Origin: Gluconobacter potus
GTDB taxonomy: Bacteria > Pseudomonadota > Alphaproteobacteria > Acetobacterales > Acetobacteraceae
Length of the DNA: 64,000 nucleotides
Assembly (NCBI RefSeq): GCF_015244705.1
Contig: NZ_JABCQF010000001.1
Span: forward strand, 806,001-870,000
Direction of reading: 5' to 3'
Positions 1-64,000 of this stretch are shown piece by piece. Under the pieces are notes generated by a model. That model did not search any database. It was given only the letters and a program-made list of their open reading frames with translations, and was not told the DNA's origin. The position numbers and the translations under genes were made by a program. Each line of letters begins with the position of its first letter. Positions within the stretch are counted from its first letter, which is position 1.

Positions 1-958
1 CCAGAGTGGCGGCGTCGGTATCCCCGTCGATCCAGGCAGTGGCCGTCATCCCGCGCGTGCGACGGCCATCCTGCGCGGAGCCTGCCAGATAGAGCAGGCC
101 CTTGTTGCTGATGGCACTGGCAATCGGGGAAAAATCGGGCGAAGTCGCATAGCCGCCGCCCGGCTGATCGTCCCCGTTTTCAGACGCATCCGTCAGTCCT
201 TCCGCGCCTGCGGCACGGGAGAGACACCATTCCAGTTCGCGCTGATCGTCAGCAGCGGAGTTTCCATATCCCAGCGCGTGTGGGCCTTCATCGACCCGTT
301 CGGGATGGGCGCTCTGCATGGGAAGAGTGACATAGACTTCCCTGTGGCTGGCATGAGCCCGCGCAATAATGTCGCTGATATTGCTGACATAAGGCGAAAT
401 CCCAACCGCCACAGGCGCGGGAATACGCGAAAGAACGTCGTAGGTCAGGGCGTCGGAATAGCCAAATCCCTGCAGCACGATTGCAATGGCAGTTTTGTCG
501 GTCGGCAGGGGCGCCGATGCTTGTGGAGAAGGGGAAGCGGCAGAGGACACAACCGGGGGCAAAGCCTGTTGTGTCACAGCGGTCGAAGATCCCGCTGGTG
601 AAGGCGGGATAGCCTTGGCGGGAATGGTGGTGGTCGCCGTCGGTAAGGCCATGTCAGCCGGCTTTGCCGGAACCGGCACGGCGAGTGCCTGCGCTCCAGC
701 GGCTACCACGGTTGTCTCTTTTGGTGCCTGAGTGGAAACAATCGAAGAATTGGCCGGGGAAGTGGGCTGCGCAGGCAGAGGCGGTTTGGACTGCGGAGTG
801 ACCTTAGCGAGAACAACGGGTTTCTGCTGGTGCAACAGAAACGCCGCCGCCCCGGCTCCACCGGCCAGAAGAACGGCCCAGAACGCGATCAGAAGGCGTC
901 CAATAACGGGAAGTCGTTGCCAGAGCCCTGGTCGGCTGGAGGCGGGACGGTTCTGCAC
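1..958 (-). CDS. Divergent polysaccharide deacetylase family protein, C-terminus beyond the window
   Basis: Reading the minus strand from a GTG at 958 gives an open frame that runs off the left edge. It has a short basic N-terminus, one membrane segment (about residues 19-37), a Pro/Ala/Thr-rich linker to about residue 125, and then a globular domain starting with AIAIVLQGFGYSD and containing VYVTLPMQSAHPE. That fits the divergent polysaccharide deacetylase (YibQ-like, NodB-fold) family, which is usually periplasmic and sits beside ctpA and envC. The start was chosen because AAGGAC lies about 10 bases upstream and the gene begins 17 bases after the ctpA stop, so the two are probably co-transcribed. 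The C-terminal part is not visible, so catalytic competence cannot be judged. Confidence 0.8.
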   Translation of the reverse strand, partial: MQNRPASSRPGLWQRLPVIGRLLIAFWAVLLAGGAGAAAFLLHQQKPVVLAKVTPQSKPPLPAQPTSPANSSIVSTQAPKETTVVAAGAQALAVPVPAKPADMALPTATTTIPAKAIPPSPAGSSTAVTQQALPPVVSSAASPSPQASAPLPTDKTAIAIVLQGFGYSDALTYDVLSRIPAPVAVGISPYVSNISDIIARAHASHREVYVTLPMQSAHPERVDEGPHALGYGNSAADDQRELEWCLSRAAGAEGLTDASENGDDQPGGGYATSPDFSPIASAISNKGLLYLAGSAQDGRRTRGMTATAWIDGDTDAATL

Positions 959-975
959 GATCCGGGATGTCCTTG

Positions 976-2433
976 TCAGTGGTGGGCTTCAGGCGGTTTG
1001 GGGGCGGTCGGAGTAGCAGCCTTGACCTCTGTTGCCGGCGCGGTGGCCGGAGCCGGGTTTGACAGGCCTGCCATGGCGTTGATGACCTTGATCGCCTGCT
1101 GAAGCTGGAAGTCGGTTGCAGGCTTCGTGGCATCGAACGCGGGCCAGCTGGCATCCGGCATCTTCGGAATGGATTTCGCGATTGGCGGAATATCGGTGCG
1201 CGGCGTTTCGTTCGTCCGGTTGCCGCCGATATTCGTTAGGATGTGGGACAGGTCGGCCTCACGATAACCATAGGCATCGTCATCCTTCGTCTCGGCAACG
1301 GGGATATCAGGCGTAATGCCAAGTCCCTGAATGGAGCGGCCGGACGGTGTGTAATAACGCGCTGTCGTCAGACGCACGGCACCCTGGTCGCCGATGGGGA
1401 TGAGAGTCTGGACCGAGCCTTTGCCGAAGGTCTTTTCGCCAAGAATAATGGCGCGGTGATGATCCTTCAGGGCGCCAGCCACGATTTCACTGGCCGAAGC
1501 CGAGCCGCCATTCGTCAGGACGACGATCGGCAGGCCATTGGTGATGTCCGTACCCTTGGCATCCCAGCGCTGGTTGTTCTCGGCATGACGCCCACGGATC
1601 GAGACGATTTCACCGTCCTTGATGAAGTCGTCCGAAACGGCAATGGCCTGATCGAGCTTGCCGCCCGGATTGGAGCGCAGGTCAAGGATGATGCCGGTCA
1701 GCTTGCCGCCCGGCGCCTTGGTGGCCTGTGCTTTCAGCTTGTCAAAGGCGGCATGCATGGCGCTTTCGAGATCGTCATCGAACTCGGTCAGGCGGATATA
1801 GCCCGTGCTGCCATACAGCGCAGACTTCACGATCTGGACGTGCACGATCTCACGCGTCATGTCGAAAGTGAGGGTCTTGCCGGTCTTGGGGCGCACGATC
1901 GTCAGGCTGATTTTCGTCCCCGGATCACCACGCATCTTGCGGACGGCCTGATCGAGTGTCAGGTCATCGATGCTCTTGTGGTCCACCATCGTGATGAAAT
2001 CGCCGGGCTGGATACCCGCGCGCGCGGCCGGGGTTCCGTCGATCGGGGAAACGACACGGACATGGCCCGACTCACCCTGCACCTGAAGACCCAGACCGCC
2101 GAACTTGCCGGAGATCTCCGTCTGCATGTCGTGGAACTGGGCCGCCGTCATGTAGGACGAATGGGGATCGAGATTGCCCACCATCCCATCAAGCGCGTTA
2201 TTGATCAGGTCCTTGTCGGAGACGGGGTGGACATATTCTGCCTTCACCACGTCCATGACCGTTCCCAGCAGCGTCAGCAGACGGACGGTTTCCGCGCTGT
2301 TGTCATGGGAGATTTCACGGGCGAGGGCTGCACCCGGAAAGTCGCCGGAGCCAGCAAGACGCAGGGCTCCCGGTCCGACGGCCAGTCCGGCCAGAAAGGC
2401 GGTGCCCAGCAACAGGCCACTGCGAAACTTCAT
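976..2433 (-). CDS. ctpA: S41 family carboxy-terminal processing protease
   Basis: A 485-residue tail-specific serine protease that cleaves C-termini of periplasmic proteins, often murein hydrolases or their regulators. An N-terminal signal sequence (residues 1-25) precedes a PDZ domain (about 112-185, with GIQPGDFITMV). The catalytic domain carries the serine motif NGGSASASE near residues 308-316 and the lysine in KTFGKG (Lys338). The start has GGAG six bases upstream. The gene lies between envC upstream and the deacetylase downstream on the same strand, an order common in alphaproteobacteria. The C-terminus is a Pro/Ala-rich tail ending in His-His. Confidence 0.93.
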   Translation of the reverse strand: MKFRSGLLLGTAFLAGLAVGPGALRLAGSGDFPGAALAREISHDNSAETVRLLTLLGTVMDVVKAEYVHPVSDKDLINNALDGMVGNLDPHSSYMTAAQFHDMQTEISGKFGGLGLQVQGESGHVRVVSPIDGTPAARAGIQPGDFITMVDHKSIDDLTLDQAVRKMRGDPGTKISLTIVRPKTGKTLTFDMTREIVHVQIVKSALYGSTGYIRLTEFDDDLESAMHAAFDKLKAQATKAPGGKLTGIILDLRSNPGGKLDQAIAVSDDFIKDGEIVSIRGRHAENNQRWDAKGTDITNGLPIVVLTNGGSASASEIVAGALKDHHRAIILGEKTFGKGSVQTLIPIGDQGAVRLTTARYYTPSGRSIQGLGITPDIPVAETKDDDAYGYREADLSHILTNIGGNRTNETPRTDIPPIAKSIPKMPDASWPAFDATKPATDFQLQQAIKVINAMAGLSNPAPATAPATEVKAATPTAPKPPEAHH

Positions 2434-2561
2434 GTGATCTCCATCCTCGGGAACGAAGGAACGTACTGACCGTCGTCGCCTCGGAGGCAGACTAGGCCGG
2501 TTCGGGTTGCCAAATTATTAAGAAACGATCCTACAAGGTCAGACGCGCTCGGCAAACCGGA

Positions 2562-3863
2562 TCAGAGGAAAGGAGCGGGGCTGACAACCTGCGTACCATG
2601 CCGGAGCTGGACAAAAAGCATTCCGTCGGAAGCAGGCATCTGGCCCAGTGTGGCAGCTTTCCTGATGCTTTGGCCACCCGAAACATTCAGCTGTCCCAGT
2701 CCGGAAAGCACGAAGCGGTAATTCCGTCCGCAGTCGAGGATCAGCATCTGTCCGAAGGAGCGGAAGGGGCCTGCAAATTCGACTCGGCCCGTGCAGGGGG
2801 CCTGTACGGGCGCCGAAGAGAGGGCGGCATAGGTGATGCCGGTTGCGGGACCGGCTTCGGTCGTCTGGCCCCAGCGGACGGCAACACGGCCTGAGACGGG
2901 GGCGTGACCACTGCCGCTGGAAACGCCCTGTCCGGCCGAAGAGAGCGCCTGGGCCTGCGACCGTGCATGGCGGGCGCGTTCGAGCTGGTGCTGACGGGTC
3001 AGGGCGGCGGCTTCCTTTTCCAGCTCGGCGCGGGCCTGGGCTTCCTGCCGGACAAGCGCGTCGATTTCAGCGGACAGATCCGCTGCGGCCTGCATGGCGT
3101 CGGCCACGGCCTTGCGAGCCTTCTGGGCGCCCTGATCCGCGACGGCTTCCTGCCGTGCCGCAATTTGGGTCCGGGCTGCGGCCGCATTGCGCTCGCGGGT
3201 CTGCTGCGCGAGGAGATCTGCTAGTTCTTTTTGCCGGTTGTCCAGATCAATGCCGATTGCATGCAGTTCGTCTTCGCGCGACTGAAGCGCCTGGGCACGT
3301 TGCTGCGTCAGGCGCGAGAAGCCACCGAGGACGGAGAGCGCGGTGACGCTTTCCGACGCTGTTTCCGGAGAGGCCAGCAGTGCGGCATCCGGTGCGATGG
3401 ACAGGCGTGCTGCGACGGGAAGCAGCGGTTGCAGTGCGGCATTCTGCTGGCGAATATCCGCTTCGACAGCCGTCCGCTTGTCCATCAGTTCCGCAATACT
3501 GGCCTTGAGTGCAAGAATGCGGCTCTGGGTCGTATCTACGGCGGACTGGGCCGTGTGGGTCTGGGCCGTGAAGGCGAGAGTGCGTGCACTGTCCTGTTTC
3601 GCCTTTGCTTCGGCCTGTGCCGAGGCAATCTGTTTTGCTTTCAGGGCTGCTGCTTCATCCGCCTGCCGTTTTTCCAGCGCCCGTCGCGCGGCCTGGGCGC
3701 GGGCAAGGGCTTTCTGGCCCTCGCTGGGCGCGGCGGCCGCCGGTTTTCCCGTATGCTGGAGGTGATGATGAGACGCATGCCGTGCTGTCGCCCAGACAGG
3801 CGACAGGAGCAGGGCGAGCGGCAGGAGATATCGCGGATCAGGCGCTTTCAAGCAGGGAGACAC
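2562..3863 (-). CDS. EnvC-like murein hydrolase activator with degenerate LytM domain
   Basis: A 433-residue protein with a signal-like segment (about residues 10-28), a long Ala/Gln/Arg/Glu-rich coiled coil (about 45-300) and a C-terminal M23/LytM-like domain (about 325-433). In the LytM domain the zinc-binding histidines of active M23 peptidases are not visible: the usual LYGH-type motif reads SGLGQLN. That is the pattern of EnvC-type activators, which stimulate amidases at the division site instead of cutting peptidoglycan. The GTG start at 3863 overlaps the end of gpmI by 26 bases; a TTG at 3851 is an alternative. Co-directional with gpmI and ctpA. Confidence 0.82.
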   Translation of the reverse strand: MSPCLKAPDPRYLLPLALLLSPVWATARHASHHHLQHTGKPAAAAPSEGQKALARAQAARRALEKRQADEAAALKAKQIASAQAEAKAKQDSARTLAFTAQTHTAQSAVDTTQSRILALKASIAELMDKRTAVEADIRQQNAALQPLLPVAARLSIAPDAALLASPETASESVTALSVLGGFSRLTQQRAQALQSREDELHAIGIDLDNRQKELADLLAQQTRERNAAAARTQIAARQEAVADQGAQKARKAVADAMQAAADLSAEIDALVRQEAQARAELEKEAAALTRQHQLERARHARSQAQALSSAGQGVSSGSGHAPVSGRVAVRWGQTTEAGPATGITYAALSSAPVQAPCTGRVEFAGPFRSFGQMLILDCGRNYRFVLSGLGQLNVSGGQSIRKAATLGQMPASDGMLFVQLRHGTQVVSPAPFL

Positions 3864-5370
3864 CCGTCATCGCGTCAGGCTGTTTCACGCCCATCAGCGC
3901 CAGCATGGTCGGTGCCAGATCGGCCAGACGGCCGTCATGGATGGTCTCCCCCTCGGCATGCGCCAGGATGACGGGCACCACGTTGAGCGTGTGGGACGTG
4001 TGTGCGCCGCCTGTCACGGGGTCCCGCATGGTTTCGCAGTTGCCATGATCGGCGGTGACGAGCAGAACGCCGCCCGCTTTGACAATGGCTTCATTGATGC
4101 GGCCCAGCCCCTGATCGACGGTCTCGCAGGCCTTGATGGCGGCGGACAGGGAGCCGGTATGGCCGACCATGTCCGGATTGGCGAAGTTCAGGACGATCAT
4201 GTCGAATTTGCCGCTTTCGATGGCGGCAACGGCCTTGTCCGTCAGTTCAGGGGCGGACATCTCGGGCTGCAGATCGTAGGTCGCGACCTTGGGTGAGGGG
4301 ACCAGAATGCGCTCTTCACCTTCGAACTGGACTTCGCGGCCCCCGTTCAGGAAGTAGGTGACGTGCGGATATTTCTCCGTTTCGGCCATGCGGAGCTGGG
4401 TCCGCCCTGCCTTGGCCACCACGTCTCCCAGCAGATTCTCAAGCGGCACTTTGGGGAACAGGATGCTCATGTAAGGTGCCAGATGATCGGAATAGCGCGA
4501 CATGCCGCAGACGGCTGCGAATTTCACCTTCCGGCCGCTGTCATACTCCGCGAAATCCGGCAGGACGAGGACGTCCAGCAGCTGACGGATCCGGTCTGCA
4601 CGGAAATTGCAGGCCAGAATGCCGTCCCCGTCCTTCATGCCGGCATAATCGCCCAGAACGGTGGGAAGAACGAATTCGTCTCCCTTGTCGCTGGCGTAGC
4701 TGGCCTGAAGGGCCGAGAGAGCGTCCTTCGCGTGGGGGCCTTTTGCGTCCCGGATGGCCTCGACGGCGAGGGCGACGCGCTCCCAGCGGCGATCCCGGTC
4801 CATGGCGTAATAACGGCCGCTCAGCGTTGCAATCTGCACGCTGTCAGGCAGGTCCTTCAGGAATTTCCCGATGAAGTCCTCACCCGAGCGCGGCGCCGTA
4901 TCGCGGCCATCGCTGAAGATGTGAACGGCCACGGGCACACCCGCCGCGCTGACGATTTTTGCCAGTGCGACCACATGGTCCTGATGGGCATGCACACCGC
5001 CGGGCGAGATCAGGCCCATGAGGTGGCAGGTTCCGCCAGACGCCTTCAGGGCCGCGATGAACTCCAGCAGAGCGGGGTTCTGTGCCAGGGAGCCGTCCCG
5101 GGCGCTGCGGGAGATGCGGGGGAGTTCCTGCATCACGACACGGCCGGCACCGATATTCAGATGTCCGACTTCGGAATTGCCCATCTGCCCGTCCGGCAGG
5201 CCGACATCCTCGCCCGAGGTTTTCAGGAAGGCGTGGGGGCTTGTGGCCCAGAGGGTGTCGAAAGTCGGAGTGTTTGCGAGACGGACCGCATTATCGGACT
5301 CATCCTCGCGCCAGCCGAAGCCGTCGAGAATGACGAGCATGACGGGGCGGGGTGTTGAGGATGCGGACAT
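3838..5370 (-). CDS. gpmI: 2,3-bisphosphoglycerate-independent phosphoglycerate mutase
   Basis: A 510-residue enzyme interconverting 3- and 2-phosphoglycerate in the cytoplasm with two metal ions. The first metal-binding Asp is in ILDGFGW (Asp16), and the phosphorylated Ser is in MGNSEVGH (Ser66). Further conserved blocks include SDGRDTAP, GRYYAMDRD, NFRADRIRQL and a C-terminal TADHGNCE. The length is normal for the family. It is the first gene of a minus-strand run gpmI-envC-ctpA-deacetylase, an association common in alphaproteobacteria. Confidence 0.96.
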   Translation of the reverse strand: MSASSTPRPVMLVILDGFGWREDESDNAVRLANTPTFDTLWATSPHAFLKTSGEDVGLPDGQMGNSEVGHLNIGAGRVVMQELPRISRSARDGSLAQNPALLEFIAALKASGGTCHLMGLISPGGVHAHQDHVVALAKIVSAAGVPVAVHIFSDGRDTAPRSGEDFIGKFLKDLPDSVQIATLSGRYYAMDRDRRWERVALAVEAIRDAKGPHAKDALSALQASYASDKGDEFVLPTVLGDYAGMKDGDGILACNFRADRIRQLLDVLVLPDFAEYDSGRKVKFAAVCGMSRYSDHLAPYMSILFPKVPLENLLGDVVAKAGRTQLRMAETEKYPHVTYFLNGGREVQFEGEERILVPSPKVATYDLQPEMSAPELTDKAVAAIESGKFDMIVLNFANPDMVGHTGSLSAAIKACETVDQGLGRINEAIVKAGGVLLVTADHGNCETMRDPVTGGAHTSHTLNVVPVILAHAEGETIHDGRLADLAPTMLALMGVKQPDAMTGVSLLESA

Positions 5371-5438
5371 GGGATGTCTCCTGCAGGAAAGGAGGAATGG
5401 GACTGTTACCCATCATGCCATCATTCCCCACAAATGCG

Positions 5439-5463
5439 AACGCCCGCCATGAGGGCGGGCGTT
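5439..5463. terminator. Hairpin between csbD and gpmI
   Basis: A perfect 10-bp stem, AACGCCCGCC pairing with GGCGGGCGTT around a 5-base loop, lies just after the csbD stop on the minus strand and upstream of gpmI. No clear U-tract follows on either strand, so it may be an imperfect terminator or an attenuating or stabilising hairpin. Confidence 0.5.
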
Positions 5464-5486
5464 GCATTGTGATCGGGGAACAGGCT

Positions 5487-5678
5487 TCAGAGCTTGTCGA
5501 TGCCGCTCTTGACCGCATCCTTGGCGTCGCCCGTGGTCTTCTGGACCTTGCCCTTGAGGTTCTGGGCCACGCCTTCGCCTTCAAGTTCCTTGTCGTTCGT
5601 CAGATGCCCGACTTCTTCCTTGATCTTGCCGGTCACCTGATTGGCAACGCCCTTGATCTTTTCTTCGATGGAACTCAT
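5487..5678 (-). CDS. CsbD family stress protein
   Basis: A 63-residue hydrophilic protein rich in Lys, Glu and Gly. The repeated pattern KGVANQVTGKIKE and NLKGKVQKTTGDAKDA is diagnostic of the CsbD family. Family members are small, abundant proteins induced by general stress and stationary phase; the biochemical role is unknown. GGAAGGA precedes the start. A GCAAC-N16-CGTT pair upstream could be an ECF-type promoter. Confidence 0.9.
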   Translation of the reverse strand: MSSIEEKIKGVANQVTGKIKEEVGHLTNDKELEGEGVAQNLKGKVQKTTGDAKDAVKSGIDKL

Positions 5679-5714
5679 GACCGGATCCTTCCGTCTTGAT
5701 GTTGTACAATCCCT

Positions 5715-5739
5715 AACGGGCGTCTCTGCGTCGGGTTGC
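5715..5739 (-). promoter_or_regulatory. Possible ECF (EcfG-like) promoter for csbD
   Basis: On the minus strand GCAAC and CGTT are separated by 16 bases, one mismatch from the alphaproteobacterial general-stress pattern GGAAC-N16/17-CGTT. They sit about 37 bases before the csbD start. csbD genes are classic members of such regulons, but whether this organism has an EcfG system cannot be told from the window. Confidence 0.3.
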
Positions 5740-5827
5740 GCCAGGACAGTTTAAGATGCGTGACAAAATACGGCCGCGCTTTCATACATCGTCAGAAGAC
5801 GCCTTTCAGATTTTCCGGAGAACCAGC

Positions 5828-6244
5828 ATGACCCAGAGTTGCGGCCCAAATGGGCAGACCGGCAGTGGCTGCGGTGTTGGCCTGACACCGGAACAGCGGC
5901 GTATCCTTCATGAACACGGAACGGAACGTCCCGGCTCCAGCCCCCTCAACGACGAGAAGCGCGCGGGGATTTATGCCTGTGCGGCCTGCGGGCGCCCGCT
6001 TTTTGCTTCGGAAATGAAATATGATAGCGGCAGTGGCTGGCCCTCGTTTTTCCAGGCTCTGCCGGATGGCGTCGAAACCACGCAGGACAGCCGCTATGGC
6101 ATGGTCCGCACCGAAGTCCATTGCGCGAACTGCAAGGGCCATCTGGGGCATGTCTTTCCCGATGGTCCGCCGCCTACGGGACTTCGTTACTGCATGAACG
6201 GTCTGGCGCTCGATTTCCGCCCGGCCGAAGGAGAAAAAGCATGA
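5828..6244 (+). CDS. msrB: Peptide-methionine (R)-S-oxide reductase
   Basis: A 138-residue cytoplasmic repair enzyme reducing methionine-R-sulfoxide. The zinc site is two CxxC pairs (Cys51/54 and Cys99/102), the catalytic Cys is in RYCMN (Cys122), and GSGWPSF and GHVFPDGP are conserved. The ATG at 5828 is preceded by GGAG; an in-frame start 72 bases earlier would add residues with no similarity. The last four bases overlap the upp start (ATGA), so the two are translationally coupled. Confidence 0.95.
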
Positions 6245-6879
6245 GTCAGGCGCTGCCGCCTATCGTCCTCGACCACCCGCTGGTGCGCCACAAGCTGACC
6301 CGTCTGCGTGACCGCAATACCTCCACGGCCGGGTTCCGTCGCCTGACGCGCGAACTCAGCCTGCTGCTGGCTTACGAAGCCACGCGCAATCTGTCGCTGG
6401 CGCCGCGGCATATCGAGGCGCCGAGCGGCCCGATGGAAGGCGAGGAACTGGACGGCAAGAAGCTGTGTTTCGTCTCCATCCTACGTGCCGGAAACGGTCT
6501 GCTGGATGGCATGCTGGATCTGGTGCCGTCCGCACGTGTCGGCCATATCGGTCTACGCCGCGATCACGAAACGCTGGAAGTCAGCGAATACTACTTCAAC
6601 ATGCCCAGCGATGTTCCGGGACGGACCTGCATTGTGCTCGATCCGATGCTGGCAACAGGGCACTCCGCCGCTGCGGCCATTACCCGCGTGAAGGCGGCTG
6701 GCGCCAAGGATCCGGTTTTTGCCTGCCTGCTGGCCGTGCCGGAAGGGATTGCCCATGTGCAGGGACTGCACCCTGATGTGCAGATCGTGACCTGCTCCAT
6801 CGACAGCCATCTGGACGGACACGGCTATATCGTTCCGGGCCTCGGCGATGCAGGCGACCGTCTGTTCGGTACGCGCTGA
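6241..6879 (+). CDS. upp: Uracil phosphoribosyltransferase
   Basis: A 212-residue pyrimidine salvage enzyme forming UMP from uracil and PRPP. Conserved pieces are [13 protein letters not shown] (about 79-91), the PRPP loop [11 protein letters not shown] (about 133-143) and a C-terminal [13 protein letters not shown] motif that closes over uracil. The length matches the family. The start is fixed by the four-base overlap with msrB, and no separate promoter is evident. Confidence 0.95.
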
Positions 6880-6960
6880 GGCTTTGGCACACGCTCTTGT
6901 GTGCTGAAACTTCCGCGGTTTTGTGGCGGGTATGGGGGCTCATCCAGAAGGGAGCGTTCC

Positions 6961-7248
6961 ATGCCTGCCTATGCTGTATTCATTCGTGAAAAACTGACTG
7001 ACCCAGCCGAATTTCAGAAATATTCGGAGGTGGTCGGTGAAACCTTCAAGGGTTTTCCAGCCAAGATCCTCGCGGCTTATGGCAAGCAGGAAAAACTCGA
7101 AGGCACCGAGCCTGATGGTGTCGTGATTATCGAGTTTCCGGACGCGGCCTCGGCCCGGGCCTGGTATGAAAGCCCGGCCTACCAGAAGGCCGCCGCGCAT
7201 CGCTGGAAAGCCGGGCCCTATAACGTTGTTATCGTGGACGGTCTCTGA
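6961..7248 (+). CDS. DUF1330 domain-containing protein
   Basis: A 95-residue protein of the dimeric alpha/beta-barrel type. Recognisable features are the N-terminal MPAYAVFIRE, a central VVIIEFPDAASARAWYES block and the C-terminal PYNVVIVDGL. Family members are small cytoplasmic proteins of unknown function. GGAG lies seven bases before the ATG. It follows upp by 81 bases and converges on ilvA, leaving only three bases between the two stop codons. Confidence 0.88.
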   Translation: MPAYAVFIREKLTDPAEFQKYSEVVGETFKGFPAKILAAYGKQEKLEGTEPDGVVIIEFPDAASARAWYESPAYQKAAAHRWKAGPYNVVIVDGL

Positions 7249-7251
7249 AGA

Positions 7252-8478
7252 TCAGTCGCGCCGGACGATGTAATGCCGCGCCAGATCAGTCTCGATCTGG
7301 TGGGCATGTTCGGTGTCGCGGGCTTCCACCATCACCAGCAGTTCTGCCGTCTGAACGGACGGGGACGCGAACAGGCGGTGATGGGAGACTTCAATGATGT
7401 TCCCGCCGTAATTGCCGATACGGGCCGAAATGTCCGCCAGCATGCCCGGACGGTCGGGGATCTGGAAGATCAGACGCAGGATCCGTCCGTCCCGGAGCAG
7501 GGAGCGCAGGATCGTATTGGCGAGGATACGGGCGTTGATGTTGCCGCCGGACAGGGGCAACGCAACGCGGCGTCCCTTGAACAGCTCCGGATAGGCCAGA
7601 ACGGCTGCAAGGCCCGTGGCACCTGCACCTTCACAGACCTGCTTGGCCTTTTCGGCCAGCGTCGTGATGGCGCTTTCGACCTGAAGCTCGCTGACGACGA
7701 GGATCTTCGAGATCTTGTTGCGAAAGGCGTTCAGGCAGTGGTCGCCGAGCCTTGTGACGGCGATACCTTCCGCGATGGTCGAGCCGCCCTGCGTCGGGCC
7801 GTCTTCCTGCGGGTAGTTGGACAGGGACGCATAGGCCTCGACCTGTACGCCAATGACCTCGACATCCGGGCGAAGTGCGGCCATGACAGTCGCAAATCCA
7901 CCGATCAGGCCACCGCCGCCCACGGGCACGACAACCGTATCGATGTCCGGAGCATCTTCCAGAAGCTCCAGCGCCGCAGTGCCCTGACCGGCGATGACGG
8001 CAGGGTCGTTGAACGGATGGACGAGAACGCGGCCATCCTGCTTCTGGAGTTCGGCAGCGGTCTCGCTGGCCTGTGCGAAATCGTCCCCTGCGAGCACGAC
8101 ATTCGCGCCCCAGGCCTGCGTTGCCGCGACCTTGGTGGCTGGCGTGAAGCGCGGCATGACGATGGTGGCATCAATGCCGAGAAGACTGGCCTGACGGGCC
8201 ACACCCTGTGCGTGATTGCCTGCCGAGACGGTAATGACGCCGCGCGCCCGCTCTTCCGGCGTCAGGAGGGCCATCTTGTTGGCCGCTCCGCGCTCCTTGA
8301 AGGAGCCGATCGCCTGAAGGTTTTCGAGCTTGAGCGTAATTTCCGCGCCTGTCAGCCGGGAAAGGGCCGGGCAGGCGATGGTCGGCGTGCGGACCACCGT
8401 GGACGCGATGCGCTCATGGGCGCTCTCGATATCCGCGATGGTCACGGCAGGGGTGGTGGACGTCAGGACGTCAGACAT
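7252..8478 (-). CDS. ilvA: Threonine ammonia-lyase (threonine dehydratase)
   Basis: A 408-residue PLP enzyme converting threonine to 2-oxobutanoate, the first step of isoleucine synthesis. The PLP lysine is in GSFKERGA (Lys61), the SAGNHAQG block is at about 85-92, and the phosphate-binding glycine loop VGGGGLIGG is near 186-194. A single ACT-like regulatory domain (about 330-405) ends the protein, as in the short form of the family. The ATG overlaps the greA stop by one base (TGATG), so greA-ilvA is a coupled pair. Confidence 0.93.
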   Translation of the reverse strand: MSDVLTSTTPAVTIADIESAHERIASTVVRTPTIACPALSRLTGAEITLKLENLQAIGSFKERGAANKMALLTPEERARGVITVSAGNHAQGVARQASLLGIDATIVMPRFTPATKVAATQAWGANVVLAGDDFAQASETAAELQKQDGRVLVHPFNDPAVIAGQGTAALELLEDAPDIDTVVVPVGGGGLIGGFATVMAALRPDVEVIGVQVEAYASLSNYPQEDGPTQGGSTIAEGIAVTRLGDHCLNAFRNKISKILVVSELQVESAITTLAEKAKQVCEGAGATGLAAVLAYPELFKGRRVALPLSGGNINARILANTILRSLLRDGRILRLIFQIPDRPGMLADISARIGNYGGNIIEVSHHRLFASPSVQTAELLVMVEARDTEHAHQIETDLARHYIVRRD

Positions 8479-8951
8479 CAGCGATATGTGACCTTGAGGA
8501 TTTCATAGGTCCGGTCTCCGCCAGGGGCGGGAACGGAAACGGAGTCACCGACATCCTTGCCGATCAGGGCCTTGGCCAGAGGCGAGGAAATCGAGATCAG
8601 GCCCTGCTTGATGTCGGCCTCATGAACGCCAACGATCTGGTACAGGGCTTCCTTGTCGGTCTCTTCGTCGACGAGTTCGATATGCGCGCCAAAACGGACG
8701 CGCGTTCCGGTCAGCGTCGAAGGGTCGATCACCTCGGCATTGGAGATGATGCCTTCCAGCTCCAGAACGCGGCCTTCGATGAAGGACTGGCGGTCACGGG
8801 CGGCGTGGTACTCGGCATTTTCGGACAGGTCACCATGTTCGCGGGCTTCTGCAATGGCACGGATGACGGCCGGGCGGTCAACGCTCTTGAGGGTCCGCAG
8901 CTCGTCTTCGAGACGCTGCTGTCCCTTCGCGGTCATGGGGATCTTCTGCAC
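8478..8951 (-). CDS. greA: Transcription elongation factor GreA
   Basis: A 157-residue factor that rescues backtracked RNA polymerase. The N-terminal coiled-coil (about 1-75) contains LRTLKSVDRPAVIRAI and the acidic tip region AREHGDLSENAEYHAAR. The C-terminal FKBP-like domain ends in FEILKVTYR-like residues (YEILKVTYR). The length is standard. It is the first gene of the greA-ilvA unit, with a spacer of about 190 bases before the next gene. Confidence 0.95.
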   Translation of the reverse strand: MQKIPMTAKGQQRLEDELRTLKSVDRPAVIRAIAEAREHGDLSENAEYHAARDRQSFIEGRVLELEGIISNAEVIDPSTLTGTRVRFGAHIELVDEETDKEALYQIVGVHEADIKQGLISISSPLAKALIGKDVGDSVSVPAPGGDRTYEILKVTYR

Positions 8952-9144
8952 TCTGAAATCCTCGAAAAAGCGTGACTGAAATTATGATGAAGCCAGACAA
9001 CCTAGGGTTTGCCGGGGTTTTTTGCAAGGTGGGGCGGTATGATGCCTGTGTATGTCAGGCCTGATGCTGTTCCCATAGGCCGGGGTGGCTCATGGGCTGA
9101 ACTGCGTGAAAGTGCAGGCCCGGCGAGAGGCAGTCTGTGTAAGA

Positions 9145-9648
9145 TCAGGCTTTCTTCTGGCGTTCGCTCAGGACCAGCCAGCCAAAGCAGGCGGCGAGCC
9201 CGGCTGCAAAGAAAATGGCCATTTTCACGCTGATGAGAAACCGCTGTCCCATCCCGATATGCACGGACGTCTCATTGGTATCCCACAGGTCGGGAACGCC
9301 ATGGGCATGGGGATTGTTGCTGTGGATGACGCCATGGGACAGGTAGTGTCGCATCAGTTCATGCGACGAAATCACGCCCTGATGGAAATGATCGAGGATC
9401 AGGACGATGACCAGAAACGACAGTCCGGCGGGACCAGCGATGAAATGGTCGCCTGCAAGGCAGCGCTTCAGCAGTCTGAACTGGATGAAGAGGACGCCGA
9501 TAAAGAAGATCCAGAGCATCGGTGTGGGGAGTGTCAGCCACAGCCCGATCTCGATGGCCGCCAGGGCCGCAACCGCTAGATAGACCATAAGATCGGTCCG
9601 AAGCGGAAAACCGCTGATGGCGAGCCTGAGCATTATGATGTCCTGCAT
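9145..9648 (-). CDS. Hypothetical membrane protein
   Basis: A 167-residue protein with about four hydrophobic segments (roughly 18-40, 42-58, 72-88 and 138-158). A His-rich hydrophilic stretch lies between the third and fourth (DHFHQGVISSHELMRHYLSH and further His residues). I do not recognise the family. The His cluster could bind metal, but no known motif is visible. It stands alone between greA and carB. A second in-frame ATG five codons downstream of the first is an alternative start. Confidence 0.6.
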   Translation of the reverse strand: MQDIIMLRLAISGFPLRTDLMVYLAVAALAAIEIGLWLTLPTPMLWIFFIGVLFIQFRLLKRCLAGDHFIAGPAGLSFLVIVLILDHFHQGVISSHELMRHYLSHGVIHSNNPHAHGVPDLWDTNETSVHIGMGQRFLISVKMAIFFAAGLAACFGWLVLSERQKKA

Positions 9649-9774
9649 GGAGAGGGGAGTTCCGGGACGTCCAGACTATCCGCTCCCTCCTTTGCGCGAC
9701 AAGTCCGATGACCCCTTCCGGAAAGGCTGTGATCCTCTTTGTGGGGCAGCCGGACCGGAAGGGTGTCGATAGGG

Positions 9775-13029
<3,255 letters not shown>

Positions 13030-13032
13030 GGC

Positions 13033-14421
13033 TCAGGCTCCTGCGTTCGTGCTGTTGGCGGCGCGACGGTCCATGACCGCGACGAAACGCTCGAAAAGAT
13101 AGAAACTGTCGGACGGGCCGGGGCTCGCCTCGGGATGGTACTGGACGGAGAAGGCGTCCTTCGTAGTGGAGGCGACGCCTTCGTTGGAGCCGTCGAACAG
13201 GCTCACATGCGTCACCTTCACGTCGGCGGGCAGGGACTTCTCGTCCACGGCGAAACCATGGTTCTGGCTGGTGATTTCCACGCGGCCGGTTTCCACGTCC
13301 TTGACCGGCTGGTTGGCACCGCGATGGCCGCGCTCCAGCTTGTAGGTCTTGCCGCCCAGAGCCTGTGCGAGAAGCTGGTGGCCGAGGCAGATGCCGAAGA
13401 CGGGGACGTTTGCGTCCAGCACCTTGCGGATGGCGGGGACGGCATAGGTGCCGGTCGCGGCCGGATCGCCGGGGCCGTTAGAGAGGAACACGCCTTCGGG
13501 CTTGAGTTCCAGGATCTCTTCGGCGGTGGCCGTGGCGGGCAGGACAGTGACGTCACAGCCGGCGGTCACGAGGCAGCGCAGGATGTTGTCCTTCGCACCG
13601 TAGTCCATGGCGACCACGCGGCGACGGTTTTCGCGCACGGGCTTTGTGGAGTGCCACACGCCTTCGGTCCAGACGCGCTTGGGGCGTGTAACCTCTTTGG
13701 CGAGGTCCATGCCTTCGAGGCCGGGCCACTGGCGGGCACGGTTCAGCAGGCTGTCCGTGTCGATACGGCCGTTTTCCGGGAAGGCGAGGATGGCGGTCTG
13801 CGGGCCGTTGTCGCGCAGGGTGCGGGTGATGGCGCGTGTGTCGATGCCGCTGATGCCGGCACGACCGTGATCGCGGAGCCATGCGGCGAAAGGCTCGTGG
13901 GAGCGCCAGCTTGCCGGGGCGGTGATGTCTTCCTTCACGACGGCGCCGAGGGCGGCCATCTTCGGGGCCTCGTTGTCATCGGTGTTCGTGCCGACATTGC
14001 CGATATGCGGGAAGGTAAAGGTCACGATCTGGCCAGCGAAAGACGGGTCGGTCAGGGTTTCCTGATAGCCGGTCATGCCGGTGGAGAAGCAGAGTTCTCC
14101 GACGGCGCCTTCCGTATGGGCACCGAAGCCACGGCCCCACAGGACCGTCCCATCGGCAAGGACAAGGGCGGCGTTGGCGCCGGGAGGGCAGGGATTGGAC
14201 ACGTCCGTCTCTCTTTCTTGTTCTTGCTGGGTTTCAGTCGTGGTGAGGTCTGCTGTCAGATCCTGCAGGGCGATTCCCGGCACGCGCAGCAGGGCCGGCC
14301 AGTGCTTGGTCGGGACCATGCGGGACTGGCGCCACTTGCGCACGGCTTCCAGTCCGACGCCGGCAAGAGCGGCGATTTCGTCCGCGCCTCCGGCTTTTTC
14401 GATGATTCTGTCGATGTCCAT
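13033..14421 (-). CDS. carA: Carbamoyl-phosphate synthase small subunit with N-terminal HTH-like extension
   Basis: The glutaminase subunit that supplies ammonia to CarB. The class I amidotransferase domain has the nucleophile in GICLGHQ (Cys345) and the His/Glu pair in YHPEASPGP (His429, Glu431). The frame is open to an ATG at 14421, adding about 73 residues before the usual N-terminus (a GTG at 14202 is where an ordinary CarA would start). The extension reads RIIEKAGGADEIAALAGV then VRKWRQSRMVPTKHWPALL, a helix-turn-helix-like pattern similar to small Cro/YdaS-type proteins and, as I recall, to a domain called carph-isopro. Which start is used is not settled. Confidence 0.9.
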   Translation of the reverse strand: MDIDRIIEKAGGADEIAALAGVGLEAVRKWRQSRMVPTKHWPALLRVPGIALQDLTADLTTTETQQEQERETDVSNPCPPGANAALVLADGTVLWGRGFGAHTEGAVGELCFSTGMTGYQETLTDPSFAGQIVTFTFPHIGNVGTNTDDNEAPKMAALGAVVKEDITAPASWRSHEPFAAWLRDHGRAGISGIDTRAITRTLRDNGPQTAILAFPENGRIDTDSLLNRARQWPGLEGMDLAKEVTRPKRVWTEGVWHSTKPVRENRRRVVAMDYGAKDNILRCLVTAGCDVTVLPATATAEEILELKPEGVFLSNGPGDPAATGTYAVPAIRKVLDANVPVFGICLGHQLLAQALGGKTYKLERGHRGANQPVKDVETGRVEITSQNHGFAVDEKSLPADVKVTHVSLFDGSNEGVASTTKDAFSVQYHPEASPGPSDSFYLFERFVAVMDRRAANSTNAGA

Positions 14422-14682
14422 GGTCGCCCCGTTGCTGGCTGCCGGATGTACTTCTGGGGCCTCTGAATAAGGGATCGGAAACGGAATGGGAAGTTTTTTC
14501 CCACTGCTCGTTTTGCGTCTTGGGTAGAGGTGGGAAATTTTTTCCGAATGGCTTGTTTTGCGGCCACAGGGGCTGCCGGATTGTTGCAAACCGGCTTTTG
14601 TGCGATTTTGCCGCCATTCAAGGAATGAGGGACGGCTCGCCTAGGGAGTTTCCTGTGGGCTGTCCGATGAAGGAGAACGGCG

Positions 14683-15138
14683 ATGTCGCTTCGCAAGCAG
14701 ATCATGGACGACCTCAAGACAGCCATGAAGGCCGGTCAGTCCGAGACGGTGGCCCAGATCCGCGGGATCACGGCCAAGATCAAGGATCTGGACGTTGCCG
14801 CCCGTGCCAAGAGCGCGGAGGTGACGGATACGGACATCATTTCCGCCCTGCGCTCCATGATCAAGTCCCGCACGGAATCCGCCACGATGTATCGTGAGGG
14901 TGGCCGTCCGGAGCTGGCGGAAAAGGAAGAGGGGGAGATCGCGACGATCAAGTCCTACCTGCCGCCGGAGCTGGACGAAGCCACGTTGAAGGCCGGGATC
15001 GAAGAGGCCGTGAAAAAGACGGAAGCGGCCGGCATGAAGGATATGGGCAAGGTCATGGCCGCGCTGAAGGAGCGTTTTGGCGCGGATCTGGACCCGGCGA
15101 AGGCCAGTGCTCTGGTGAAGGCGCATCTTTCGGCTTGA
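14683..15138 (+). CDS. GatB/YqeY domain-containing protein
   Basis: A 151-residue helical protein related to the C-terminal tRNA-binding domain of the amidotransferase subunit GatB. Typical motifs are an N-terminal LRKQIMDDLKTAMKAG, then EEGEIATIKSYLP and MGKVMAALKERFGADLD near the end. The role is thought to be linked to tRNA or aminoacylation but is not established. It is divergent from carA; the 261-base spacer shows nothing I can identify apart from a start-proximal AAGGAG-type ribosome site (GAAGGAGAAC). Confidence 0.9.
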   Translation: MSLRKQIMDDLKTAMKAGQSETVAQIRGITAKIKDLDVAARAKSAEVTDTDIISALRSMIKSRTESATMYREGGRPELAEKEEGEIATIKSYLPPELDEATLKAGIEEAVKKTEAAGMKDMGKVMAALKERFGADLDPAKASALVKAHLSA

Positions 15139-15164
15139 TCCGTCGATCAGTCGTATCGTGTGAC

Positions 15165-15195
15165 GAAAAAGCCGCTCCTTCGGGGGCGGCTTTTC
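15165..15195 (+). terminator. Rho-independent terminator after the YqeY gene
   Basis: AAAAGCCGCTCC and GGGGCGGCTTTT form a GC-rich stem closed by a TTCG tetraloop and flanked by A and T runs. It sits 26 bases after the yqeY stop and just before the convergent AraC gene end, so it can serve both strands. Confidence 0.85.
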
Positions 15196-15200
15196 TGTTT

Positions 15201-15998
15201 TCAGGGTGTTCGGCAGAGTCTGGCGTAATCGCTGGGACGGTAGCCTGTGTTTTTGTGGAAGGCCGTGGCGAAGGCGCCGAGGCTTTCATAGCCGACGTCC
15301 AGTGCCACGCTGGCCACGCTCTCGCCGCGTGCCAGTTTTTCCTGAGCGTTCAGGATGCGCAGGCGTTGCCGCCAGGCCGAGAATGGCAGTCCTGTCTCAA
15401 GCGTGAAATGGCGGACGAAAGAGCGCAGCGACATGGCGGCCAGTTTGGCCCAGTCTTTCTGGTCGCGGGAATCTGCGGGATTGTCGCTCAGGGTGTTAGC
15501 GACGCGGCAGAGTTGTTCGCTTTTCGGGAAAGGCAGGGACACGGAGGCGCGCGGGGCGGTCAGGAATTCGTGCCAGAAGCATTCCGCGAGGCGGCTGATC
15601 TGGGCGTCCCATCGTGTTTCGTCGGCGTCGTGGGACAGGCGATCCGCCAGAGCGGTGAGGAGGCGTGTGCCGCCTGCGAGAAAGGGTTCGTCCGGTAGGC
15701 CGGAGCATTTTGCTGCGCTGACATACAGGCTCCAGCCCGCGACGGCGCCGTGGGAGCGGGCTTCGTGCGGAATGTGGGGCGGGAGCCAGAGGCACTGGCC
15801 GGGGCCGATCAGCCAGTAGGCGTACTCGGTGCGGATGGCCATGACGCCGCTTTCAATGCCGAAGATCTGGCCGCGTGCATGGGCGTGGCGTTCGGCGATC
15901 CGGCGTGTGTCCTGCTTCATGTGGCCGCCGAGGAGCCATGGCGTTCCGGTGCTCGAATGGTCTACGGCGGCGGGAGTCATAAAGAAATTGGCGCACAT
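15201..15998 (-). CDS. AraC family transcriptional regulator
   Basis: A 265-residue regulator with an N-terminal cupin-like sensor (about 20-110, including HAHARGQIFGI and WLPPHIPHEARSH) and a C-terminal double helix-turn-helix (about 160-262, with AAMSLRSFVRHF and VALDVGYESLGAFATAFHKNTG). The C-terminal YRPSDYARL follows the AraC pattern. The start at 15998 gives a family-sized protein; 15980 is also possible, and longer in-frame extensions lack similarity. It is divergent from the NAD-binding reductase at 16110 and may regulate it. The effector is unknown. Confidence 0.88.
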   Translation of the reverse strand: MCANFFMTPAAVDHSSTGTPWLLGGHMKQDTRRIAERHAHARGQIFGIESGVMAIRTEYAYWLIGPGQCLWLPPHIPHEARSHGAVAGWSLYVSAAKCSGLPDEPFLAGGTRLLTALADRLSHDADETRWDAQISRLAECFWHEFLTAPRASVSLPFPKSEQLCRVANTLSDNPADSRDQKDWAKLAAMSLRSFVRHFTLETGLPFSAWRQRLRILNAQEKLARGESVASVALDVGYESLGAFATAFHKNTGYRPSDYARLCRTP

Positions 15999-16109
15999 GA
16001 GTCGAATTATGGCCTGAGAGCGTGAGAACGCCAAAATGACTTTCGCTAAAACTGTTGTCTCCGGGCGGGTTTGAAACCTGAGCGGAGTGTTCAGCGGGAG
16101 ATCAGGATC

Positions 16110-16991
16110 ATGAAAGTCGGCTTTGTGGGCCTTGGGGCCATGGGACATGCGATGGCGGAGCGTCTTCTCAAGGGAAGACATGAGCTTGTCGTGACCAACA
16201 GGACGCGTGCGAAGGCGGATGATCTGGTGGCGCAGGGGGCTGTTTTTGCCGAAACGCCTGCCGATGTGGCGCGGCAGGTGGAGGTCGTGTTCTCCATGCT
16301 GTTCGATGATGCCAGCACGGAAGAGGCTGTTTTCGGAGAGCACGGAATTGCCAAGGCTCTGGCGCCGGGCGGTATTCATGCGTGCAGCAGTACGCTGTCT
16401 CTGGAGCAGGCGCGCCGTCTGCGGGACGGGCATGCGGAGCAGGGGCAGGTCTATGTCAGTGCCAATGTCCTGGGGCGGCCTCCGGCAGCGAAGGCGGGTG
16501 AGCTGTTCGTGGTGACGGCGGGAGCGGAGGAGGCACTGACGCGTCTGCGGCCTTTGCTGGAATGTTTCGGGTCGAAGATTTTCGAAGTGGGGCAGGACCC
16601 GGTTCAGGCCAATCTGGCCAAGCTGTCTCTGAATTTCATGATCTATTCGACGATCGAGCAGATGGCGGAAGTCTTTGCGCTGAATGAAAAGGCCGGGACA
16701 GATCCTCATGCGATTTTCGAGATCATGACGGGCAGTTTCTACAACGCGCCGGTTCACAAGAATTACGGAAAGCTGATGGTCGATCATGAATACGATCATC
16801 CGGGCGCGCCGGTGACGCTGGGGCTCAAGGACATGGAGATGTTCCTCAAGGCCGGGGGTGAGCATGCTGTGCCGCTGCCTTATGCCTCGGTGGTGCGGGA
16901 CCGGTTGCTGAGTGCGATCAGTGCCGGGGATGCCGGGCGGGATTTCGTCGTGCTGCTGGAGCGGGCGCGGCAGGACAGCGGGCTGAAATAG
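16110..16991 (+). CDS. NAD(P)-dependent oxidoreductase, 3-hydroxyisobutyrate dehydrogenase family
   Basis: A 293-residue beta-hydroxyacid dehydrogenase. The Rossmann motif is GLGAMG (7-12), the substrate motif is in ANVLGRPPAAKAGEL (about 119-133), and the catalytic lysine is in NLAKLSLNF (Lys171). Enzymes of this family reduce or oxidise short beta-hydroxyacids or semialdehydes; this sequence alone does not fix the substrate. AGCGGGAGATCAGGATC before the ATG supplies a ribosome site. It is divergent from the AraC gene and abuts the next gene. Confidence 0.88.
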   Translation: MKVGFVGLGAMGHAMAERLLKGRHELVVTNRTRAKADDLVAQGAVFAETPADVARQVEVVFSMLFDDASTEEAVFGEHGIAKALAPGGIHACSSTLSLEQARRLRDGHAEQGQVYVSANVLGRPPAAKAGELFVVTAGAEEALTRLRPLLECFGSKIFEVGQDPVQANLAKLSLNFMIYSTIEQMAEVFALNEKAGTDPHAIFEIMTGSFYNAPVHKNYGKLMVDHEYDHPGAPVTLGLKDMEMFLKAGGEHAVPLPYASVVRDRLLSAISAGDAGRDFVVLLERARQDSGLK

Positions 16992-17414
16992 GTGTCGGGG
17001 ATGTCAGGACATATTGGGGTGGCCGATCATGCGCCGGAAAAGATCATCCGGGACATGTTCGCCATGTTTACGGATTTCGGGTCCGATCTGGATGCGCTGA
17101 CGGCGTTCATGACGCCCGATTATCGCCAGCTTGTGGATGGGCGGGAAATGACGCTGGCGGATTTTCGTGCTCATGCGCTGGCTCTGCGGGAGGGGCTTTC
17201 GTCGCTGGAAATCGAGATCCTGCATCTGGTCTGTGAGGCGGATCGGGCGGCGACGGTTCATCTGGCTTCGGCGACCCGCCCTTCCGGAGTGCGGAGCGTG
17301 ATCCGGGTGGTGGCGTTTTACCAGTTCCGCGACGGGCGGCTCTGTCTTGTGGATGAACTGACGCGTGTCCAGCAGGGTCATCACGGCGATGATGCGTTGG
17401 GAAGTCTGCAATAG
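16992..17414 (+). CDS. NTF2/SnoaL-like domain protein
   Basis: A 140-residue protein with a cone-shaped NTF2-like fold pattern: an N-terminal helix (ADHAPEKIIRDMFAMF), FMTPDYRQLVDGREMTLADF, and a C-terminal sheet VIRVVAFYQFRDGRLCLVDE. Such proteins are ligand-binding or enzymes of varied function. The GTG start immediately follows the upstream TAG stop, and an ATG at 17001 is an alternative. It is probably co-transcribed with the reductase. Confidence 0.75.
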   Translation: MSGMSGHIGVADHAPEKIIRDMFAMFTDFGSDLDALTAFMTPDYRQLVDGREMTLADFRAHALALREGLSSLEIEILHLVCEADRAATVHLASATRPSGVRSVIRVVAFYQFRDGRLCLVDELTRVQQGHHGDDALGSLQ

Positions 17415-17484
17415 ATTGGGACGGGTTTGACAGCACGGCGGTGAGGTCCTCACTCTGAAATCCTGTTTTGTGGATGAGGCCAGA

Positions 17485-18447
17485 ATGTCGGCAGGTGGTT
17501 CAACGAAGGTCGTTTTCATTGCGCTGGGGGTCAATCTTGCGATTGCCTGCGTGAAGGGTGTGGCGGCTCTGCTGACCGGGTCGGCCGCGATGCTGGCGGA
17601 GACGGTTCATTCCTTTGTCGACTGCGGCAACCAGCTTCTGCTGCTGGTAGGCATGAAGCGTGCGGCGGCTCCGGCGACGAAGGAGCATCCGCTGGGGCAT
17701 CACCGGGAGCTTTATTTCTGGACGCTGGTGTTGGCGGGTGCGCTGTTCATTGGCGGTGGCGTTGCGTCCCTGCACGAAGGCTGGGAGAAGGTCTGGCATC
17801 CGGCGGCGATGGAGCCGATCCATGTGCTGGGGCATGTCTTTCCCGGCTGGTGGCTGAATGTCGCCATTCTCGGCATTTCGGGCAGCATGGAAGGCTACGG
17901 GTTTCTGGCGGCCATGAAATCCCTGCCGTCCGGGAAAGGATCCCTGTGGACCATGATCCGCCGCAGTACCGATCCGGGGCTGTTTGTCGTGCTGTTCGAA
18001 GACGGCGCGGCGCTGGTCAGTCTGACGATCGCGCTGGTCTTTACCGTGCTGTCCGTCGTGACGGGCTGGCATGTGCTCGATGGTGTGGCGTCGCTGCTGA
18101 TCGGGGTGGTTCTGGTGATTGTTGCAGTGCTGCTGACGAACGAGACGCGCTCCCTGCTGGTCGGGGAGAGTAGTCCGGAAATCGATGCGTTCGTGCGGGC
18201 CCAGGCGGCGAAGCTTCCGGGTGTGATCGGGGTCAACGAGGTCGTGACCGAGACGCGGGGGCCGGGGAGCATCATCGTCCTGCTGTCGCTGGACTGGGAC
18301 GACACGCTGACGGCCGGGCAGGTGGAGCAGGGGGTTTCGGCGCTGGAGCGGGTGACGCGGGCGCGATATCCGTCGGTGCTGCGGATGTATGTCGAGGCGC
18401 AGGACAAGCGCGACAGTGCCCCGGATATTGCCGTGCAGCACCCCTGA
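17485..18447 (+). CDS. Cation diffusion facilitator family transporter
   Basis: A 320-residue inner-membrane divalent-metal/proton antiporter with about six membrane segments and a C-terminal cytoplasmic domain. The metal-site motif of the second segment is in AETVHSFVDCGNQ (His/Asp) and that of the fifth in LFEDGAALVSL (Glu/Asp). The ATG at 17485 has GAGG five bases upstream; a GTG 15 bases earlier is possible. The metal (Zn, Fe, Mn, Co) cannot be read from sequence. Confidence 0.9.
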   Translation: MSAGGSTKVVFIALGVNLAIACVKGVAALLTGSAAMLAETVHSFVDCGNQLLLLVGMKRAAAPATKEHPLGHHRELYFWTLVLAGALFIGGGVASLHEGWEKVWHPAAMEPIHVLGHVFPGWWLNVAILGISGSMEGYGFLAAMKSLPSGKGSLWTMIRRSTDPGLFVVLFEDGAALVSLTIALVFTVLSVVTGWHVLDGVASLLIGVVLVIVAVLLTNETRSLLVGESSPEIDAFVRAQAAKLPGVIGVNEVVTETRGPGSIIVLLSLDWDDTLTAGQVEQGVSALERVTRARYPSVLRMYVEAQDKRDSAPDIAVQHP

Positions 18448-18454
18448 ACGCAGA

Positions 18455-18478
18455 TCGGGCCCCCTTTCGGGAGCCCGA
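18455..18478. terminator. Hairpin between convergent genes
   Basis: TCGGGC-C-CCC pairs with GGG-A-GCCCGA around a TTTC loop with one mismatch. It lies eight bases after the transporter stop and before the end of the convergent small-protein gene. There is no U-tract, so termination is only suggested. Confidence 0.4.
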
Positions 18479-18508
18479 CACCGTCAGCCGTAACGGACTG
18501 GCAGGATT

Positions 18509-18880
18509 TTACTGCTGCGGCTGCGTGGCCGGAGCCGGAGCGGCAGCGCCCGGCTGGGTCGTGCTGTTCATCTGGCCGGGGGAGGTCGAGTGCTCGACAT
18601 CGTAGGCGGTGGCCTTCTCGATGTAGGTGCCCTTCGCGCCCGGATGTTCCTTGTCGTACAGGGCGGCCTTTGCGCGGGCTTCCTTGCGGTAACGGTGACG
18701 CACATACATGCCGGTCGCGCAGCCGCCCACGGCGCCCAGGACGCCGTGATGGTTGGCGACATGTCCACCGACAGCGCCGGCAGCGCCGTATTTGAGGCAG
18801 CCACCCGGTTCTGCTTCGGCCGTCGTGATCGACGTTGCCAGCAGACCGGCAGCGGCGGCAAGCATCAGGTACTTTTTCAT
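18509..18880 (-). CDS. Small secreted protein with glycine-zipper-like segment
   Basis: A 123-residue protein starting MKKYLMLAAAAGLLATS with a clear signal peptide ending near AEA (about residue 22). The mature part has a Gly/Ala-rich stretch (KYGAAGAVGGHVANHHGVLG) and then a basic region (MYVRHRYRKEARAKA). The tail is rich in Thr, Pro, Ala and Gln. Glycine-zipper-like patterns are seen in small envelope proteins; no function can be assigned. A longer start is open but would bury the signal peptide. Confidence 0.7.
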   Translation of the reverse strand: MKKYLMLAAAAGLLATSITTAEAEPGGCLKYGAAGAVGGHVANHHGVLGAVGGCATGMYVRHRYRKEARAKAALYDKEHPGAKGTYIEKATAYDVEHSTSPGQMNSTTQPGAAAPAPATQPQQ

Positions 18881-18958
18881 GAGTGCTTCCTGTTTTTCCA
18901 AAGCTGTCGGGTCACCCGGCAGCACAGAGACGGCTGCCAGCATGCCCCAACCCGGCGT

Positions 18959-20338
18959 TCAGAACAACCGGGAGGGGCAGCGCACCACGTTTTCGGCCGG
19001 CGCGCTGAAGGTCCAGACGGTGCCGTCCGGATCATGGCAGCAGGAACTGCTGGCACCGGGGATCGAGCGTGGATTGTGTTCGATGACGATCGATCCGAAG
19101 CCGCGCCGTTCGGGTCTGGCGACGGTGGGGCCGCCGGTCTCTTTCCAGCACATCCGGAAGACGGGTTTGTCCTCTTCGTCGTGCAGATCCCAGGTGACGG
19201 TTACGGTTCCGGTGTCGTTCGACAGGGCGCCGTATTTGATGGCGTTGGTTGTCAGTTCGTAGATCGCAAGGCCGATGCGGTCGGCAGTGTCGGGGACGAA
19301 CTGAAGCTCCGGATCGCCTTCGATCCGCAGGCGTGTGGCGGGGAAATCACCGGCCACGGCAGTCTGGGATGTGACGACATCGTGGACCGTGGCGCCCGTC
19401 CATTCGCCGTGGATCAGAAGGTCCTGACTACGGGCGATGGAGGTGATGCGCTCTTCCAGAACTTTGACGAAGGGGGCCGTGGGGTCGGGGACGGTGCGCC
19501 GGATCAGGGCCTGAAAGATGGCGAGCATGTTCTTGGAGCGGTGGTTCAGCTCGTTGAGCAGCAGGGCGATCTGCTGTTCGTGCTCGCGCTGGATCGTCAC
19601 GTCGCGCGAGACGCAGAGAATGGCTTCGACGCTCTGATCGGGGTTCAGGAGCGGAGTCAGCATGTTGTCCCAGTGCCGGACGGGCTCACCGGGGAGCTGG
19701 CTGATCCCCATGAAGCGGACGTTCTGTCCTTCGGCGGCGTCCTTCAGGGCCTTGCCGCCGGGAACATGCGCTTCCGGCGGGAGCAGGCCGAGCCAGCTCA
19801 TGCTGAAGCCCGAGGTGCTGTCCACGCCGAGGGCCTCGCAGCCCGCGGTGTTCATGTGAACCAGCGTGCCGTCTTTCGCGATTTCCTTGATGCAGTCCAC
19901 GCTGACATTGAGCATCCGGTCGCGGATGTCGGCCTTCTGAAGCAGGGCTTCCTCGTGACGTTTCTGCTCATGGATGTCGGTCAGGATGAGGAGGCGGACT
20001 GCACCTTCGCCGCTGGCGGCCGGGCGCTGGACGAGACGCAGGAGAAACCAGCGGGTGTGGCCATCAGGGTTCAGGATGCGGAAGCTTGTGCTTCGGAGCT
20101 GGTCTGAGGGTGTGGTGTCTCGGAGGATGTTGGTGATCTGTGCTTGATCGGCGGGGACAATGACCGGGAGCCACTCTGAAAAAGCGAGCGGTACGCCAAG
20201 GGCTGCCGCCTGCTGCTTCCAGGCCGTGTTGAAGTGCATGGCGCCTGTATCGCTGACAGGCTCCATGCAGATCAGGTCAGGCAGCAGGTCGAAGGCGGGA
20301 CAGGAAATGTCGGGTGGGGCGGTCTGTGTCTGTCCCAT
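18959..20338 (-). CDS. PAS domain-containing HWE-type sensor histidine kinase
   Basis: A 459-residue soluble kinase with no membrane segment. Two PAS-like domains (about 12-125 and 140-252) precede the kinase core. The phospho-acceptor is in LNELNHRSKNML (His266), the N-box is YELTTNAIKYG (about 360-370), and WKE at 398-400 is the W-x-E signature that names the HWE family. The glycine box reads RRGFGS. No response regulator lies nearby, so it is an orphan. Related kinases often act on PhyR-type or light/redox-signalling regulators; the signal here is unknown. Confidence 0.88.
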   Translation of the reverse strand: MGQTQTAPPDISCPAFDLLPDLICMEPVSDTGAMHFNTAWKQQAAALGVPLAFSEWLPVIVPADQAQITNILRDTTPSDQLRSTSFRILNPDGHTRWFLLRLVQRPAASGEGAVRLLILTDIHEQKRHEEALLQKADIRDRMLNVSVDCIKEIAKDGTLVHMNTAGCEALGVDSTSGFSMSWLGLLPPEAHVPGGKALKDAAEGQNVRFMGISQLPGEPVRHWDNMLTPLLNPDQSVEAILCVSRDVTIQREHEQQIALLLNELNHRSKNMLAIFQALIRRTVPDPTAPFVKVLEERITSIARSQDLLIHGEWTGATVHDVVTSQTAVAGDFPATRLRIEGDPELQFVPDTADRIGLAIYELTTNAIKYGALSNDTGTVTVTWDLHDEEDKPVFRMCWKETGGPTVARPERRGFGSIVIEHNPRSIPGASSSCCHDPDGTVWTFSAPAENVVRCPSRLF

Positions 20339-20462
20339 ATCTCTTTCTGACGGTAGCGCGCAGTATTGCGATGGTTTCAGGATCCATGCGCGATACTTTT
20401 GGTCGCGCTTTGAGACGTTTATCCCGAAAATTCATCTTTCCGAAACCTGCTTTTGGCGCGGA

Positions 20463-21446
20463 TCAGGGCAGCAATACGGCGGCACCGTCGAAACGGCCGT
20501 GCCGGAGGTCATCGAGGGCCTGATTGGCGTCCTTTAGGGCATAGGGGGTGTTGGTCACTTTGATGCCGACTTCCGGGGCGATTTTCAGGAATTCCAGACC
20601 GTCCTGACGGGTCAGGTTGGCGACGGAGACGATTTCGCGCTCTTCCCATAATGTGTCGTAGGAAAAGGCCGGGATCTCGCTCATGTGGATGCCGCCGCAC
20701 ACGACTTTTCCGCCTTTTCGGATGGCCTTGAGACCAGCGGGGAGCAGGGCGCCGACGGGGGCAAACAGGATGACGGCGTCTAGCGGTTCAGGCGGGAGTT
20801 CGTCCGAGCCGCCGGCCCAGACGGCACCGAGGGAGCGGGCGAAATCCTGTTTCTGCGTGTCGCCGGGGGACGTGAAGGCGTAGACGTTGCGGCCCTGCCA
20901 GCGCAGGACCTGCGTGATGATATGGGCGGCGGCACCAAAACCGTAGAGCCCGATCTTTTTGCCGTCCCCGGCCTTTTTCAGGCAGCGCCAGCCGATCAGC
21001 CCGGCGCAGAGCAGGGGGGCGAGATCCTTGTCTTCGCCCTTGTCGCCCATCGGGAAGGCGTAGCGGGCATCGGCGACTGTCATGGTCGCGTAGCCGCCAT
21101 TGCGGGTGAAGCCGGTGAAGAGGGGATGGTCGCAGAGATTTTCCATCCCGTGCGTGCAGTAATAGCAGTGCCCGCAGGTATGCCCCAGCCACGGCACGCC
21201 GACCCTCTCGCCCACCGACAGGCCGGTGACATTGCTGCCGAGCTTGTCGATCCGGCCGATGATTTCGTGGCCGGGGATGATGGGGAGGGTGGCGTGCGGG
21301 AGTTCGCCATCCACGACATGCAGGTCCGTCCGGCACACGCCGCAGGCGCCGATCCGGATGCGGATTTCATCGGGGCCGGGTTCGGGATCGGGGAGTTCGA
21401 CCCATTCCAGAGGGGTGTGATGGGCTTTGAGCTGCATGGCGAACAT
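20463..21446 (-). CDS. Zinc-dependent alcohol dehydrogenase family protein
   Basis: A 327-residue medium-chain dehydrogenase. The catalytic zinc is bound through CGVCRTDLH (Cys38) and GHE (59-61), and the structural zinc by four Cys in CGHCYYCTHGMENLC (91, 94, 97, 105). The nucleotide fold contains GLYGFGAAAHI. The ATG at 21446 has GGAG eight bases upstream. It is the last gene of pntA1-pntA2-pntB-adh-adh, 25 bases after the previous dehydrogenase, which suggests a cytoplasmic reductase balancing NAD(P)H. The substrate is not known from sequence. Confidence 0.88.
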   Translation of the reverse strand: MFAMQLKAHHTPLEWVELPDPEPGPDEIRIRIGACGVCRTDLHVVDGELPHATLPIIPGHEIIGRIDKLGSNVTGLSVGERVGVPWLGHTCGHCYYCTHGMENLCDHPLFTGFTRNGGYATMTVADARYAFPMGDKGEDKDLAPLLCAGLIGWRCLKKAGDGKKIGLYGFGAAAHIITQVLRWQGRNVYAFTSPGDTQKQDFARSLGAVWAGGSDELPPEPLDAVILFAPVGALLPAGLKAIRKGGKVVCGGIHMSEIPAFSYDTLWEEREIVSVANLTRQDGLEFLKIAPEVGIKVTNTPYALKDANQALDDLRHGRFDGAAVLLP

Positions 21447-21471
21447 GGCGTGTTCTCCTGTGGCTTGTAGT

Positions 21472-22503
21472 TCAGGACCGGAAGTCGAGCACTGTCCGGC
21501 CTTCGAGGCGACCATTCTGCAGATCGTCGAAGATCGTATTGATGTTTTCAAGTTTTCCAGGGGTGACGACGGATTTGACCTTGCCGCGGGCGAAGAAATC
21601 CATGGCTTCGATCATGTCCAGCCGTGTGCCGACAATGGAGCCGCGGATGGTGGTGCCGTTCATGACCATGTCGAAGATCGAGACGGGGAAATCGCCGGGC
21701 GGCAGTCCGTTCAGCACGATGGTGCCGCCGCGCCGGGCATAGCCCATGGCCTGCGAAAACGCCGTCCGTCCGACAGCGGTGACGAGGGCGCCATGTGCGC
21801 CGCCGATTTGCTGCTGGATGAATTTTGCAGGATCGGTGTCCTTGGCGTTGACGGTCAGGGATGCGCCGAGCTTCTTGGCCGTGGCGAGTTTCTCGTCGTC
21901 GATATCCACGGCGACGACATTCATGCCCATGGCGATGGCATACTGCACGGCCATCTGGCCGAGGCCGCCGACGCCCGAAATCGCGACCCATTGACCGGGG
22001 CGGGCCTCGGTCATTTTCAGGCCCTTGTAGACTGTCAGGCCCGCGCACAGGACAGGAGCGGTCTGGAGCGGGTCGATGGTCGAAGGCAGGTGCGCGACGT
22101 AATTGGGGTCGGCCACGACATATTCCGCGAAGCAGCCATTGACGGTGTAGCCGGTGTCGTCCTGCTTTTCGCAGAGGGTTTCCCAGCCACCCAGACAGTG
22201 TTCGCAGTGGCCGCAGGCGGAATAGAGCCAGGGCACGCCCACGACATCGCCAACCTTGACGAAATTATCGACCTGACTGCCGACGGCGACGATATGGCCC
22301 ACACCTTCGTGGCCGGGAATGAACGGCGGGTTGGGCTTGGAGGGCCAGTCCCCGCGCGCTGCGTGCAGGTCGGTGTGGCAGACGCCGCAGGTATCGACCT
22401 TCACGAGGATCTGGTTGGGGCGGACGTCCGGGATGGGCAGCCGCTCGATAGTGAGCGGCTTGCCGAATTCACGGACGACGGCGGCGAGCATTGTATCAGC
22501 CAT
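21472..22503 (-). CDS. adhP: NAD-type zinc alcohol dehydrogenase, AdhP-like
   Basis: A 343-residue medium-chain alcohol dehydrogenase close in pattern to AdhP. Catalytic zinc ligands are in CGVCHTDLH (Cys42) and GHE (64-66), structural zinc ligands are Cys97, 100, 103 and 111, and the coenzyme loop is GVGGLGQMA (about 172-180). The acidic end of the second strand, VVAVDIDDEKL, favours NAD over NADP. The ATG at 22503 follows AAGGAA. It lies directly downstream of pntB, so cytoplasmic alcohol/aldehyde interconversion is probably tied to transhydrogenase activity. Confidence 0.9.
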   Translation of the reverse strand: MADTMLAAVVREFGKPLTIERLPIPDVRPNQILVKVDTCGVCHTDLHAARGDWPSKPNPPFIPGHEGVGHIVAVGSQVDNFVKVGDVVGVPWLYSACGHCEHCLGGWETLCEKQDDTGYTVNGCFAEYVVADPNYVAHLPSTIDPLQTAPVLCAGLTVYKGLKMTEARPGQWVAISGVGGLGQMAVQYAIAMGMNVVAVDIDDEKLATAKKLGASLTVNAKDTDPAKFIQQQIGGAHGALVTAVGRTAFSQAMGYARRGGTIVLNGLPPGDFPVSIFDMVMNGTTIRGSIVGTRLDMIEAMDFFARGKVKSVVTPGKLENINTIFDDLQNGRLEGRTVLDFRS

Positions 22504-22522
22504 TGGGAAGGTTCCTTCTGGA

Positions 22523-23944
22523 TTACGAGGCGGAGAGGCCCTTGACGGCCTCCACCATCTTGGAGAGCACGGCCTGCGCATCCCCGAAGACCATGGCGCA
22601 GTTGTCCTGGAAGAACAGCGGGTTCTGGACGGCGGAGTAGCCCATGCCCATGCCGCGCTTGATGACGAAGACCTGACGGGCCTTGTCGGCATTCAGGATC
22701 GGCATGCCGTAGATCGGGGAGGACTTGTCCGTCCGGGCGGAGGGGTTCACCACGTCGTTGGCGCCGATGACGAGGGCGACGTCAGTATCGGCGAAGCTGT
22801 CGTTGATGTCGTCCATGTCGTAGATCATGTCGTACGGCACGCCGGCTTCGGCGAGCAGCACGTTCATGTGGCCCGGCATGCGACCGGCGACCGGGTGGAT
22901 TGCGAATTTCACGTCCACGCCCGCGGCCTGAAGCAGTTTGACGAACTCGTAGAGCTTGCCCTGGGCCTGTGCGACGGCGAGGCCATAGCCCGGCACGATG
23001 ATGACCGTGGAGGCATAGCGCATCGTGGTCGCGGCATCGCTGGCGCTGACGGATTTGGCTTCCTTCTGCGGGCCGCTGGCGGCGGCAGCGGTGGCTTCAC
23101 CGAAATTGCTGAACAGGACGTTGGTGATGGAGCGGTTCATGCCCTTGGCCATCATGACCGTCAGCAGCGTACCGGCCGAACCCACGACCATACCGGCGAT
23201 CATCAGGGCCGGGTCGGCCATGACATAGCCTTCAAGACCCACGGCAAGGCCCGTGAAGGCGTTGTACAGCGAGATCACGACCGGCATGTCCGCACCGCCG
23301 ATGGGGACGGTCATGCAGATGCCGCAGAGCAGCGCGCCGATGAAGAACAGCAGGGCGAACAGGCCACCGCCGGGCTGATGGTACTGGGCGACGGCCATGA
23401 CGCCGAGCAGGATCGTCAGCATGAAGACGGCGGCATTGACGATGCGCTGTCCACCGAAGCGGATCGGCTTGTTCATGCGGCCATCGAGCTTGGCCCAGGC
23501 GATCAGCGAGCCGGAGAGCGACATGCTGCCAATCAGGCCACCTGCGACGGTGACGAGAAGCTGGCCAACGCCGGTGTCTTTCGGGCCGGTGAGGGCGATG
23601 ACGGACACGGCCGCGGCAGCACCGCCGCCCATGCCGTTGAAGAGGGCGACCATCTGCGGCATCGCGGTCATGGCGACGCTGCGGCCTTTCCAGCCAGCCC
23701 AGCCGCCACCGATGAGCAGTGCGAGCACGGCAAGGATGACGTTCACGACGATATGGGGTTGGGCTGCGTCGGAAACGCTGAAGATCTGAAGGAAGCTGGC
23801 CGCGACGACGAACAGCATGCCCCAGCCTGCGGTCACGATGCCCGAGACGGCCGTGACGGGGGAGGACATGCGTTTGAGGCCATAGACCAGCAGGCCGGAA
23901 GCGATCAGGCCGCTGAGGGCCACGATATAGGCGAGCAGGATCAT
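22523..23944 (-). CDS. pntB: NAD(P) transhydrogenase subunit beta
   Basis: A 473-residue membrane subunit. About nine hydrophobic segments (1-270) form the proton channel, followed by a C-terminal NADP-binding domain III (about 295-473, with IVPGYGLAVAQAQ, DDINDSFADTDVALVIGANDVVNP and VIKRGMGMGYSAV). Together with PntA1 and PntA2 it couples hydride transfer between NAD(H) and NADP(H) to the proton gradient. Its ATG overlaps the pntA2 stop by four bases. Confidence 0.96.
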   Translation of the reverse strand: MILLAYIVALSGLIASGLLVYGLKRMSSPVTAVSGIVTAGWGMLFVVAASFLQIFSVSDAAQPHIVVNVILAVLALLIGGGWAGWKGRSVAMTAMPQMVALFNGMGGGAAAAVSVIALTGPKDTGVGQLLVTVAGGLIGSMSLSGSLIAWAKLDGRMNKPIRFGGQRIVNAAVFMLTILLGVMAVAQYHQPGGGLFALLFFIGALLCGICMTVPIGGADMPVVISLYNAFTGLAVGLEGYVMADPALMIAGMVVGSAGTLLTVMMAKGMNRSITNVLFSNFGEATAAAASGPQKEAKSVSASDAATTMRYASTVIIVPGYGLAVAQAQGKLYEFVKLLQAAGVDVKFAIHPVAGRMPGHMNVLLAEAGVPYDMIYDMDDINDSFADTDVALVIGANDVVNPSARTDKSSPIYGMPILNADKARQVFVIKRGMGMGYSAVQNPLFFQDNCAMVFGDAQAVLSKMVEAVKGLSAS

Positions 23945-24276
23945 GATTTGGCTCCTGATGCCGGGGCCGGAGCGGATGCTGCGGGTTTTGTGCTGGGCTT
24001 GAACATGGCCAGCATCCGGTCGGTCACGACATAGCCGCCGACTACGTTGCCGGCGCCGAGCATGACGCCCAGAAAGCCGACGACCTGCTCCAGAACGGAA
24101 GACGCGTTGAACAGTGCGCCGAGGGCGCCGACGACCACGATGCCGTGTACGAAGTTCGAGCCGGACATGAGCGGCGTGTGCAGGATGGAGGGGACGCGGC
24201 TGATGACCTCATAGCCCGTGAAAGCCGCGAGCATGAAGATGTACAGGGCGATGACGAAGGTCATTGCGGTGATCAT
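23941..24276 (-). CDS. pntA2: NAD(P) transhydrogenase subunit alpha part 2
   Basis: A 111-residue membrane protein with about three hydrophobic segments and an Ala/Pro/Ser-rich tail. It corresponds to the membrane part that in E. coli is the C-terminal end of PntA; the alpha subunit is split in most alphaproteobacteria. Conserved text includes GYEVISRVPSILHTPLMSGSN-type residues. It overlaps both neighbours by four bases. Confidence 0.95.
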   Translation of the reverse strand: MITAMTFVIALYIFMLAAFTGYEVISRVPSILHTPLMSGSNFVHGIVVVGALGALFNASSVLEQVVGFLGVMLGAGNVVGGYVVTDRMLAMFKPSTKPAASAPAPASGAKS

Positions 24277-25511
24277 TTTGCGGTCTCCTTGCCTGCGTCG
24301 TTTGCGGCGGGGCCAGTGGGCGCGGGAGTGGCAGCGGGTGCGATCACAGGCGGGGGGGCAGGCGCGGGCGGGGCTGGCGAATTCGGATCCACGGCGGTGC
24401 GGATGCCGTCATTCGTGATGGTGCCGCCATGCGTCAGCGCGGTGCCGGAGATGACCTCGTCGGTGAAATCCGGCGCCAGACCCTTGTCCTTGGTGATGAT
24501 CTGCTGGAGCAGATGCATGATGTTCTTGGAATAGAGTTCGCTGGCCTGCTCGGCGAGCATGGACGGGACGTTGACGGGGCCGACGATGGTCGTGGGGCCA
24601 ACCTGAACGGTCTGCCCGGCCTGTGTGCCTTCGCAGTTGCCGCCGCCTTCCGCGCCAAGGTCGATGATGACGGCGCCGGGCTTCATGGCCTTGATCTGTT
24701 CGGCATCGATCAGGCGGGGGGCGCGCTTGCCGGGGACGGCGGCCGTTGTGACGATCAGGTCCGAGCGGGCGATATGGTCGCTCAGCGCCTTGCGGACCTT
24801 CTGTTTCTCGTCATCCGTCAGTTCGCGGGCATAGCCGCCCTGACCGGTGGCATCGACGCCGGTATCGACGAATTTTGCGCCGAGCGACTGCGCCTCTTCC
24901 TTGCTCTCGGGGCGGACGTCATAGCCTTCAGTGATGGCACCTAGGCGCTTTGCGGTTGCCAGGGACTGAAGCCCGGCCACGCCGAGGCCCATGACCAGAA
25001 CCTGTGCGGCGCGCAGGGAACCTACGGCCGTGGTCATCATGGGCAGGATCTTGGGCATGTGCACTGCGCCCATCAGGACGGCGTAATAGCCCGCCAGCGT
25101 GGCCTGGCTGGAGAGGGCGTCCATAGCCTGTGCACGGGAAATGCGGGGCACCAGCTCCATGGCGAAGCAGGTGATCTTCCCATCCCGCAGGGCCTTCACC
25201 AGATCCGGATTGTTGCGGCCGTAGATGAAGGCAATGAGGATGGCGCCGGGCTTCATGGCCCTGACCGTTTCCAGCGTCGGCGGCTGGACGGCCAGGACGA
25301 TGTCGGCATCGGCCACCAGCGCGTTGCGGTCCGGCGAGAAGGTGACGTCCTTGTAGGTGCCGTCGGGATAGGACGATGCGACGCCTGCGCCCGTTTCCAT
25401 GGCGAAGGTGATGCCCAGCGGGGCCAGTTTCTCGGCGACCTGAGGAATGAGAGCGACGCGGCGTTCCCCGCCTTCGTCGCGTTCTTTCAGGACTGAAATC
25501 TTGACAGTCAT
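24273..25511 (-). CDS. pntA1: NAD(P) transhydrogenase subunit alpha part 1
   Basis: A 412-residue soluble NAD(H)-binding domain I, related to alanine dehydrogenase. Recognisable blocks are LKERDEGGERRVALIPQ near the N-terminus, VLVMGLGVAGLQSLATAKRLGA (Rossmann loop, about 170-190) and DLGAEGGGNCE. A Pro/Ala linker forms the C-terminus. The ATG at 25511 has AGGA ten bases upstream; a longer in-frame start is rejected because it adds no conserved residues. First gene of the five-gene operon. Confidence 0.95.
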   Translation of the reverse strand: MTVKISVLKERDEGGERRVALIPQVAEKLAPLGITFAMETGAGVASSYPDGTYKDVTFSPDRNALVADADIVLAVQPPTLETVRAMKPGAILIAFIYGRNNPDLVKALRDGKITCFAMELVPRISRAQAMDALSSQATLAGYYAVLMGAVHMPKILPMMTTAVGSLRAAQVLVMGLGVAGLQSLATAKRLGAITEGYDVRPESKEEAQSLGAKFVDTGVDATGQGGYARELTDDEKQKVRKALSDHIARSDLIVTTAAVPGKRAPRLIDAEQIKAMKPGAVIIDLGAEGGGNCEGTQAGQTVQVGPTTIVGPVNVPSMLAEQASELYSKNIMHLLQQIITKDKGLAPDFTDEVISGTALTHGGTITNDGIRTAVDPNSPAPPAPAPPPVIAPAATPAPTGPAANDAGKETAK

Positions 25512-25626
25512 TGGTTGCGATCCTGTGTCTGTCGTCGGGCGCGGGCTGTCGCCGAAGGACAGGCTGAGCAAAGAGGGCCCGCGCCCCGTTCAGCGTCACC
25601 ATGACGCTTCTTCGGGGTGGAAACCA

Positions 25627-25640
25627 TTGATGGATATCAA
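25627..25640. promoter_or_regulatory. FNR-type binding site upstream of pntA1
   Basis: TTGAT-GGAT-ATCAA on the plus strand, a perfect match to the FNR/ANR consensus TTGAT-N4-ATCAA. Its centre is about 122 bases before the pntA1 start. It lies just downstream of a TATAAT for the same direction, so it may repress that promoter or activate a second one further downstream. The regulator is not encoded here. Confidence 0.7.
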
Positions 25641-25649
25641 AAGGGAGAA

Positions 25650-25655
25650 ATTATA
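25650..25655 (-). promoter_or_regulatory. Candidate -10 element of the pnt operon promoter
   Basis: A perfect TATAAT on the minus strand in an AT-rich pocket. The matching -35 window at 17-base spacing reads ATTACG, a weak element adjoining the first palindrome, as expected for a promoter controlled by a bound regulator. Confidence 0.5.
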
Positions 25656-25677
25656 TCTGTAAGGAAATTATTCGTAA

Positions 25678-25691
25678 TGACCGATCGGTCA
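25678..25691. promoter_or_regulatory. 14-bp palindrome 1, TetR-type operator candidate
   Basis: TGACCGATCGGTCA, a perfect palindrome (extended to 16 bp by flanking A and T), directly upstream of the weak -35 of the pnt promoter. Its sequence and size resemble operators of TetR-family repressors. An identical copy lies 34 bp away. Confidence 0.6.
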
Positions 25692-25711
25692 TTATGATTC
25701 TGTGACAGGGC

Positions 25712-25725
25712 TGACCGATCGGTCA
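25712..25725. promoter_or_regulatory. 14-bp palindrome 2, TetR-type operator candidate
   Basis: A second exact copy of TGACCGATCGGTCA, 34 bp centre-to-centre from the first, about three helical turns. The same-face spacing suggests paired dimers. It lies between the pnt and dnaG promoters and could act on either. Confidence 0.6.
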
Positions 25726-25854
25726 CTTTTCTGCGCTCCGTCGGGAAAGGGAGTATGGTGGATTTCGGGAAAAAGTTTCCTTTAAACAGAAGGGCTGGCG
25801 CTGTATGCGCTCGTGGACCTTCTTTCCAACCCGCATGAAAGGCTCTTCCTGCCC

Positions 25855-27702
25855 ATGGCAATTGATGCTGCTTTTCTCGACGAACTGCGGAACCGGACGC
25901 CGCTGCCGTCGCTGATCGGGCGGCGTAACAAGTTGGTGAGGTCCGGGCGGAACTGGAAAACCTGCTGTCCGTTCCATGGTGAGAAGACGCCGTCCTTCTA
26001 CATTTACGATGACCATTTCCATTGCTTCGGCTGCGGCGTGCACGGTGATGCCATCAGCTATGTGATGCAGAGCGAGGGGCGCAGCTTCCCTGAAGCCGTC
26101 GAACAGCTTGCGTCTGAGGCGGGACTCGAGGTTCCGAAAGCCGACCCGCGGACGGAAGCCCGTGCCCGGGAAGCGCAGTCGCTCGGTGACGTGCTCAATC
26201 TCGTGCAGGAGAGCTATCGCCGCCGGTTGTACCGCCCGGAAGGACGTGAGGGGCTGGCCTATCTGCGGGGGCGCGGGCTGACGGAAGAGACGATCGAGCG
26301 GTTCGGTCTGGGCTGGTCCGGCGACGGGCGGCAACTGCTGGACGAACTGCGACCGCATGGCGTGACGGTCGAGATGCTGATCCGCGCCGGGGTCATGCGC
26401 GTGGATGAGCAGGGCGCTCCGAAAGGGGAGCTGTTCTTCAATCGCGTGACGTTCCCGATCAGGGACCGGCGGGGGCGCATGATGTCCTTCGGCGCCCGGA
26501 CGCTCGGGGACGGGCAGCCCAAATATCTCAATGGCCCGGAGACGGCCCTGTTCTCCAAGCGCCGGACGCTGTTCAATCTCGACCTGGCACGCGAAGCCGT
26601 GCATCGCGGGGCTGATCTCGTGGTGGTCGAGGGCTATATGGACGTCATCGCCATGGATCAGGCGGGGTTTGGCGGGGCTGTGGCTCCTCTGGGCACGGCG
26701 ATGGGCGAGGAACAGCTTGAACTGTTGTGGCGCATGTCGCCGTCACCGATCCTGTGTCTCGATGGTGATGCGGCGGGGGCGCGGGCGGCGCTCCGGGTGT
26801 GTGAGGTTTCGTTGCCCCTTCTGTCGCCTGAGCGGACGATCCGGTTCTGCCGGCTGGACCCAAAGGATGATCCGGATAGTCTGATCCGTAGCCGGGGGCC
26901 TCGGGCCATGCAGGAGGCACTGTCCGGCGCGACGTCGATGGCGGAGGAACTGTTCGGGCTGCTGACGGTGGGACTGGTGGATCCGGGGCCGGACCAGCGG
27001 GCAGCTTTGCGTGAAAAGCTGGTGGCGCTGTCGCGGCTCATTCCGGACAAGGCTCTGGCATCGGAATATCGCAGCACGCTGCTGGACATGTTCTTTGCGC
27101 GCTTCCGGCGGAAGAAAACTTTCCAGCGCAAGGGGGGCGAGAGCCTGCCGCTCTCCACGCAGGCGCCCGGGGCAATGCGCGATGTGGAGTCGGGAAATCT
27201 GGAGCGGCTGAACATTATGACGGCGATGCTGCTTCACCATCCCGATATCCTTCCGGAAGTGGAACAGGCGTATAGCGGTCTGCATCTGACGCCTGAACTG
27301 GACCGTCTGCGTTCGGCGCTGCTGGACTGGTCCTGTCAGGAAGAGGAACAGGACGCTCTGAAGGAAGAGGGCTGCATGGCCTGGCTCGAGGAGCATGGGC
27401 TGGCAGATCTGGCGGGAAGGGTGAAAGGCGGCCCGTTGCCGCGCAGTGTGGGTGACGGGAAGGTCAAGGACGAGATCCTGAAGGTGGATGTCATTGAAAG
27501 CTGGTGGCATTTTTATGCCCTGGTCAATTTCCAGACCTTCGAGCGGACCCTGGAAGAGGACGTGACCCGGGCCGTGATTGAAGGGGACATGGAGCCTTTC
27601 GTGGATGAGAACGGGCAGAGCGGGCTTCGTTTTCCCAATGCACTCATGACCCGTCTTCGGGTTCGCGATGCCCTGAAAAGCGGAGAGAGGGTCGGAGAGT
27701 AA
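25855..27702 (+). CDS. dnaG: DNA primase
   Basis: A 615-residue replication primase. The N-terminal CHC2 zinc finger has Cys38, His41, Cys57 and Cys60 (CCPFHGEKTPSF and HFHCFGCG). The catalytic core follows (about 120-260), then the TOPRIM fold with VVVEGYMDVIAMDQAG (about 258-275) and CLDGDAAGARAA. The C-terminal third, which binds DnaB helicase, is variable. The ATG at 25855 has AAAGG upstream; an in-frame GTG 42 bases earlier is possible. Followed by rpoD, the usual arrangement of the macromolecular synthesis operon but without rpsU. Confidence 0.95.
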   Translation: MAIDAAFLDELRNRTPLPSLIGRRNKLVRSGRNWKTCCPFHGEKTPSFYIYDDHFHCFGCGVHGDAISYVMQSEGRSFPEAVEQLASEAGLEVPKADPRTEARAREAQSLGDVLNLVQESYRRRLYRPEGREGLAYLRGRGLTEETIERFGLGWSGDGRQLLDELRPHGVTVEMLIRAGVMRVDEQGAPKGELFFNRVTFPIRDRRGRMMSFGARTLGDGQPKYLNGPETALFSKRRTLFNLDLAREAVHRGADLVVVEGYMDVIAMDQAGFGGAVAPLGTAMGEEQLELLWRMSPSPILCLDGDAAGARAALRVCEVSLPLLSPERTIRFCRLDPKDDPDSLIRSRGPRAMQEALSGATSMAEELFGLLTVGLVDPGPDQRAALREKLVALSRLIPDKALASEYRSTLLDMFFARFRRKKTFQRKGGESLPLSTQAPGAMRDVESGNLERLNIMTAMLLHHPDILPEVEQAYSGLHLTPELDRLRSALLDWSCQEEEQDALKEEGCMAWLEEHGLADLAGRVKGGPLPRSVGDGKVKDEILKVDVIESWWHFYALVNFQTFERTLEEDVTRAVIEGDMEPFVDENGQSGLRFPNALMTRLRVRDALKSGERVGE

Positions 27703-27867
27703 GGGGTGGCGGAGACTGCTCCGCAACAGCGGAAGAAATGCTTCCGGAACGAATTTTATTCCCGAAAGGTTGCATTCTTTGGGGTGCCAATCTTGACTTC
27801 GGGCGCAGGATCGACCACCTGCACGCTGCCGGATTGCTAACTCGCGGCGGAGTTGACGGAGAGACGA

Positions 27868-29826
27868 ATGGCGACGAAAACAGCCTCTGGAACGGATCGG
27901 AACGCGCAGGAACAGGAGGGGGATACCACTCTCCTCGATACGCAGTCCGCTGCCGTTAAGCGGCTGATCGCCAAAGGGCGTGAACGCGGACACATCACCT
28001 TTGACGAGCTGAACGCTGTCCTGCCGCAGGATCAGATGTCTTCGGAGCAGATCGAGGACGTCATGGCGGCGCTGTCCGAAATGGGCATCCAGGTTATCGA
28101 GAACGAGGACCAGGACGAAGCCGAGGCTCCCGCGGAAAAGGAAGCCGAGGGCGACGGCGAGGAAGCCGAGGGCCCGCAGGGCGGTAACGTCGATGCCGAG
28201 GCCGCCAGCCGCACGGATGATCCGGTCCGCATGTATCTGCGTGAGATGGGCTCGGTCGAGCTGCTGTCGCGCGAGGGTGAGATTGCGATCGCCAAGCGGA
28301 TCGAGGCTGGCCGCGACGAGATGATTGGCGGCCTGTGCGAGAGCCCGCTGACGATTCGCGCTATCATTTCCTGGCATGAGCGCCTCAAGGACGGCGAGAT
28401 GCTCCTGCGTGACATCGTGGATCTCGAGGCCAGCCAGGGTGGTGGTCCGGACCCCGAGGCGGTCGAGGGCGAAGAAGGTGACGAGGCGTCCGAAGAGGAC
28501 GACTCTGCCGAGGACGAGAACGAAGAGGGTGAAGGCGACCAGCAGGAAGGCAGCGGCCTGTCCCTGTCCGCTCTGGAAGAGAAGCTGAAGCCGGAAATCC
28601 TGGCACGCTTCGAAGCCATCGAGCCGCTGTATCACAAGCTTCGCAAGCTCCAGATCAAGCGCATCGAAGCCCTGACGGGTGGTGAGGATCACTCGGACAA
28701 GTCCGAGCAGACCTATGAGAAGCTGCGGCATGAACTGGTCAGCCTCGTTGAGCAGGTGCATCTGCACAATAACCGGATCGAAGAGCTGGTTGCGCAGATC
28801 AAGATGCAGGTTCAGAAGCTGAACAATGTCGAAGGCCGGATGATGCGTCTGGCTGAGAACTGCAAGATCTCGCGTGATGACTTCCTCATCAAGTATCGCA
28901 GCCGCGAACTTGACCCGACCTGGCTGGACAGCATTTCCGCGCTGCCGGGCAAGGGCTGGAAGAACCTGACGACCAAGCACATGGACCAACTGCGCAACCT
29001 GCGTGGCGAGATTGCGGCCCTGTCGCATGAGACGGGTCTGCCGGTTGGAGAGTTCCGCCGGGTCTATGCCACCATTTCCCGTGGCGAGCGTGATTCCACG
29101 CGCGCCAAGAAGGAAATGATCGAGGCGAACCTGCGTCTGGTGATCTCGATCGCCAAGAAGTACACGAACCGTGGCCTGCAGTTCCTGGATCTGATTCAGG
29201 AAGGCAACATCGGTCTGATGAAGGCGGTGGACAAGTTCGAATACCGTCGCGGTTACAAGTTCTCGACCTATGCGACCTGGTGGATCCGTCAGGCGATCAC
29301 GCGTTCCATCGCGGATCAGGCCAAGACGATCCGTATTCCGGTCCACATGATCGAGACGATCAACAAGCTCGTCCGGACGTCGCGCCAGATGCTGCATGAG
29401 ATCGGGCGTGAGCCGGCTCCGGAAGAGCTGGCCGAGAAGCTTGGCATGCCGCTGGAGAAGGTCCGCAAGGTCCTGAAGATCGCCAAGGAGCCGATCTCGC
29501 TCGAAACGCCGATTGGTGATGAGGAAGACAGCCATCTCGGTGACTTCATCGAGGACAAGACGGCCGTCATTCCGCTGGATGCTGCCATCCAGACGAACCT
29601 GCGTGAAGCCACGACGCGCGTTCTGGCGTCGCTGACGCCGCGTGAGGAGCGCGTGCTGCGGATGCGCTTTGGCATCGGCATGAACACGGACCACACCCTT
29701 GAGGAAGTGGGTCAGCAGTTCAACGTGACCCGTGAGCGTATCCGTCAGATCGAGGCGAAGGCACTGCGCAAGCTCAAGCACCCGAGCCGCTCGCGCAAGC
29801 TGCGCTCCTTCCTCGACGACAACTGA
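27868..29826 (+). CDS. rpoD: RNA polymerase primary sigma factor RpoD
   Basis: A 652-residue housekeeping sigma factor. Region 1.1 is at about 25-90 and region 1.2 at about 105-140. A long non-conserved insert contains a very acidic stretch (about 195-232). Region 2 carries [20 protein letters not shown] and [15 protein letters not shown], region 3 follows, and region 4 has [21 protein letters not shown] for the -35 element. GGAG precedes the ATG at 27868; a TTG 15 bases upstream is less likely. 165 bases separate it from dnaG. Confidence 0.97.
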
Positions 29827-29849
29827 TCGTCGGGCGCGGGACCGGGGCG

Positions 29850-30425
29850 ATGCTGCCGGACTGGCTTAAGCCGAAAGGGACATCCACCCGTCTTGCGGTG
29901 GATGTCATCTTTCTGGAGACACGCTCTCCCCGTCCGTTTCCCGTTCTGCCGGAAGGATATTCCCTGTCCCGCGTGACGGGGGACGAGGCCGTGCCGCTTT
30001 ATCGCGTCCTGTATGCGGGGGTGGGGCAGGACTACTGCTGGTGGATGCGCCGGTCGATGCCGGATGCGGAACTGGCGGGGATTCTTCATGATCCTGCCGT
30101 TCATTTCATGGTCCTGCGTGATGGCTCCGGGGAGCCGCTCGGGTTCTACGAACTGGATCTGAGGCAGGGCGGGGATGCCAATCTGGCTTATTTCGGCCTT
30201 CTGTCGCAGGGGATGGGGCGCGGTCTGGGGCGTGTGCTTCTGGATCATGCCGTGGCCCGGGCCTTCGGGGCCGGAAGCTGGCGCCTGCGGGTCAATACCT
30301 GCACGCTCGATCATCCCCATGCGCTGCCGAATTACCGGCGGGCGGGATTTGAACTCCGGTATGTCGTGCCGGAAAGCTGGGACGTTCCGGACGAATATGT
30401 GCCGCAAAGACTGAAGCGACTCTGA
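29850..30425 (+). CDS. GNAT family N-acetyltransferase
   Basis: A 191-residue protein with the GNAT fold. The acetyl-CoA pyrophosphate-binding motif A is LSQGMGRGLGRVLL (about 118-131), preceded by LGFYELDLRQGGDANLAYFGL, and the C-terminal helix contains HALPNYRRAGFE. The acceptor substrate is unknown. It begins 24 bases after rpoD and probably shares its transcript. Confidence 0.88.
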   Translation: MLPDWLKPKGTSTRLAVDVIFLETRSPRPFPVLPEGYSLSRVTGDEAVPLYRVLYAGVGQDYCWWMRRSMPDAELAGILHDPAVHFMVLRDGSGEPLGFYELDLRQGGDANLAYFGLLSQGMGRGLGRVLLDHAVARAFGAGSWRLRVNTCTLDHPHALPNYRRAGFELRYVVPESWDVPDEYVPQRLKRL

Positions 30426-30584
30426 GGCAGGACTTGCTTTGAGACGCATGGTGTGATTAATGCCGCCTTTCCCTGCCGGGCGATGTGGCATCGCACCGGC
30501 TATACCCGTGCCCTGAAACATGGGCCCTGTTTCCGGCATGGGCCGGAGCCAGTCGCGGGTTGACCTCATCCGAAGGGAGTATTC
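30426..30584 (+). other. Structured leader before rpsF
   Basis: This 159-base leader can form several short hairpins, for instance GCGATG-TGG-CATCGC (30480-30494) and CCGG-CATGGG-CCGG near 30532-30545. Ribosomal protein S6 operons are often autoregulated through such leaders, but I cannot match it to the described S6:S18 RNA motif with confidence. Confidence 0.3.
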
Positions 30585-31067
30585 ATGCCATTGTATGAAA
30601 GCGTGCTCATCGCACGTAATGATGTGTCGCAGGCTCAGGTGGAAACCCTGGTCGAGACCATCGAAACCCTGCTCAAGGACAACGGCGGTTCCATCCAGAA
30701 GCGCGAGTTCTGGGGCCTGCGTTCGCTCGCATACCGCATCAAGAAGAACCGCAAGGGCCATTACGTCCTGCTGGGCCTTGACTGCACCCCCGACGTGCTG
30801 CGCGAGCTGGAGCGTCAGCTGGGCCTGAACGAAGACGTGCTGCGCGTTCTGACGCTGCGCGTTGACGAGATCGACGAGAACCCGTCTCCGGTTCTGGCCC
30901 GCAAGAGCGATGATCGTGGCGATCGCGGCAACTTCCGTGGCGGCTCCAAGCCGGCCGGTCGTTTCGAGAGCGGCCGTGGCGGTCCCCGTCGCAGCAGCGA
31001 AGACCGTGAAGAATATCGTGCACGTGGCGAGCAGGACGATGCTCGTGAGACGGCCGGAGCGGAGTAA
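30585..31067 (+). CDS. rpsF: 30S ribosomal protein S6
   Basis: A 160-residue S6 protein. The conserved ferredoxin-like fold spans residues 1-100 ([36 protein letters not shown]). The remaining 60 residues are a low-complexity Arg/Gly/Asp/Glu tail, a C-terminal extension common in alphaproteobacteria. GAAGGGAG precedes the ATG. First gene of rpsF-rpsR-rplI. Confidence 0.97.
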
Positions 31068-31072
31068 GAAAC

Positions 31073-31363
31073 ATGTCCGAGACCATCACTCCCGACGTCA
31101 GCGAAGTGAACCCGGCTGCCCGTCGTACGGCAGTTGGCGCACGTCGTCCGTTCTACCGTCGTCGCAAGTCCTGCCCGTTCTCCGGCCCCAACGCGCCGAA
31201 GATCGACTACAAGGACGTGCGTCTGCTGAGCCGCTTCCTTTCGGAGCGCGGCAAGATCGTGCCGAGCCGCATCACGGCCGTTTCGGCCAAGAAGCAGCGT
31301 GAGCTGGCACAGGCGATCAAGCGCGCCCGTTTCCTCGCCCTGCTCCCCTACGTCGTGAACTGA
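31073..31363 (+). CDS. rpsR: 30S ribosomal protein S18
   Basis: A 96-residue S18. After a short variable N-terminus the conserved [12 protein letters not shown] block, [19 protein letters not shown] and a C-terminal [12 protein letters not shown] are present. S18 binds next to S6 on the 30S platform, hence the coupled genes; only five bases separate it from rpsF. Confidence 0.97.
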
Positions 31364-31373
31364 GGAGAGCATC

Positions 31374-31964
31374 ATGTCCCAGACCGCACTGATCCTGCTG
31401 CAGCGGGTCGAGCATCTCGGCCAGATGGGCGACCTGGTGCACGTGAAGCCGGGTTATGCCCGTAACTTCCTGCTGCCCCAGGCCAAGGCCATGCGCGCCA
31501 CGGTTGCCAACAAGAAGCGTTTCGAGACCGAGCGCGCCCAGCTTGAGGCCCAGAACCTCAAGAAGCGTGAAGAGGCCGAGCGTCTTGCCGAGCGCATGCA
31601 CGAACTGTCCGTCGTCATCATCCGTCAGGCTGGTGACAGCGGAAGCCTGTACGGCTCCGTCAGCACCCGCGACATCGCGGCTGCCGCTACGGAAGCCGGC
31701 CTGACGATTTCGCGTCAGCAGGTTGTCCTGGCACACCCGATCAAGCAGCTTGGTCTGACGGAAGCACGCATCGTGCTGCATCCGGAAGTGTCCATCCCGC
31801 TGACGGTGAACGTTGCCCGTTCCGCTGAAGAAGCAGAGCGTCAGGCCCGTGGCGAAGCCATTGGCGTGCAGGACGAGGATGAGAACATCCTTGGCGAACT
31901 GCAGGCTGAGAATGCCGCCGAAGAGGCTGCTGCCGAAGCTGCCGAGGCATCGGAAGAAGCATAA
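31374..31964 (+). CDS. rplI: 50S ribosomal protein L9
   Basis: A 196-residue L9. The N-terminal rRNA-binding domain contains [20 protein letters not shown] and [12 protein letters not shown], followed by the long connecting helix and the C-terminal domain ([13 protein letters not shown]). An acidic Ala/Glu tail of about 45 residues extends past the usual end. GAGGAGAG precedes the ATG. Last gene before a strong terminator. Confidence 0.97.
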
Positions 31965-31989
31965 GGCTTTTACCGAGGACCTTGTCCTG

Positions 31990-32027
31990 AAAAACCCGGC
32001 CGGGGATATCCCCGGCCGGGTTTTTTT
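31990..32027 (+). terminator. Rho-independent terminator of the rpsF operon
   Basis: AAAACCCGGCCGGGGAT pairs with ATCCCCGGCCGGGTTTT to form a long GC-rich stem, followed by a run of seven T. It lies 26 bases after rplI. Confidence 0.95.
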
Positions 32028-32102
32028 GTGTCTGTTCTTCCGGAGGAGTACAACTCCAGACCTGTTCGGGCTTTTTCCCGGTATTGGAAACAGGAGATCG
32101 GA

Positions 32103-33323
32103 ATGAAACGGATTCTGGATTTTGTCTTGAGGAAGTTCATCCAGACAGGAAGCCTGAGGGTCACGTTCAGTGACGGGACTGTCTGCACCTATCGTGGCCG
32201 CAAGCCGGGACTGGAAGCCGGACTTCATCTGCTCAACAAACAGGCGGAGCGGGCCCTGATCATCAATTCCGGTCTGGCGTTCGGCGAGGAATACATGGCG
32301 GGCAGCATCGTGCCCGACGGCTGTACGCTCGAGACACTGCTGAGCGTCCTGATGGAGAACATCAATGGGCATGGGCATGTCTTCGAAGAAATCGAGGATC
32401 GTCTGCGCTATGTGACGCGGGCGTGGAAGACGCTCAATTCGCTCAAGAAATCCCGCAGCAATGTCGCGCATCACTATGATCTGAACGGTACGCTGTACGA
32501 TCTGTTCCTGGACAAGGACCGGCAGTATTCCTGCGCCTATTTCGCGCATGAGGATATGACGCTGGAAGAGGCGCAGATCGCCAAGAAGCGGCATATTGCC
32601 TCCAAGCTCAATCTGGATCGTCCGGGGCTCGAGGTGCTTGATATCGGCTGTGGCTGGGGTGGCATGGCCCTGACGCTGGCGAAGGATTATGGGGCGAAGG
32701 TCCTTGGTATCACGCTGTCACGCGAGCAGCTCGAGGTGGCGCGGAAGCGGGCGAAGGAAGAAGGGCTTGAGGGCCAAGTGTGCTTCGAACTGATCGACTA
32801 CCGCAACCTGCATCAGCAGTTCGACCGGATCGTCTCGGTGGGCATGTTCGAGCATGTGGGCCCGCCACAGTTCGAGGCATTTTTCAAGCAGCTGAAAGCC
32901 TGTCTCAAGCCGGATGGCGTGGCGCTGATCCATTCCATAGGACGTATGGACGGGCCGGGGACGACCAATCCCTGGATCCAGAAATATATTTTCCCGGGTG
33001 GATATTCGCCTGCGCTGAGCGAGACGCTGGCGGCGATCGAGCGGTCCGGGTTGTGGATGACGGACTGCGAGGTGCTGCGTCTGCATTATGCGCGCACGCT
33101 GGCGGAATGGCGCAAGCGTTTCGATGCCAATCGCGACAAGATCCGGGCGCTGTATGACGAGCGGTTTGTCCGGATGTTCGAGTTCTATCTTGTGGGGGCC
33201 GAACTGGCGTTCCGCGTGCAGGGGCACATGAACTTCCAGCTTCAGCTGACCCGGTCGATCGATGCCGTGCCGTTCACGCGCGACTACATGTTCGAGCGTG
33301 AACGGGAAAGCGTGACGTCGTAA
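32103..33323 (+). CDS. cfa: Cyclopropane-fatty-acyl-phospholipid synthase
   Basis: A 406-residue SAM-dependent enzyme that adds a methylene group across double bonds of membrane phospholipids, usually in stationary phase or acid stress. The SAM motif is LDIGCGWGGMAL (about 179-190). Family blocks NVAHHYDLNGTLYDLFLD, SCAYF and PWIQKYIFPGGYSP are present. GGAG lies before the ATG at 32103; an extension to 32028 would run into the terminator region. Confidence 0.93.
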   Translation: MKRILDFVLRKFIQTGSLRVTFSDGTVCTYRGRKPGLEAGLHLLNKQAERALIINSGLAFGEEYMAGSIVPDGCTLETLLSVLMENINGHGHVFEEIEDRLRYVTRAWKTLNSLKKSRSNVAHHYDLNGTLYDLFLDKDRQYSCAYFAHEDMTLEEAQIAKKRHIASKLNLDRPGLEVLDIGCGWGGMALTLAKDYGAKVLGITLSREQLEVARKRAKEEGLEGQVCFELIDYRNLHQQFDRIVSVGMFEHVGPPQFEAFFKQLKACLKPDGVALIHSIGRMDGPGTTNPWIQKYIFPGGYSPALSETLAAIERSGLWMTDCEVLRLHYARTLAEWRKRFDANRDKIRALYDERFVRMFEFYLVGAELAFRVQGHMNFQLQLTRSIDAVPFTRDYMFERERESVTS

Positions 33324-33329
33324 GGGGCC

Positions 33330-34148
33330 TCAGCGGCTGGCGAGATTCAGTTCCGCCAGCCGCGCGAATTCGGCGACCGAGAGCGTTTCGGCCCGGCGGG
33401 TCGGTTCGATTTCGGCCTGTTCCAGCAGACGCTCGCCGCCGATGGATTTCAGCGAGGAGCGCAGCATCTTGCGGCGCTGGCCGAAGGCGGCGGCCGTGAC
33501 CTGCTCCATGGCGCGGAACAGCTGCGGAGACGGCTGTTCCGCATGGGGGATGATGACGGCCACGGCGGAATGGACCTTGGGTGGCGGTGAGAAGGCGGCC
33601 GGCGGGATGCGCAGGGCGACCGAGCATGAGGCGCACCACTGGGCCAGCACCGCCAGGCGTCCGTAAGCTGAACTTCCCGGAGCCGCGCAGATACGCTCCG
33701 CGACTTCAAGCTGGAACATCAGCGACAGCCGTTCCCACTGCGATGCCTGGCGGAGCCAGCCTATGAGCAGGGGCGTGGCAACGTTATAGGGTAGGTTCGC
33801 AATGATCTGGCGCGGAGCGGGGGCCAGAGCCGCAGCATCCAGCTTCAGGGCGTCCTGACGGACGACGTGCAGGCGGTCCGGGTAGTAAGTAGCCAGTTCG
33901 TCCAGCAGGGGCCATGCGCGCTCGTCGATTTCCACGACATCGACGCGGCTGGCAGGGGTGTCCAGCAGGGCGCGGGTCAGGCCGCCGGGACCGGGACCGA
34001 TTTCGACGACACTGCGTCCTGTCAGATCACCGCCGAGAGCTGCGATCCGGGCGCAGATGCCCGGATCGAGAAGGAAGTGCTGGCCGAGAGATTTCTTCGC
34101 ATCCAGACCATGGGCCTGAATGGTGTCACGCAGTGAAGGAAGGGACAC
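33330..34148 (-). CDS. rsmA: 16S rRNA (adenine1518-N6/adenine1519-N6)-dimethyltransferase
   Basis: A 272-residue KsgA-type methyltransferase that dimethylates two adjacent adenines near the 3' end of 16S rRNA. Motif I is VVEIGPGPGGLTRALL and the catalytic motif is IIANLPYNVATPLL; KKSLGQHFLLD opens the protein. The GTG start at 34148 follows the surA stop by a single base (TGAC-GTG), implying translational coupling; a longer in-frame extension would overlap surA heavily. In many relatives pdxA sits between surA and rsmA; here it does not. Confidence 0.94.
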   Translation of the reverse strand: MSLPSLRDTIQAHGLDAKKSLGQHFLLDPGICARIAALGGDLTGRSVVEIGPGPGGLTRALLDTPASRVDVVEIDERAWPLLDELATYYPDRLHVVRQDALKLDAAALAPAPRQIIANLPYNVATPLLIGWLRQASQWERLSLMFQLEVAERICAAPGSSAYGRLAVLAQWCASCSVALRIPPAAFSPPPKVHSAVAVIIPHAEQPSPQLFRAMEQVTAAAFGQRRKMLRSSLKSIGGERLLEQAEIEPTRRAETLSVAEFARLAELNLASR

Positions 34149-34149
34149 G

Positions 34150-35523
34150 TCAGTTGAAGGCCGTCTTGGCGGCGGGACGCATCTCGATGATCGCGCGGCG
34201 CTGAAGGTCGCGCTGAAGCTGGCGGGAGGCCTGCTCGACACGTTCGTTCATGAGCTGATCGGCGATTTCGCTGGGGCTCTGCTGGGCCAAGTTTTTCTGC
34301 TGGCGGTTGCAGACCATGAGCAGGGCAATACCGTCCATCGAGACCAGCGGACGGCTGACCTTGTTGGGGGGGAGCGCTTCGAGAACTGCCTTCATCTGGG
34401 GCATCAGGCGCTCGAGGATCTGCGAGCCCGGATTGCTGGGACGCTTTTCACCAAGGGATTTGTTGAGCGCTTCCATGGCGTCACAACTATGGACCGTCTG
34501 TACGGCTGTCGTCGCTTTCTGCAGGGCGGCACGCTGCTGATCGGTCGGGTTCTGCGGGTTCAGGGGCGCATCGAACGGGAAAAAGGCCTGTCGCAGGTCG
34601 AGCTGGGTGCCCATCTGCTTGCCGACCACGCGTTTTGACTGAACGGTGGCGATCACGAAGCCGCCGGCGACCTGGATCGGGTTGGAAATGGCGCCGATCG
34701 GCATCTGGCGGACGATGTTGACGACCTGCGGATCGAGGTTGTCTTCCTGCACCCAGCCCATGGAGCCGCCATCGAGGGCTGACTGGGCCTGCGAGAACTG
34801 GGCGGCCACGATCGGGAAGGGAGCGCCTTCGCGGAGCTGGGAAATGATCGTCTTGGTGAAGGTAAGCTCGGCTTCGTCATGCCGTGGATCGGCCACGGGA
34901 ACAAAGATTTCGCTCATGAAATACTGGGCGCGTCCCTGCTCGGCCTGAAGGGCCTGCTCGCGCTGGCTGATCTGGGTGGCGGTGATCCGGCCTTCCTCGC
35001 CCAGCTTTTCACGCAGGACCTGCATCCAGCCGATCTGCACGCGGATCTGGTCGATCAGCGTCGTCAGTGACACGCCATCCGAGGCCAGACGGTCCCGCAG
35101 GGCGTTCTTGGGCATGCCGTTGCGCTGTTCGATATTTGAAATGGCGCCCGCGATCTGGTCAGGTTCCACATTGATGTGGAGCCTGAGGATTTCCTGTGTT
35201 TTCAGGCGCTCGTCGATCAGCTGATGGATAATCTGGCCGCGCATGCGGTTCATGATTTCCGGGCTGATGGGCAGGCCGGTCGAGAGCACGAAGAGCTTTG
35301 CGCGGTTGTCCACGTCACGCTGCGTGAGGACCTGTCCGTTGATGACGGCCAGGATCTGGTCCTCGGGCGGCTTGGCCGGAGGAGCGTCCTGCTTGGTCGC
35401 CGCAGTTTTCGAAGCCGCTTTCGGGTCCGCCTTGTGATGCGGGGCGGCCGTGGCGGGGAGGGCTGCCGAGAAGGCGAGAAGGGCAGCCAGGGCCGTAGAG
35501 GCGATGCAGTGGGTCTTGGACAT
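34150..35523 (-). CDS. surA: SurA-like periplasmic chaperone / peptidylprolyl isomerase
   Basis: A 457-residue periplasmic chaperone for outer-membrane proteins. A signal peptide (about 1-27, ending ATAA) is followed by a linker, the SurA N-terminal domain (about 60-180, with ILAVINGQVLTQRDVDNR) and a parvulin-like domain (about 205-320, with QSALDGGSMGWVQEDNLDP). GGFVIATVQSKR closes the parvulin fold. The ATG at 35523 overlaps no coding sequence of lptD except its last bases; a TTG six bases earlier is also in frame. It lies in lptF-lptG-lptD-surA-rsmA. Confidence 0.92.
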   Translation of the reverse strand: MSKTHCIASTALAALLAFSAALPATAAPHHKADPKAASKTAATKQDAPPAKPPEDQILAVINGQVLTQRDVDNRAKLFVLSTGLPISPEIMNRMRGQIIHQLIDERLKTQEILRLHINVEPDQIAGAISNIEQRNGMPKNALRDRLASDGVSLTTLIDQIRVQIGWMQVLREKLGEEGRITATQISQREQALQAEQGRAQYFMSEIFVPVADPRHDEAELTFTKTIISQLREGAPFPIVAAQFSQAQSALDGGSMGWVQEDNLDPQVVNIVRQMPIGAISNPIQVAGGFVIATVQSKRVVGKQMGTQLDLRQAFFPFDAPLNPQNPTDQQRAALQKATTAVQTVHSCDAMEALNKSLGEKRPSNPGSQILERLMPQMKAVLEALPPNKVSRPLVSMDGIALLMVCNRQQKNLAQQSPSEIADQLMNERVEQASRQLQRDLQRRAIIEMRPAAKTAFN

Positions 35524-35525
35524 GC

Positions 35526-37850
35526 TCAACCGTTGATTCCGAAGGTGCCGATCGTCTTGAACGTGAAGTTGAACAGGACGGTCTCGTTACGCTGTTCGCC
35601 GCCGATACGGGTGTATTGCTTGATATACATGATATCCAGCCCGAAACAGTCATTGGAATAGCCGATCGTGCCACCGTTTGCGACGAACTGTTTCCTGGAC
35701 AGGCTGCGGCGGAAGAAACCCGACGCATGGTAATTCCGCCAGTGGGTTGAAAACCCGCCAGTCACTTCGCTCGTCTTGACCATGTATGGCGCATTGGGAC
35801 CGGATTCGCGGAAATCTGTCGCGTAATAATAATATGGCGTTACGGGCGCGTAGATGTAGCCACCTGTCAGGCGGAACATCGGAACGCCGGTGCTGACGAG
35901 GCCTTCGCCGTAGTCGAACTGGTGGGTCCACGGGTTGAAGCGGCCGCGGGCCGTGACATCGACATACTGGTTCGGGCTGACGCGCAGGCGACCCACCGGG
36001 TCCGACAGGTGGTGGTCGAGGCCGGAATAGGGCAGGCGGTTGTGGTCGATATGTTCCTGGAAGCTTTCACCAACGAGCATGTCGATGGCGTGGCCGTTCC
36101 AGGACCAGTTCTGATGGATGCCCACATTCGCGCGCAGGCCGCCGTCGAGACGGTCCGTGCCGAGATAGCGGTTGAGGGAAAACAGCGTGGTGTCGGTGAA
36201 CTCGTAGGACAGGCTGTCTTCGTTGGGGATGTTGCGGTTCTGCGAGTTGCCGGTGTTGGGGGCAGCAATGATCTGGGCGATCGGCTCCAGGATCTGCGAG
36301 CCATGTCCCTTGGCGAAGCTGCGCAGGAACGGCCAGTTCATCTTCAGGGCGATGGTCGGCTGGACCTGTCCGACGAGATGGTTGCCGCCGGCGTTCGTGT
36401 AGTAGGTCGGCTGCTGGTAGGCCTGGGTGGCGTGATAGACCATGGAATCAATCCGGGCCGTCAGCAGGAACTGCTGCCCGAGCTTGTTGTGGAACGGGCG
36501 GTCCCACTGGATGGCCGCTTCGCCGCGCTGATCGTTGATGCCGTTTTTGCGGTACAGGTTGAAGTCCGTCGTCTGGACGCTGAGACGGCCGCCGAACATG
36601 TCCGGCTGTCCCTGAAACGCGTAGGTCAGTCTCGGAAGGGCCCAGGGGAGATCCGAGTTGCGGATGACGCCCTGGTTCAGGCCCTGATAGGCCTGTCCGT
36701 CGAGACGCATGTAGGAGCCAACGCCGTATCCTTCGAGGAACAGGTTGGAATTCAGCATTTCCTGACCGTAGCCGGGAACGCGGTAGTCACGCATGTAGTT
36801 GGCGGAACTGGCGACGTTGATGTTGGCGCCAAGCTGCCAGTTGCGGTCGAGGGCGAAATTGGCGCGACCGAACACATAGCCCTGTACGCCATATTCGCTG
36901 GATGAGCCGACATTGTTGCCGAAGGTGTTGGTGTACTCGCTTTCGTTATGGGTGTCGTAGGCCACGCCGCCCGTGACGTCGACCGAGCCGAAATTCATGC
37001 GGTTGCGGTACTGCGCCGTCAGTTCGGGGCCGGTCTTGGTGGAGACGAGGCCGCGTACCGTCAGGTCCTGCTGCTCGTCGATAGCCCAGAAATAGGGGAG
37101 CGTGAAATAGGTGCCGAGATAGCGGTCATGCGGGCTGATGCCCGGCATCAGGAAGCCGCTCTGCCGTTTAACGGACGGATCGGTCATGGAGAAGAACGGG
37201 AAATAGAAAACTGGCAGGCCGAGCATTTTCAGCCAGGCATGATCGAATTCGAGCCGCTTGTGCTGCACGTCCTGCGTCGCATCAAAAGCCTGGAACTGCC
37301 AGAAGGGGGGCAGGTCGGGATTTTTCTCGCAGATCTTGCAGGCCGTGTAGACGGCATGCGTCAGGTCGTTGAGCATCCCGTTCGTGCGGCGCATGCCGTT
37401 GCCGGCGAGCTTGGCGTTGTCTTCCATGCGGATGTAGATGCCGCTGCCGATGCCGTCGTGCATGCCGTGGCTGAACTCGACGTAATCGGCATAGGTCGTG
37501 CTGCCATCGGGTTCCACGACCGCGACATGGCCCTTGGCGGACAGGATGCCGGTGCTGCGGTCATAGGTCACGCGGTCGGCGCGCATGGCGTGATCGCCCT
37601 GCCAGACGCGGACATTCCCTTCCCATGTGATCAGGCCGTTCTTGGCATAGCTTTCGCTATCCGCAAGATAGGTCAGGGGATCGGTCTGGGATGTTGGCTT
37701 TCCGATGACGATGACATGGGAATTGTCGCGCTGCATCGTGTTGGCAGACATTGTCTGCGGCGCCACGAGCGCGGTTCCAGCCATCAGCGTGGCACCGACG
37801 AACGAAGCGCGTCTGCGGGCGCGTGTTGGGAGCCACAGGGGCACCGTCAT
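35526..37850 (-). CDS. lptD: LPS-assembly outer-membrane protein LptD
   Basis: A 774-residue protein that inserts lipopolysaccharide into the outer leaflet. A signal-like N-terminus (to about residue 35) precedes a LptA-like jellyroll domain (about 45-160, with RADRVTYDRSTGILSAKGHV). A 26-strand-type beta-barrel follows, ending in an aromatic-rich strand. Cys pairs that may form the assembly disulfides are visible in CKICEK (near 155) and DCFGLD near the C-terminus. The ATG at 37850 shares one base with the lptG stop. Its partner chaperone surA is next. Confidence 0.93.
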   Translation of the reverse strand: MTVPLWLPTRARRRASFVGATLMAGTALVAPQTMSANTMQRDNSHVIVIGKPTSQTDPLTYLADSESYAKNGLITWEGNVRVWQGDHAMRADRVTYDRSTGILSAKGHVAVVEPDGSTTYADYVEFSHGMHDGIGSGIYIRMEDNAKLAGNGMRRTNGMLNDLTHAVYTACKICEKNPDLPPFWQFQAFDATQDVQHKRLEFDHAWLKMLGLPVFYFPFFSMTDPSVKRQSGFLMPGISPHDRYLGTYFTLPYFWAIDEQQDLTVRGLVSTKTGPELTAQYRNRMNFGSVDVTGGVAYDTHNESEYTNTFGNNVGSSSEYGVQGYVFGRANFALDRNWQLGANINVASSANYMRDYRVPGYGQEMLNSNLFLEGYGVGSYMRLDGQAYQGLNQGVIRNSDLPWALPRLTYAFQGQPDMFGGRLSVQTTDFNLYRKNGINDQRGEAAIQWDRPFHNKLGQQFLLTARIDSMVYHATQAYQQPTYYTNAGGNHLVGQVQPTIALKMNWPFLRSFAKGHGSQILEPIAQIIAAPNTGNSQNRNIPNEDSLSYEFTDTTLFSLNRYLGTDRLDGGLRANVGIHQNWSWNGHAIDMLVGESFQEHIDHNRLPYSGLDHHLSDPVGRLRVSPNQYVDVTARGRFNPWTHQFDYGEGLVSTGVPMFRLTGGYIYAPVTPYYYYATDFRESGPNAPYMVKTSEVTGGFSTHWRNYHASGFFRRSLSRKQFVANGGTIGYSNDCFGLDIMYIKQYTRIGGEQRNETVLFNFTFKTIGTFGING

Positions 37851-39040
37851 CAACCATCCTCCATGTGCAGCAAAAGGGCCACCGCGAGGCAGAGCCCCGC
37901 ACCTGTCGGCGCCCATGCGGCAAGAACCGGCGGCAGGGCGCCGGATTCACCAAACTGTTCGGCCACTTTCGAGATGGTGAACAGCGCAAAGCCTGCGGCG
38001 ATTCCCGATCCCAGCATCCGGGCCACGCCGCCGCGCCGTGTGGGGCGCATCGAGAAGCCTGCGGATACCAATGCCATGGTCCCGGCCAGAATGGGAAGGG
38101 CCAGTAGCGACTGGAAATGAAGTCTGTGCCGGATCGAGGGGAATCCCGAGCGCTCCAGAAGGCTGATGAAGCCCGGAAGAGCGAAGACGGACAGCGTATC
38201 CGGCGATGCGAAACTTTCCTGCACGCGGCCGACCGTCAGATCGGATGGCAGGGTCATGTCCCCGATCTGCTGCGGCAGGTGATCGGGGTGGAGCACTGAG
38301 GTTCCGTGCAGGATCCACTGGTGATCGCCCAGCGCGCCCTGGGGGGCTTCGACGCGGACGATCAGGCGGTCCCGGTCATCGAGGCGGAAGATCGAGACGC
38401 CCGAAACCTTCAGGGCGCCGTCGATGAGATGGACGTCCTGGGCATGCAGGATCGCAACACCGTGCGGAACCAGACCGTCATCGGACTGTCTGAGCCAGAG
38501 CGCACCTCCATTGAGTGTCAGGGGGCCGCCGCCGGTGCGCAGATAGGTCTGGTCGAGCATTTCGGCGCTGCGGAACATGGTCGAGGACAGGGCCGAGATG
38601 CCGGTTGTCGTCAGCAGGCCCGTCAGCAGGGCGCAGGCCAGCGGGCTGGCGAGGAACTGCCAGGCGGAAATGCCGGCGGCGCGCGCCACGATGAGTTCGG
38701 AGGAGCGTGTCAGGCGGGAGAAGCACACGATCCCGCCCAGCAGGATGCCGAAAGGCAGGACGTAGATGATGTAATAAGGAACATGCAGGGCCGCGATCTT
38801 GACGATGAGGCTGGCCGGGACGTTGGGCCGTGTTGCCGCGCGGCGCAGCAGGTCGATGAAGTCGAACAGGGAGACCAGTCCGGTCAGGGCCAGCACCATG
38901 GACAGGGTGCTGAGCATGAACTGCCGCGCGATGTAGATCGCGAGGGTCGTAGAAAACCCGGCATGTTCGTCGCGGGTGCTGATCGCCTGGAACAGGGATG
39001 TCAGCCAGGGGCCCAGGCGGGGGGACGGGATGGCTCTCAT
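37850..39040 (-). CDS. lptG: LPS export ABC transporter permease LptG
   Basis: A 396-residue inner-membrane permease of the LptB2FG transporter that extracts LPS for transport. The N-terminal membrane helices contain IYIARQFMLSTLSMVLALTGL and PYYIIYVLPFGILLGGI, a periplasmic jellyroll lies in the middle (about 135-275), and further helices follow. The coupling helix region carries SRLTRSSELIVARAAG. The ATG at 39040 overlaps the lptF stop by four bases. lptB and lptC are elsewhere. Confidence 0.92.
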   Translation of the reverse strand: MRAIPSPRLGPWLTSLFQAISTRDEHAGFSTTLAIYIARQFMLSTLSMVLALTGLVSLFDFIDLLRRAATRPNVPASLIVKIAALHVPYYIIYVLPFGILLGGIVCFSRLTRSSELIVARAAGISAWQFLASPLACALLTGLLTTTGISALSSTMFRSAEMLDQTYLRTGGGPLTLNGGALWLRQSDDGLVPHGVAILHAQDVHLIDGALKVSGVSIFRLDDRDRLIVRVEAPQGALGDHQWILHGTSVLHPDHLPQQIGDMTLPSDLTVGRVQESFASPDTLSVFALPGFISLLERSGFPSIRHRLHFQSLLALPILAGTMALVSAGFSMRPTRRGGVARMLGSGIAAGFALFTISKVAEQFGESGALPPVLAAWAPTGAGLCLAVALLLHMEDG

Positions 39041-40209
39041 CGGGCGCCCCCTGCGGAGGGCACGGAGGCCGGAGCGGTCTGGCGCACGGTGCCGGTCCAC
39101 TGTTCGAGGAACAGCATGGCCGCGCAGACGATGGCCGGGAGAATGGCCTCAAGCCAGATGAGAGGCACCAGCGCGAGGTGCCGCCCGGCGAGGTTCTGGA
39201 GCATGAGCGAGATGGCCAGAAGCCCGACGACCGTCAGGATGGCGATCAGGGGGCGTGTGATGTTGCCGTGACGGGAGAAGGCCCCCCGGAGCACGGTGAC
39301 CAGACCGATCATCGCGAAGGACAGGGCCGTCAGCGGTGAGGTGAGCCGGCGCCATCCCACGACGATGTTCTTGCCGCGGTCACGCTCTGAGACTTCGTGG
39401 GGATCGGGATGGAACAGCTCGCGCAGGGACATTTCGTCCGGGTCCCGGTCTTCGTGGTTGTGCTGGCGCGACGAGGTGAGATCGATGGTGTTGCGTCCGA
39501 ATGTCAGGACATTCAGCCGTCCTGTATGGCGGTCGATTTCCTCGCGCGAGCCGTCATACAGCACGACGCGCGGCTGGTCGTTGACCACGACCATGGTGCC
39601 GCGTTCCGCGAGGATCGTGGTGTGGGAATCGGGGTCGCGGTCGTCTTCGACCAGCACACCGTGCAACTGGCCATCACTGGTGCGGCCGCGCACATAGACC
39701 GTCATGTCATTGGACAGGCTGGTGAACACGCCGTCCTGAAGCAGGAAGGCCGCCATGCGATTGCGGATCTGGAACTCGTAGCGATGGAACGCATGGTACG
39801 AAACTGGCGCGAGCCACAGGGTCAGGACGTAGCACAGGATCACCGAGAAGAACGCGCAGAGCAGCCCTGGCCTCGCCAGTTCCAGCGGTGAGCGGCCGGC
39901 TGCGCGCATGACCGTGAGTTCCCGGTCGCCGACCATCCGCTGATAGGTGAAAAGCACGACGAGAAACGTCGTGATCGGCAGGATTACGGCGATGAAGGAT
40001 GGCAGCATCAGCGAGGTGAGCTGGATGAAAACCCTCAGGGACAGGCCGTGCTGGACCACCATCGAGACGAAGTGCAGCGACTGGGTCAGCCAGATCAGTG
40101 CCGTCGCCCCTCCCGTCAGCGCCAGCAGGGCGATGAGAAGCTGGCGGAGAATGTAGCGGTCGAGCAGAGGCAGGATCTGCCGCCCGGAGGTTCCGGAGGA
40201 TGAGGCCAT
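39037..40209 (-). CDS. lptF: LPS export ABC transporter permease LptF
   Basis: A 390-residue partner of LptG. The N-terminal helices contain LLDRYILRQLLIALLALTGG and LLPSFIAVILPITTFL, with the coupling segment TYQRMVGDRELTVMRAAGRSP. A periplasmic domain (about 125-270) and C-terminal helices follow. An unusual charged loop HNHEDRDPDEMSLRELFHP lies before the last helices. First gene of the lptF-lptG-lptD-surA-rsmA run. Confidence 0.92.
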   Translation of the reverse strand: MASSSGTSGRQILPLLDRYILRQLLIALLALTGGATALIWLTQSLHFVSMVVQHGLSLRVFIQLTSLMLPSFIAVILPITTFLVVLFTYQRMVGDRELTVMRAAGRSPLELARPGLLCAFFSVILCYVLTLWLAPVSYHAFHRYEFQIRNRMAAFLLQDGVFTSLSNDMTVYVRGRTSDGQLHGVLVEDDRDPDSHTTILAERGTMVVVNDQPRVVLYDGSREEIDRHTGRLNVLTFGRNTIDLTSSRQHNHEDRDPDEMSLRELFHPDPHEVSERDRGKNIVVGWRRLTSPLTALSFAMIGLVTVLRGAFSRHGNITRPLIAILTVVGLLAISLMLQNLAGRHLALVPLIWLEAILPAIVCAAMLFLEQWTGTVRQTAPASVPSAGGAR

Positions 40210-40266
40210 GGCCCTTCATCTATCCCTAGCGCGTGGCGGGAGGAAGGCGAAAAAACGAAACAGTTT

Positions 40267-40749
40267 CTATCGCAGATAGGAGGCCCGGTCGATGGGCGCC
40301 CTTGTGACGGAGAGGCTGTGATAGAATTGTGTTCCGGCAATGCCGACCAGAAGACCCGCACCGGCGGCGAAGACGATGGCGATGTAGCGCCAGGGTCTCT
40401 GCATGCGCAGGGTTGCCAGTTCCAGCTGGATCAGCCCCAGATCCGTCTGGCAGCGTCCCAGGCGCGTCTGTGCCGTGCGGGTGTCGGACTCGCTCTGGCC
40501 GAGGCGGCGCTCAAGCCCGGAGATCTGCTCCTGGAGACGTTTTTCGCGCTCGGTCTCGTCTTTGCCGGATATGGTTCCGATACGGGAGGTGAACAGGTTT
40601 TTCAGCGCGCCGCCCGTGACACCGTCGCGCCGGGCCATCTGGCGGATCCGTTCCAGAGCGGTCGCCGCATGCCCCGGCTGTTCATCCAGCACCAGCGCCA
40701 GAATGTCCGACAGGATCTTGATTTCCCTGGGGTCCGGGGCGCGGGCCAT
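40267..40749 (-). CDS. Hypothetical coiled-coil protein with a C-terminal membrane segment
   Basis: A 160-residue protein. The N-terminal part (1-65) is a small helical domain (REIKILSDILALVLDEQPGHAATALERIRQMA). A coiled coil follows at about 68-112 (EREKRLQEQISGLERRLGQSE) and one membrane helix at about 121-140. The family is not recognised. It is three bases downstream of sua5, so it is probably co-transcribed with cysQ-sua5. Confidence 0.6.
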   Translation of the reverse strand: MARAPDPREIKILSDILALVLDEQPGHAATALERIRQMARRDGVTGGALKNLFTSRIGTISGKDETEREKRLQEQISGLERRLGQSESDTRTAQTRLGRCQTDLGLIQLELATLRMQRPWRYIAIVFAAGAGLLVGIAGTQFYHSLSVTRAPIDRASYLR

Positions 40750-40751
40750 GC

Positions 40752-41765
40752 TCAGGTCAGGGTCGCGGCATGGGTGCGCGGTTCAGCGGCGCGGCGAAGA
40801 CGGTCCCGGATGGCGAGGCCGAGCCCGTGGCGGGGGATCGGCTGGGCGGCGATGGTTTTCAGGCCGCGACGGGTGCCTTCCGCATCCAGAAAGCGCAGTC
40901 CGGCGAAGAGGCGGGCTGCCGCTTCTTCAAGATTGCCGCTCTCGCTCAGGTTCCATGTCAGTCCGGCGCCGGGCAGGGGCGTACCGAAGGCAAGCTGGGC
41001 TTCGTCGGGCGCGATGGAGGTCGCGTCCAGCCTGACAGGCAGGCTCGGGGCGTAATGCGAGGCCAGTCGACCGGGCGAGGCCGGGGCGATTTCCGAAAAA
41101 TCGTCCGGATGGCGGATCGGGCCGCAAAGTGCGGTCAATTCTTCGAGGGTCACGCCGCCCGGGCGCAGGAGGACGGGCACCTCGCGGGTCAGGTCGAGAA
41201 CCGTACTTTCCACGCCGATGGAGCAGGGGCCGGAATCCAGAACCGCGTCGATCCGTCCATCCAGTGAGCGCAGGACGTGAAACGCATCGGACGGGCTGAC
41301 CGTGCCTGAAACATTCGCAGACGGCGCGGCGACGGGGGCACCGACTTCGCGGAGCAGGGCCAGGGCCGTCTTGCCGCGCGGAACACGCAGCGCCAGCGTG
41401 GACAGGCCGGCCGCCGCGAGGTCGGAGACGGTTGAATTCGGGGAGCGGGGCAGAACCATCGTCAACGGGCCGGGCCAGAAACGCTCGGCCAGCGCATGGG
41501 CGATGTCTTCCATCCTGCCGCTCAGCGATGCCTGCGCGAAGGCGCTTTCAGCATCGGGGAGATGGCTGATGAGCGGGTTGAAGCGCGGGCGTCCCTTGGC
41601 GGCGAAGATCTTTGCGACAGCGGTATCGGACGAGGCAATGGCGCCAAGGCCGTAGACGGTCTCGGTTCCGAATGCGACCAGCTTTCCGGCCTTGAGGAGC
41701 TCGGCGGCGCGGCGGATGCCTTCAGGGGTGGCTGTCAGGCGCTCGGTGTGAAGCGTGTCGCTCAA
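40752..41765 (-). CDS. L-threonylcarbamoyladenylate synthase, Sua5 type
   Basis: A 337-residue enzyme making threonylcarbamoyl-AMP for the t6A37 modification of tRNA. The YrdC-like domain (about 10-200) contains AFGTETVYGLGA, KGRPRFNPLISH and APSANVSGTVSPS. The C-terminal Sua5 extension (about 235-337) distinguishes it from short TsaC. The start is a TTG at 41765 with a strong GGAGG eight bases upstream, inside the overlap with the cysQ stop; no better start exists. Confidence 0.92.
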   Translation of the reverse strand: MSDTLHTERLTATPEGIRRAAELLKAGKLVAFGTETVYGLGAIASSDTAVAKIFAAKGRPRFNPLISHLPDAESAFAQASLSGRMEDIAHALAERFWPGPLTMVLPRSPNSTVSDLAAAGLSTLALRVPRGKTALALLREVGAPVAAPSANVSGTVSPSDAFHVLRSLDGRIDAVLDSGPCSIGVESTVLDLTREVPVLLRPGGVTLEELTALCGPIRHPDDFSEIAPASPGRLASHYAPSLPVRLDATSIAPDEAQLAFGTPLPGAGLTWNLSESGNLEEAAARLFAGLRFLDAEGTRRGLKTIAAQPIPRHGLGLAIRDRLRRAAEPRTHAATLT

Positions 41766-42559
41766 GATGCGCCTCCGGTGCAGTAGAATGAGCCGTTCAG
41801 CCGGTCCGGCTTGCCATAGCGCAGGGGGGCGCCGGTCTCGTCGAGCAGGGCGCCGCCTGCGGCTTCCAGAATGGCCTGGGGGGCGGCCGTGTCCCATTCC
41901 ATCGTGGGGCCGAAACGGGGATAGAAATCCGCGGCACCTTCGGCCACCCGCATGAACTTGACCGAGGATGACAGCTTCTCGACGGAGGCGACCTGTCGTC
42001 CGGCGAGCCAGCGCTCCAGAAGTTCGGGATTGCCGTGATGGCTCGAGGCCAGAACGCGCAGGCCTTCTGCAGGCGGTGTGGCGGTATGGATCGGCGTGCT
42101 GTTTGTGCCGTCCGAGCGGTGGGCGCCGAGACCCTGTCCGCCGCTGTAGATCAGGCCGTAACCTGGCAGGGCAACCACGCCCAGAACCGGACGGTCATGG
42201 CGGACCAGGCCGATATTGACGGTGAAGTCCTTTGCGCCCGAGGCAAAGCCGCGTGTCCCGTCGAGGGGATCGACCAGCCAGTAGGCGTCTTCCGCGTTCA
42301 CCCGGATTCCGGCCGACATTTCTTCCTCGCCGATGGCGGGAATGGACGGGCAGGCCGCGCGCAGGCCCGATAGGATATGATGTTCGGAGGCGTGGTCCGC
42401 TTCCGTGACGGGGGAGGCATCGTCCTTGATGTCCGTCCGGAAGCCGCGTTCGCGGATGGCGTTGATGATGTCCGAGGCTTCGGATGCGAGCCGGAACGCC
42501 AGGGCCAGAAGGGCGCGGTCATCGTCCGCAGGGACGGTGATGGGTGAGGCAGAAGTCAT
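41762..42559 (-). CDS. cysQ: 3'(2'),5'-bisphosphate nucleotidase CysQ
   Basis: A 265-residue inositol-monophosphatase-family enzyme that degrades phosphoadenosine phosphate from sulfate assimilation. Metal-binding motifs are the Glu pair in IGEEEM (about 78-83), DPLDGTRGF (about 97-105) and, near the C-terminus, EWDTAAPQAIL. The length fits CysQ. It overlaps the sua5 TTG start by four bases. Confidence 0.92.
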   Translation of the reverse strand: MTSASPITVPADDDRALLALAFRLASEASDIINAIRERGFRTDIKDDASPVTEADHASEHHILSGLRAACPSIPAIGEEEMSAGIRVNAEDAYWLVDPLDGTRGFASGAKDFTVNIGLVRHDRPVLGVVALPGYGLIYSGGQGLGAHRSDGTNSTPIHTATPPAEGLRVLASSHHGNPELLERWLAGRQVASVEKLSSSVKFMRVAEGAADFYPRFGPTMEWDTAAPQAILEAAGGALLDETGAPLRYGKPDRLNGSFYCTGGAS

Positions 42560-42609
42560 TTGTCCAGACTACTCCAAGATGGCTTTTGCGTCATGTGCTG
42601 ATGCGCCCG

Positions 42610-43257
42610 TTATTGCGGGCAGGTCGGGACGGGCGCCTGATCTCCGTTCCACCGGGCAAACGGGATCTTTGTCGCAGCGCTCAGGGCGATGGCCGCGTGG
42701 CAGGTCGTGACCGGAGATGCGAGCGTGGTGCGAAGCGCGAAATAGAACGGCGTGCTGCCAGGTTCTCCGTCCCCTTGGGTCAGCTGGTACACGCGGATAT
42801 GTGCCGGACTGGGCTGCGGGACTGGATTGGTGCCGGTGTCGCGGGTGGTCACGAACAGTAGAAGAGCCGGGGTTCCGTTTATACGGGCGGATGCGAAATG
42901 GATGGTCTGGACCGCGTCTTCGCCGGTGTGGGGACTGTCCTGCAGCATGTCGAGAAGCTGGCCGGCATGGTCCGGGTTTTCCGTATCGATGAGGCTTGTG
43001 CGGCCGGGCTGCTCTGTGTCGCGGGTGGTGACGGTATAAAGATGGTAGCTCCATGCGTTTCCGTTTTCACGCCACAGCGGGGTGATGGTCACGTCCGGGA
43101 AGCCCGATGGATGAAGCGTGACGGGGCTGTTGCCGAGTGGGATAGGCGTGATGTCGGTGAGCCGTGAGGTGGCCTGTGCGTGCGGGGCAGTGCAGGCGAG
43201 GCCGGAGCAGAGCAGAAGCTTCAGGAGGGAACGGCGCATCGGGCGGTCTTTCTTCAT
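42610..43257 (-). CDS. Secreted hypothetical protein
   Basis: A 215-residue protein with a clear signal peptide (about 1-29, basic MKKDRPMRRS then a hydrophobic stretch, ending HAQA). The mature domain has no Cys until two near the C-terminus (TTCHAAIALS and VPTCPQ), which could form a disulfide. No family motif is recognised. Divergent from pepA, with 85 bases between the starts. Confidence 0.65.
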   Translation of the reverse strand: MKKDRPMRRSLLKLLLCSGLACTAPHAQATSRLTDITPIPLGNSPVTLHPSGFPDVTITPLWRENGNAWSYHLYTVTTRDTEQPGRTSLIDTENPDHAGQLLDMLQDSPHTGEDAVQTIHFASARINGTPALLLFVTTRDTGTNPVPQPSPAHIRVYQLTQGDGEPGSTPFYFALRTTLASPVTTCHAAIALSAATKIPFARWNGDQAPVPTCPQ

Positions 43258-43342
43258 GCCGGATGAGGGGAGGACTTGCCGGGGCGGTCGGTGTTCCCGA
43301 TAACGGAGGCAACGACTTCATGTTCCAGACGGCAGGGCCATC

Positions 43343-44815
43343 ATGCTTTCAGTGATTTTCGATTCCTTTCCAGCCTTTTCTGCGGATGCGCCCAGGGCTG
43401 TTGTCCTGCTGTGCGAGGCGGCGTCCGGCGAGCCATTTGCCGCGCTGGACAAGGCTTCCGCCGGGGCCGTTTCGCGCGCCGTTGCGCTGAAAGGCTTCAA
43501 GGGCGAGGCCGGCCAGAGCGTGGTGCTTCCGGCACCGGCCGAAGGGCTGTCGCAGGTCGTGCTTGCCGGTGTGAAACCCAAGGGTGGTGCGGCGATTGAT
43601 GCCGTGGCCATCGAGAACGCGGCCGGTCGGGCCGTTCGTCTGCTGGATGGTGTTGAAAGCGCTGTTCTGGCTTTTTCCGAAGGACTGGAGCAGTTTGCTC
43701 CGGACGCGGCTCTGGGCGCGCGTCTGGCATCCTATGATTTCGATCTGTACCGCACAAAGAAATCCGATAGCCGTCCGGTTCTGAAGACGCTGCATGTTGC
43801 GGTTTCCGATGTTGCGGCAGCGCAGACGCGGTGGACGGCTCTGGATGCGGTCTCGCAGGGTGTGATTCTGACACGGAACCTCGTGAGCGAGCCGCCGAAT
43901 GTGCTTTATCCTCAGACCTTTACGCAGCGCATTGAAGAACTGCGTGAGCTTGGCCTGACGGTTGAAGTGCTCGACGAAAAAGCCATGACAGAGCTGGGCT
44001 TTGGCGCGCTTCTGGGCGTGGCCCAGGGCAGTGTGCACAAGCCGCGCACGGTGATTGTCCGTCATAATGGTGATGGCAGCGAGGCTCCTCTGGCGTTCAT
44101 CGGCAAGGGCGTGACCTTCGACAGCGGTGGCATTTCCATCAAGCCTGCGGCTGGCATGGACGAGATGAAGACCGATATGGGTGGTGCTGCGACCGTGATT
44201 GGTCTGATGAGCGCGCTGGCCCGTCGCAAGGCTCCGGTCAATGCGATCGGTGTGGTTGGTCTTGTTGAGAACATGGTGTCTGGTGGGGCCCAGCGTCCGG
44301 GCGATATCGTGCGGGCCTATGACGGTCAGACGATTGAGGTTCTGAACACGGACGCAGAAGGACGCCTCGTTCTGGCGGATGTGCTGTCCTATACGCGGAA
44401 GCGCTTCAGCCCGAAGCTGATGGTCAATCTGGCGACGCTGACGGGCGCGATCGTGGTCAGCCTTGGCTATGAAAATGCCGGTCTGTTCAGCAACAGCGAT
44501 ACGCTGGCCAAGGGGCTGGCCGAGGCCGGGGCGCAGGTTGGCGAAGGGCTGTGGCGGATGCCGATGGGTGAGGCCTATAATCGCCAGATTGACTCCGATA
44601 TCGCGGACATGAAGAACATCGGTGGCCGTCCGGGCAGTGCGATCCTGGCGGCAGAGTTCCTCAAGCGCTTCGTGGGCGACACGGACTGGGCGCATCTGGA
44701 TATCGCAGGGACGGCCTGGAAGACCAAGGCGTCTGCTATCGCTCCGAAGGGAGCGACGGGCTTCGGCGTGCGTCTGCTGGACTGCTTCGTGAAGGCGCAC
44801 GAAGCCAGCGCCTGA
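43343..44815 (+). CDS. pepA: Leucyl aminopeptidase
   Basis: A 490-residue M17 metallo-aminopeptidase. The N-terminal domain (about 1-160) precedes the catalytic domain with the metal ligand Lys in FIGKGVTFDSGGIS (about 253-266), the signature NTDAEGRLVLADVL (about 335-348) and GGRPGSAILAAEFL near the end. The ATG at 43343 gives the usual length. Its partner holC starts 17 bases after the stop, a pairing seen widely in proteobacteria. Confidence 0.95.
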   Translation: MLSVIFDSFPAFSADAPRAVVLLCEAASGEPFAALDKASAGAVSRAVALKGFKGEAGQSVVLPAPAEGLSQVVLAGVKPKGGAAIDAVAIENAAGRAVRLLDGVESAVLAFSEGLEQFAPDAALGARLASYDFDLYRTKKSDSRPVLKTLHVAVSDVAAAQTRWTALDAVSQGVILTRNLVSEPPNVLYPQTFTQRIEELRELGLTVEVLDEKAMTELGFGALLGVAQGSVHKPRTVIVRHNGDGSEAPLAFIGKGVTFDSGGISIKPAAGMDEMKTDMGGAATVIGLMSALARRKAPVNAIGVVGLVENMVSGGAQRPGDIVRAYDGQTIEVLNTDAEGRLVLADVLSYTRKRFSPKLMVNLATLTGAIVVSLGYENAGLFSNSDTLAKGLAEAGAQVGEGLWRMPMGEAYNRQIDSDIADMKNIGGRPGSAILAAEFLKRFVGDTDWAHLDIAGTAWKTKASAIAPKGATGFGVRLLDCFVKAHEASA

Positions 44816-44831
44816 GGAGCGGAATTACGCC

Positions 44832-45275
44832 GTGGATGTCGGGTTCTATCATCTGACGCGCACGCCGCTTGAGCAGGCACTTCCGGCCCTGCTGGGCCGG
44901 ACGCTGGATGCGGGGGAGCGTGCGGTTGTGCGCTGTCCGGATGCGGCTGCGGTCATGGCGCTGGATGCAGCGCTGTGGGCCTGCCGGGACCCGGTCTGGC
45001 TGCCGCATGGCACTGCAAAGAGCGGCCATGCGGTCCGGCAGCCGATCTGGCTGACCGAGGGTGAGGACGTGCCGAACGAGGCGCGGTTCCTGTTCCGCGT
45101 GGATGGCGCGGGGAGCGATGAGTTCTCGCCCTTTACGCGGATTTTCGATCTTTTCGATGGCGGAAATCCGCAATCCGTTCAGCGGGCAAGACAACGCTGG
45201 GTGGCCATGAAATCTTCCGGTCACAATCTCGTGTACTGGAAACAGGAAGAGCGGGGCTGGAAAAAGGCGGGGTAA
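44832..45275 (+). CDS. holC: DNA polymerase III chi subunit
   Basis: A 147-residue chi subunit that links the clamp loader to SSB. Typical features are the N-terminal VGFYHLTRTPLEQALPALL, a central DPVWLPHGTA, and the C-terminal FDLFDGGNPQSVQRARQRW and HNLVYWKQEERGW. GTG start with GGAG about nine bases upstream. It is directly downstream of pepA. Confidence 0.93.
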   Translation: MDVGFYHLTRTPLEQALPALLGRTLDAGERAVVRCPDAAAVMALDAALWACRDPVWLPHGTAKSGHAVRQPIWLTEGEDVPNEARFLFRVDGAGSDEFSPFTRIFDLFDGGNPQSVQRARQRWVAMKSSGHNLVYWKQEERGWKKAG

Positions 45276-45359
45276 GGTTTCAAATTGTGTCTGAGACCCT
45301 TGATGGAAGACGCTCCGTAACCGGGGTGCCGTTCATTCCACTGGAGAGGACGCCTGACT

Positions 45360-46484
45360 GTGCCAGAGCCCACGAATTCTTCCCCCGCGCCTTTGAAAAC
45401 TGATCTTCGTCGCGTCGATATCAATCCCGACTTCTGGTATCCGCTGGCCTGGTCGAAGGATCTCAAGCGCGGCAAGACGATCGGGCGGCGGTTCGGGCGC
45501 TTTCCCATTGCACTGGTGCGGCCTGAAGAAGGAAGTGTCTTTGCGCTCGAAGACCGTTGTGCGCACCGTCAGGTTCCGCTCAGTCTGGGGAAGGTCAGCG
45601 GTGAGGCGGTCCAGTGCTGCTATCACGGCTGGGCTTATGGCCGGTCCGGGCGGTGCATCGATGTGCCGTATCTGGGCAAGGGTAAACTGCCGAATGGTGT
45701 GAAGACGTATCCCTGTCGTGAGGCAGGCGGGATGATCTTCATTTTCCCCGGTGATGCGGAAAAAGCGGAGAGCGTGCCGCTGCCGCCTCTGGCCCAGGTG
45801 GACAATCCGGCGTTCAAGACGCGGCGTTTCAGCCCGGTCGTGAAGTGCCACTATACGTTCATGCATGAGAACCTGATGGACATGAACCATCAGTTCCTGC
45901 ACCGTCGCCAGATGGGGCAGATCAGGGCGCGTTTTCTGGGGCAGGATGCGGGTGAGAACTTCATCGAGGCGCACTACAGCTTTGCGCGGACGGGAAACCA
46001 GCAGCCGCTGGCGGAACGCCTGATCTTCGGCAAGCATCATGATGATCCGAACCGGGAGCAGCCGGTCGAGGAGATCGTCAGCATCCGCACGACCTATCCG
46101 TATCAGAGCCTGAAAATCCATGACAAAGACGGCGATCTGATCATGGAGTTGTTCAGCGTTTACGTCCCTGACACGGCGGACGGGATGAGCACGCAGACGT
46201 TCGGTCTGCTGTCGGTGCTGCGACCGAAGACGCCGTTCCTGATCGACATGATCTGGCCTGCATTGGGCATTTTCACGCACCGGATCTTTGAAGAAGACCG
46301 GGAAATCATGGAACTGGAGCAGAACGCCTGGCGTGAACTCGGGGGCGATCATAACGTCGAGGTCTTCCCGATCGTGCGGAAATTGCGGGATCTTCTGGCG
46401 CAGAACGGTGTCGCGCCGGGGACGGATACGGTGGCGCAGGCTGAAGTTTCGAGGGAACAGCCGGCTGATCCTGTCGTTGTCTGA
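45360..46484 (+). CDS. Rieske-type ring-hydroxylating oxygenase alpha subunit-like protein
   Basis: A 374-residue protein with an N-terminal Rieske 2Fe-2S domain, whose ligands are Cys67/His69 (CAHRQVPL) and Cys86/His89 (CCYHGWAYG). The catalytic domain has a mononuclear iron site, DMNHQFLH (Asp174, His177, His181). Such enzymes hydroxylate or demethylate aromatic, choline-like or terpenoid substrates using a separate reductase; no reductase or ferredoxin gene is adjacent, and the substrate cannot be inferred. GTG start with GGAG upstream. It lies 84 bases after holC and 22 before the aldo/keto reductase. Confidence 0.9.
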   Translation: MPEPTNSSPAPLKTDLRRVDINPDFWYPLAWSKDLKRGKTIGRRFGRFPIALVRPEEGSVFALEDRCAHRQVPLSLGKVSGEAVQCCYHGWAYGRSGRCIDVPYLGKGKLPNGVKTYPCREAGGMIFIFPGDAEKAESVPLPPLAQVDNPAFKTRRFSPVVKCHYTFMHENLMDMNHQFLHRRQMGQIRARFLGQDAGENFIEAHYSFARTGNQQPLAERLIFGKHHDDPNREQPVEEIVSIRTTYPYQSLKIHDKDGDLIMELFSVYVPDTADGMSTQTFGLLSVLRPKTPFLIDMIWPALGIFTHRIFEEDREIMELEQNAWRELGGDHNVEVFPIVRKLRDLLAQNGVAPGTDTVAQAEVSREQPADPVVV

Positions 46485-46505
46485 GGACACAGACAGGAAA
46501 CGGTC

Positions 46506-47351
46506 ATGAAAACAGTCACACTCAGGAATGGTGTCAGGGTTCCCGCGCTGGGCATGGGAACCTGGAATATCGGCGACAGTGCCGCGCGGCGTTCTGACGA
46601 GATCGAAAGCCTGCGTCAGGGACTGGAGGCCGGGCTGCGGGTTGTTGATACTGCCGAGATGTATGGCAACGGCCGGTCGGAAGAACTGGTGGGGGAAGCC
46701 ATCGCGGATGTGCGCGATGACGTTTATCTTGTCAGCAAGGTCGTGCCGTCCAATGCGTCGTATGATGGTGTGCACAAGGCATGCCGCCGTTCACTCAAGC
46801 ATCTCGATACGGACTGGCTTGACCTGTACCTGCTGCACTGGCGCGGGGGTACGCCGCTTGAGGAGACGATCCGCGCGTTCGAGGATCTGAAGGATGACGG
46901 GCTGATCCGGGGCTGGGGTGTTTCGAACTTCGATGTCGATGACATGGAAGAAATTGAAAGCCTGTCCGGAAACTGTCTGGTCAATCAGGTTCTGTACAAT
47001 CTTGAGCATCGCGGGACGGAATTCGATCTTCTGGATCATGATCTGAGCACCGATATGGTCACGATGGCGTATTCGCCGCTCGGGCAGGGCGGGGAGCTTC
47101 TGGAACATCCGGCTCTGAAAGACGTAGCGTCGAGGCATGAGACGTCGCAGGGGCCTGCCGATCCGGCTCAGATCGCGCTGGCCTGGGTGCTGCGCCGGCC
47201 GAATGTGATGGCCATTCCGAAGGCCGGGTCTCCGAAGCATGTTGCCGGAAATCTGGCCAGTCTGGAGATCAGTCTGACGGATGCGGATCTCAAAACGCTG
47301 GACAGTGCTTTCCCTCCGCCGAAACGCAAGGTATCTCTCGCCATGATCTGA
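46506..47351 (+). CDS. Aldo/keto reductase
   Basis: A 281-residue NAD(P)H-dependent reductase of the (beta/alpha)8 type. The catalytic tetrad is readable as Asp48, Tyr53, Lys78 and His111 (DTAEMYGNG, SKVVPSN, LLHWRGG). The C-terminal cofactor loop contains IPKAGSPKHV. The substrate is unknown. It is 21 bases after the Rieske gene and 12 before the next gene, so it may share a transcript with both. Confidence 0.92.
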   Translation: MKTVTLRNGVRVPALGMGTWNIGDSAARRSDEIESLRQGLEAGLRVVDTAEMYGNGRSEELVGEAIADVRDDVYLVSKVVPSNASYDGVHKACRRSLKHLDTDWLDLYLLHWRGGTPLEETIRAFEDLKDDGLIRGWGVSNFDVDDMEEIESLSGNCLVNQVLYNLEHRGTEFDLLDHDLSTDMVTMAYSPLGQGGELLEHPALKDVASRHETSQGPADPAQIALAWVLRRPNVMAIPKAGSPKHVAGNLASLEISLTDADLKTLDSAFPPPKRKVSLAMI

Positions 47352-47363
47352 CGGTCGTGATGA

Positions 47364-48716
47364 TTGCGGTCCGTTTCCACCTCTTGTCCGGAACGCGCCC
47401 TGCATATTTTCGTCTCCCTTTTCCACGTTGATCCGGTTTCTCTCTGCCTGGCGTTTCTGGTCGTTCCTGCCTGTGTGCAGGCGATGCAGCCGGGGCGGGC
47501 TGGGAGAGCCGTGGTTCTCTGTGTGGCGGCGCTGGGTGCGGTGCTGGGCCTGTCGCCAGCCGTTCAGGCTGTTGCGCTGGGCGTGATTGCGGCGCAGGAC
47601 CGGGAAGCCTGTCCGGCAGTCTGGAGCGTTCCGGCTCTGCTGTTGTCCGTGCTGTTTCCTGCCCAGACATTCGTCGTGCTGGCAGTGCTGCCGGTCCTGT
47701 TCTGGTCCGCGCTGGTGCGCCGGCCTGACGGGGGGCAGGAGGGCGGGGCATTTTCCGCCGTGATGGGTATTCTGGGCGTATCGCTGGTCTGGCATGCGCC
47801 GACGGCGGTTTCAGCAGAACTCGTTGCGGGGCTTGGGGCCGCTGTGATCGGGCTGCTGGGCCGGTCTGTGCTCGGGGCCTGCCGTCCGGGAGATCTGGGG
47901 CTTTTGCGCCCTGTTCTTCTGATGGTTCTGGTCGTGGCGGCGCAGGCGGAAGGTCTTGCGGTCTGTGCCCGGATTGCACTGGAAGCCACACTTCTCGATC
48001 TCTCACTGCTGGTTCTGACGGCCGCACTGGTGCGCGTGTTTCCGGTGCTGTCGGTGTTGCGGCTGCCGTTTCCGCCTTTGCCGGGGCTGGTTGTCCTGTG
48101 GCTCGGGATTCATGCCGCGCTTGGTATGGCGGCGGGTGTCGAGGGGTGGAGCGTGCTTGGGGTGGCGGTTGCCCTGCTGCTCGGCCTGCTTGGTCTGTCG
48201 GATATCCTTGTTGTGGGGCGGGTGTTCCGTGCGTGGCAGGGGCGTGTTTCGGGCGTTTCCGTCCTGCTGGTGGGGGCTGGAAGTCTGCTGCTGCCCGCTC
48301 TGGTGTTCGGAATGGTGAGCCCGGTCCTGCATTTCGTGGGTGGGGAGTGGGTCTGGCCTGTCTGGCGTATGGGCGGCGGCGATGGCGCCTCTCTGCGCTT
48401 GCCGGCTTTCGTGCTGACGGGGGCGGTTCTGTGGTGTGTGCTGGTGCGTCCATGGCGGGTTGTCGGAGGGATCGTGCAGACGGCCTCCACGCTTCTTCCT
48501 GCGCTGGGAAACCTGCTTTCGGTCGGAGACGGTCTGTTTGAGGAAGCGCCGTCCCTGGGATGGAAAATGCGCTGCGTCATTGTGGCGGGGCGGCGGCGTT
48601 TCAGGGCGCTTGGCGGCGTAAAGGCTCCTGTTCTTCCCGATCTGCGTCAGGGCGCGGTGGGGCTCTGGCTCGTGCTTCTTGGCCTCGTTCTGGCGGTGCT
48701 GGGAGTGATGGCGTGA
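47364..48716 (+). CDS. HyfB/NuoL-like antiporter-type membrane subunit, divergent
   Basis: A 450-residue very hydrophobic protein with about 12 membrane segments. Assignment rests on its place in a hyfB-C-E-F-G-I order and on one recognisable block, LPFPPLPGLVVLWLG (about 234-248), which mirrors the LPP-x-x-GF-x-x-EWL motif of HyfB/Mrp-type subunits but with Leu245 in place of the charged residue. It is much shorter than HyfB (about 670). The TTG start at 47364 is uncertain and no good ribosome site is visible. The stop overlaps the next start (TGATG). Confidence 0.6.
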   Translation: MRSVSTSCPERALHIFVSLFHVDPVSLCLAFLVVPACVQAMQPGRAGRAVVLCVAALGAVLGLSPAVQAVALGVIAAQDREACPAVWSVPALLLSVLFPAQTFVVLAVLPVLFWSALVRRPDGGQEGGAFSAVMGILGVSLVWHAPTAVSAELVAGLGAAVIGLLGRSVLGACRPGDLGLLRPVLLMVLVVAAQAEGLAVCARIALEATLLDLSLLVLTAALVRVFPVLSVLRLPFPPLPGLVVLWLGIHAALGMAAGVEGWSVLGVAVALLLGLLGLSDILVVGRVFRAWQGRVSGVSVLLVGAGSLLLPALVFGMVSPVLHFVGGEWVWPVWRMGGGDGASLRLPAFVLTGAVLWCVLVRPWRVVGGIVQTASTLLPALGNLLSVGDGLFEEAPSLGWKMRCVIVAGRRRFRALGGVKAPVLPDLRQGAVGLWLVLLGLVLAVLGVMA

Positions 48717-49585
48717 TGGGGCATGAGATCGGACTGATCCTGCTGTCGGTGCTGGAAGCGCTGTTTCAACTGGGGCTGCTTCTCATTCTGGCGCCCGTAA
48801 TGGGCTGGTGTCTGGACAGTCTGCCGTTCTGGCTGGCGGGACGGTCGGTCGGGACAGTGCGGTTCCGTCTGTTGCAGGCGGTGCGTTTCTGGAGATCGCT
48901 GTTTCAGGTTCCGCTGGGCGGGCGTCCGGCGCTGGCGCTGACGGCGGGTGTGCTGACGCTTGTGTGTCTGCCAGCGGTCACGACGGGATCGGGGCTGTCG
49001 TCGCTGGCTGATCCGCTTGTTATCGGACTGGTCGTGCTGCTGGGGCGCGGATTTCTGGGGCCGGGCCTGGTGCAGGGTGAGGCGGCGCGGCTGATGCCTG
49101 CGGTTCTGCTCCTGTGTCTGACCGAGGCCCTGATTGCTCTGGCCGCGCCGGGAACGGACGGTCTGTCTGGCCTGTGCGCGATGCTGCATATCGAGCCTGA
49201 GCCGGGCCTGGAAGGGGCGCTTGCGGCCTGTGCGCTGGCGCTTGGAATTGCCTGTCCGCCTTTGCGTTCGGATGATGTGACGCAGATGCTGTCCGGATTG
49301 CGGGACCGGCATGAACGTGAGGCCGCGCGTAGTATTGCCGATGTGCTGAACTGCGGCTGGCTGCTGCTGCTGGGGGACCTGGCGCTGCCGGTGAGCGTGG
49401 GGCTGGCGCAGGGTGGTGTGCAGGGCTGGTGGCTCGGGTTGCTGGCGCTGGGTGGACGGCTGGCACTGACCGTAGCTGTGGCGGTCGGGCTGCGTCTGAT
49501 GGCGCAGGAACGGAGTGCCCGGCTGACGGCGCTGTTCGCGGGTGTGGCGCTTCTTCTGGCTCTGGCGGGGAGGTTCGGCACATGA
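48716..49585 (+). CDS. HyfC/NuoH-like membrane subunit, divergent
   Basis: A 289-residue membrane protein with about eight hydrophobic segments. Its C-terminal block DDVTQMLSGLRDRHEREAA then RSIADVLNCGWLL resembles the cytoplasmic loop of HyfC/NuoH, where acidic and arginine residues face the quinone-like cavity. Similarity elsewhere is weak, so the call depends partly on gene order. The ATG shares one base with the upstream stop. Confidence 0.62.
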   Translation: MGHEIGLILLSVLEALFQLGLLLILAPVMGWCLDSLPFWLAGRSVGTVRFRLLQAVRFWRSLFQVPLGGRPALALTAGVLTLVCLPAVTTGSGLSSLADPLVIGLVVLLGRGFLGPGLVQGEAARLMPAVLLLCLTEALIALAAPGTDGLSGLCAMLHIEPEPGLEGALAACALALGIACPPLRSDDVTQMLSGLRDRHEREAARSIADVLNCGWLLLLGDLALPVSVGLAQGGVQGWWLGLLALGGRLALTVAVAVGLRLMAQERSARLTALFAGVALLLALAGRFGT

Positions 49586-50103
49586 TCGTCGGATTTGGAT
49601 TGCTGCTGCTTCTGGCGCTGGCAGGTCTGGGCAAGGACGGGCGGGGGCTGCCGCTTTACGGGGCGGTCTGTGCTTTTGCGGGGGCGACGGTCTGTTCGGG
49701 GCTGCTGGCGCTGCTGACGTCCGCGGCTCTGGTCGGGCTGAATGTGCTGGCCTGGGCCTGGCTGCGGCGGTTTGCGCCTGAAGCGCCGGACCGGGCGGCT
49801 GTTCTGCCGGTTGTCGGGACGCTTGTGCTGCTGCTCGCGCTCGGGCTGTCCGGTGCGGGGCTGGGTCTCGCGCCGGTGCTGGGCGCGGGGGCGGTTCTGG
49901 CCGGCCTTTGCGGCGCTGCGTGGGGGACGCCGCTGGTTCAGTTCACGGGGCTTCTGCGTGCCGCGGACGGGCTGGTTGTCGTGGCCTGCGTGCTGCATTC
50001 ATGGCCGCTTTTTGCGGCGGCGCTGAGCCTGTGGGGTGTTCTGGCGGCGCTCGGTGTGACGCTTCTGCCGCGTCTGGCGTGGCGCAGGGTGGAGGACGTC
50101 TGA
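49582..50103 (+). CDS. HyfE-like small membrane subunit, divergent
   Basis: A 173-residue Leu/Ala/Gly-rich protein with about six hydrophobic segments and almost no charge. HyfE is a fusion of NuoK-like and other helices of about 216 residues; this one is shorter. Identification is by position between the HyfC-like and HyfF-like genes. A four-base ATGA overlap joins it to the preceding gene. Confidence 0.5.
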   Translation: MIVGFGLLLLLALAGLGKDGRGLPLYGAVCAFAGATVCSGLLALLTSAALVGLNVLAWAWLRRFAPEAPDRAAVLPVVGTLVLLLALGLSGAGLGLAPVLGAGAVLAGLCGAAWGTPLVQFTGLLRAADGLVVVACVLHSWPLFAAALSLWGVLAALGVTLLPRLAWRRVEDV

Positions 50104-51191
50104 TGCATCCGCTTGCTCCTGTTGGAACGCTGTTTGCCGTAACGGTCTGGCCGCTTCTGGCGGCGTTCCTGCTCCTTCTGACGCCGGAAAACCGCCAGTC
50201 TGCCAGCAGTCTGACCTTCGCTGTGGCCGGGCTCCTCATTACGCCGCTGGCTGTGTGGCTCATGCCGGGAACGGATGCGCTGGCGGCGGCGTGTTCGTGC
50301 ATCGTGACGGCCATTCCGCTGCTTTTGCCGCAGGCTCAGGACCGGACCGGGCGCATCCTGCCGTTTCTGGTGACGGGCTGTGCGCTTCTGGCGCTGAACA
50401 TTCACTCGGCTTTTGCCGTGACGGTCCTGTGTGGTGCGGGAACGGTTCTTTTGGCCTGGCGCGAAGGGCGTGGGCCCCGCAAGGCGCTTGTTGTCTGGGA
50501 TATGGCGCGCAGCCGGCTGGGCGGTGTGGTGCTGGGGCTTCTGGGAGCGTCGCTTCTGCCGATGCAGCAGTCGTCGCTTGGTGCGGTACTGCTGACGGTT
50601 GGGCTGTGCATGGTGGCGGGGCTTGGACCATCGCCAGCTCCGGCGCCTGAGGCAGCACTTCTGGATACGGGGCTGCGGTTTTCGGTACTCATGCTGATGT
50701 TCCGGCTGAGTGCGTATCCGTTGGTTCATCTGCTGATGCTGATCGCGGGGTTTGGGACGATCATCATGCTCGTCTCGTCGCGGTCTTCGGGGCGGAACAT
50801 GTCCCTGCCGATGCTGTCTGCCTTCGGGGCCCTGGCAGCTGCGACCGGGGAAGGCACGACGCTGGTCCTGCTGCTGCTTGCGGCGCTCGGGCTTGCGGTT
50901 CTGGACCTGCGCGGGGCAGAGGGCGAGGACGGGATCGCGGCCGGAGCCGCGCCCTGGCCGGTGTTCTGTGCGCTTGTCGGGATCGGGCGTTCGCTTGAAA
51001 CCGGGCAGCTTGTTCTGCTGGTGGTGTGTCTGCTGCCCGCTCTGTGGTCGGTACGGCACAGGACGCTTCTGCCGGCGTTTGTGCGGGGAGAGCGGGGCAT
51101 GGTGGCCGTGATGCAGGCGGTTCTGCTGCTGGGGGGGCTGTGTGGTCCGCTGTTTCTGGCCTGGCATCCGGTGACGGGGTGGCGACCATGA
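50103..51191 (+). CDS. HyfF-like antiporter-type membrane subunit, shortened
   Basis: A 362-residue membrane protein with about ten hydrophobic segments. The block LLDTGLRFSVLMLMFRLSAYPLVHLLMLIAGFGT-like region (about 181-215) matches the AHAPAPVSALLSG to NVGLYALLR zone of HyfF/NuoN subunits only in outline. The usual lysines of the proton channel are not evident, and the protein is well short of HyfF (about 520). The start overlaps the previous stop by one base. Confidence 0.52.
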   Translation: MHPLAPVGTLFAVTVWPLLAAFLLLLTPENRQSASSLTFAVAGLLITPLAVWLMPGTDALAAACSCIVTAIPLLLPQAQDRTGRILPFLVTGCALLALNIHSAFAVTVLCGAGTVLLAWREGRGPRKALVVWDMARSRLGGVVLGLLGASLLPMQQSSLGAVLLTVGLCMVAGLGPSPAPAPEAALLDTGLRFSVLMLMFRLSAYPLVHLLMLIAGFGTIIMLVSSRSSGRNMSLPMLSAFGALAAATGEGTTLVLLLLAALGLAVLDLRGAEGEDGIAAGAAPWPVFCALVGIGRSLETGQLVLLVVCLLPALWSVRHRTLLPAFVRGERGMVAVMQAVLLLGGLCGPLFLAWHPVTGWRP

Positions 51192-52627
51192 TGGGGATGG
51201 GGCGGATCATCCGCAGCGGCGAGCGGGTTGCGCTGTCGCATTATCATCTCGATGCTGAACAGTGGAGCGCGATGCTGTCTGCGCCGGGTGCGACGCTGCC
51301 GCTGATATCCTGCTGGGCGGATGATGCCCGTGCCTATGTGCTCCTGCTGGAGGGGGATCGTCCGCTTCTGGCGAGTACGGCGGTGGAAGAGCGGCGTTAT
51401 CTTGCGCCGTCCTCGCGTTTTGCCGGGGCCGAGTGGGGTGAGCGCGTGGCGTATGACCTCTATGGCGTGGAAGCGATGGATGCCCGCGGGAACGGAGCAC
51501 CGGCGCTGGATGAGGGTGGCTGGACGTCCACCTGGCCGCTGTCGTCCCGTCCGGGGCCGGCGGCGGGAGGATTGCGGCCGCTGGCGGGAAGCCATCTGCT
51601 GCGTCCTGAGCAGACGGGGCTGAGCGGCCCCCTGGAACTGTCCTTCGAGGTTCTGAAGGGGAAGGTCCGGAGTGTGGAGGTCTGTGCGGGCGGCGCGCAT
51701 CGCGGGGTCGTGTCGCGCCTGCTGGGACGGACGCCGGAAGAGGCCATGCCGCTGGTGTCGCGGATGACAGCGGGCGGGTTCGTGGCGCATCCGCTGGCTT
51801 TTGCGCGGGCTGTGGCGCAGGCGCGCGGGCTGGTTCCGGGGCCTGGTATCCGGGATGTCTGGATGGTGCTGCTGGAGATCGAACGGATGTCGCTTCATCT
51901 GTTCGACATGGCCCGGACGGCGCGGGGCGTGGATGCGGAGCTGCTCGCGACGCATTGCGATCATGCGCGGGAAGCCATCGCGCGGGCCTGTGCGGAGCAG
52001 GGCGTTTCCCGCCGTCTGATGGATATGGTGGCCTGTGACGGGTTTCGGGATGGGCTCGAGATCGTGCCGCTGGCTCAGGCCGTTCATGCGGCGATGCAGC
52101 CGCGTCTTGCGGCGCTGGAAGAGCTTCACCGGGTTTTTGCGCCACGTCTGGACGGGTTTGCGGTTCTGGATGTACGGCTGGCCGAGCGTTTTGCCGTGGG
52201 GGGCGTGACCGGGCGCGCGAGCGGTCGCAGCATGGACATGCGGCGACGGGAAGCAGGGATGCGGCTGGAGGCGTTGCGGGCGACAGGATCGAGCCAGGGC
52301 GATGCCCGGGCGCGTGAAGGGCTGCGGCTTGCGGAAATCCGCGATTCCCTGAAGCTGCTGGAGCGGATCCTGGGGAGTATCGGTCTGGAAGACGACGAGC
52401 CGGCGCCGGACCGGACGGATGAGGGCATTGGCGTGGCCGAGGGCGCGCGCGGAGACGTGTGGTACTGGGTGCGCTTGAAAGACGGGCGGATCGAGAGCCT
52501 GCATGTGCGGGACCCGGGCGTATCGCTTCTGCCGGTTCTGGGCGCGATGCTGCGGGGCTATCCCGTCAGCCGGGTGCCGGCGGCTCTGGGCTCGATCGGG
52601 ATTTCACCGGCGGGGATTGCGCTGTGA
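51188..52627 (+). CDS. HyfG-like large subunit (NuoC-NuoD fusion) lacking NiFe ligands
   Basis: A 479-residue protein. Residues 1-115 resemble the 30-kDa NuoC-like domain (RFAGAEWGERVAYDLYGVEA). The rest follows the 49-kDa/hydrogenase large-subunit fold: VLLEIERMSLHLFDMARTA (227-245), VTGRASG (340-346), LAEIRDSLKLLERIL (381-395) and GDVWYWVRLKDGRIES (422-437). Where hydrogenases have a CGxC motif this reads SRMTAGGFVAH (191-201), and the C-terminal CxxC is replaced by RDPGVSLLP (441-449). It therefore cannot hold a NiFe centre. The start overlaps the upstream stop by four bases. Confidence 0.85.
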   Translation: MMGMGRIIRSGERVALSHYHLDAEQWSAMLSAPGATLPLISCWADDARAYVLLLEGDRPLLASTAVEERRYLAPSSRFAGAEWGERVAYDLYGVEAMDARGNGAPALDEGGWTSTWPLSSRPGPAAGGLRPLAGSHLLRPEQTGLSGPLELSFEVLKGKVRSVEVCAGGAHRGVVSRLLGRTPEEAMPLVSRMTAGGFVAHPLAFARAVAQARGLVPGPGIRDVWMVLLEIERMSLHLFDMARTARGVDAELLATHCDHAREAIARACAEQGVSRRLMDMVACDGFRDGLEIVPLAQAVHAAMQPRLAALEELHRVFAPRLDGFAVLDVRLAERFAVGGVTGRASGRSMDMRRREAGMRLEALRATGSSQGDARAREGLRLAEIRDSLKLLERILGSIGLEDDEPAPDRTDEGIGVAEGARGDVWYWVRLKDGRIESLHVRDPGVSLLPVLGAMLRGYPVSRVPAALGSIGISPAGIAL

Positions 52628-53109
52628 AGACTGTGCAACGGACGGGGCCTCTGAGCCTGCTGTACGCTTTCATGGATGCAACGCGCGGGCGGGCGTCTGT
52701 GGAAGGAGAAGTTCCGCGGCGGGAGCGGCCGATCGGACTGTATGTCCTTGAGACCGGTGGGTGCGAGGGATGCTTCATGGAGATCGAGTCCCTCAATGGC
52801 AGTGCGTTCGCGCTGGAGCAGGCGGGTTTTGTCTGTGTGAGCGATCCGGCGGACGCGGACTGGCTGTTGCTGACGGGGGCCGTGACGCGGGTCTGTGCTG
52901 AAATGGTGGACCGGGTGTGGCGGGCCATGCCGCCGGGCCGGAGCCTGATTGCTGTGGGCGCCTGCGCGGTGGATGGCGGGCCTTTTCCGGCCGGTTATGC
53001 GACGCTGGGTGGGTTACAAGCGCTGACGCCGGTGCGGCGTTCGATTGCGGGATGTCCGCCGTCGCCGGACGATATTCTGCGGGCTTTGCAGGAACTGGCG
53101 CAGGTCTGA
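52624..53109 (+). CDS. HyfI/NuoB-like small subunit with complete N2-type cluster ligands
   Basis: A 161-residue protein of the NuoB/HyfI family. All four 4Fe-4S ligands are present: Cys47 and Cys50 in ETGGCEGCFMEIESL, Cys113 in GACAVDGGPF and Cys144 in IAGCPPSPDDIL. An extra Cys91 follows TGAVTRV. An electron-accepting cluster next to the large subunit is therefore likely. The GTG start overlaps the previous stop by four bases. Last gene of the cluster; 165 bases without recognisable content separate it from the ROK gene. Confidence 0.9.
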   Translation: MKTVQRTGPLSLLYAFMDATRGRASVEGEVPRRERPIGLYVLETGGCEGCFMEIESLNGSAFALEQAGFVCVSDPADADWLLLTGAVTRVCAEMVDRVWRAMPPGRSLIAVGACAVDGGPFPAGYATLGGLQALTPVRRSIAGCPPSPDDILRALQELAQV

Positions 53110-53274
53110 ACGGTTTGTCCGGACGCGGGAATTTTCCTGAAACAACGAAGTTTTGTCCCCCGACGGCTTGCCGTAACACGGTTTCGCGTTAAAGCAGACG
53201 GACGCACTGGATGCGTTTTCCATGAGGTTCGGTCGCCTGTCTTTCAGGTCACCGTATAGAGCACAGGGCTAGAG

Positions 53275-54210
53275 ATGGCTGATTATCGCCTTGGAATTGA
53301 TCTTGGTGGCACGAAGATCGAAATTGCCGTTCTGAACCGTTCGGGCGATCTCGTCCTGCGTGAACGCATTCCCAATCCCGGTATCTATAATGAAGCCGTT
53401 CTGGCCATTCGTGATCTGGTGACGGATGTGGACCGTCGTCTGGGTGCGGTGCCGAGCCACCGCGTTTCGGCCGGACAGCATACGTCCACGCTGGGCATCG
53501 GCATCCCGGGATCAATCTCCCCCGAGACCGGGTTGATTAAGAACGCCAATGCGACCTGGCTGAACAACCAGCCTTTCGGTCAGGATGTAGAATCTGCGCT
53601 GGCGCGTCCGGTCCGGACGGAAAATGATGCGAACTGCTTTGCCTTGTCCGAGGCAGCTGATGGTGCGGCCAAGGGCATGCTGACGGTGTTCGGTGTCATT
53701 ATCGGAACCGGCATGGGCGCGGGCATCGTCAATAACGGCCGTGTTCTTGAAGGGCGTCATCACATTGCAGGCGAGTGGGGGCATCTGCCTCTGCCCTGGC
53801 CGACGGAAGAGGACGCGCCTCCACGCGAATGTTTCTGTGGCAACAAGGGCTGTATGGAGCGCTATCTGAGCGGTCCGGCCCTGGCGGTGGATTGGAAGGG
53901 GCCGGGTCACCGCAATACAGCCGGGATCGAGGAGGCGGCTGCCAATGGCGATCAGGCTGCGATTGCGGCGCTGGGCCGTTATACCGAGCGTTTCGCACGG
54001 GCCTGTGCGATGGTCATCAACTTCCTTGATCCGGATGTGATCGTCCTCGGTGGTGGCGTGTCCAACCTGCATACGCTGTATGAGCGCGTGCCGCCGCTTC
54101 TGGCCAAACATGTGATCACGCCGGTCTGCACGACGCCGATCGTACGGAACAAGCATGGTGACAGCTCGGGTGTGCGTGGCGCGGCATGGCTGTGGGACGT
54201 GACGGAATAA
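53275..54210 (+). CDS. ROK family sugar kinase, fructokinase-like
   Basis: A 311-residue cytoplasmic hexose kinase. The phosphate-binding motif is DLGGTK (9-14), the catalytic Asp is in TENDAN (Asp118), and the ROK zinc site is His170 (GEWGH) with Cys186, Cys188 and Cys193 (CFCGNKGCMERYLSG). The overall pattern is close to bacterial fructokinase/Mak, plausible in an acetic acid bacterium that phosphorylates intracellular fructose; glucose or N-acetylhexosamine cannot be excluded. No glucose-facilitator gene adjoins. Confidence 0.9.
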   Translation: MADYRLGIDLGGTKIEIAVLNRSGDLVLRERIPNPGIYNEAVLAIRDLVTDVDRRLGAVPSHRVSAGQHTSTLGIGIPGSISPETGLIKNANATWLNNQPFGQDVESALARPVRTENDANCFALSEAADGAAKGMLTVFGVIIGTGMGAGIVNNGRVLEGRHHIAGEWGHLPLPWPTEEDAPPRECFCGNKGCMERYLSGPALAVDWKGPGHRNTAGIEEAAANGDQAAIAALGRYTERFARACAMVINFLDPDVIVLGGGVSNLHTLYERVPPLLAKHVITPVCTTPIVRNKHGDSSGVRGAAWLWDVTE

Positions 54211-54231
54211 GTCCGTCGCGCACTGGATATG

Positions 54232-54267
54232 AAAAAGGCCGCCCGGATGACCGGGCGGCCTTTTTTG
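54232..54267. terminator. Bidirectional Rho-independent terminator
   Basis: AAAAAGGCCGCCCGG and CCGGGCGGCCTTTTTT form a long stem with an ATGA loop. It lies 21 bases after the ROK kinase stop and 15 bases before the end of the convergent pssA gene, with A and T runs on the two sides, so it can serve both. Confidence 0.95.
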
Positions 54268-54282
54268 TTGGTTCGTTTTGGT

Positions 54283-55164
54283 TCAGGCGGGCTCTTCTTC
54301 CACCGTTTCCGACATTTCTTCCGCCGCCTGTTTCAGGCGGTGATAGGAGCGGCGGGAGAAGGGCAGGATCGCAATATAGAGCAGTCCTGCTCCCGCAAGA
54401 GCGCCCCAGGGGTCTGCGACCATAAGGGCGGCGTAGAGGCCGGTTCCCAGCATCAGGGGCAGGACGTAGCGCGCCGGGACCTTGAAATTCTTGAAGGACC
54501 AGACCGGCAGGGTCGAGACCAGAAGCAGGCCTGTAAAGATCAGGCAGACGGCCGAGACGATGGGCAGGCGGGCAAAGGCGGCCAGTCCCCCGGCATGCAG
54601 CCGGTCGGCCTCAAGGCCCAGGAAGACCGGGAACAGCACCAGCCCGGCTCCGGCAGGGGCGGGAACGCCCGTAAAGAAGCTGTAGGAATATTCCGGCTTA
54701 TCATCGTCATCGAGGCTCGCATTGAAGCGGGCGAGACGTAGCGCCATGCAGACCGTGAACAGGATGCAGGGGACGAAAGAGTAGCGCCCGGCATGTTCGA
54801 GCGACCACATCAGCAGCACGAAGGACGGTGCCACGCCGAAGCAGACGAAGTCCGACAGGCTGTCGAATTCCGCGCCGAAGCGGGTGGCGCCCTTGAGCAG
54901 GCGGGCGATCCGCCCGTCCAGGCCGTCGATACAGGCGGCGATCAGCAGCGCCACGGCCGCGGGTTCGAACTGGTGTTCGAGCGCGAAACGCATGCCGCTG
55001 AGCCCGGCGCAGAGGCCGAGCATCGTCATGATGTTGGGGATGAGGCGGTTGAACGACGGCCCCCGCACGCGGGTGCGGGGATTGCGCCCCATGCGTCGGA
55101 GCCTGCGTCGGATGCGGCGTCTTTTGGCGGGGCGGATGGGTTCAACCGTTGGCGGTGTGGTCAT
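54283..55164 (-). CDS. pssA: CDP-diacylglycerol--serine O-phosphatidyltransferase
   Basis: A 293-residue membrane enzyme making phosphatidylserine. A basic N-terminus (about 12-35, Arg-rich) precedes about eight membrane segments. The CDP-alcohol signature DG-x2-AR-x8-G-x3-D-x3-D is complete (Asp83, Gly84, Ala87, Arg88, Gly97, Asp101, Asp105). It follows psd by 14 bases on the same strand; together they make phosphatidylethanolamine. Confidence 0.94.
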   Translation of the reverse strand: MTTPPTVEPIRPAKRRRIRRRLRRMGRNPRTRVRGPSFNRLIPNIMTMLGLCAGLSGMRFALEHQFEPAAVALLIAACIDGLDGRIARLLKGATRFGAEFDSLSDFVCFGVAPSFVLLMWSLEHAGRYSFVPCILFTVCMALRLARFNASLDDDDKPEYSYSFFTGVPAPAGAGLVLFPVFLGLEADRLHAGGLAAFARLPIVSAVCLIFTGLLLVSTLPVWSFKNFKVPARYVLPLMLGTGLYAALMVADPWGALAGAGLLYIAILPFSRRSYHRLKQAAEEMSETVEEEPA

Positions 55165-55178
55165 GAACGGCGTCTGGC

Positions 55179-55856
55179 TCAGAGCTTCGCCAGGACAGTT
55201 TCGCCACCAACCATGGTCTGCCCTTCCACAACCAGGGGTTCAACGCCGGGCGGCAGATAGACATCCGTGCGTGAGCCGAAGCGGATCAGGCCGAAACGCT
55301 CGCCGGCTTCCACGCGGTCGCCTTCCTCGACGAAACACAGGATACGGCGGGCGATCAGCCCGGCGATCTGGACAACGCCGATGTTGCGACCGTCCGGCAG
55401 CGTCAGGCGCAGTTCGTTGCGCTCATTGTGTTCGGAGGCCTTGTCGAGGCTGGCATTGAGGAACTTGCCGGCGTGATAGGCAATCTTCGTCACTTCACCG
55501 GCGGCTGGCATGCGGTTGATGTGGACGTTCAGCACGGACAGGAACGTCGAGACGCGCCAGACCGGGGTGTGGCCCATTTCCAGAGCGGCAGGTGGGGTGA
55601 CGAGCGCGATGGATGTGATGCGGCCATCAGCGGAGGCCAGCACCAGATCCGTGCGCGGTGGCGGGACGCGCTTGGGATCGCGGAAGAAGTAGAGACAGAA
55701 CGCCGTGAAGGCGATGCCCGCGTTGCCCAGCAGGCGGGTAGGGCGCCAGGGCGTGGCCCGTCCGAGAAGCCCGACGAGTGAACCCGCGAGGAGAAAGGGA
55801 GTCGCGGCGCGATGCGGCGGCGACAGGACAAGCTTGAAGGACTGGATCAGCGACAT
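55179..55856 (-). CDS. psd: Phosphatidylserine decarboxylase
   Basis: A 225-residue short-form proenzyme converting phosphatidylserine to phosphatidylethanolamine. Self-cleavage should occur at Gly-Ser in [11 protein letters not shown] (Ser195), giving the pyruvoyl cofactor. Other conserved parts are [11 protein letters not shown] (about 57-67) and [13 protein letters not shown]. The ATG at 55856 gives the family length; a longer in-frame start adds a non-conserved leader. Upstream of pssA in an apparent operon. Confidence 0.94.
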
Positions 55857-55945
55857 GGAACGCACTCTTACGGCACACGGCGGGAGGGTCAAGAATTCGC
55901 CACAAAGAAGGCGTTTTTCGGGCAGGTTTTCTGCTTCCGCCGCCT

Positions 55946-56686
55946 TCAGGCGGGCTCGGCCACCTGCCGGGGGAACGGGACGCACAGTTTTTCGTCGATC
56001 AGGGGCGTTCCCGCATAGACATTCTTGCGGGCGGTGACGACATGCACTCCGCCGCAGGGCAGTCGCAGTGTGCGGCCTGCCCGTTCCATCAGGCGGCCAT
56101 GCGTGACTGACAGCGCGGCGGGTGGGGTCATCAGCGCGGAGGAATGGTGTTCGATCCGGAACAGGGCCTGATCGAGCAGGCGCGTCAGCTGCCCGCTGCT
56201 GTAGGGGATGCCGTGACCGAAAGGGGTGGCGTCCGTGTGGGCCCAGTAGCCGGAGCGGTTGGGAACGACCAGCGTCAGGACCCCGTCATCGCTGAGGGTG
56301 CGCCAGATGGCGCGGAGGAAATCCGGAGCGAAGCGGGTGAATTCGAGGCCGTGGACCACGAGGACGGCGTTCATCGAGAGGTCGTCGAAGGGCAGGCGTC
56401 CGCTGCTGACGATGCAGTCCGCCCAGGGGATGTTTCGGGTCTGGCTTCGGGTGGGACGGGTGCTGCGCTGCGTCTGCGGGTGCAGGAGGCGGCCCGAAAC
56501 GGCGAATTCCGCACTTTCCGGGAGATAGGGGGCTGTGTAGCCTATTCCGAGGATCCTTCGGCCGCGCATGGGGGGCATGATGCTCTGCAGGCGGTCGTTG
56601 AGAAGCAGCGCCGTGCGCTGGCCCTGTCGGCTTTCATAGAAAGTGGCGGCATCATCGGAACGGATGCGGGCCAGGGACGTCAGCAT
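55946..56686 (-). CDS. Class I SAM-dependent methyltransferase-like protein
   Basis: A 246-residue protein. A SAM-binding-like motif [14 protein letters not shown] is near residues 43-56 and the segment [23 protein letters not shown] follows the SGRLPF-type pattern of this group. [21 protein letters not shown] (about 122-142) is the typical post-acceptor region. Similar genes sit divergently next to gloB in many alphaproteobacteria; the substrate is unknown. Starts of the two genes are 40 bases apart. Confidence 0.8.
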
Positions 56687-56726
56687 GCAGCTACCTCATC
56701 AGCAGGACACTCCAAGGGGAACAGTC

Positions 56727-57443
56727 ATGCCACTCGATATCAAGCCGATTCCGGTTCTCTCCGACAATTATGCCTGGCTGCTGACCGCGATGGAGGGTCA
56801 GCGCGCCGTTGTGGACCCCGGTGAAGCGGGGCCGATCATGGACGAAATCGGGGAAGGGCGGCTCGACATGATCCTGCTGACCCATCATCACGCCGATCAT
56901 ACAGCGGGGACGGACGCGCTGCGGGAGCGCTATGGCGCGAAGGTATATGGACCGCGGCAGAAAAGGGAATGGTTGCCCCGGCTGGATCACGACGTCGAGG
57001 ACGGGGACAGCTTCTCGCTGGGCAGTGCGCAGATCCGGGTTCTGTCCACGCCGGGCCATGCGGTGGGGCATGTGTCGTATATCGTGCCCGAGGTTCCGGC
57101 GCTGTTCTGCGGGGATGTGCTGTTCAGCCTGGGATGCGGGCGGCTGCTGGAAGGGACAGCACAGGAGCTGTTCGACAGTCTGCATCGCTATGACAGTCTG
57201 CCGGATCAGACGCTTGTCTGCGCGGGGCATGAATATACCCGCTCCAATCTGGCTTTCGCGCTGCATGTCGATCCGGACAACGCGGCTTTGAAGGCCCGGG
57301 CCGGGGAAGTCGAGCGGCTGCTGGAAGCAGGCCGGCCGACGCTCCCGGTGACGCTCGGGGTGGAGCGGAAGACCAATCCTTTCCTGCTCGCGCCGGATGT
57401 TGTGACGTTTGCGCGGCTGCGCAGGGAAAAGGATACGTTCTGA
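56727..57443 (+). CDS. gloB: Hydroxyacylglutathione hydrolase (glyoxalase II)
   Basis: A 238-residue metallo-beta-lactamase-fold enzyme that hydrolyses S-lactoylglutathione in methylglyoxal detoxification. The di-metal motif is THHHADH (52-58), followed by the His in TPGHAVGH, the Asp in FCGDVLF and the His in CAGHEYT. The C-terminal glutathione-binding helix ends TFARLRREKD. The ATG at 56727 has AAGGGGA upstream; a longer start overlaps the divergent gene. Confidence 0.94.
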   Translation: MPLDIKPIPVLSDNYAWLLTAMEGQRAVVDPGEAGPIMDEIGEGRLDMILLTHHHADHTAGTDALRERYGAKVYGPRQKREWLPRLDHDVEDGDSFSLGSAQIRVLSTPGHAVGHVSYIVPEVPALFCGDVLFSLGCGRLLEGTAQELFDSLHRYDSLPDQTLVCAGHEYTRSNLAFALHVDPDNAALKARAGEVERLLEAGRPTLPVTLGVERKTNPFLLAPDVVTFARLRREKDTF

Positions 57444-57448
57444 AGGCA

Positions 57449-57486
57449 CAAAAAAGCCCCGCTCGAAAGAGACGGGGCTTTTTTGT
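57449..57486. terminator. Bidirectional Rho-independent terminator
   Basis: AAAAAAGCCCCG and CGGGGCTTTTTT form the stem around a CTCGAAAGAGA loop. It lies six bases after gloB and 18 bases before the end of the convergent DUF2474 gene, with A and T runs on the two sides. Confidence 0.93.
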
Positions 57487-57503
57487 GAAGGATCGTTGGG
57501 CCG

Positions 57504-57653
57504 TTACCAGCCGAAGATGATCTTCTTGAGCAGTTCGGCGCCGAGGCCGACGACGACAACGCCGCCAGCCCAGATCGCCACGAACCAGCCCACACGTTTC
57601 ATCCAGTTCAGGAAACCCGGTTTCTGTTCGGGCTGTCCGTATTCGATGCGCAT
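57504..57653 (-). CDS. DUF2474-type small membrane protein of the cydAB operon
   Basis: A 49-residue protein: a polar N-terminus (MRIEYGQPEQKPG), then one membrane helix (about 22-40, VGWFVAIWAGGVVVVGLGAE) and a basic/hydrophobic end (LLKKIIFGW). It starts 18 bases after the cydB stop on the same strand. Small single-helix proteins in this position (CydX, DUF2474) bind and stabilise bd oxidases, so the same role is likely here. Confidence 0.85.
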   Translation of the reverse strand: MRIEYGQPEQKPGFLNWMKRVGWFVAIWAGGVVVVGLGAELLKKIIFGW

Positions 57654-57671
57654 GAGCCGGGTTCCCTGTTC

Positions 57672-58697
57672 TCAGTGGTAGTGATGTCCGGCGGACATCT
57701 TTCCGCGGAACACGTAGTACGAATAGGCCGTGTAGGAGAGGATCAGCGGTAGCAGGAACATCGTACCGACCAGCAGGAAGGTCTGGCTCTCCGGCGGAGA
57801 AGAGGCCTGCCAGATGGTGATGGTCGGGGGTACGATGTAGGGCCACACATTGATGCCAAGGCCGCTGAAGCACAGGAAGAACAGGCCCAGTGTTGCGACG
57901 AACGGCAGCAGGTGCGAGCGTGGGTTGCGCAGTCCCATGAACAGGACGCCCGTCAGCACGATGACGGCGACAGGCACCGGAGCGACCAGTGCGAACTGCG
58001 GCATGGCGAGCCAGTGCTGCATGTAGGTGGTGTGCAGCATGGGCGTCCAGATGGAGACCAGGGCGATCGTGATCAGCATCAGCCCGGCAAGAGCGAAGGA
58101 GATCCTGCGCATCGTGTCGTGCAGTTCACCCTCACAGCGCCACAGGAGCCAGGTTGCGCCGAGAAGAGCGTAACCGATGACCACGGCAAGGCCACAGAAC
58201 AGGGCGAACGGAGAGAACCAGTCGAAGCTGGACCCGACGAACACGTTGTTCTCGACCTTGATGCCCTGGACGAGCGTTCCGAGGATGACGCCCTGCATGA
58301 ATGCCGCCACGAAGGAGCCGCCGCAGAAGGCCGTGTCCCAGAAAAACTGGCTCATGGGCGATTCCGACTTGAAGCGGAACTCGAAGGACACGCCGCGCAG
58401 GATCAGGGCCAGCAGCATGAACAGGACCGGCAGGTAGAGCGCCGGAAGGATCGTGCCGTAAGCCACGGGGAAGACGCCGTAGAGCGCGGCGCCACCGAAG
58501 ATCATCCAGGTCTCGTTGCCGTCCCAGACAGGGGCGACGGTGTTGACCATGAGGTTGCGGTGATCGTGGTCCTTTTCCTTGAGGAAGAGGATGCCGATCC
58601 CGAGGTCGAAGCCATCGAGGCAGATATAGAGGAAGATGGCGGTTGCTGCGAGCAGCGCCCAGACCACCGGGAGCCAGAAGCCGGCTGTTTCTGTCAT
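57672..58697 (-). CDS. cydB: Cytochrome bd-type ubiquinol oxidase subunit II
   Basis: A 341-residue membrane subunit with about nine helices. Conserved parts include FLYICLDGFDLGIGIL, VWDGNETWMIFGGAALYGVFP-type residues and QGVILGTLVQGIKV. The subunit supports the haem-bearing CydA in reducing O2 without pumping protons. It follows cydA by five bases. Confidence 0.95.
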   Translation of the reverse strand: MTETAGFWLPVVWALLAATAIFLYICLDGFDLGIGILFLKEKDHDHRNLMVNTVAPVWDGNETWMIFGGAALYGVFPVAYGTILPALYLPVLFMLLALILRGVSFEFRFKSESPMSQFFWDTAFCGGSFVAAFMQGVILGTLVQGIKVENNVFVGSSFDWFSPFALFCGLAVVIGYALLGATWLLWRCEGELHDTMRRISFALAGLMLITIALVSIWTPMLHTTYMQHWLAMPQFALVAPVPVAVIVLTGVLFMGLRNPRSHLLPFVATLGLFFLCFSGLGINVWPYIVPPTITIWQASSPPESQTFLLVGTMFLLPLILSYTAYSYYVFRGKMSAGHHYH

Positions 58698-58702
58698 GGT
58701 TC

Positions 58703-60130
58703 TTACTCCGCCATGCCAGCGTCGGGCTGGGGCTGATGGGAGACCTGTGTTGTGCCCGCAGCGCGCTGGGGCTGATCTTCGGCCGGACCATGCTGATCCG
58801 GATGGGGCTCTTCGGCGAAGGTCCGCAGCAGGATGGTGATGCCGCCCGTGAACACGATGAAATAGACGATGACGAAAGCGATCATCGACGTCGCGATGTT
58901 CGGCAGGGCGATCGGGGAGACGCTGTCGGAGGTCCGCAGCAGGCCATAGACCGTGAAGGGCTGACGGCCGACTTCAGTCGTGATCCAGCCGCAGAGCAGG
59001 GCCAGGAAGCCGGCTGGCGACATGAACAGTGCGATACGGTGCAGAAGCGGCGTATCGTACAGCTTCCCCTTCCAGCGGAGGTACAGCGACCACAGTCCGA
59101 CCAGCACCATCAGCATGCCGAGCGCGATCATGATGCGGAAGGAGAAGAACAGCAGCGGGGAGTAGGGACGGTCTTCCTTCGGATAGTCCTTCAGGCCCGG
59201 AACCTTGCCGTCGAGGCTGTGCGTCAGGATCAGCGAACCCAGATAGGGGATGGCGATCTTGAAATGCGTCGTCTCGTTCTTCATGTCCGGAATACCGAAC
59301 AGAAGCTCGGGCGCGCGGCTTTCGGACTCCCAGTCGCCTTCGAGGGCTGCGATCTTGGCCGGCTGGTATTCCAGCGTGTTCAGGCCCTGCGTATCGCCGG
59401 CCAGAACCTGGATCGGGGAGACGATGGCAGCCATCCACATGGCCATAGAGAACATCAGACGGACCTGTTCGGACGCCTGACGGCCTTCACGGCGGGCCTT
59501 GAGCAGATGCCATCCGGCAACGCCCGCCACGATGAACGCCACGCACAGGAAGGCTGCGAGGCCCATGTGCACGATGCGGTACGGGAAGGAGGGGTTGAAG
59601 ACGATCTGCCACCAGTCAACCGGCAGGAAGCGGCCGGTGGCCTCGTCGATGCGGTAGCCGCGCGGGGTCTGCATCCAGGAATTGGATGACAGGATCCAGC
59701 TCATGGAGATCAGCGTGCCGATCGAGACCATGCAGGTGGCTGCGAAGTGCAGGCCTTTGCCGACGCGGTTGAGGCCGAACATCATGACGCCGAGGAAGCC
59801 GGCTTCAAGGAAGAAGGCCGTCATGACCTCGTAGGCCAGCATCGGGCCGAGGATCGGACCGGCTTTCTGTGAGAACGACGACCAGTTGGTTCCGAACTCG
59901 TAGGACATGACGAGGCCGGAGACCACGCCCATGCCGAAGACGACGGAGAAAACTTTCAGCCAGTATTTGAAAAGGTCGAGATAGGCGCTGCGACCCGTTT
60001 TGAGCCACAGGCCTTCGAGGACTGCGAGATAGGCTGCGAGACCGATCGAGAATGCCGGGAATACGATGTGAAACCCGACTGTAAACGCGAACTGGAAACG
60101 CGCCAAGAATAGAGCCGACAAGCCAAACAT
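58703..60130 (-). CDS. cydA: Cytochrome bd-type ubiquinol oxidase subunit I, cyanide-insensitive type
   Basis: A 475-residue subunit with haems b558, b595 and d. Haem ligands visible are His in FTVGFHIVFPAFS (about 19-21), His in YRIVHMGLAAF and Met in FSFRIMIALGM. The Q-loop between GDTQG and the following helices is short, and GRQPFTVYG replaces the GRQPW of E. coli CydA; both are marks of the CIO (cyanide-insensitive) branch. First gene of the cydA-cydB-DUF2474 operon, with an FNR-type box 180 bases upstream. Confidence 0.95.
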   Translation of the reverse strand: MFGLSALFLARFQFAFTVGFHIVFPAFSIGLAAYLAVLEGLWLKTGRSAYLDLFKYWLKVFSVVFGMGVVSGLVMSYEFGTNWSSFSQKAGPILGPMLAYEVMTAFFLEAGFLGVMMFGLNRVGKGLHFAATCMVSIGTLISMSWILSSNSWMQTPRGYRIDEATGRFLPVDWWQIVFNPSFPYRIVHMGLAAFLCVAFIVAGVAGWHLLKARREGRQASEQVRLMFSMAMWMAAIVSPIQVLAGDTQGLNTLEYQPAKIAALEGDWESESRAPELLFGIPDMKNETTHFKIAIPYLGSLILTHSLDGKVPGLKDYPKEDRPYSPLLFFSFRIMIALGMLMVLVGLWSLYLRWKGKLYDTPLLHRIALFMSPAGFLALLCGWITTEVGRQPFTVYGLLRTSDSVSPIALPNIATSMIAFVIVYFIVFTGGITILLRTFAEEPHPDQHGPAEDQPQRAAGTTQVSHQPQPDAGMAE

Positions 60131-60308
60131 GTCGATTGCCTTCTGGGTAGATGGCGAGACGCACAGACCGGCAGGAAGGATGTCGGCTCCCCGGGGGCCT
60201 TACGCACGCACAACAGGGTAACGAAGTTGTGATCTCTTCGCGTGTTGCCGTCTTTTGAACCCTCTAAACGTATTTTGCCAGAAAAAGTTTGATACTCCGG
60301 ACATGATT

Positions 60309-60322
60309 TTGACAAAAATCAA
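60309..60322. promoter_or_regulatory. FNR-type binding site upstream of cydA
   Basis: On the minus strand the sequence is TTGAT-TTTT-GTCAA, nine of ten consensus positions of TTGAT-N4-ATCAA. It lies in an AT-rich island about 180 bases before the cydA start. A TTTAGA about 50 bases downstream of its centre could be a -10. The regulator is not in this window. Confidence 0.6.
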
Positions 60323-60349
60323 TGCGGCATCCGGGATTTTTCCGGGCGT

Positions 60350-61414
60350 TCAGGGGGTTCTGAAACCCTGGCTGACAAGTGCTGAAACCGCCTGCGCATC
60401 CGGGAGGATCTGGCCATTGACGACGGGCATGGAGAGCGAAAAGGGGCGCTCCTTCATGGCCGGGATGCCGGATGCTTTCTCCAGCAGTTTCTGCAGCGCG
60501 GCCTGAAGGTCGGGAGCGAGATGCGACTCTATTTCCGGACGATCGAGGAGACGGGACGCCAGTTCCTGCCAGTGGGTCATGGTGAGGGTGAGCGTGCCGT
60601 TCTGTTCCGGCAGGGCGAGGGCGCCTGTCAGGGTGATCCGGTTGTCCGGGGAAGCCGGGACAGGAGTGGCGGAGGCATCCTGAAGGATGAGGCGTCCGTA
60701 GGATGTGGGGTCGAGCAGCGAAAGTCCCTGCGATGACTGCGATGCTGTCAGGGCGATTGCCAGACGTGCGTTGCGCAGGTCGCTGGAGAGGCCGTAGGGC
60801 AGCGGAAAGCCGTTGACTGTGGCGGCATGCGCGATGAGGCCGAGGCGCGTAGCGTCCGGGCTGGCAGCGGGAAAACGGATGAGGCGCCCTGACAGGGTCT
60901 GTGCGGAGAACTGTCTGTTCGGCCATTGGCCCGAGAAGGCCAGTTGAAGCCGGGGTGCCGAAAAGACCAGGTTTTCCGGATTGCGGAAGCGGATCTGAAG
61001 GCCCGAAGTCAGCACGGTTAGAACATTCTCATTCACGACAAGGCGGGCGGCCTGATGTCCTGTCAGGGAGAGTGGAAGCCCTGCCTGGAGCAGGGAGAGC
61101 CATGATCCGCCCAGACGGATTTTCTCACAGGCCCATCCCGCATCATACGGCGACGCGGCCGACGCGGAGTGTGTGCCGTTCAGGCGGTCGAGTTCCACCC
61201 AGGCCCCGAAGGGCCAGCCGCCCTTGTGCAGCGGAGTCGTCTCAACCCTCCAGCCATTTTCGCGCGCCGCGGTGAGGGCGGTTCGGGCCGTGGCGTCCAA
61301 CCTGTGGATTGTGTGGAGCCAGAAGACTGTATCCAGCGTCGCGGATATTGCGAGGACGGCAATCAATACCAGAGCAGATCGGCCGTAACGCACAGTAAAG
61401 AATGGACGAGCCAT
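60350..61414 (-). CDS. DUF2125 domain-containing protein
   Basis: A 354-residue protein with one N-terminal membrane anchor (about 10-32) and a large periplasmic domain rich in beta-strand patterns. The Gly/Pro motif TTPLHKGGWPFGAWVEL (about 60-76) is typical of DUF2125 proteins. Function unknown. The ATG at 61414 was chosen; an in-frame TTG 39 bases earlier with GGGA upstream is possible. Confidence 0.75.
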   Translation of the reverse strand: MARPFFTVRYGRSALVLIAVLAISATLDTVFWLHTIHRLDATARTALTAARENGWRVETTPLHKGGWPFGAWVELDRLNGTHSASAASPYDAGWACEKIRLGGSWLSLLQAGLPLSLTGHQAARLVVNENVLTVLTSGLQIRFRNPENLVFSAPRLQLAFSGQWPNRQFSAQTLSGRLIRFPAASPDATRLGLIAHAATVNGFPLPYGLSSDLRNARLAIALTASQSSQGLSLLDPTSYGRLILQDASATPVPASPDNRITLTGALALPEQNGTLTLTMTHWQELASRLLDRPEIESHLAPDLQAALQKLLEKASGIPAMKERPFSLSMPVVNGQILPDAQAVSALVSQGFRTP

Positions 61415-61663
61415 TGAGCATGTCTTTTCAGGTGTGGCTGCGGGATTGGTCAAGTCCCATCTGTTTTATCCCCAGCCATTGAAAGAAGCTCCAAAACGTT
61501 GGAAAGCGCTCACGAACGTGTGATCTTAAGCGGAGCTTCTGGAAGTGTGAAACGCTGAAAACGGCAGAAAACCAAGAGATGCGAAGATTCTGTCAGAGGT
61601 GGGACGTCAGGAACACGTCGGGTCTGGAATAGTCCTGAAAGATTTCAGTTTTTTGCAGTCCGG

Positions 61664-62416
61664 TCATGCGTTTTCCGGGTCCACAGAGTTATCCACAGGA
61701 TCGCGGGGAAGGGTATGGGTTGTGCACAGTTCATCCCACGCGCTCTCCAGAGCCTGTGTGAAGGCTTTGCGCTCCTGCTGCGGGGGCAGAGGCTGACCGA
61801 TGACGACGTGCAGGGTTCCCGGACGTTTGAGCCACGCATTGCGGTCCCAGAACAGGCCTGAATCGGTGGCGACGGGCACGATGGGAACGTCTATCTGTCG
61901 TGCCAGGGCGACGATGCCGGGCTGGATCGGATGGCGCTCTCCGGGAAGGGTACGGGTGCCTTCGGGGAAAATGATGATCTGGCGATCGTCGGCGTGGGCT
62001 GCCTTGGTGTCCCGCATCATGTTGCGCAGGGCTTTCGAGCCGGCCTTCCGGTCGATGGCGATCATGCCGGTCAGGAGCAGCATCGGGCCGACGACGGGAA
62101 TACGGGTCAGTTCGGACTTGATGATGTAGTCGGGCCGGTCAACGAGGGTCATCCAGATGAAGCCGTCGAAGAAGGACTGGTGCTGCGAGGCGATCAGCAG
62201 CGGACCGGGAGGCAGGTTCTCGCGCCCCGTGACCTCGATGCGGACCGAGCAGATCCGGGTGAAGCCGGCTAGGACGGCCCGTGCCCAGAGTTTCGCGTAG
62301 GACAGGGCCAGATCCTGGTTTTTCATCAGGCGGATCGGAATGGTTCCGAGGCCCATGAACAGGGTGATCCAGAAAAGATAGAGATTGAAAAGGACGCCGC
62401 GCAGAATGCTCATCAT
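61664..62416 (-). CDS. plsC: 1-acyl-sn-glycerol-3-phosphate acyltransferase
   Basis: A 250-residue membrane acyltransferase making phosphatidic acid. The catalytic H-x4-D motif is HQSFFD (79-84) and the substrate motif is IFPEGTR (about 147-153); VPIVPVA follows. The N-terminus has a hydrophobic anchor (about 6-28). The start is uncertain between the two adjacent ATGs at 62416/62413 and an in-frame TTG at 62452. Downstream of ydcF and ftsX on the same strand. Confidence 0.9.
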   Translation of the reverse strand: MMSILRGVLFNLYLFWITLFMGLGTIPIRLMKNQDLALSYAKLWARAVLAGFTRICSVRIEVTGRENLPPGPLLIASQHQSFFDGFIWMTLVDRPDYIIKSELTRIPVVGPMLLLTGMIAIDRKAGSKALRNMMRDTKAAHADDRQIIIFPEGTRTLPGERHPIQPGIVALARQIDVPIVPVATDSGLFWDRNAWLKRPGTLHVVIGQPLPPQQERKAFTQALESAWDELCTTHTLPRDPVDNSVDPENA

Positions 62417-62458
62417 GCTGTTCTGCACACCAGAAAAGCGGTCCGGGCACAAGGGCTG

Positions 62459-63052
62459 TCAGGCGCCGTCCAGTCCTTCCCGGCCATCCGGAAGGCCGGT
62501 GAGGACGCAGATTTCCGCGCCGAGGAACTTGTTGTACTCGCGGAACATCAGGAACAGGGTCCGGCGGGAAAGGGGCGCCTGAAGGGCGAGAGGCACGACC
62601 GGATAGGGGACGAGAGCCAGATCCGGAGCCACGCGATGGATTTCGAGAACCGCCCGGCGGATATGGTAGCCGGCCGTGACGACCAGAAGGCGGTGAAGGT
62701 GATTGTCACGGGCCCACTGGGCGGTTTCGTGGGCGTTGCCGATCGTGCTGGTGGCGCGGCGGCCGAGCGTGATGCGCTCGGCCAGGGGGGAGGACAGGGA
62801 TTCCTGCTGGAGATGCAGGATGTGCTGTAGCGTGACATGGGGGCCGACCCCCGAGATCAGGAGCAGATGCCCGTATCCGCCCCGCAGAAGTGTGATGGCC
62901 GTATCGACGCGTTGTTCTCCGCCGGTCAGGGCGACGATGCCGTCGCAGACGGGGGCTGTGACGGAAGCCTTGCTCGCGTCCTGAATGAACCATGCGAATC
63001 CCGCCAGCCAGAGCCCGCCCAGAGCCAGACATGTCAGGAACAGCCGCTTCAT
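62459..63052 (-). CDS. YdcF family protein (DUF218)
   Basis: A 197-residue envelope protein with an N-terminal membrane segment (about 4-22). The DUF218 pattern is DGIVALTGGEQRVDTAITLL, then TIGNAHETAQWARDN and LLVVTAGYHIRRA. Members are SanA/ElyC-like proteins tied to envelope integrity; the reaction is unknown. The ATG overlaps the ftsX stop by four bases, so it is co-expressed with ftsEX. Confidence 0.87.
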   Translation of the reverse strand: MKRLFLTCLALGGLWLAGFAWFIQDASKASVTAPVCDGIVALTGGEQRVDTAITLLRGGYGHLLLISGVGPHVTLQHILHLQQESLSSPLAERITLGRRATSTIGNAHETAQWARDNHLHRLLVVTAGYHIRRAVLEIHRVAPDLALVPYPVVPLALQAPLSRRTLFLMFREYNKFLGAEICVLTGLPDGREGLDGA

Positions 63053-63957
63053 GGCAGTCGCCGGAGCCAGACGAGCACGACGGTCTGCGCGGTGAGCCAG
63101 CCCAGGCAGGCGGCAATCAGCGGCAGGGCGCCAAGCTCTTCGAGAAGGAGGCGGGGCAGGACATGCAGGGTGTTCCACCAGCTGGCCAGCATGGTCTGCC
63201 ATGTTGTCGCAGGCAGTGCGGCCGGCCCTGCGTCATGTGAGAAGGGCGCCAGTTTTCGCGCGAGCATGGTGATGACCGGGCTCAGGAAGAACAGTCCGGC
63301 GAGGCCCCCGGCGAGGCTCAGAAGGGCGGCCCGGCCTGCAATGCGACTGGAGATCGTTACATCTCCGGCACCAAGGAAATGGACGATCTCGACAGCCTTG
63401 CGCTGGGCCATTACAGAGCGGCGGACGGTCATGCCAACCGACAGGACTGCGATGGCGGCGATAAGGCTGACCGCAAGCCAGGCGCAGGCGACGAGGCTGC
63501 TTCCCAGACCGTTGAGGCGCTCCCCCCAGCGGCGGTCTTCTTCCACGACGGCTTCCGGCAGGGCCTCATGGACGACCTTTCCCAGATCAGGGGTTCCGGT
63601 ATGGGCGACGATCAGGACGACGGGCAGGGAAAGGCCGGTGAGATGCCCGCTGTCCGAGACCTGTCCGAGCCAGGGGGCGAGAAGGGTCTGTACCTGCTGC
63701 GGGGAAAGTTCCCGGACAGTGGTGACATCGGGCGTTTTGTTGAGGGTCTGGATGAGGGCGCGGGTGCGGTCTTCAAGCTGGGGCGTGTCGGACGGGATCT
63801 CGATCGTGGTGGCGTTGCGTGCAGCGCCGGCCCAACCTTCGGCCAGGGTTTGAACGCCTGTCAGCCCGGCGAGCGAGAGCCCGGCCAGGAGAGTCATGAG
63901 TGCGACCAGAAGTGGCAGGCTGCCGGAGCGCAGGCCGGGGGAGACAGGCGCGCTCAT
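63049..63957 (-). CDS. ftsX: FtsX-like cell division permease
   Basis: A 302-residue protein with a first membrane segment (about 15-37), an extracytoplasmic domain (about 45-155) and three C-terminal membrane segments. Motifs include NKTPDVTTVRELSPQQ and RKAVEIVHFLGAGDVTI, the coupling region facing FtsE. With FtsE it transmits ATP hydrolysis to murein hydrolase activators such as EnvC-type proteins, one of which is encoded at 2.6-3.9 kb. The start overlaps the ftsE stop by four bases. Confidence 0.9.
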   Translation of the reverse strand: MSAPVSPGLRSGSLPLLVALMTLLAGLSLAGLTGVQTLAEGWAGAARNATTIEIPSDTPQLEDRTRALIQTLNKTPDVTTVRELSPQQVQTLLAPWLGQVSDSGHLTGLSLPVVLIVAHTGTPDLGKVVHEALPEAVVEEDRRWGERLNGLGSSLVACAWLAVSLIAAIAVLSVGMTVRRSVMAQRKAVEIVHFLGAGDVTISSRIAGRAALLSLAGGLAGLFFLSPVITMLARKLAPFSHDAGPAALPATTWQTMLASWWNTLHVLPRLLLEELGALPLIAACLGWLTAQTVVLVWLRRLP

Positions 63958-64000
63958 GTTCCGTCGCTCCGGCGTGCGGCGATTCCGTCCTGAGGATCGG
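63954..64000 (-). CDS. ftsE: C-terminal end of FtsE, partial
   Basis: The minus strand from the right edge reads DPQDGIAARRSDGT and a stop whose last bases overlap the ftsX ATG (ATGA). Only 15 codons are inside the window, so the identification rests on the invariant ftsE-ftsX order and overlap, not on sequence motifs. Confidence 0.65.
   Translation of the reverse strand, partial: DPQDGIAARRSDGT

Follow-up and report, generated by a model that had tools for sequence, protein, structure and literature searches.

A conserved pair of palindromes of TetR-operator type upstream of the pnt operon in one group of Gluconobacter

The DNA analyzed here is a 64,000-nucleotide stretch of a Gluconobacter potus genome (C1:806001-870000, hereafter the window). 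Within it, pntA1, which encodes part 1 of the transhydrogenase alpha subunit, is followed by pntA2, pntB, and two alcohol dehydrogenase genes, one coding for an AdhP-type enzyme and the other for a zinc alcohol dehydrogenase family protein. The divergent neighbor of pntA1 is dnaG. A previous sequence-only reading of the window had named these neighbors correctly and had drawn attention to two identical 14-bp palindromes lying between pntA1 and dnaG. Both copies of the palindrome, TGACCGATCGGTCA, are indeed exact, with the first starting one base later than had been given (25678 instead of 25677). The distance of 34 bp assigned to them holds from start to start, and the intervening gap is 20 bp. 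Copy 1 forms the center of an 18-bp perfect palindrome, AATGACCGATCGGTCATT (25676-25693), and copy 2 extends to a 16-bp palindrome, CTGACCGATCGGTCAG, in 5 of the 8 genomes aligned over the pair. A consensus -10 element had also been proposed next to the palindromes. The corresponding TATAAT hexamer is present on the minus strand, but no sigma-70-type promoter passed a simple scan of positions 25540-25870. The hexamer is found in all 8 genomes that carry the palindromes, and none was seen within 420 bp upstream of pntA1 in the 6 genomes that have a full-length pntA1 but no palindromes. An additional element went unnoticed in the earlier reading: a perfect FNR box (TTGATN4ATCAA), the only one in the window, with its center 51 bp closer to pnt than that of copy 1. 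The coordinates of all features are collected in Table 1.

Table 1. Genes and promoter elements around the palindrome pair (positions in the window).
Feature	Position	Strand	Remarks
pntA1, transhydrogenase alpha subunit part 1	24273-25511	-	Start taken as the ATG at 25511 (MTVKIS), common to more distant relatives
Rest of the presumed operon (pntA2, pntB, two alcohol dehydrogenases)	20463-24276	-	Single-operon status presumed
pntA2	23941-24276	-	Presumed pnt operon
pntB	22523-23944	-	Presumed pnt operon
FNR box, perfect	25627-25640	.	Presumed GoxR site; plus strand TTGATGGATATCAA, minus strand TTGATATCCATCAA
TATAAT	25650-25655	-	Putative -10 element (upstream pnt promoter); no -35 recognizable
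Palindrome copy 1, pnt-proximal	25678-25691	.	No variable column among its 14 in 8 genomes
Palindrome copy 2, dnaG-proximal	25712-25725	.	Exact in 7 of 8 genomes; 1 mismatch in G019
dnaG, divergent neighbor	25855-27702	+	Start picked by eye

The exact 14-bp word occurs twice in the 3.42-Mb genome (67 contigs), both times at this locus, and a reversed control word does not occur in it. The genome-wide search proposed along with the earlier reading thus rules out that the palindrome is a frequent repeat unrelated to promoters. Perfect 14-bp palindromes as such are at chance level in the window (4 observed versus a simulated mean of 6.5); an identical pair of them appeared in none of 100 simulated 64-kb sequences. 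With two mismatches, 16 sites beyond the pair were detected in the genome, and of the 13 such sites examined, 3 fall outside long reading frames. These lie before emrA, between tilS- and ftsH-like genes, and before a uppP-like gene (tilS, ftsH, and uppP being named by eye), with the last having the appearance of a terminator stem. The looser core TGACCN4GGTCA was found 3-9 times per genome in 10 genomes, as compared with 2-9 times for its reversed control. Plasmid records contained no match to the intergenic stretch.

Among 100 genomes searched, 12 have an exact copy of the palindrome, and 9 of these belong to the 26 Gluconobacter genomes in the set. In 8 of the 9 the copy is located between pnt and dnaG, where it is invariably paired at 34 bp; records carrying the pair include those of G. 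oxydans, G. roseus, G. vitians, and G. aidae. A match to pntA1 was obtained in 15 of the 26 Gluconobacter genomes: at an identity of at least 94% in 8, at 84-86% in 6, and as a fragment with stops in G010. The pair with its 34-bp spacing accompanies all 8 genes of the first class, and for the 6 more distant full-length genes the best match to the word in the 420 bp upstream was at most 9 of 14 positions. Absence of the palindrome upstream of pnt in relatives had been named in advance as an outcome that would tell against an operator. It was seen in none of the 7 close relatives and in every one of the 6 more distant promoters. In the 8-genome alignment, variation affects a single one of the 28 palindrome columns. 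The spacer varies in 6 of its 20 columns, the dnaG side in 32 of 40, and the pnt side in 47 of 191. The palindromes are under selection at a promoter.

Two further observations were made in the course of these comparisons. Close relatives carry one or the other of two dissimilar versions of the stretch from copy 2 to dnaG (25726-25830), as if it had been exchanged by recombination, with L051 and L055 standing apart from the other aligned genomes in this respect. In addition, the word occurs once, as an exact copy, ahead of an MFS transporter gene in the genome G006 (L028:1501-1514), in which pntA1 was not matched; no TetR gene lies within 1.5 kb of this copy.

Which of the two divergent genes the palindromes belong to is indicated by G010, where pnt is a pseudogene (L064, ~1240-1580). 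In this genome 34 bp comprising one palindrome and the spacer are gone, a pattern that would result if the two copies had recombined with each other, and 2 positions of the surviving copy are changed. The FNR box is likewise altered, and the visible part of dnaG is 98.8% identical. Because the pair has collapsed and mutated along with a broken pnt while dnaG is alike, the palindromes belong to pnt, not dnaG. Their position between divergent genes, with the dnaG start ~130 bp from copy 2, is what one would expect if they served dnaG or both genes. However, the decay observed in G010 makes this very unlikely, as does the fact that 2 of the 8 aligned genomes (L051 and L055) keep the pair despite having a different sequence on the dnaG side.

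The form of the word points to a TetR-type operator. Its GACC-N4-GGTC core is like that of the NemR and RutR operators of E. coli, from which it differs in the flanking letters. For TTHB023 (PfmR), a TetR-family protein of Thermus thermophilus, the one paper among those searched that contains the exact word gives CTGACCGATCGGTCAG as the selected consensus, with a KD of 2 nM in vitro and values of 4.5 to 279 nM for point mutants of the site (PMC7022988). The short perfect dyad at pnt is the core of this measured optimum and, because the word plus one base per side equals that optimum, a TetR-type operator appears to be its best reading. A single occurrence of the 16-bp form, TTGACCGATCGGTCAA, was found in each of 2 genomes (G073 and G074) among 385 from the class, in both cases directly upstream of a TetR gene whose product looks RutR-like by eye. 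Exact single copies outside the genus numbered 5 in 3 genomes of the 100-genome search; of the 4 examined, 2 are not at a TetR gene (L020 and L029), and the 2 that are correspond to the two 16-bp-form sites. Tandem pairs were found at 13 loci outside Gluconobacter. A TetR gene is present in the sequence examined for 7 of these, directly at the pair in 4, and none was detected for the other 6 in the sequence examined, which for some ends near the pair. TetR genes at these loci were scored with a home-made profile built from domains found with PF00440, which was used instead of an earlier home-made full-length profile that had found 2 genes.

We consider it likely that the palindromes are an operator pair for a homodimeric TetR-family regulator that is encoded elsewhere in the chromosome and controls the pnt operon, although the 6 distant pnt promoters without palindromes and the lack of a linked TetR gene count against this. 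One dimer would bind each copy; at copy 1 it would overlie the -35 region of the upstream TATAAT promoter, and at copy 2 it would contribute additional occupancy. Since the 34-bp spacing amounts to ~3.2 helical turns, the copies are not on the same face of the DNA. The regulator would most likely be a repressor whose release by a small ligand raises pnt expression. It would provide an upper layer of control, with a second, more widely kept layer being formed by the FNR box and, presumably, the oxygen-responsive activator GoxR.

That the pair mediates repression rather than activation is something that we infer only, and an activator fits the same geometry. A class II activator has its seat at about the distance from a -10-like hexamer at which copy 1 is located (32 bp from center to center), and the TATAAT promoter, which has no -35 and yielded no sigma-70 promoter in the scan, would suit such a protein. 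On the other hand, TetR proteins are mostly repressors, and the presence of the FNR box hints at a main pnt start further downstream, such that activation through the palindromes seems unlikely. It is extremely improbable that the palindromes function at the RNA level, as hairpins or terminators. Copy 1 does fold better than 200 of 200 shuffled sequences on either strand, and a short T run follows copy 2 on the plus strand, but such folding is expected of any perfect palindrome and is weak for copy 2 (z -1.5 and -0.5). Moreover, both copies are upstream of the likely pnt starts, and copy 1 has no notable T run.

The proposal of a TetR-operator arrangement put forward in the sequence-only reading thus has much in its favor: the word has been measured as an optimal TetR site in Thermus, sits immediately before TetR genes in a number of unrelated bacteria, is conserved, and decays with pnt. 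The genome has 17 TetR_N hits (E up to 0.001), none of them inside the window, which bears out the statement that no TetR gene is nearby. Nor did the genome-wide search turn up the palindrome near a TetR gene; none of the 17 has the 14-bp word at fewer than 2 mismatches in its vicinity, so that the mark by which an autoregulated TetR is usually recognized is missing. An adjacent cognate gene sharing the site, a usual but non-defining trait of TetR operators, is likewise not seen at pnt. No candidate could be assigned as the dedicated repressor that had been envisaged, and its suggested redox or aldehyde ligand found no support beyond the enzymes of the operon. Among the literature matches listed, no title or abstract opening presents pnt of Gluconobacter as the target of a TetR regulator. 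G000, G003, G018, and G024 have four TetRs in common, with one being truncated in G024. A check of 20 chosen TetR loci in G002, G007, G017, and G019 showed that the same four are present there as well and hence in all 8 palindrome genomes. One of the four, which is RND-linked, carries in its own promoter a conserved palindrome of an unrelated kind (by eye). Two more of the four showed no such motif in their own promoters in four-genome alignments inspected by eye; a fifth TetR, L011, aligned too poorly to be included.

A TetR linked to emrAB is only a candidate for the regulator of the palindromes. It is somewhat unlikely that this AefR-type protein, encoded beside emrAB/nodT-like efflux genes (G000:C1:174201-174875), reads the 14-bp pnt word in addition to its own 19-bp site, TGACCGAnCnGnTCGGTCA. 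Two sites at its locus, one upstream of emrA and the other at tetR/nodT, have the exact 7-bp half-site TGACCGA/TCGGTCA (19-bp sites TGACCGAACCGRTCGGTCA at L065:9430-9448 and L065:12923-12941, or G000:C1:171429 and 174922), and it was the sole one of the 17 with half-sites at 0-1 mismatch in a free-spacing scan of the 500 bp upstream. It is also one of the four TetRs present in all 8 palindrome genomes and has a counterpart of 60% identity in G006, the genome with the word ahead of an MFS transporter gene. Furthermore, the promoter of an emr-type TetR in G050 (L162:2225-2271) combines the two words, with a site matching the 14-mer at 13/14 positions next to one that matches the 19-mer at 18/19. 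The spacing of the half-sites argues against this assignment. Among 30 homologue loci, 26 have half-sites with 5 central bases (0-1 mismatch), 4 have no site, and a spacing of 0 at up to 1 mismatch was detected at the G050 locus only; other spacings were encountered at 2 mismatches only, nearly always inside the same site. Five extra central bases are about half a helical turn, and the 19-bp site with a 5-bp center that characterizes the regulon of this TetR is not what is found at pnt. In addition, the 19-mer, which is present at up to 2 mismatches in 25 of 26 Gluconobacter genomes, and its TetR are also found in genomes whose pnt promoters have no palindromes. An efflux repressor that uses one half-site in two geometries (19 bp at the efflux genes and 14 bp at pnt), with the link having been added in one Gluconobacter group only, seems improbable to us. 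If true, it would mean that one ligand sensor couples the export of toxic compounds to NADPH/NADH exchange atop an oxygen-type activator. We are similarly doubtful that the regulator is another core TetR that does not control its own gene, for example one with an MftR-type C-terminal domain (G000:C3:38161-38787). All 8 palindrome genomes encode this protein (95-100% identity). It has no site of the palindrome type in its own promoter, and its recognition helix resembles, by eye, the one in the TetR encoded at the Mycolicibacterium pair. However, it is also found in genomes without pnt, occurs at 63-76% identity in the 6 that have no palindromes at pnt, and has no orthologue in G006, where the word is located elsewhere.

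Whatever binds the palindromes, the perfect FNR box means that an FNR-type activator is probably at work at the pnt promoter as well. GoxR is said, in a 2021 report by Schweikert, to activate the pnt operon of G. oxydans 621H, with both in vivo binding and regulator dependence. We take the box at 25627-25640 to be the GoxR site of pnt. Another source describes GoxR as the FNR-type regulator of G. oxydans (PMC9429829). The box is kept in all 14 full-length pntA1 promoters, at 10 of 10 positions in the 8 genomes with palindromes and at 9 of 10 in the 6 without, where it lies at about an equal distance from the gene. Because the palindromes are found in only 8 of these 14 promoters, FNR-type control is the more widely kept of the two, with the palindromes and the TATAAT hexamer being confined to one group.

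Our verdict is that the pair represents a known kind of element, a TetR-type operator pair, in a new place. Strains of Gluconobacter are used in industry as hosts for oxidations, and their NADPH/NADH balance is influenced by the transhydrogenase operon. The pnt promoter is already considered to be under FNR-type control; a further regulator encoded at a distance from it would offer a new handle on this balance, and the palindrome pair is an obvious bait for the protein. The locus also provides a clean example of an operator pair that has no neighboring regulator, is restricted to one group, and was lost with its target gene in one genome.

Comparison with known systems places the locus as follows. 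It shares a perfect FNR box with the GoxR/pnt system of G. oxydans 621H, but the palindromes are not explained by GoxR. The sites of the emrAB-linked AefR-type TetRs of the Acetobacteraceae have identical 7-bp half-sites, but they are 19 bp long and have 5 extra central bases. According to PMC7022988, the consensus of the Thermus protein SbtR (TTHA0167), TGACYrnnyRGTCA, fits the word, although the phylum and targets are different. The operator of TTHB023, as described in the same study (PMC7022988), likewise belongs to another phylum and to other targets, namely fatty acid biosynthesis genes. Its consensus encloses the entire 14-bp word, extended by a single base on either side, and two of its promoters carry two sites each.
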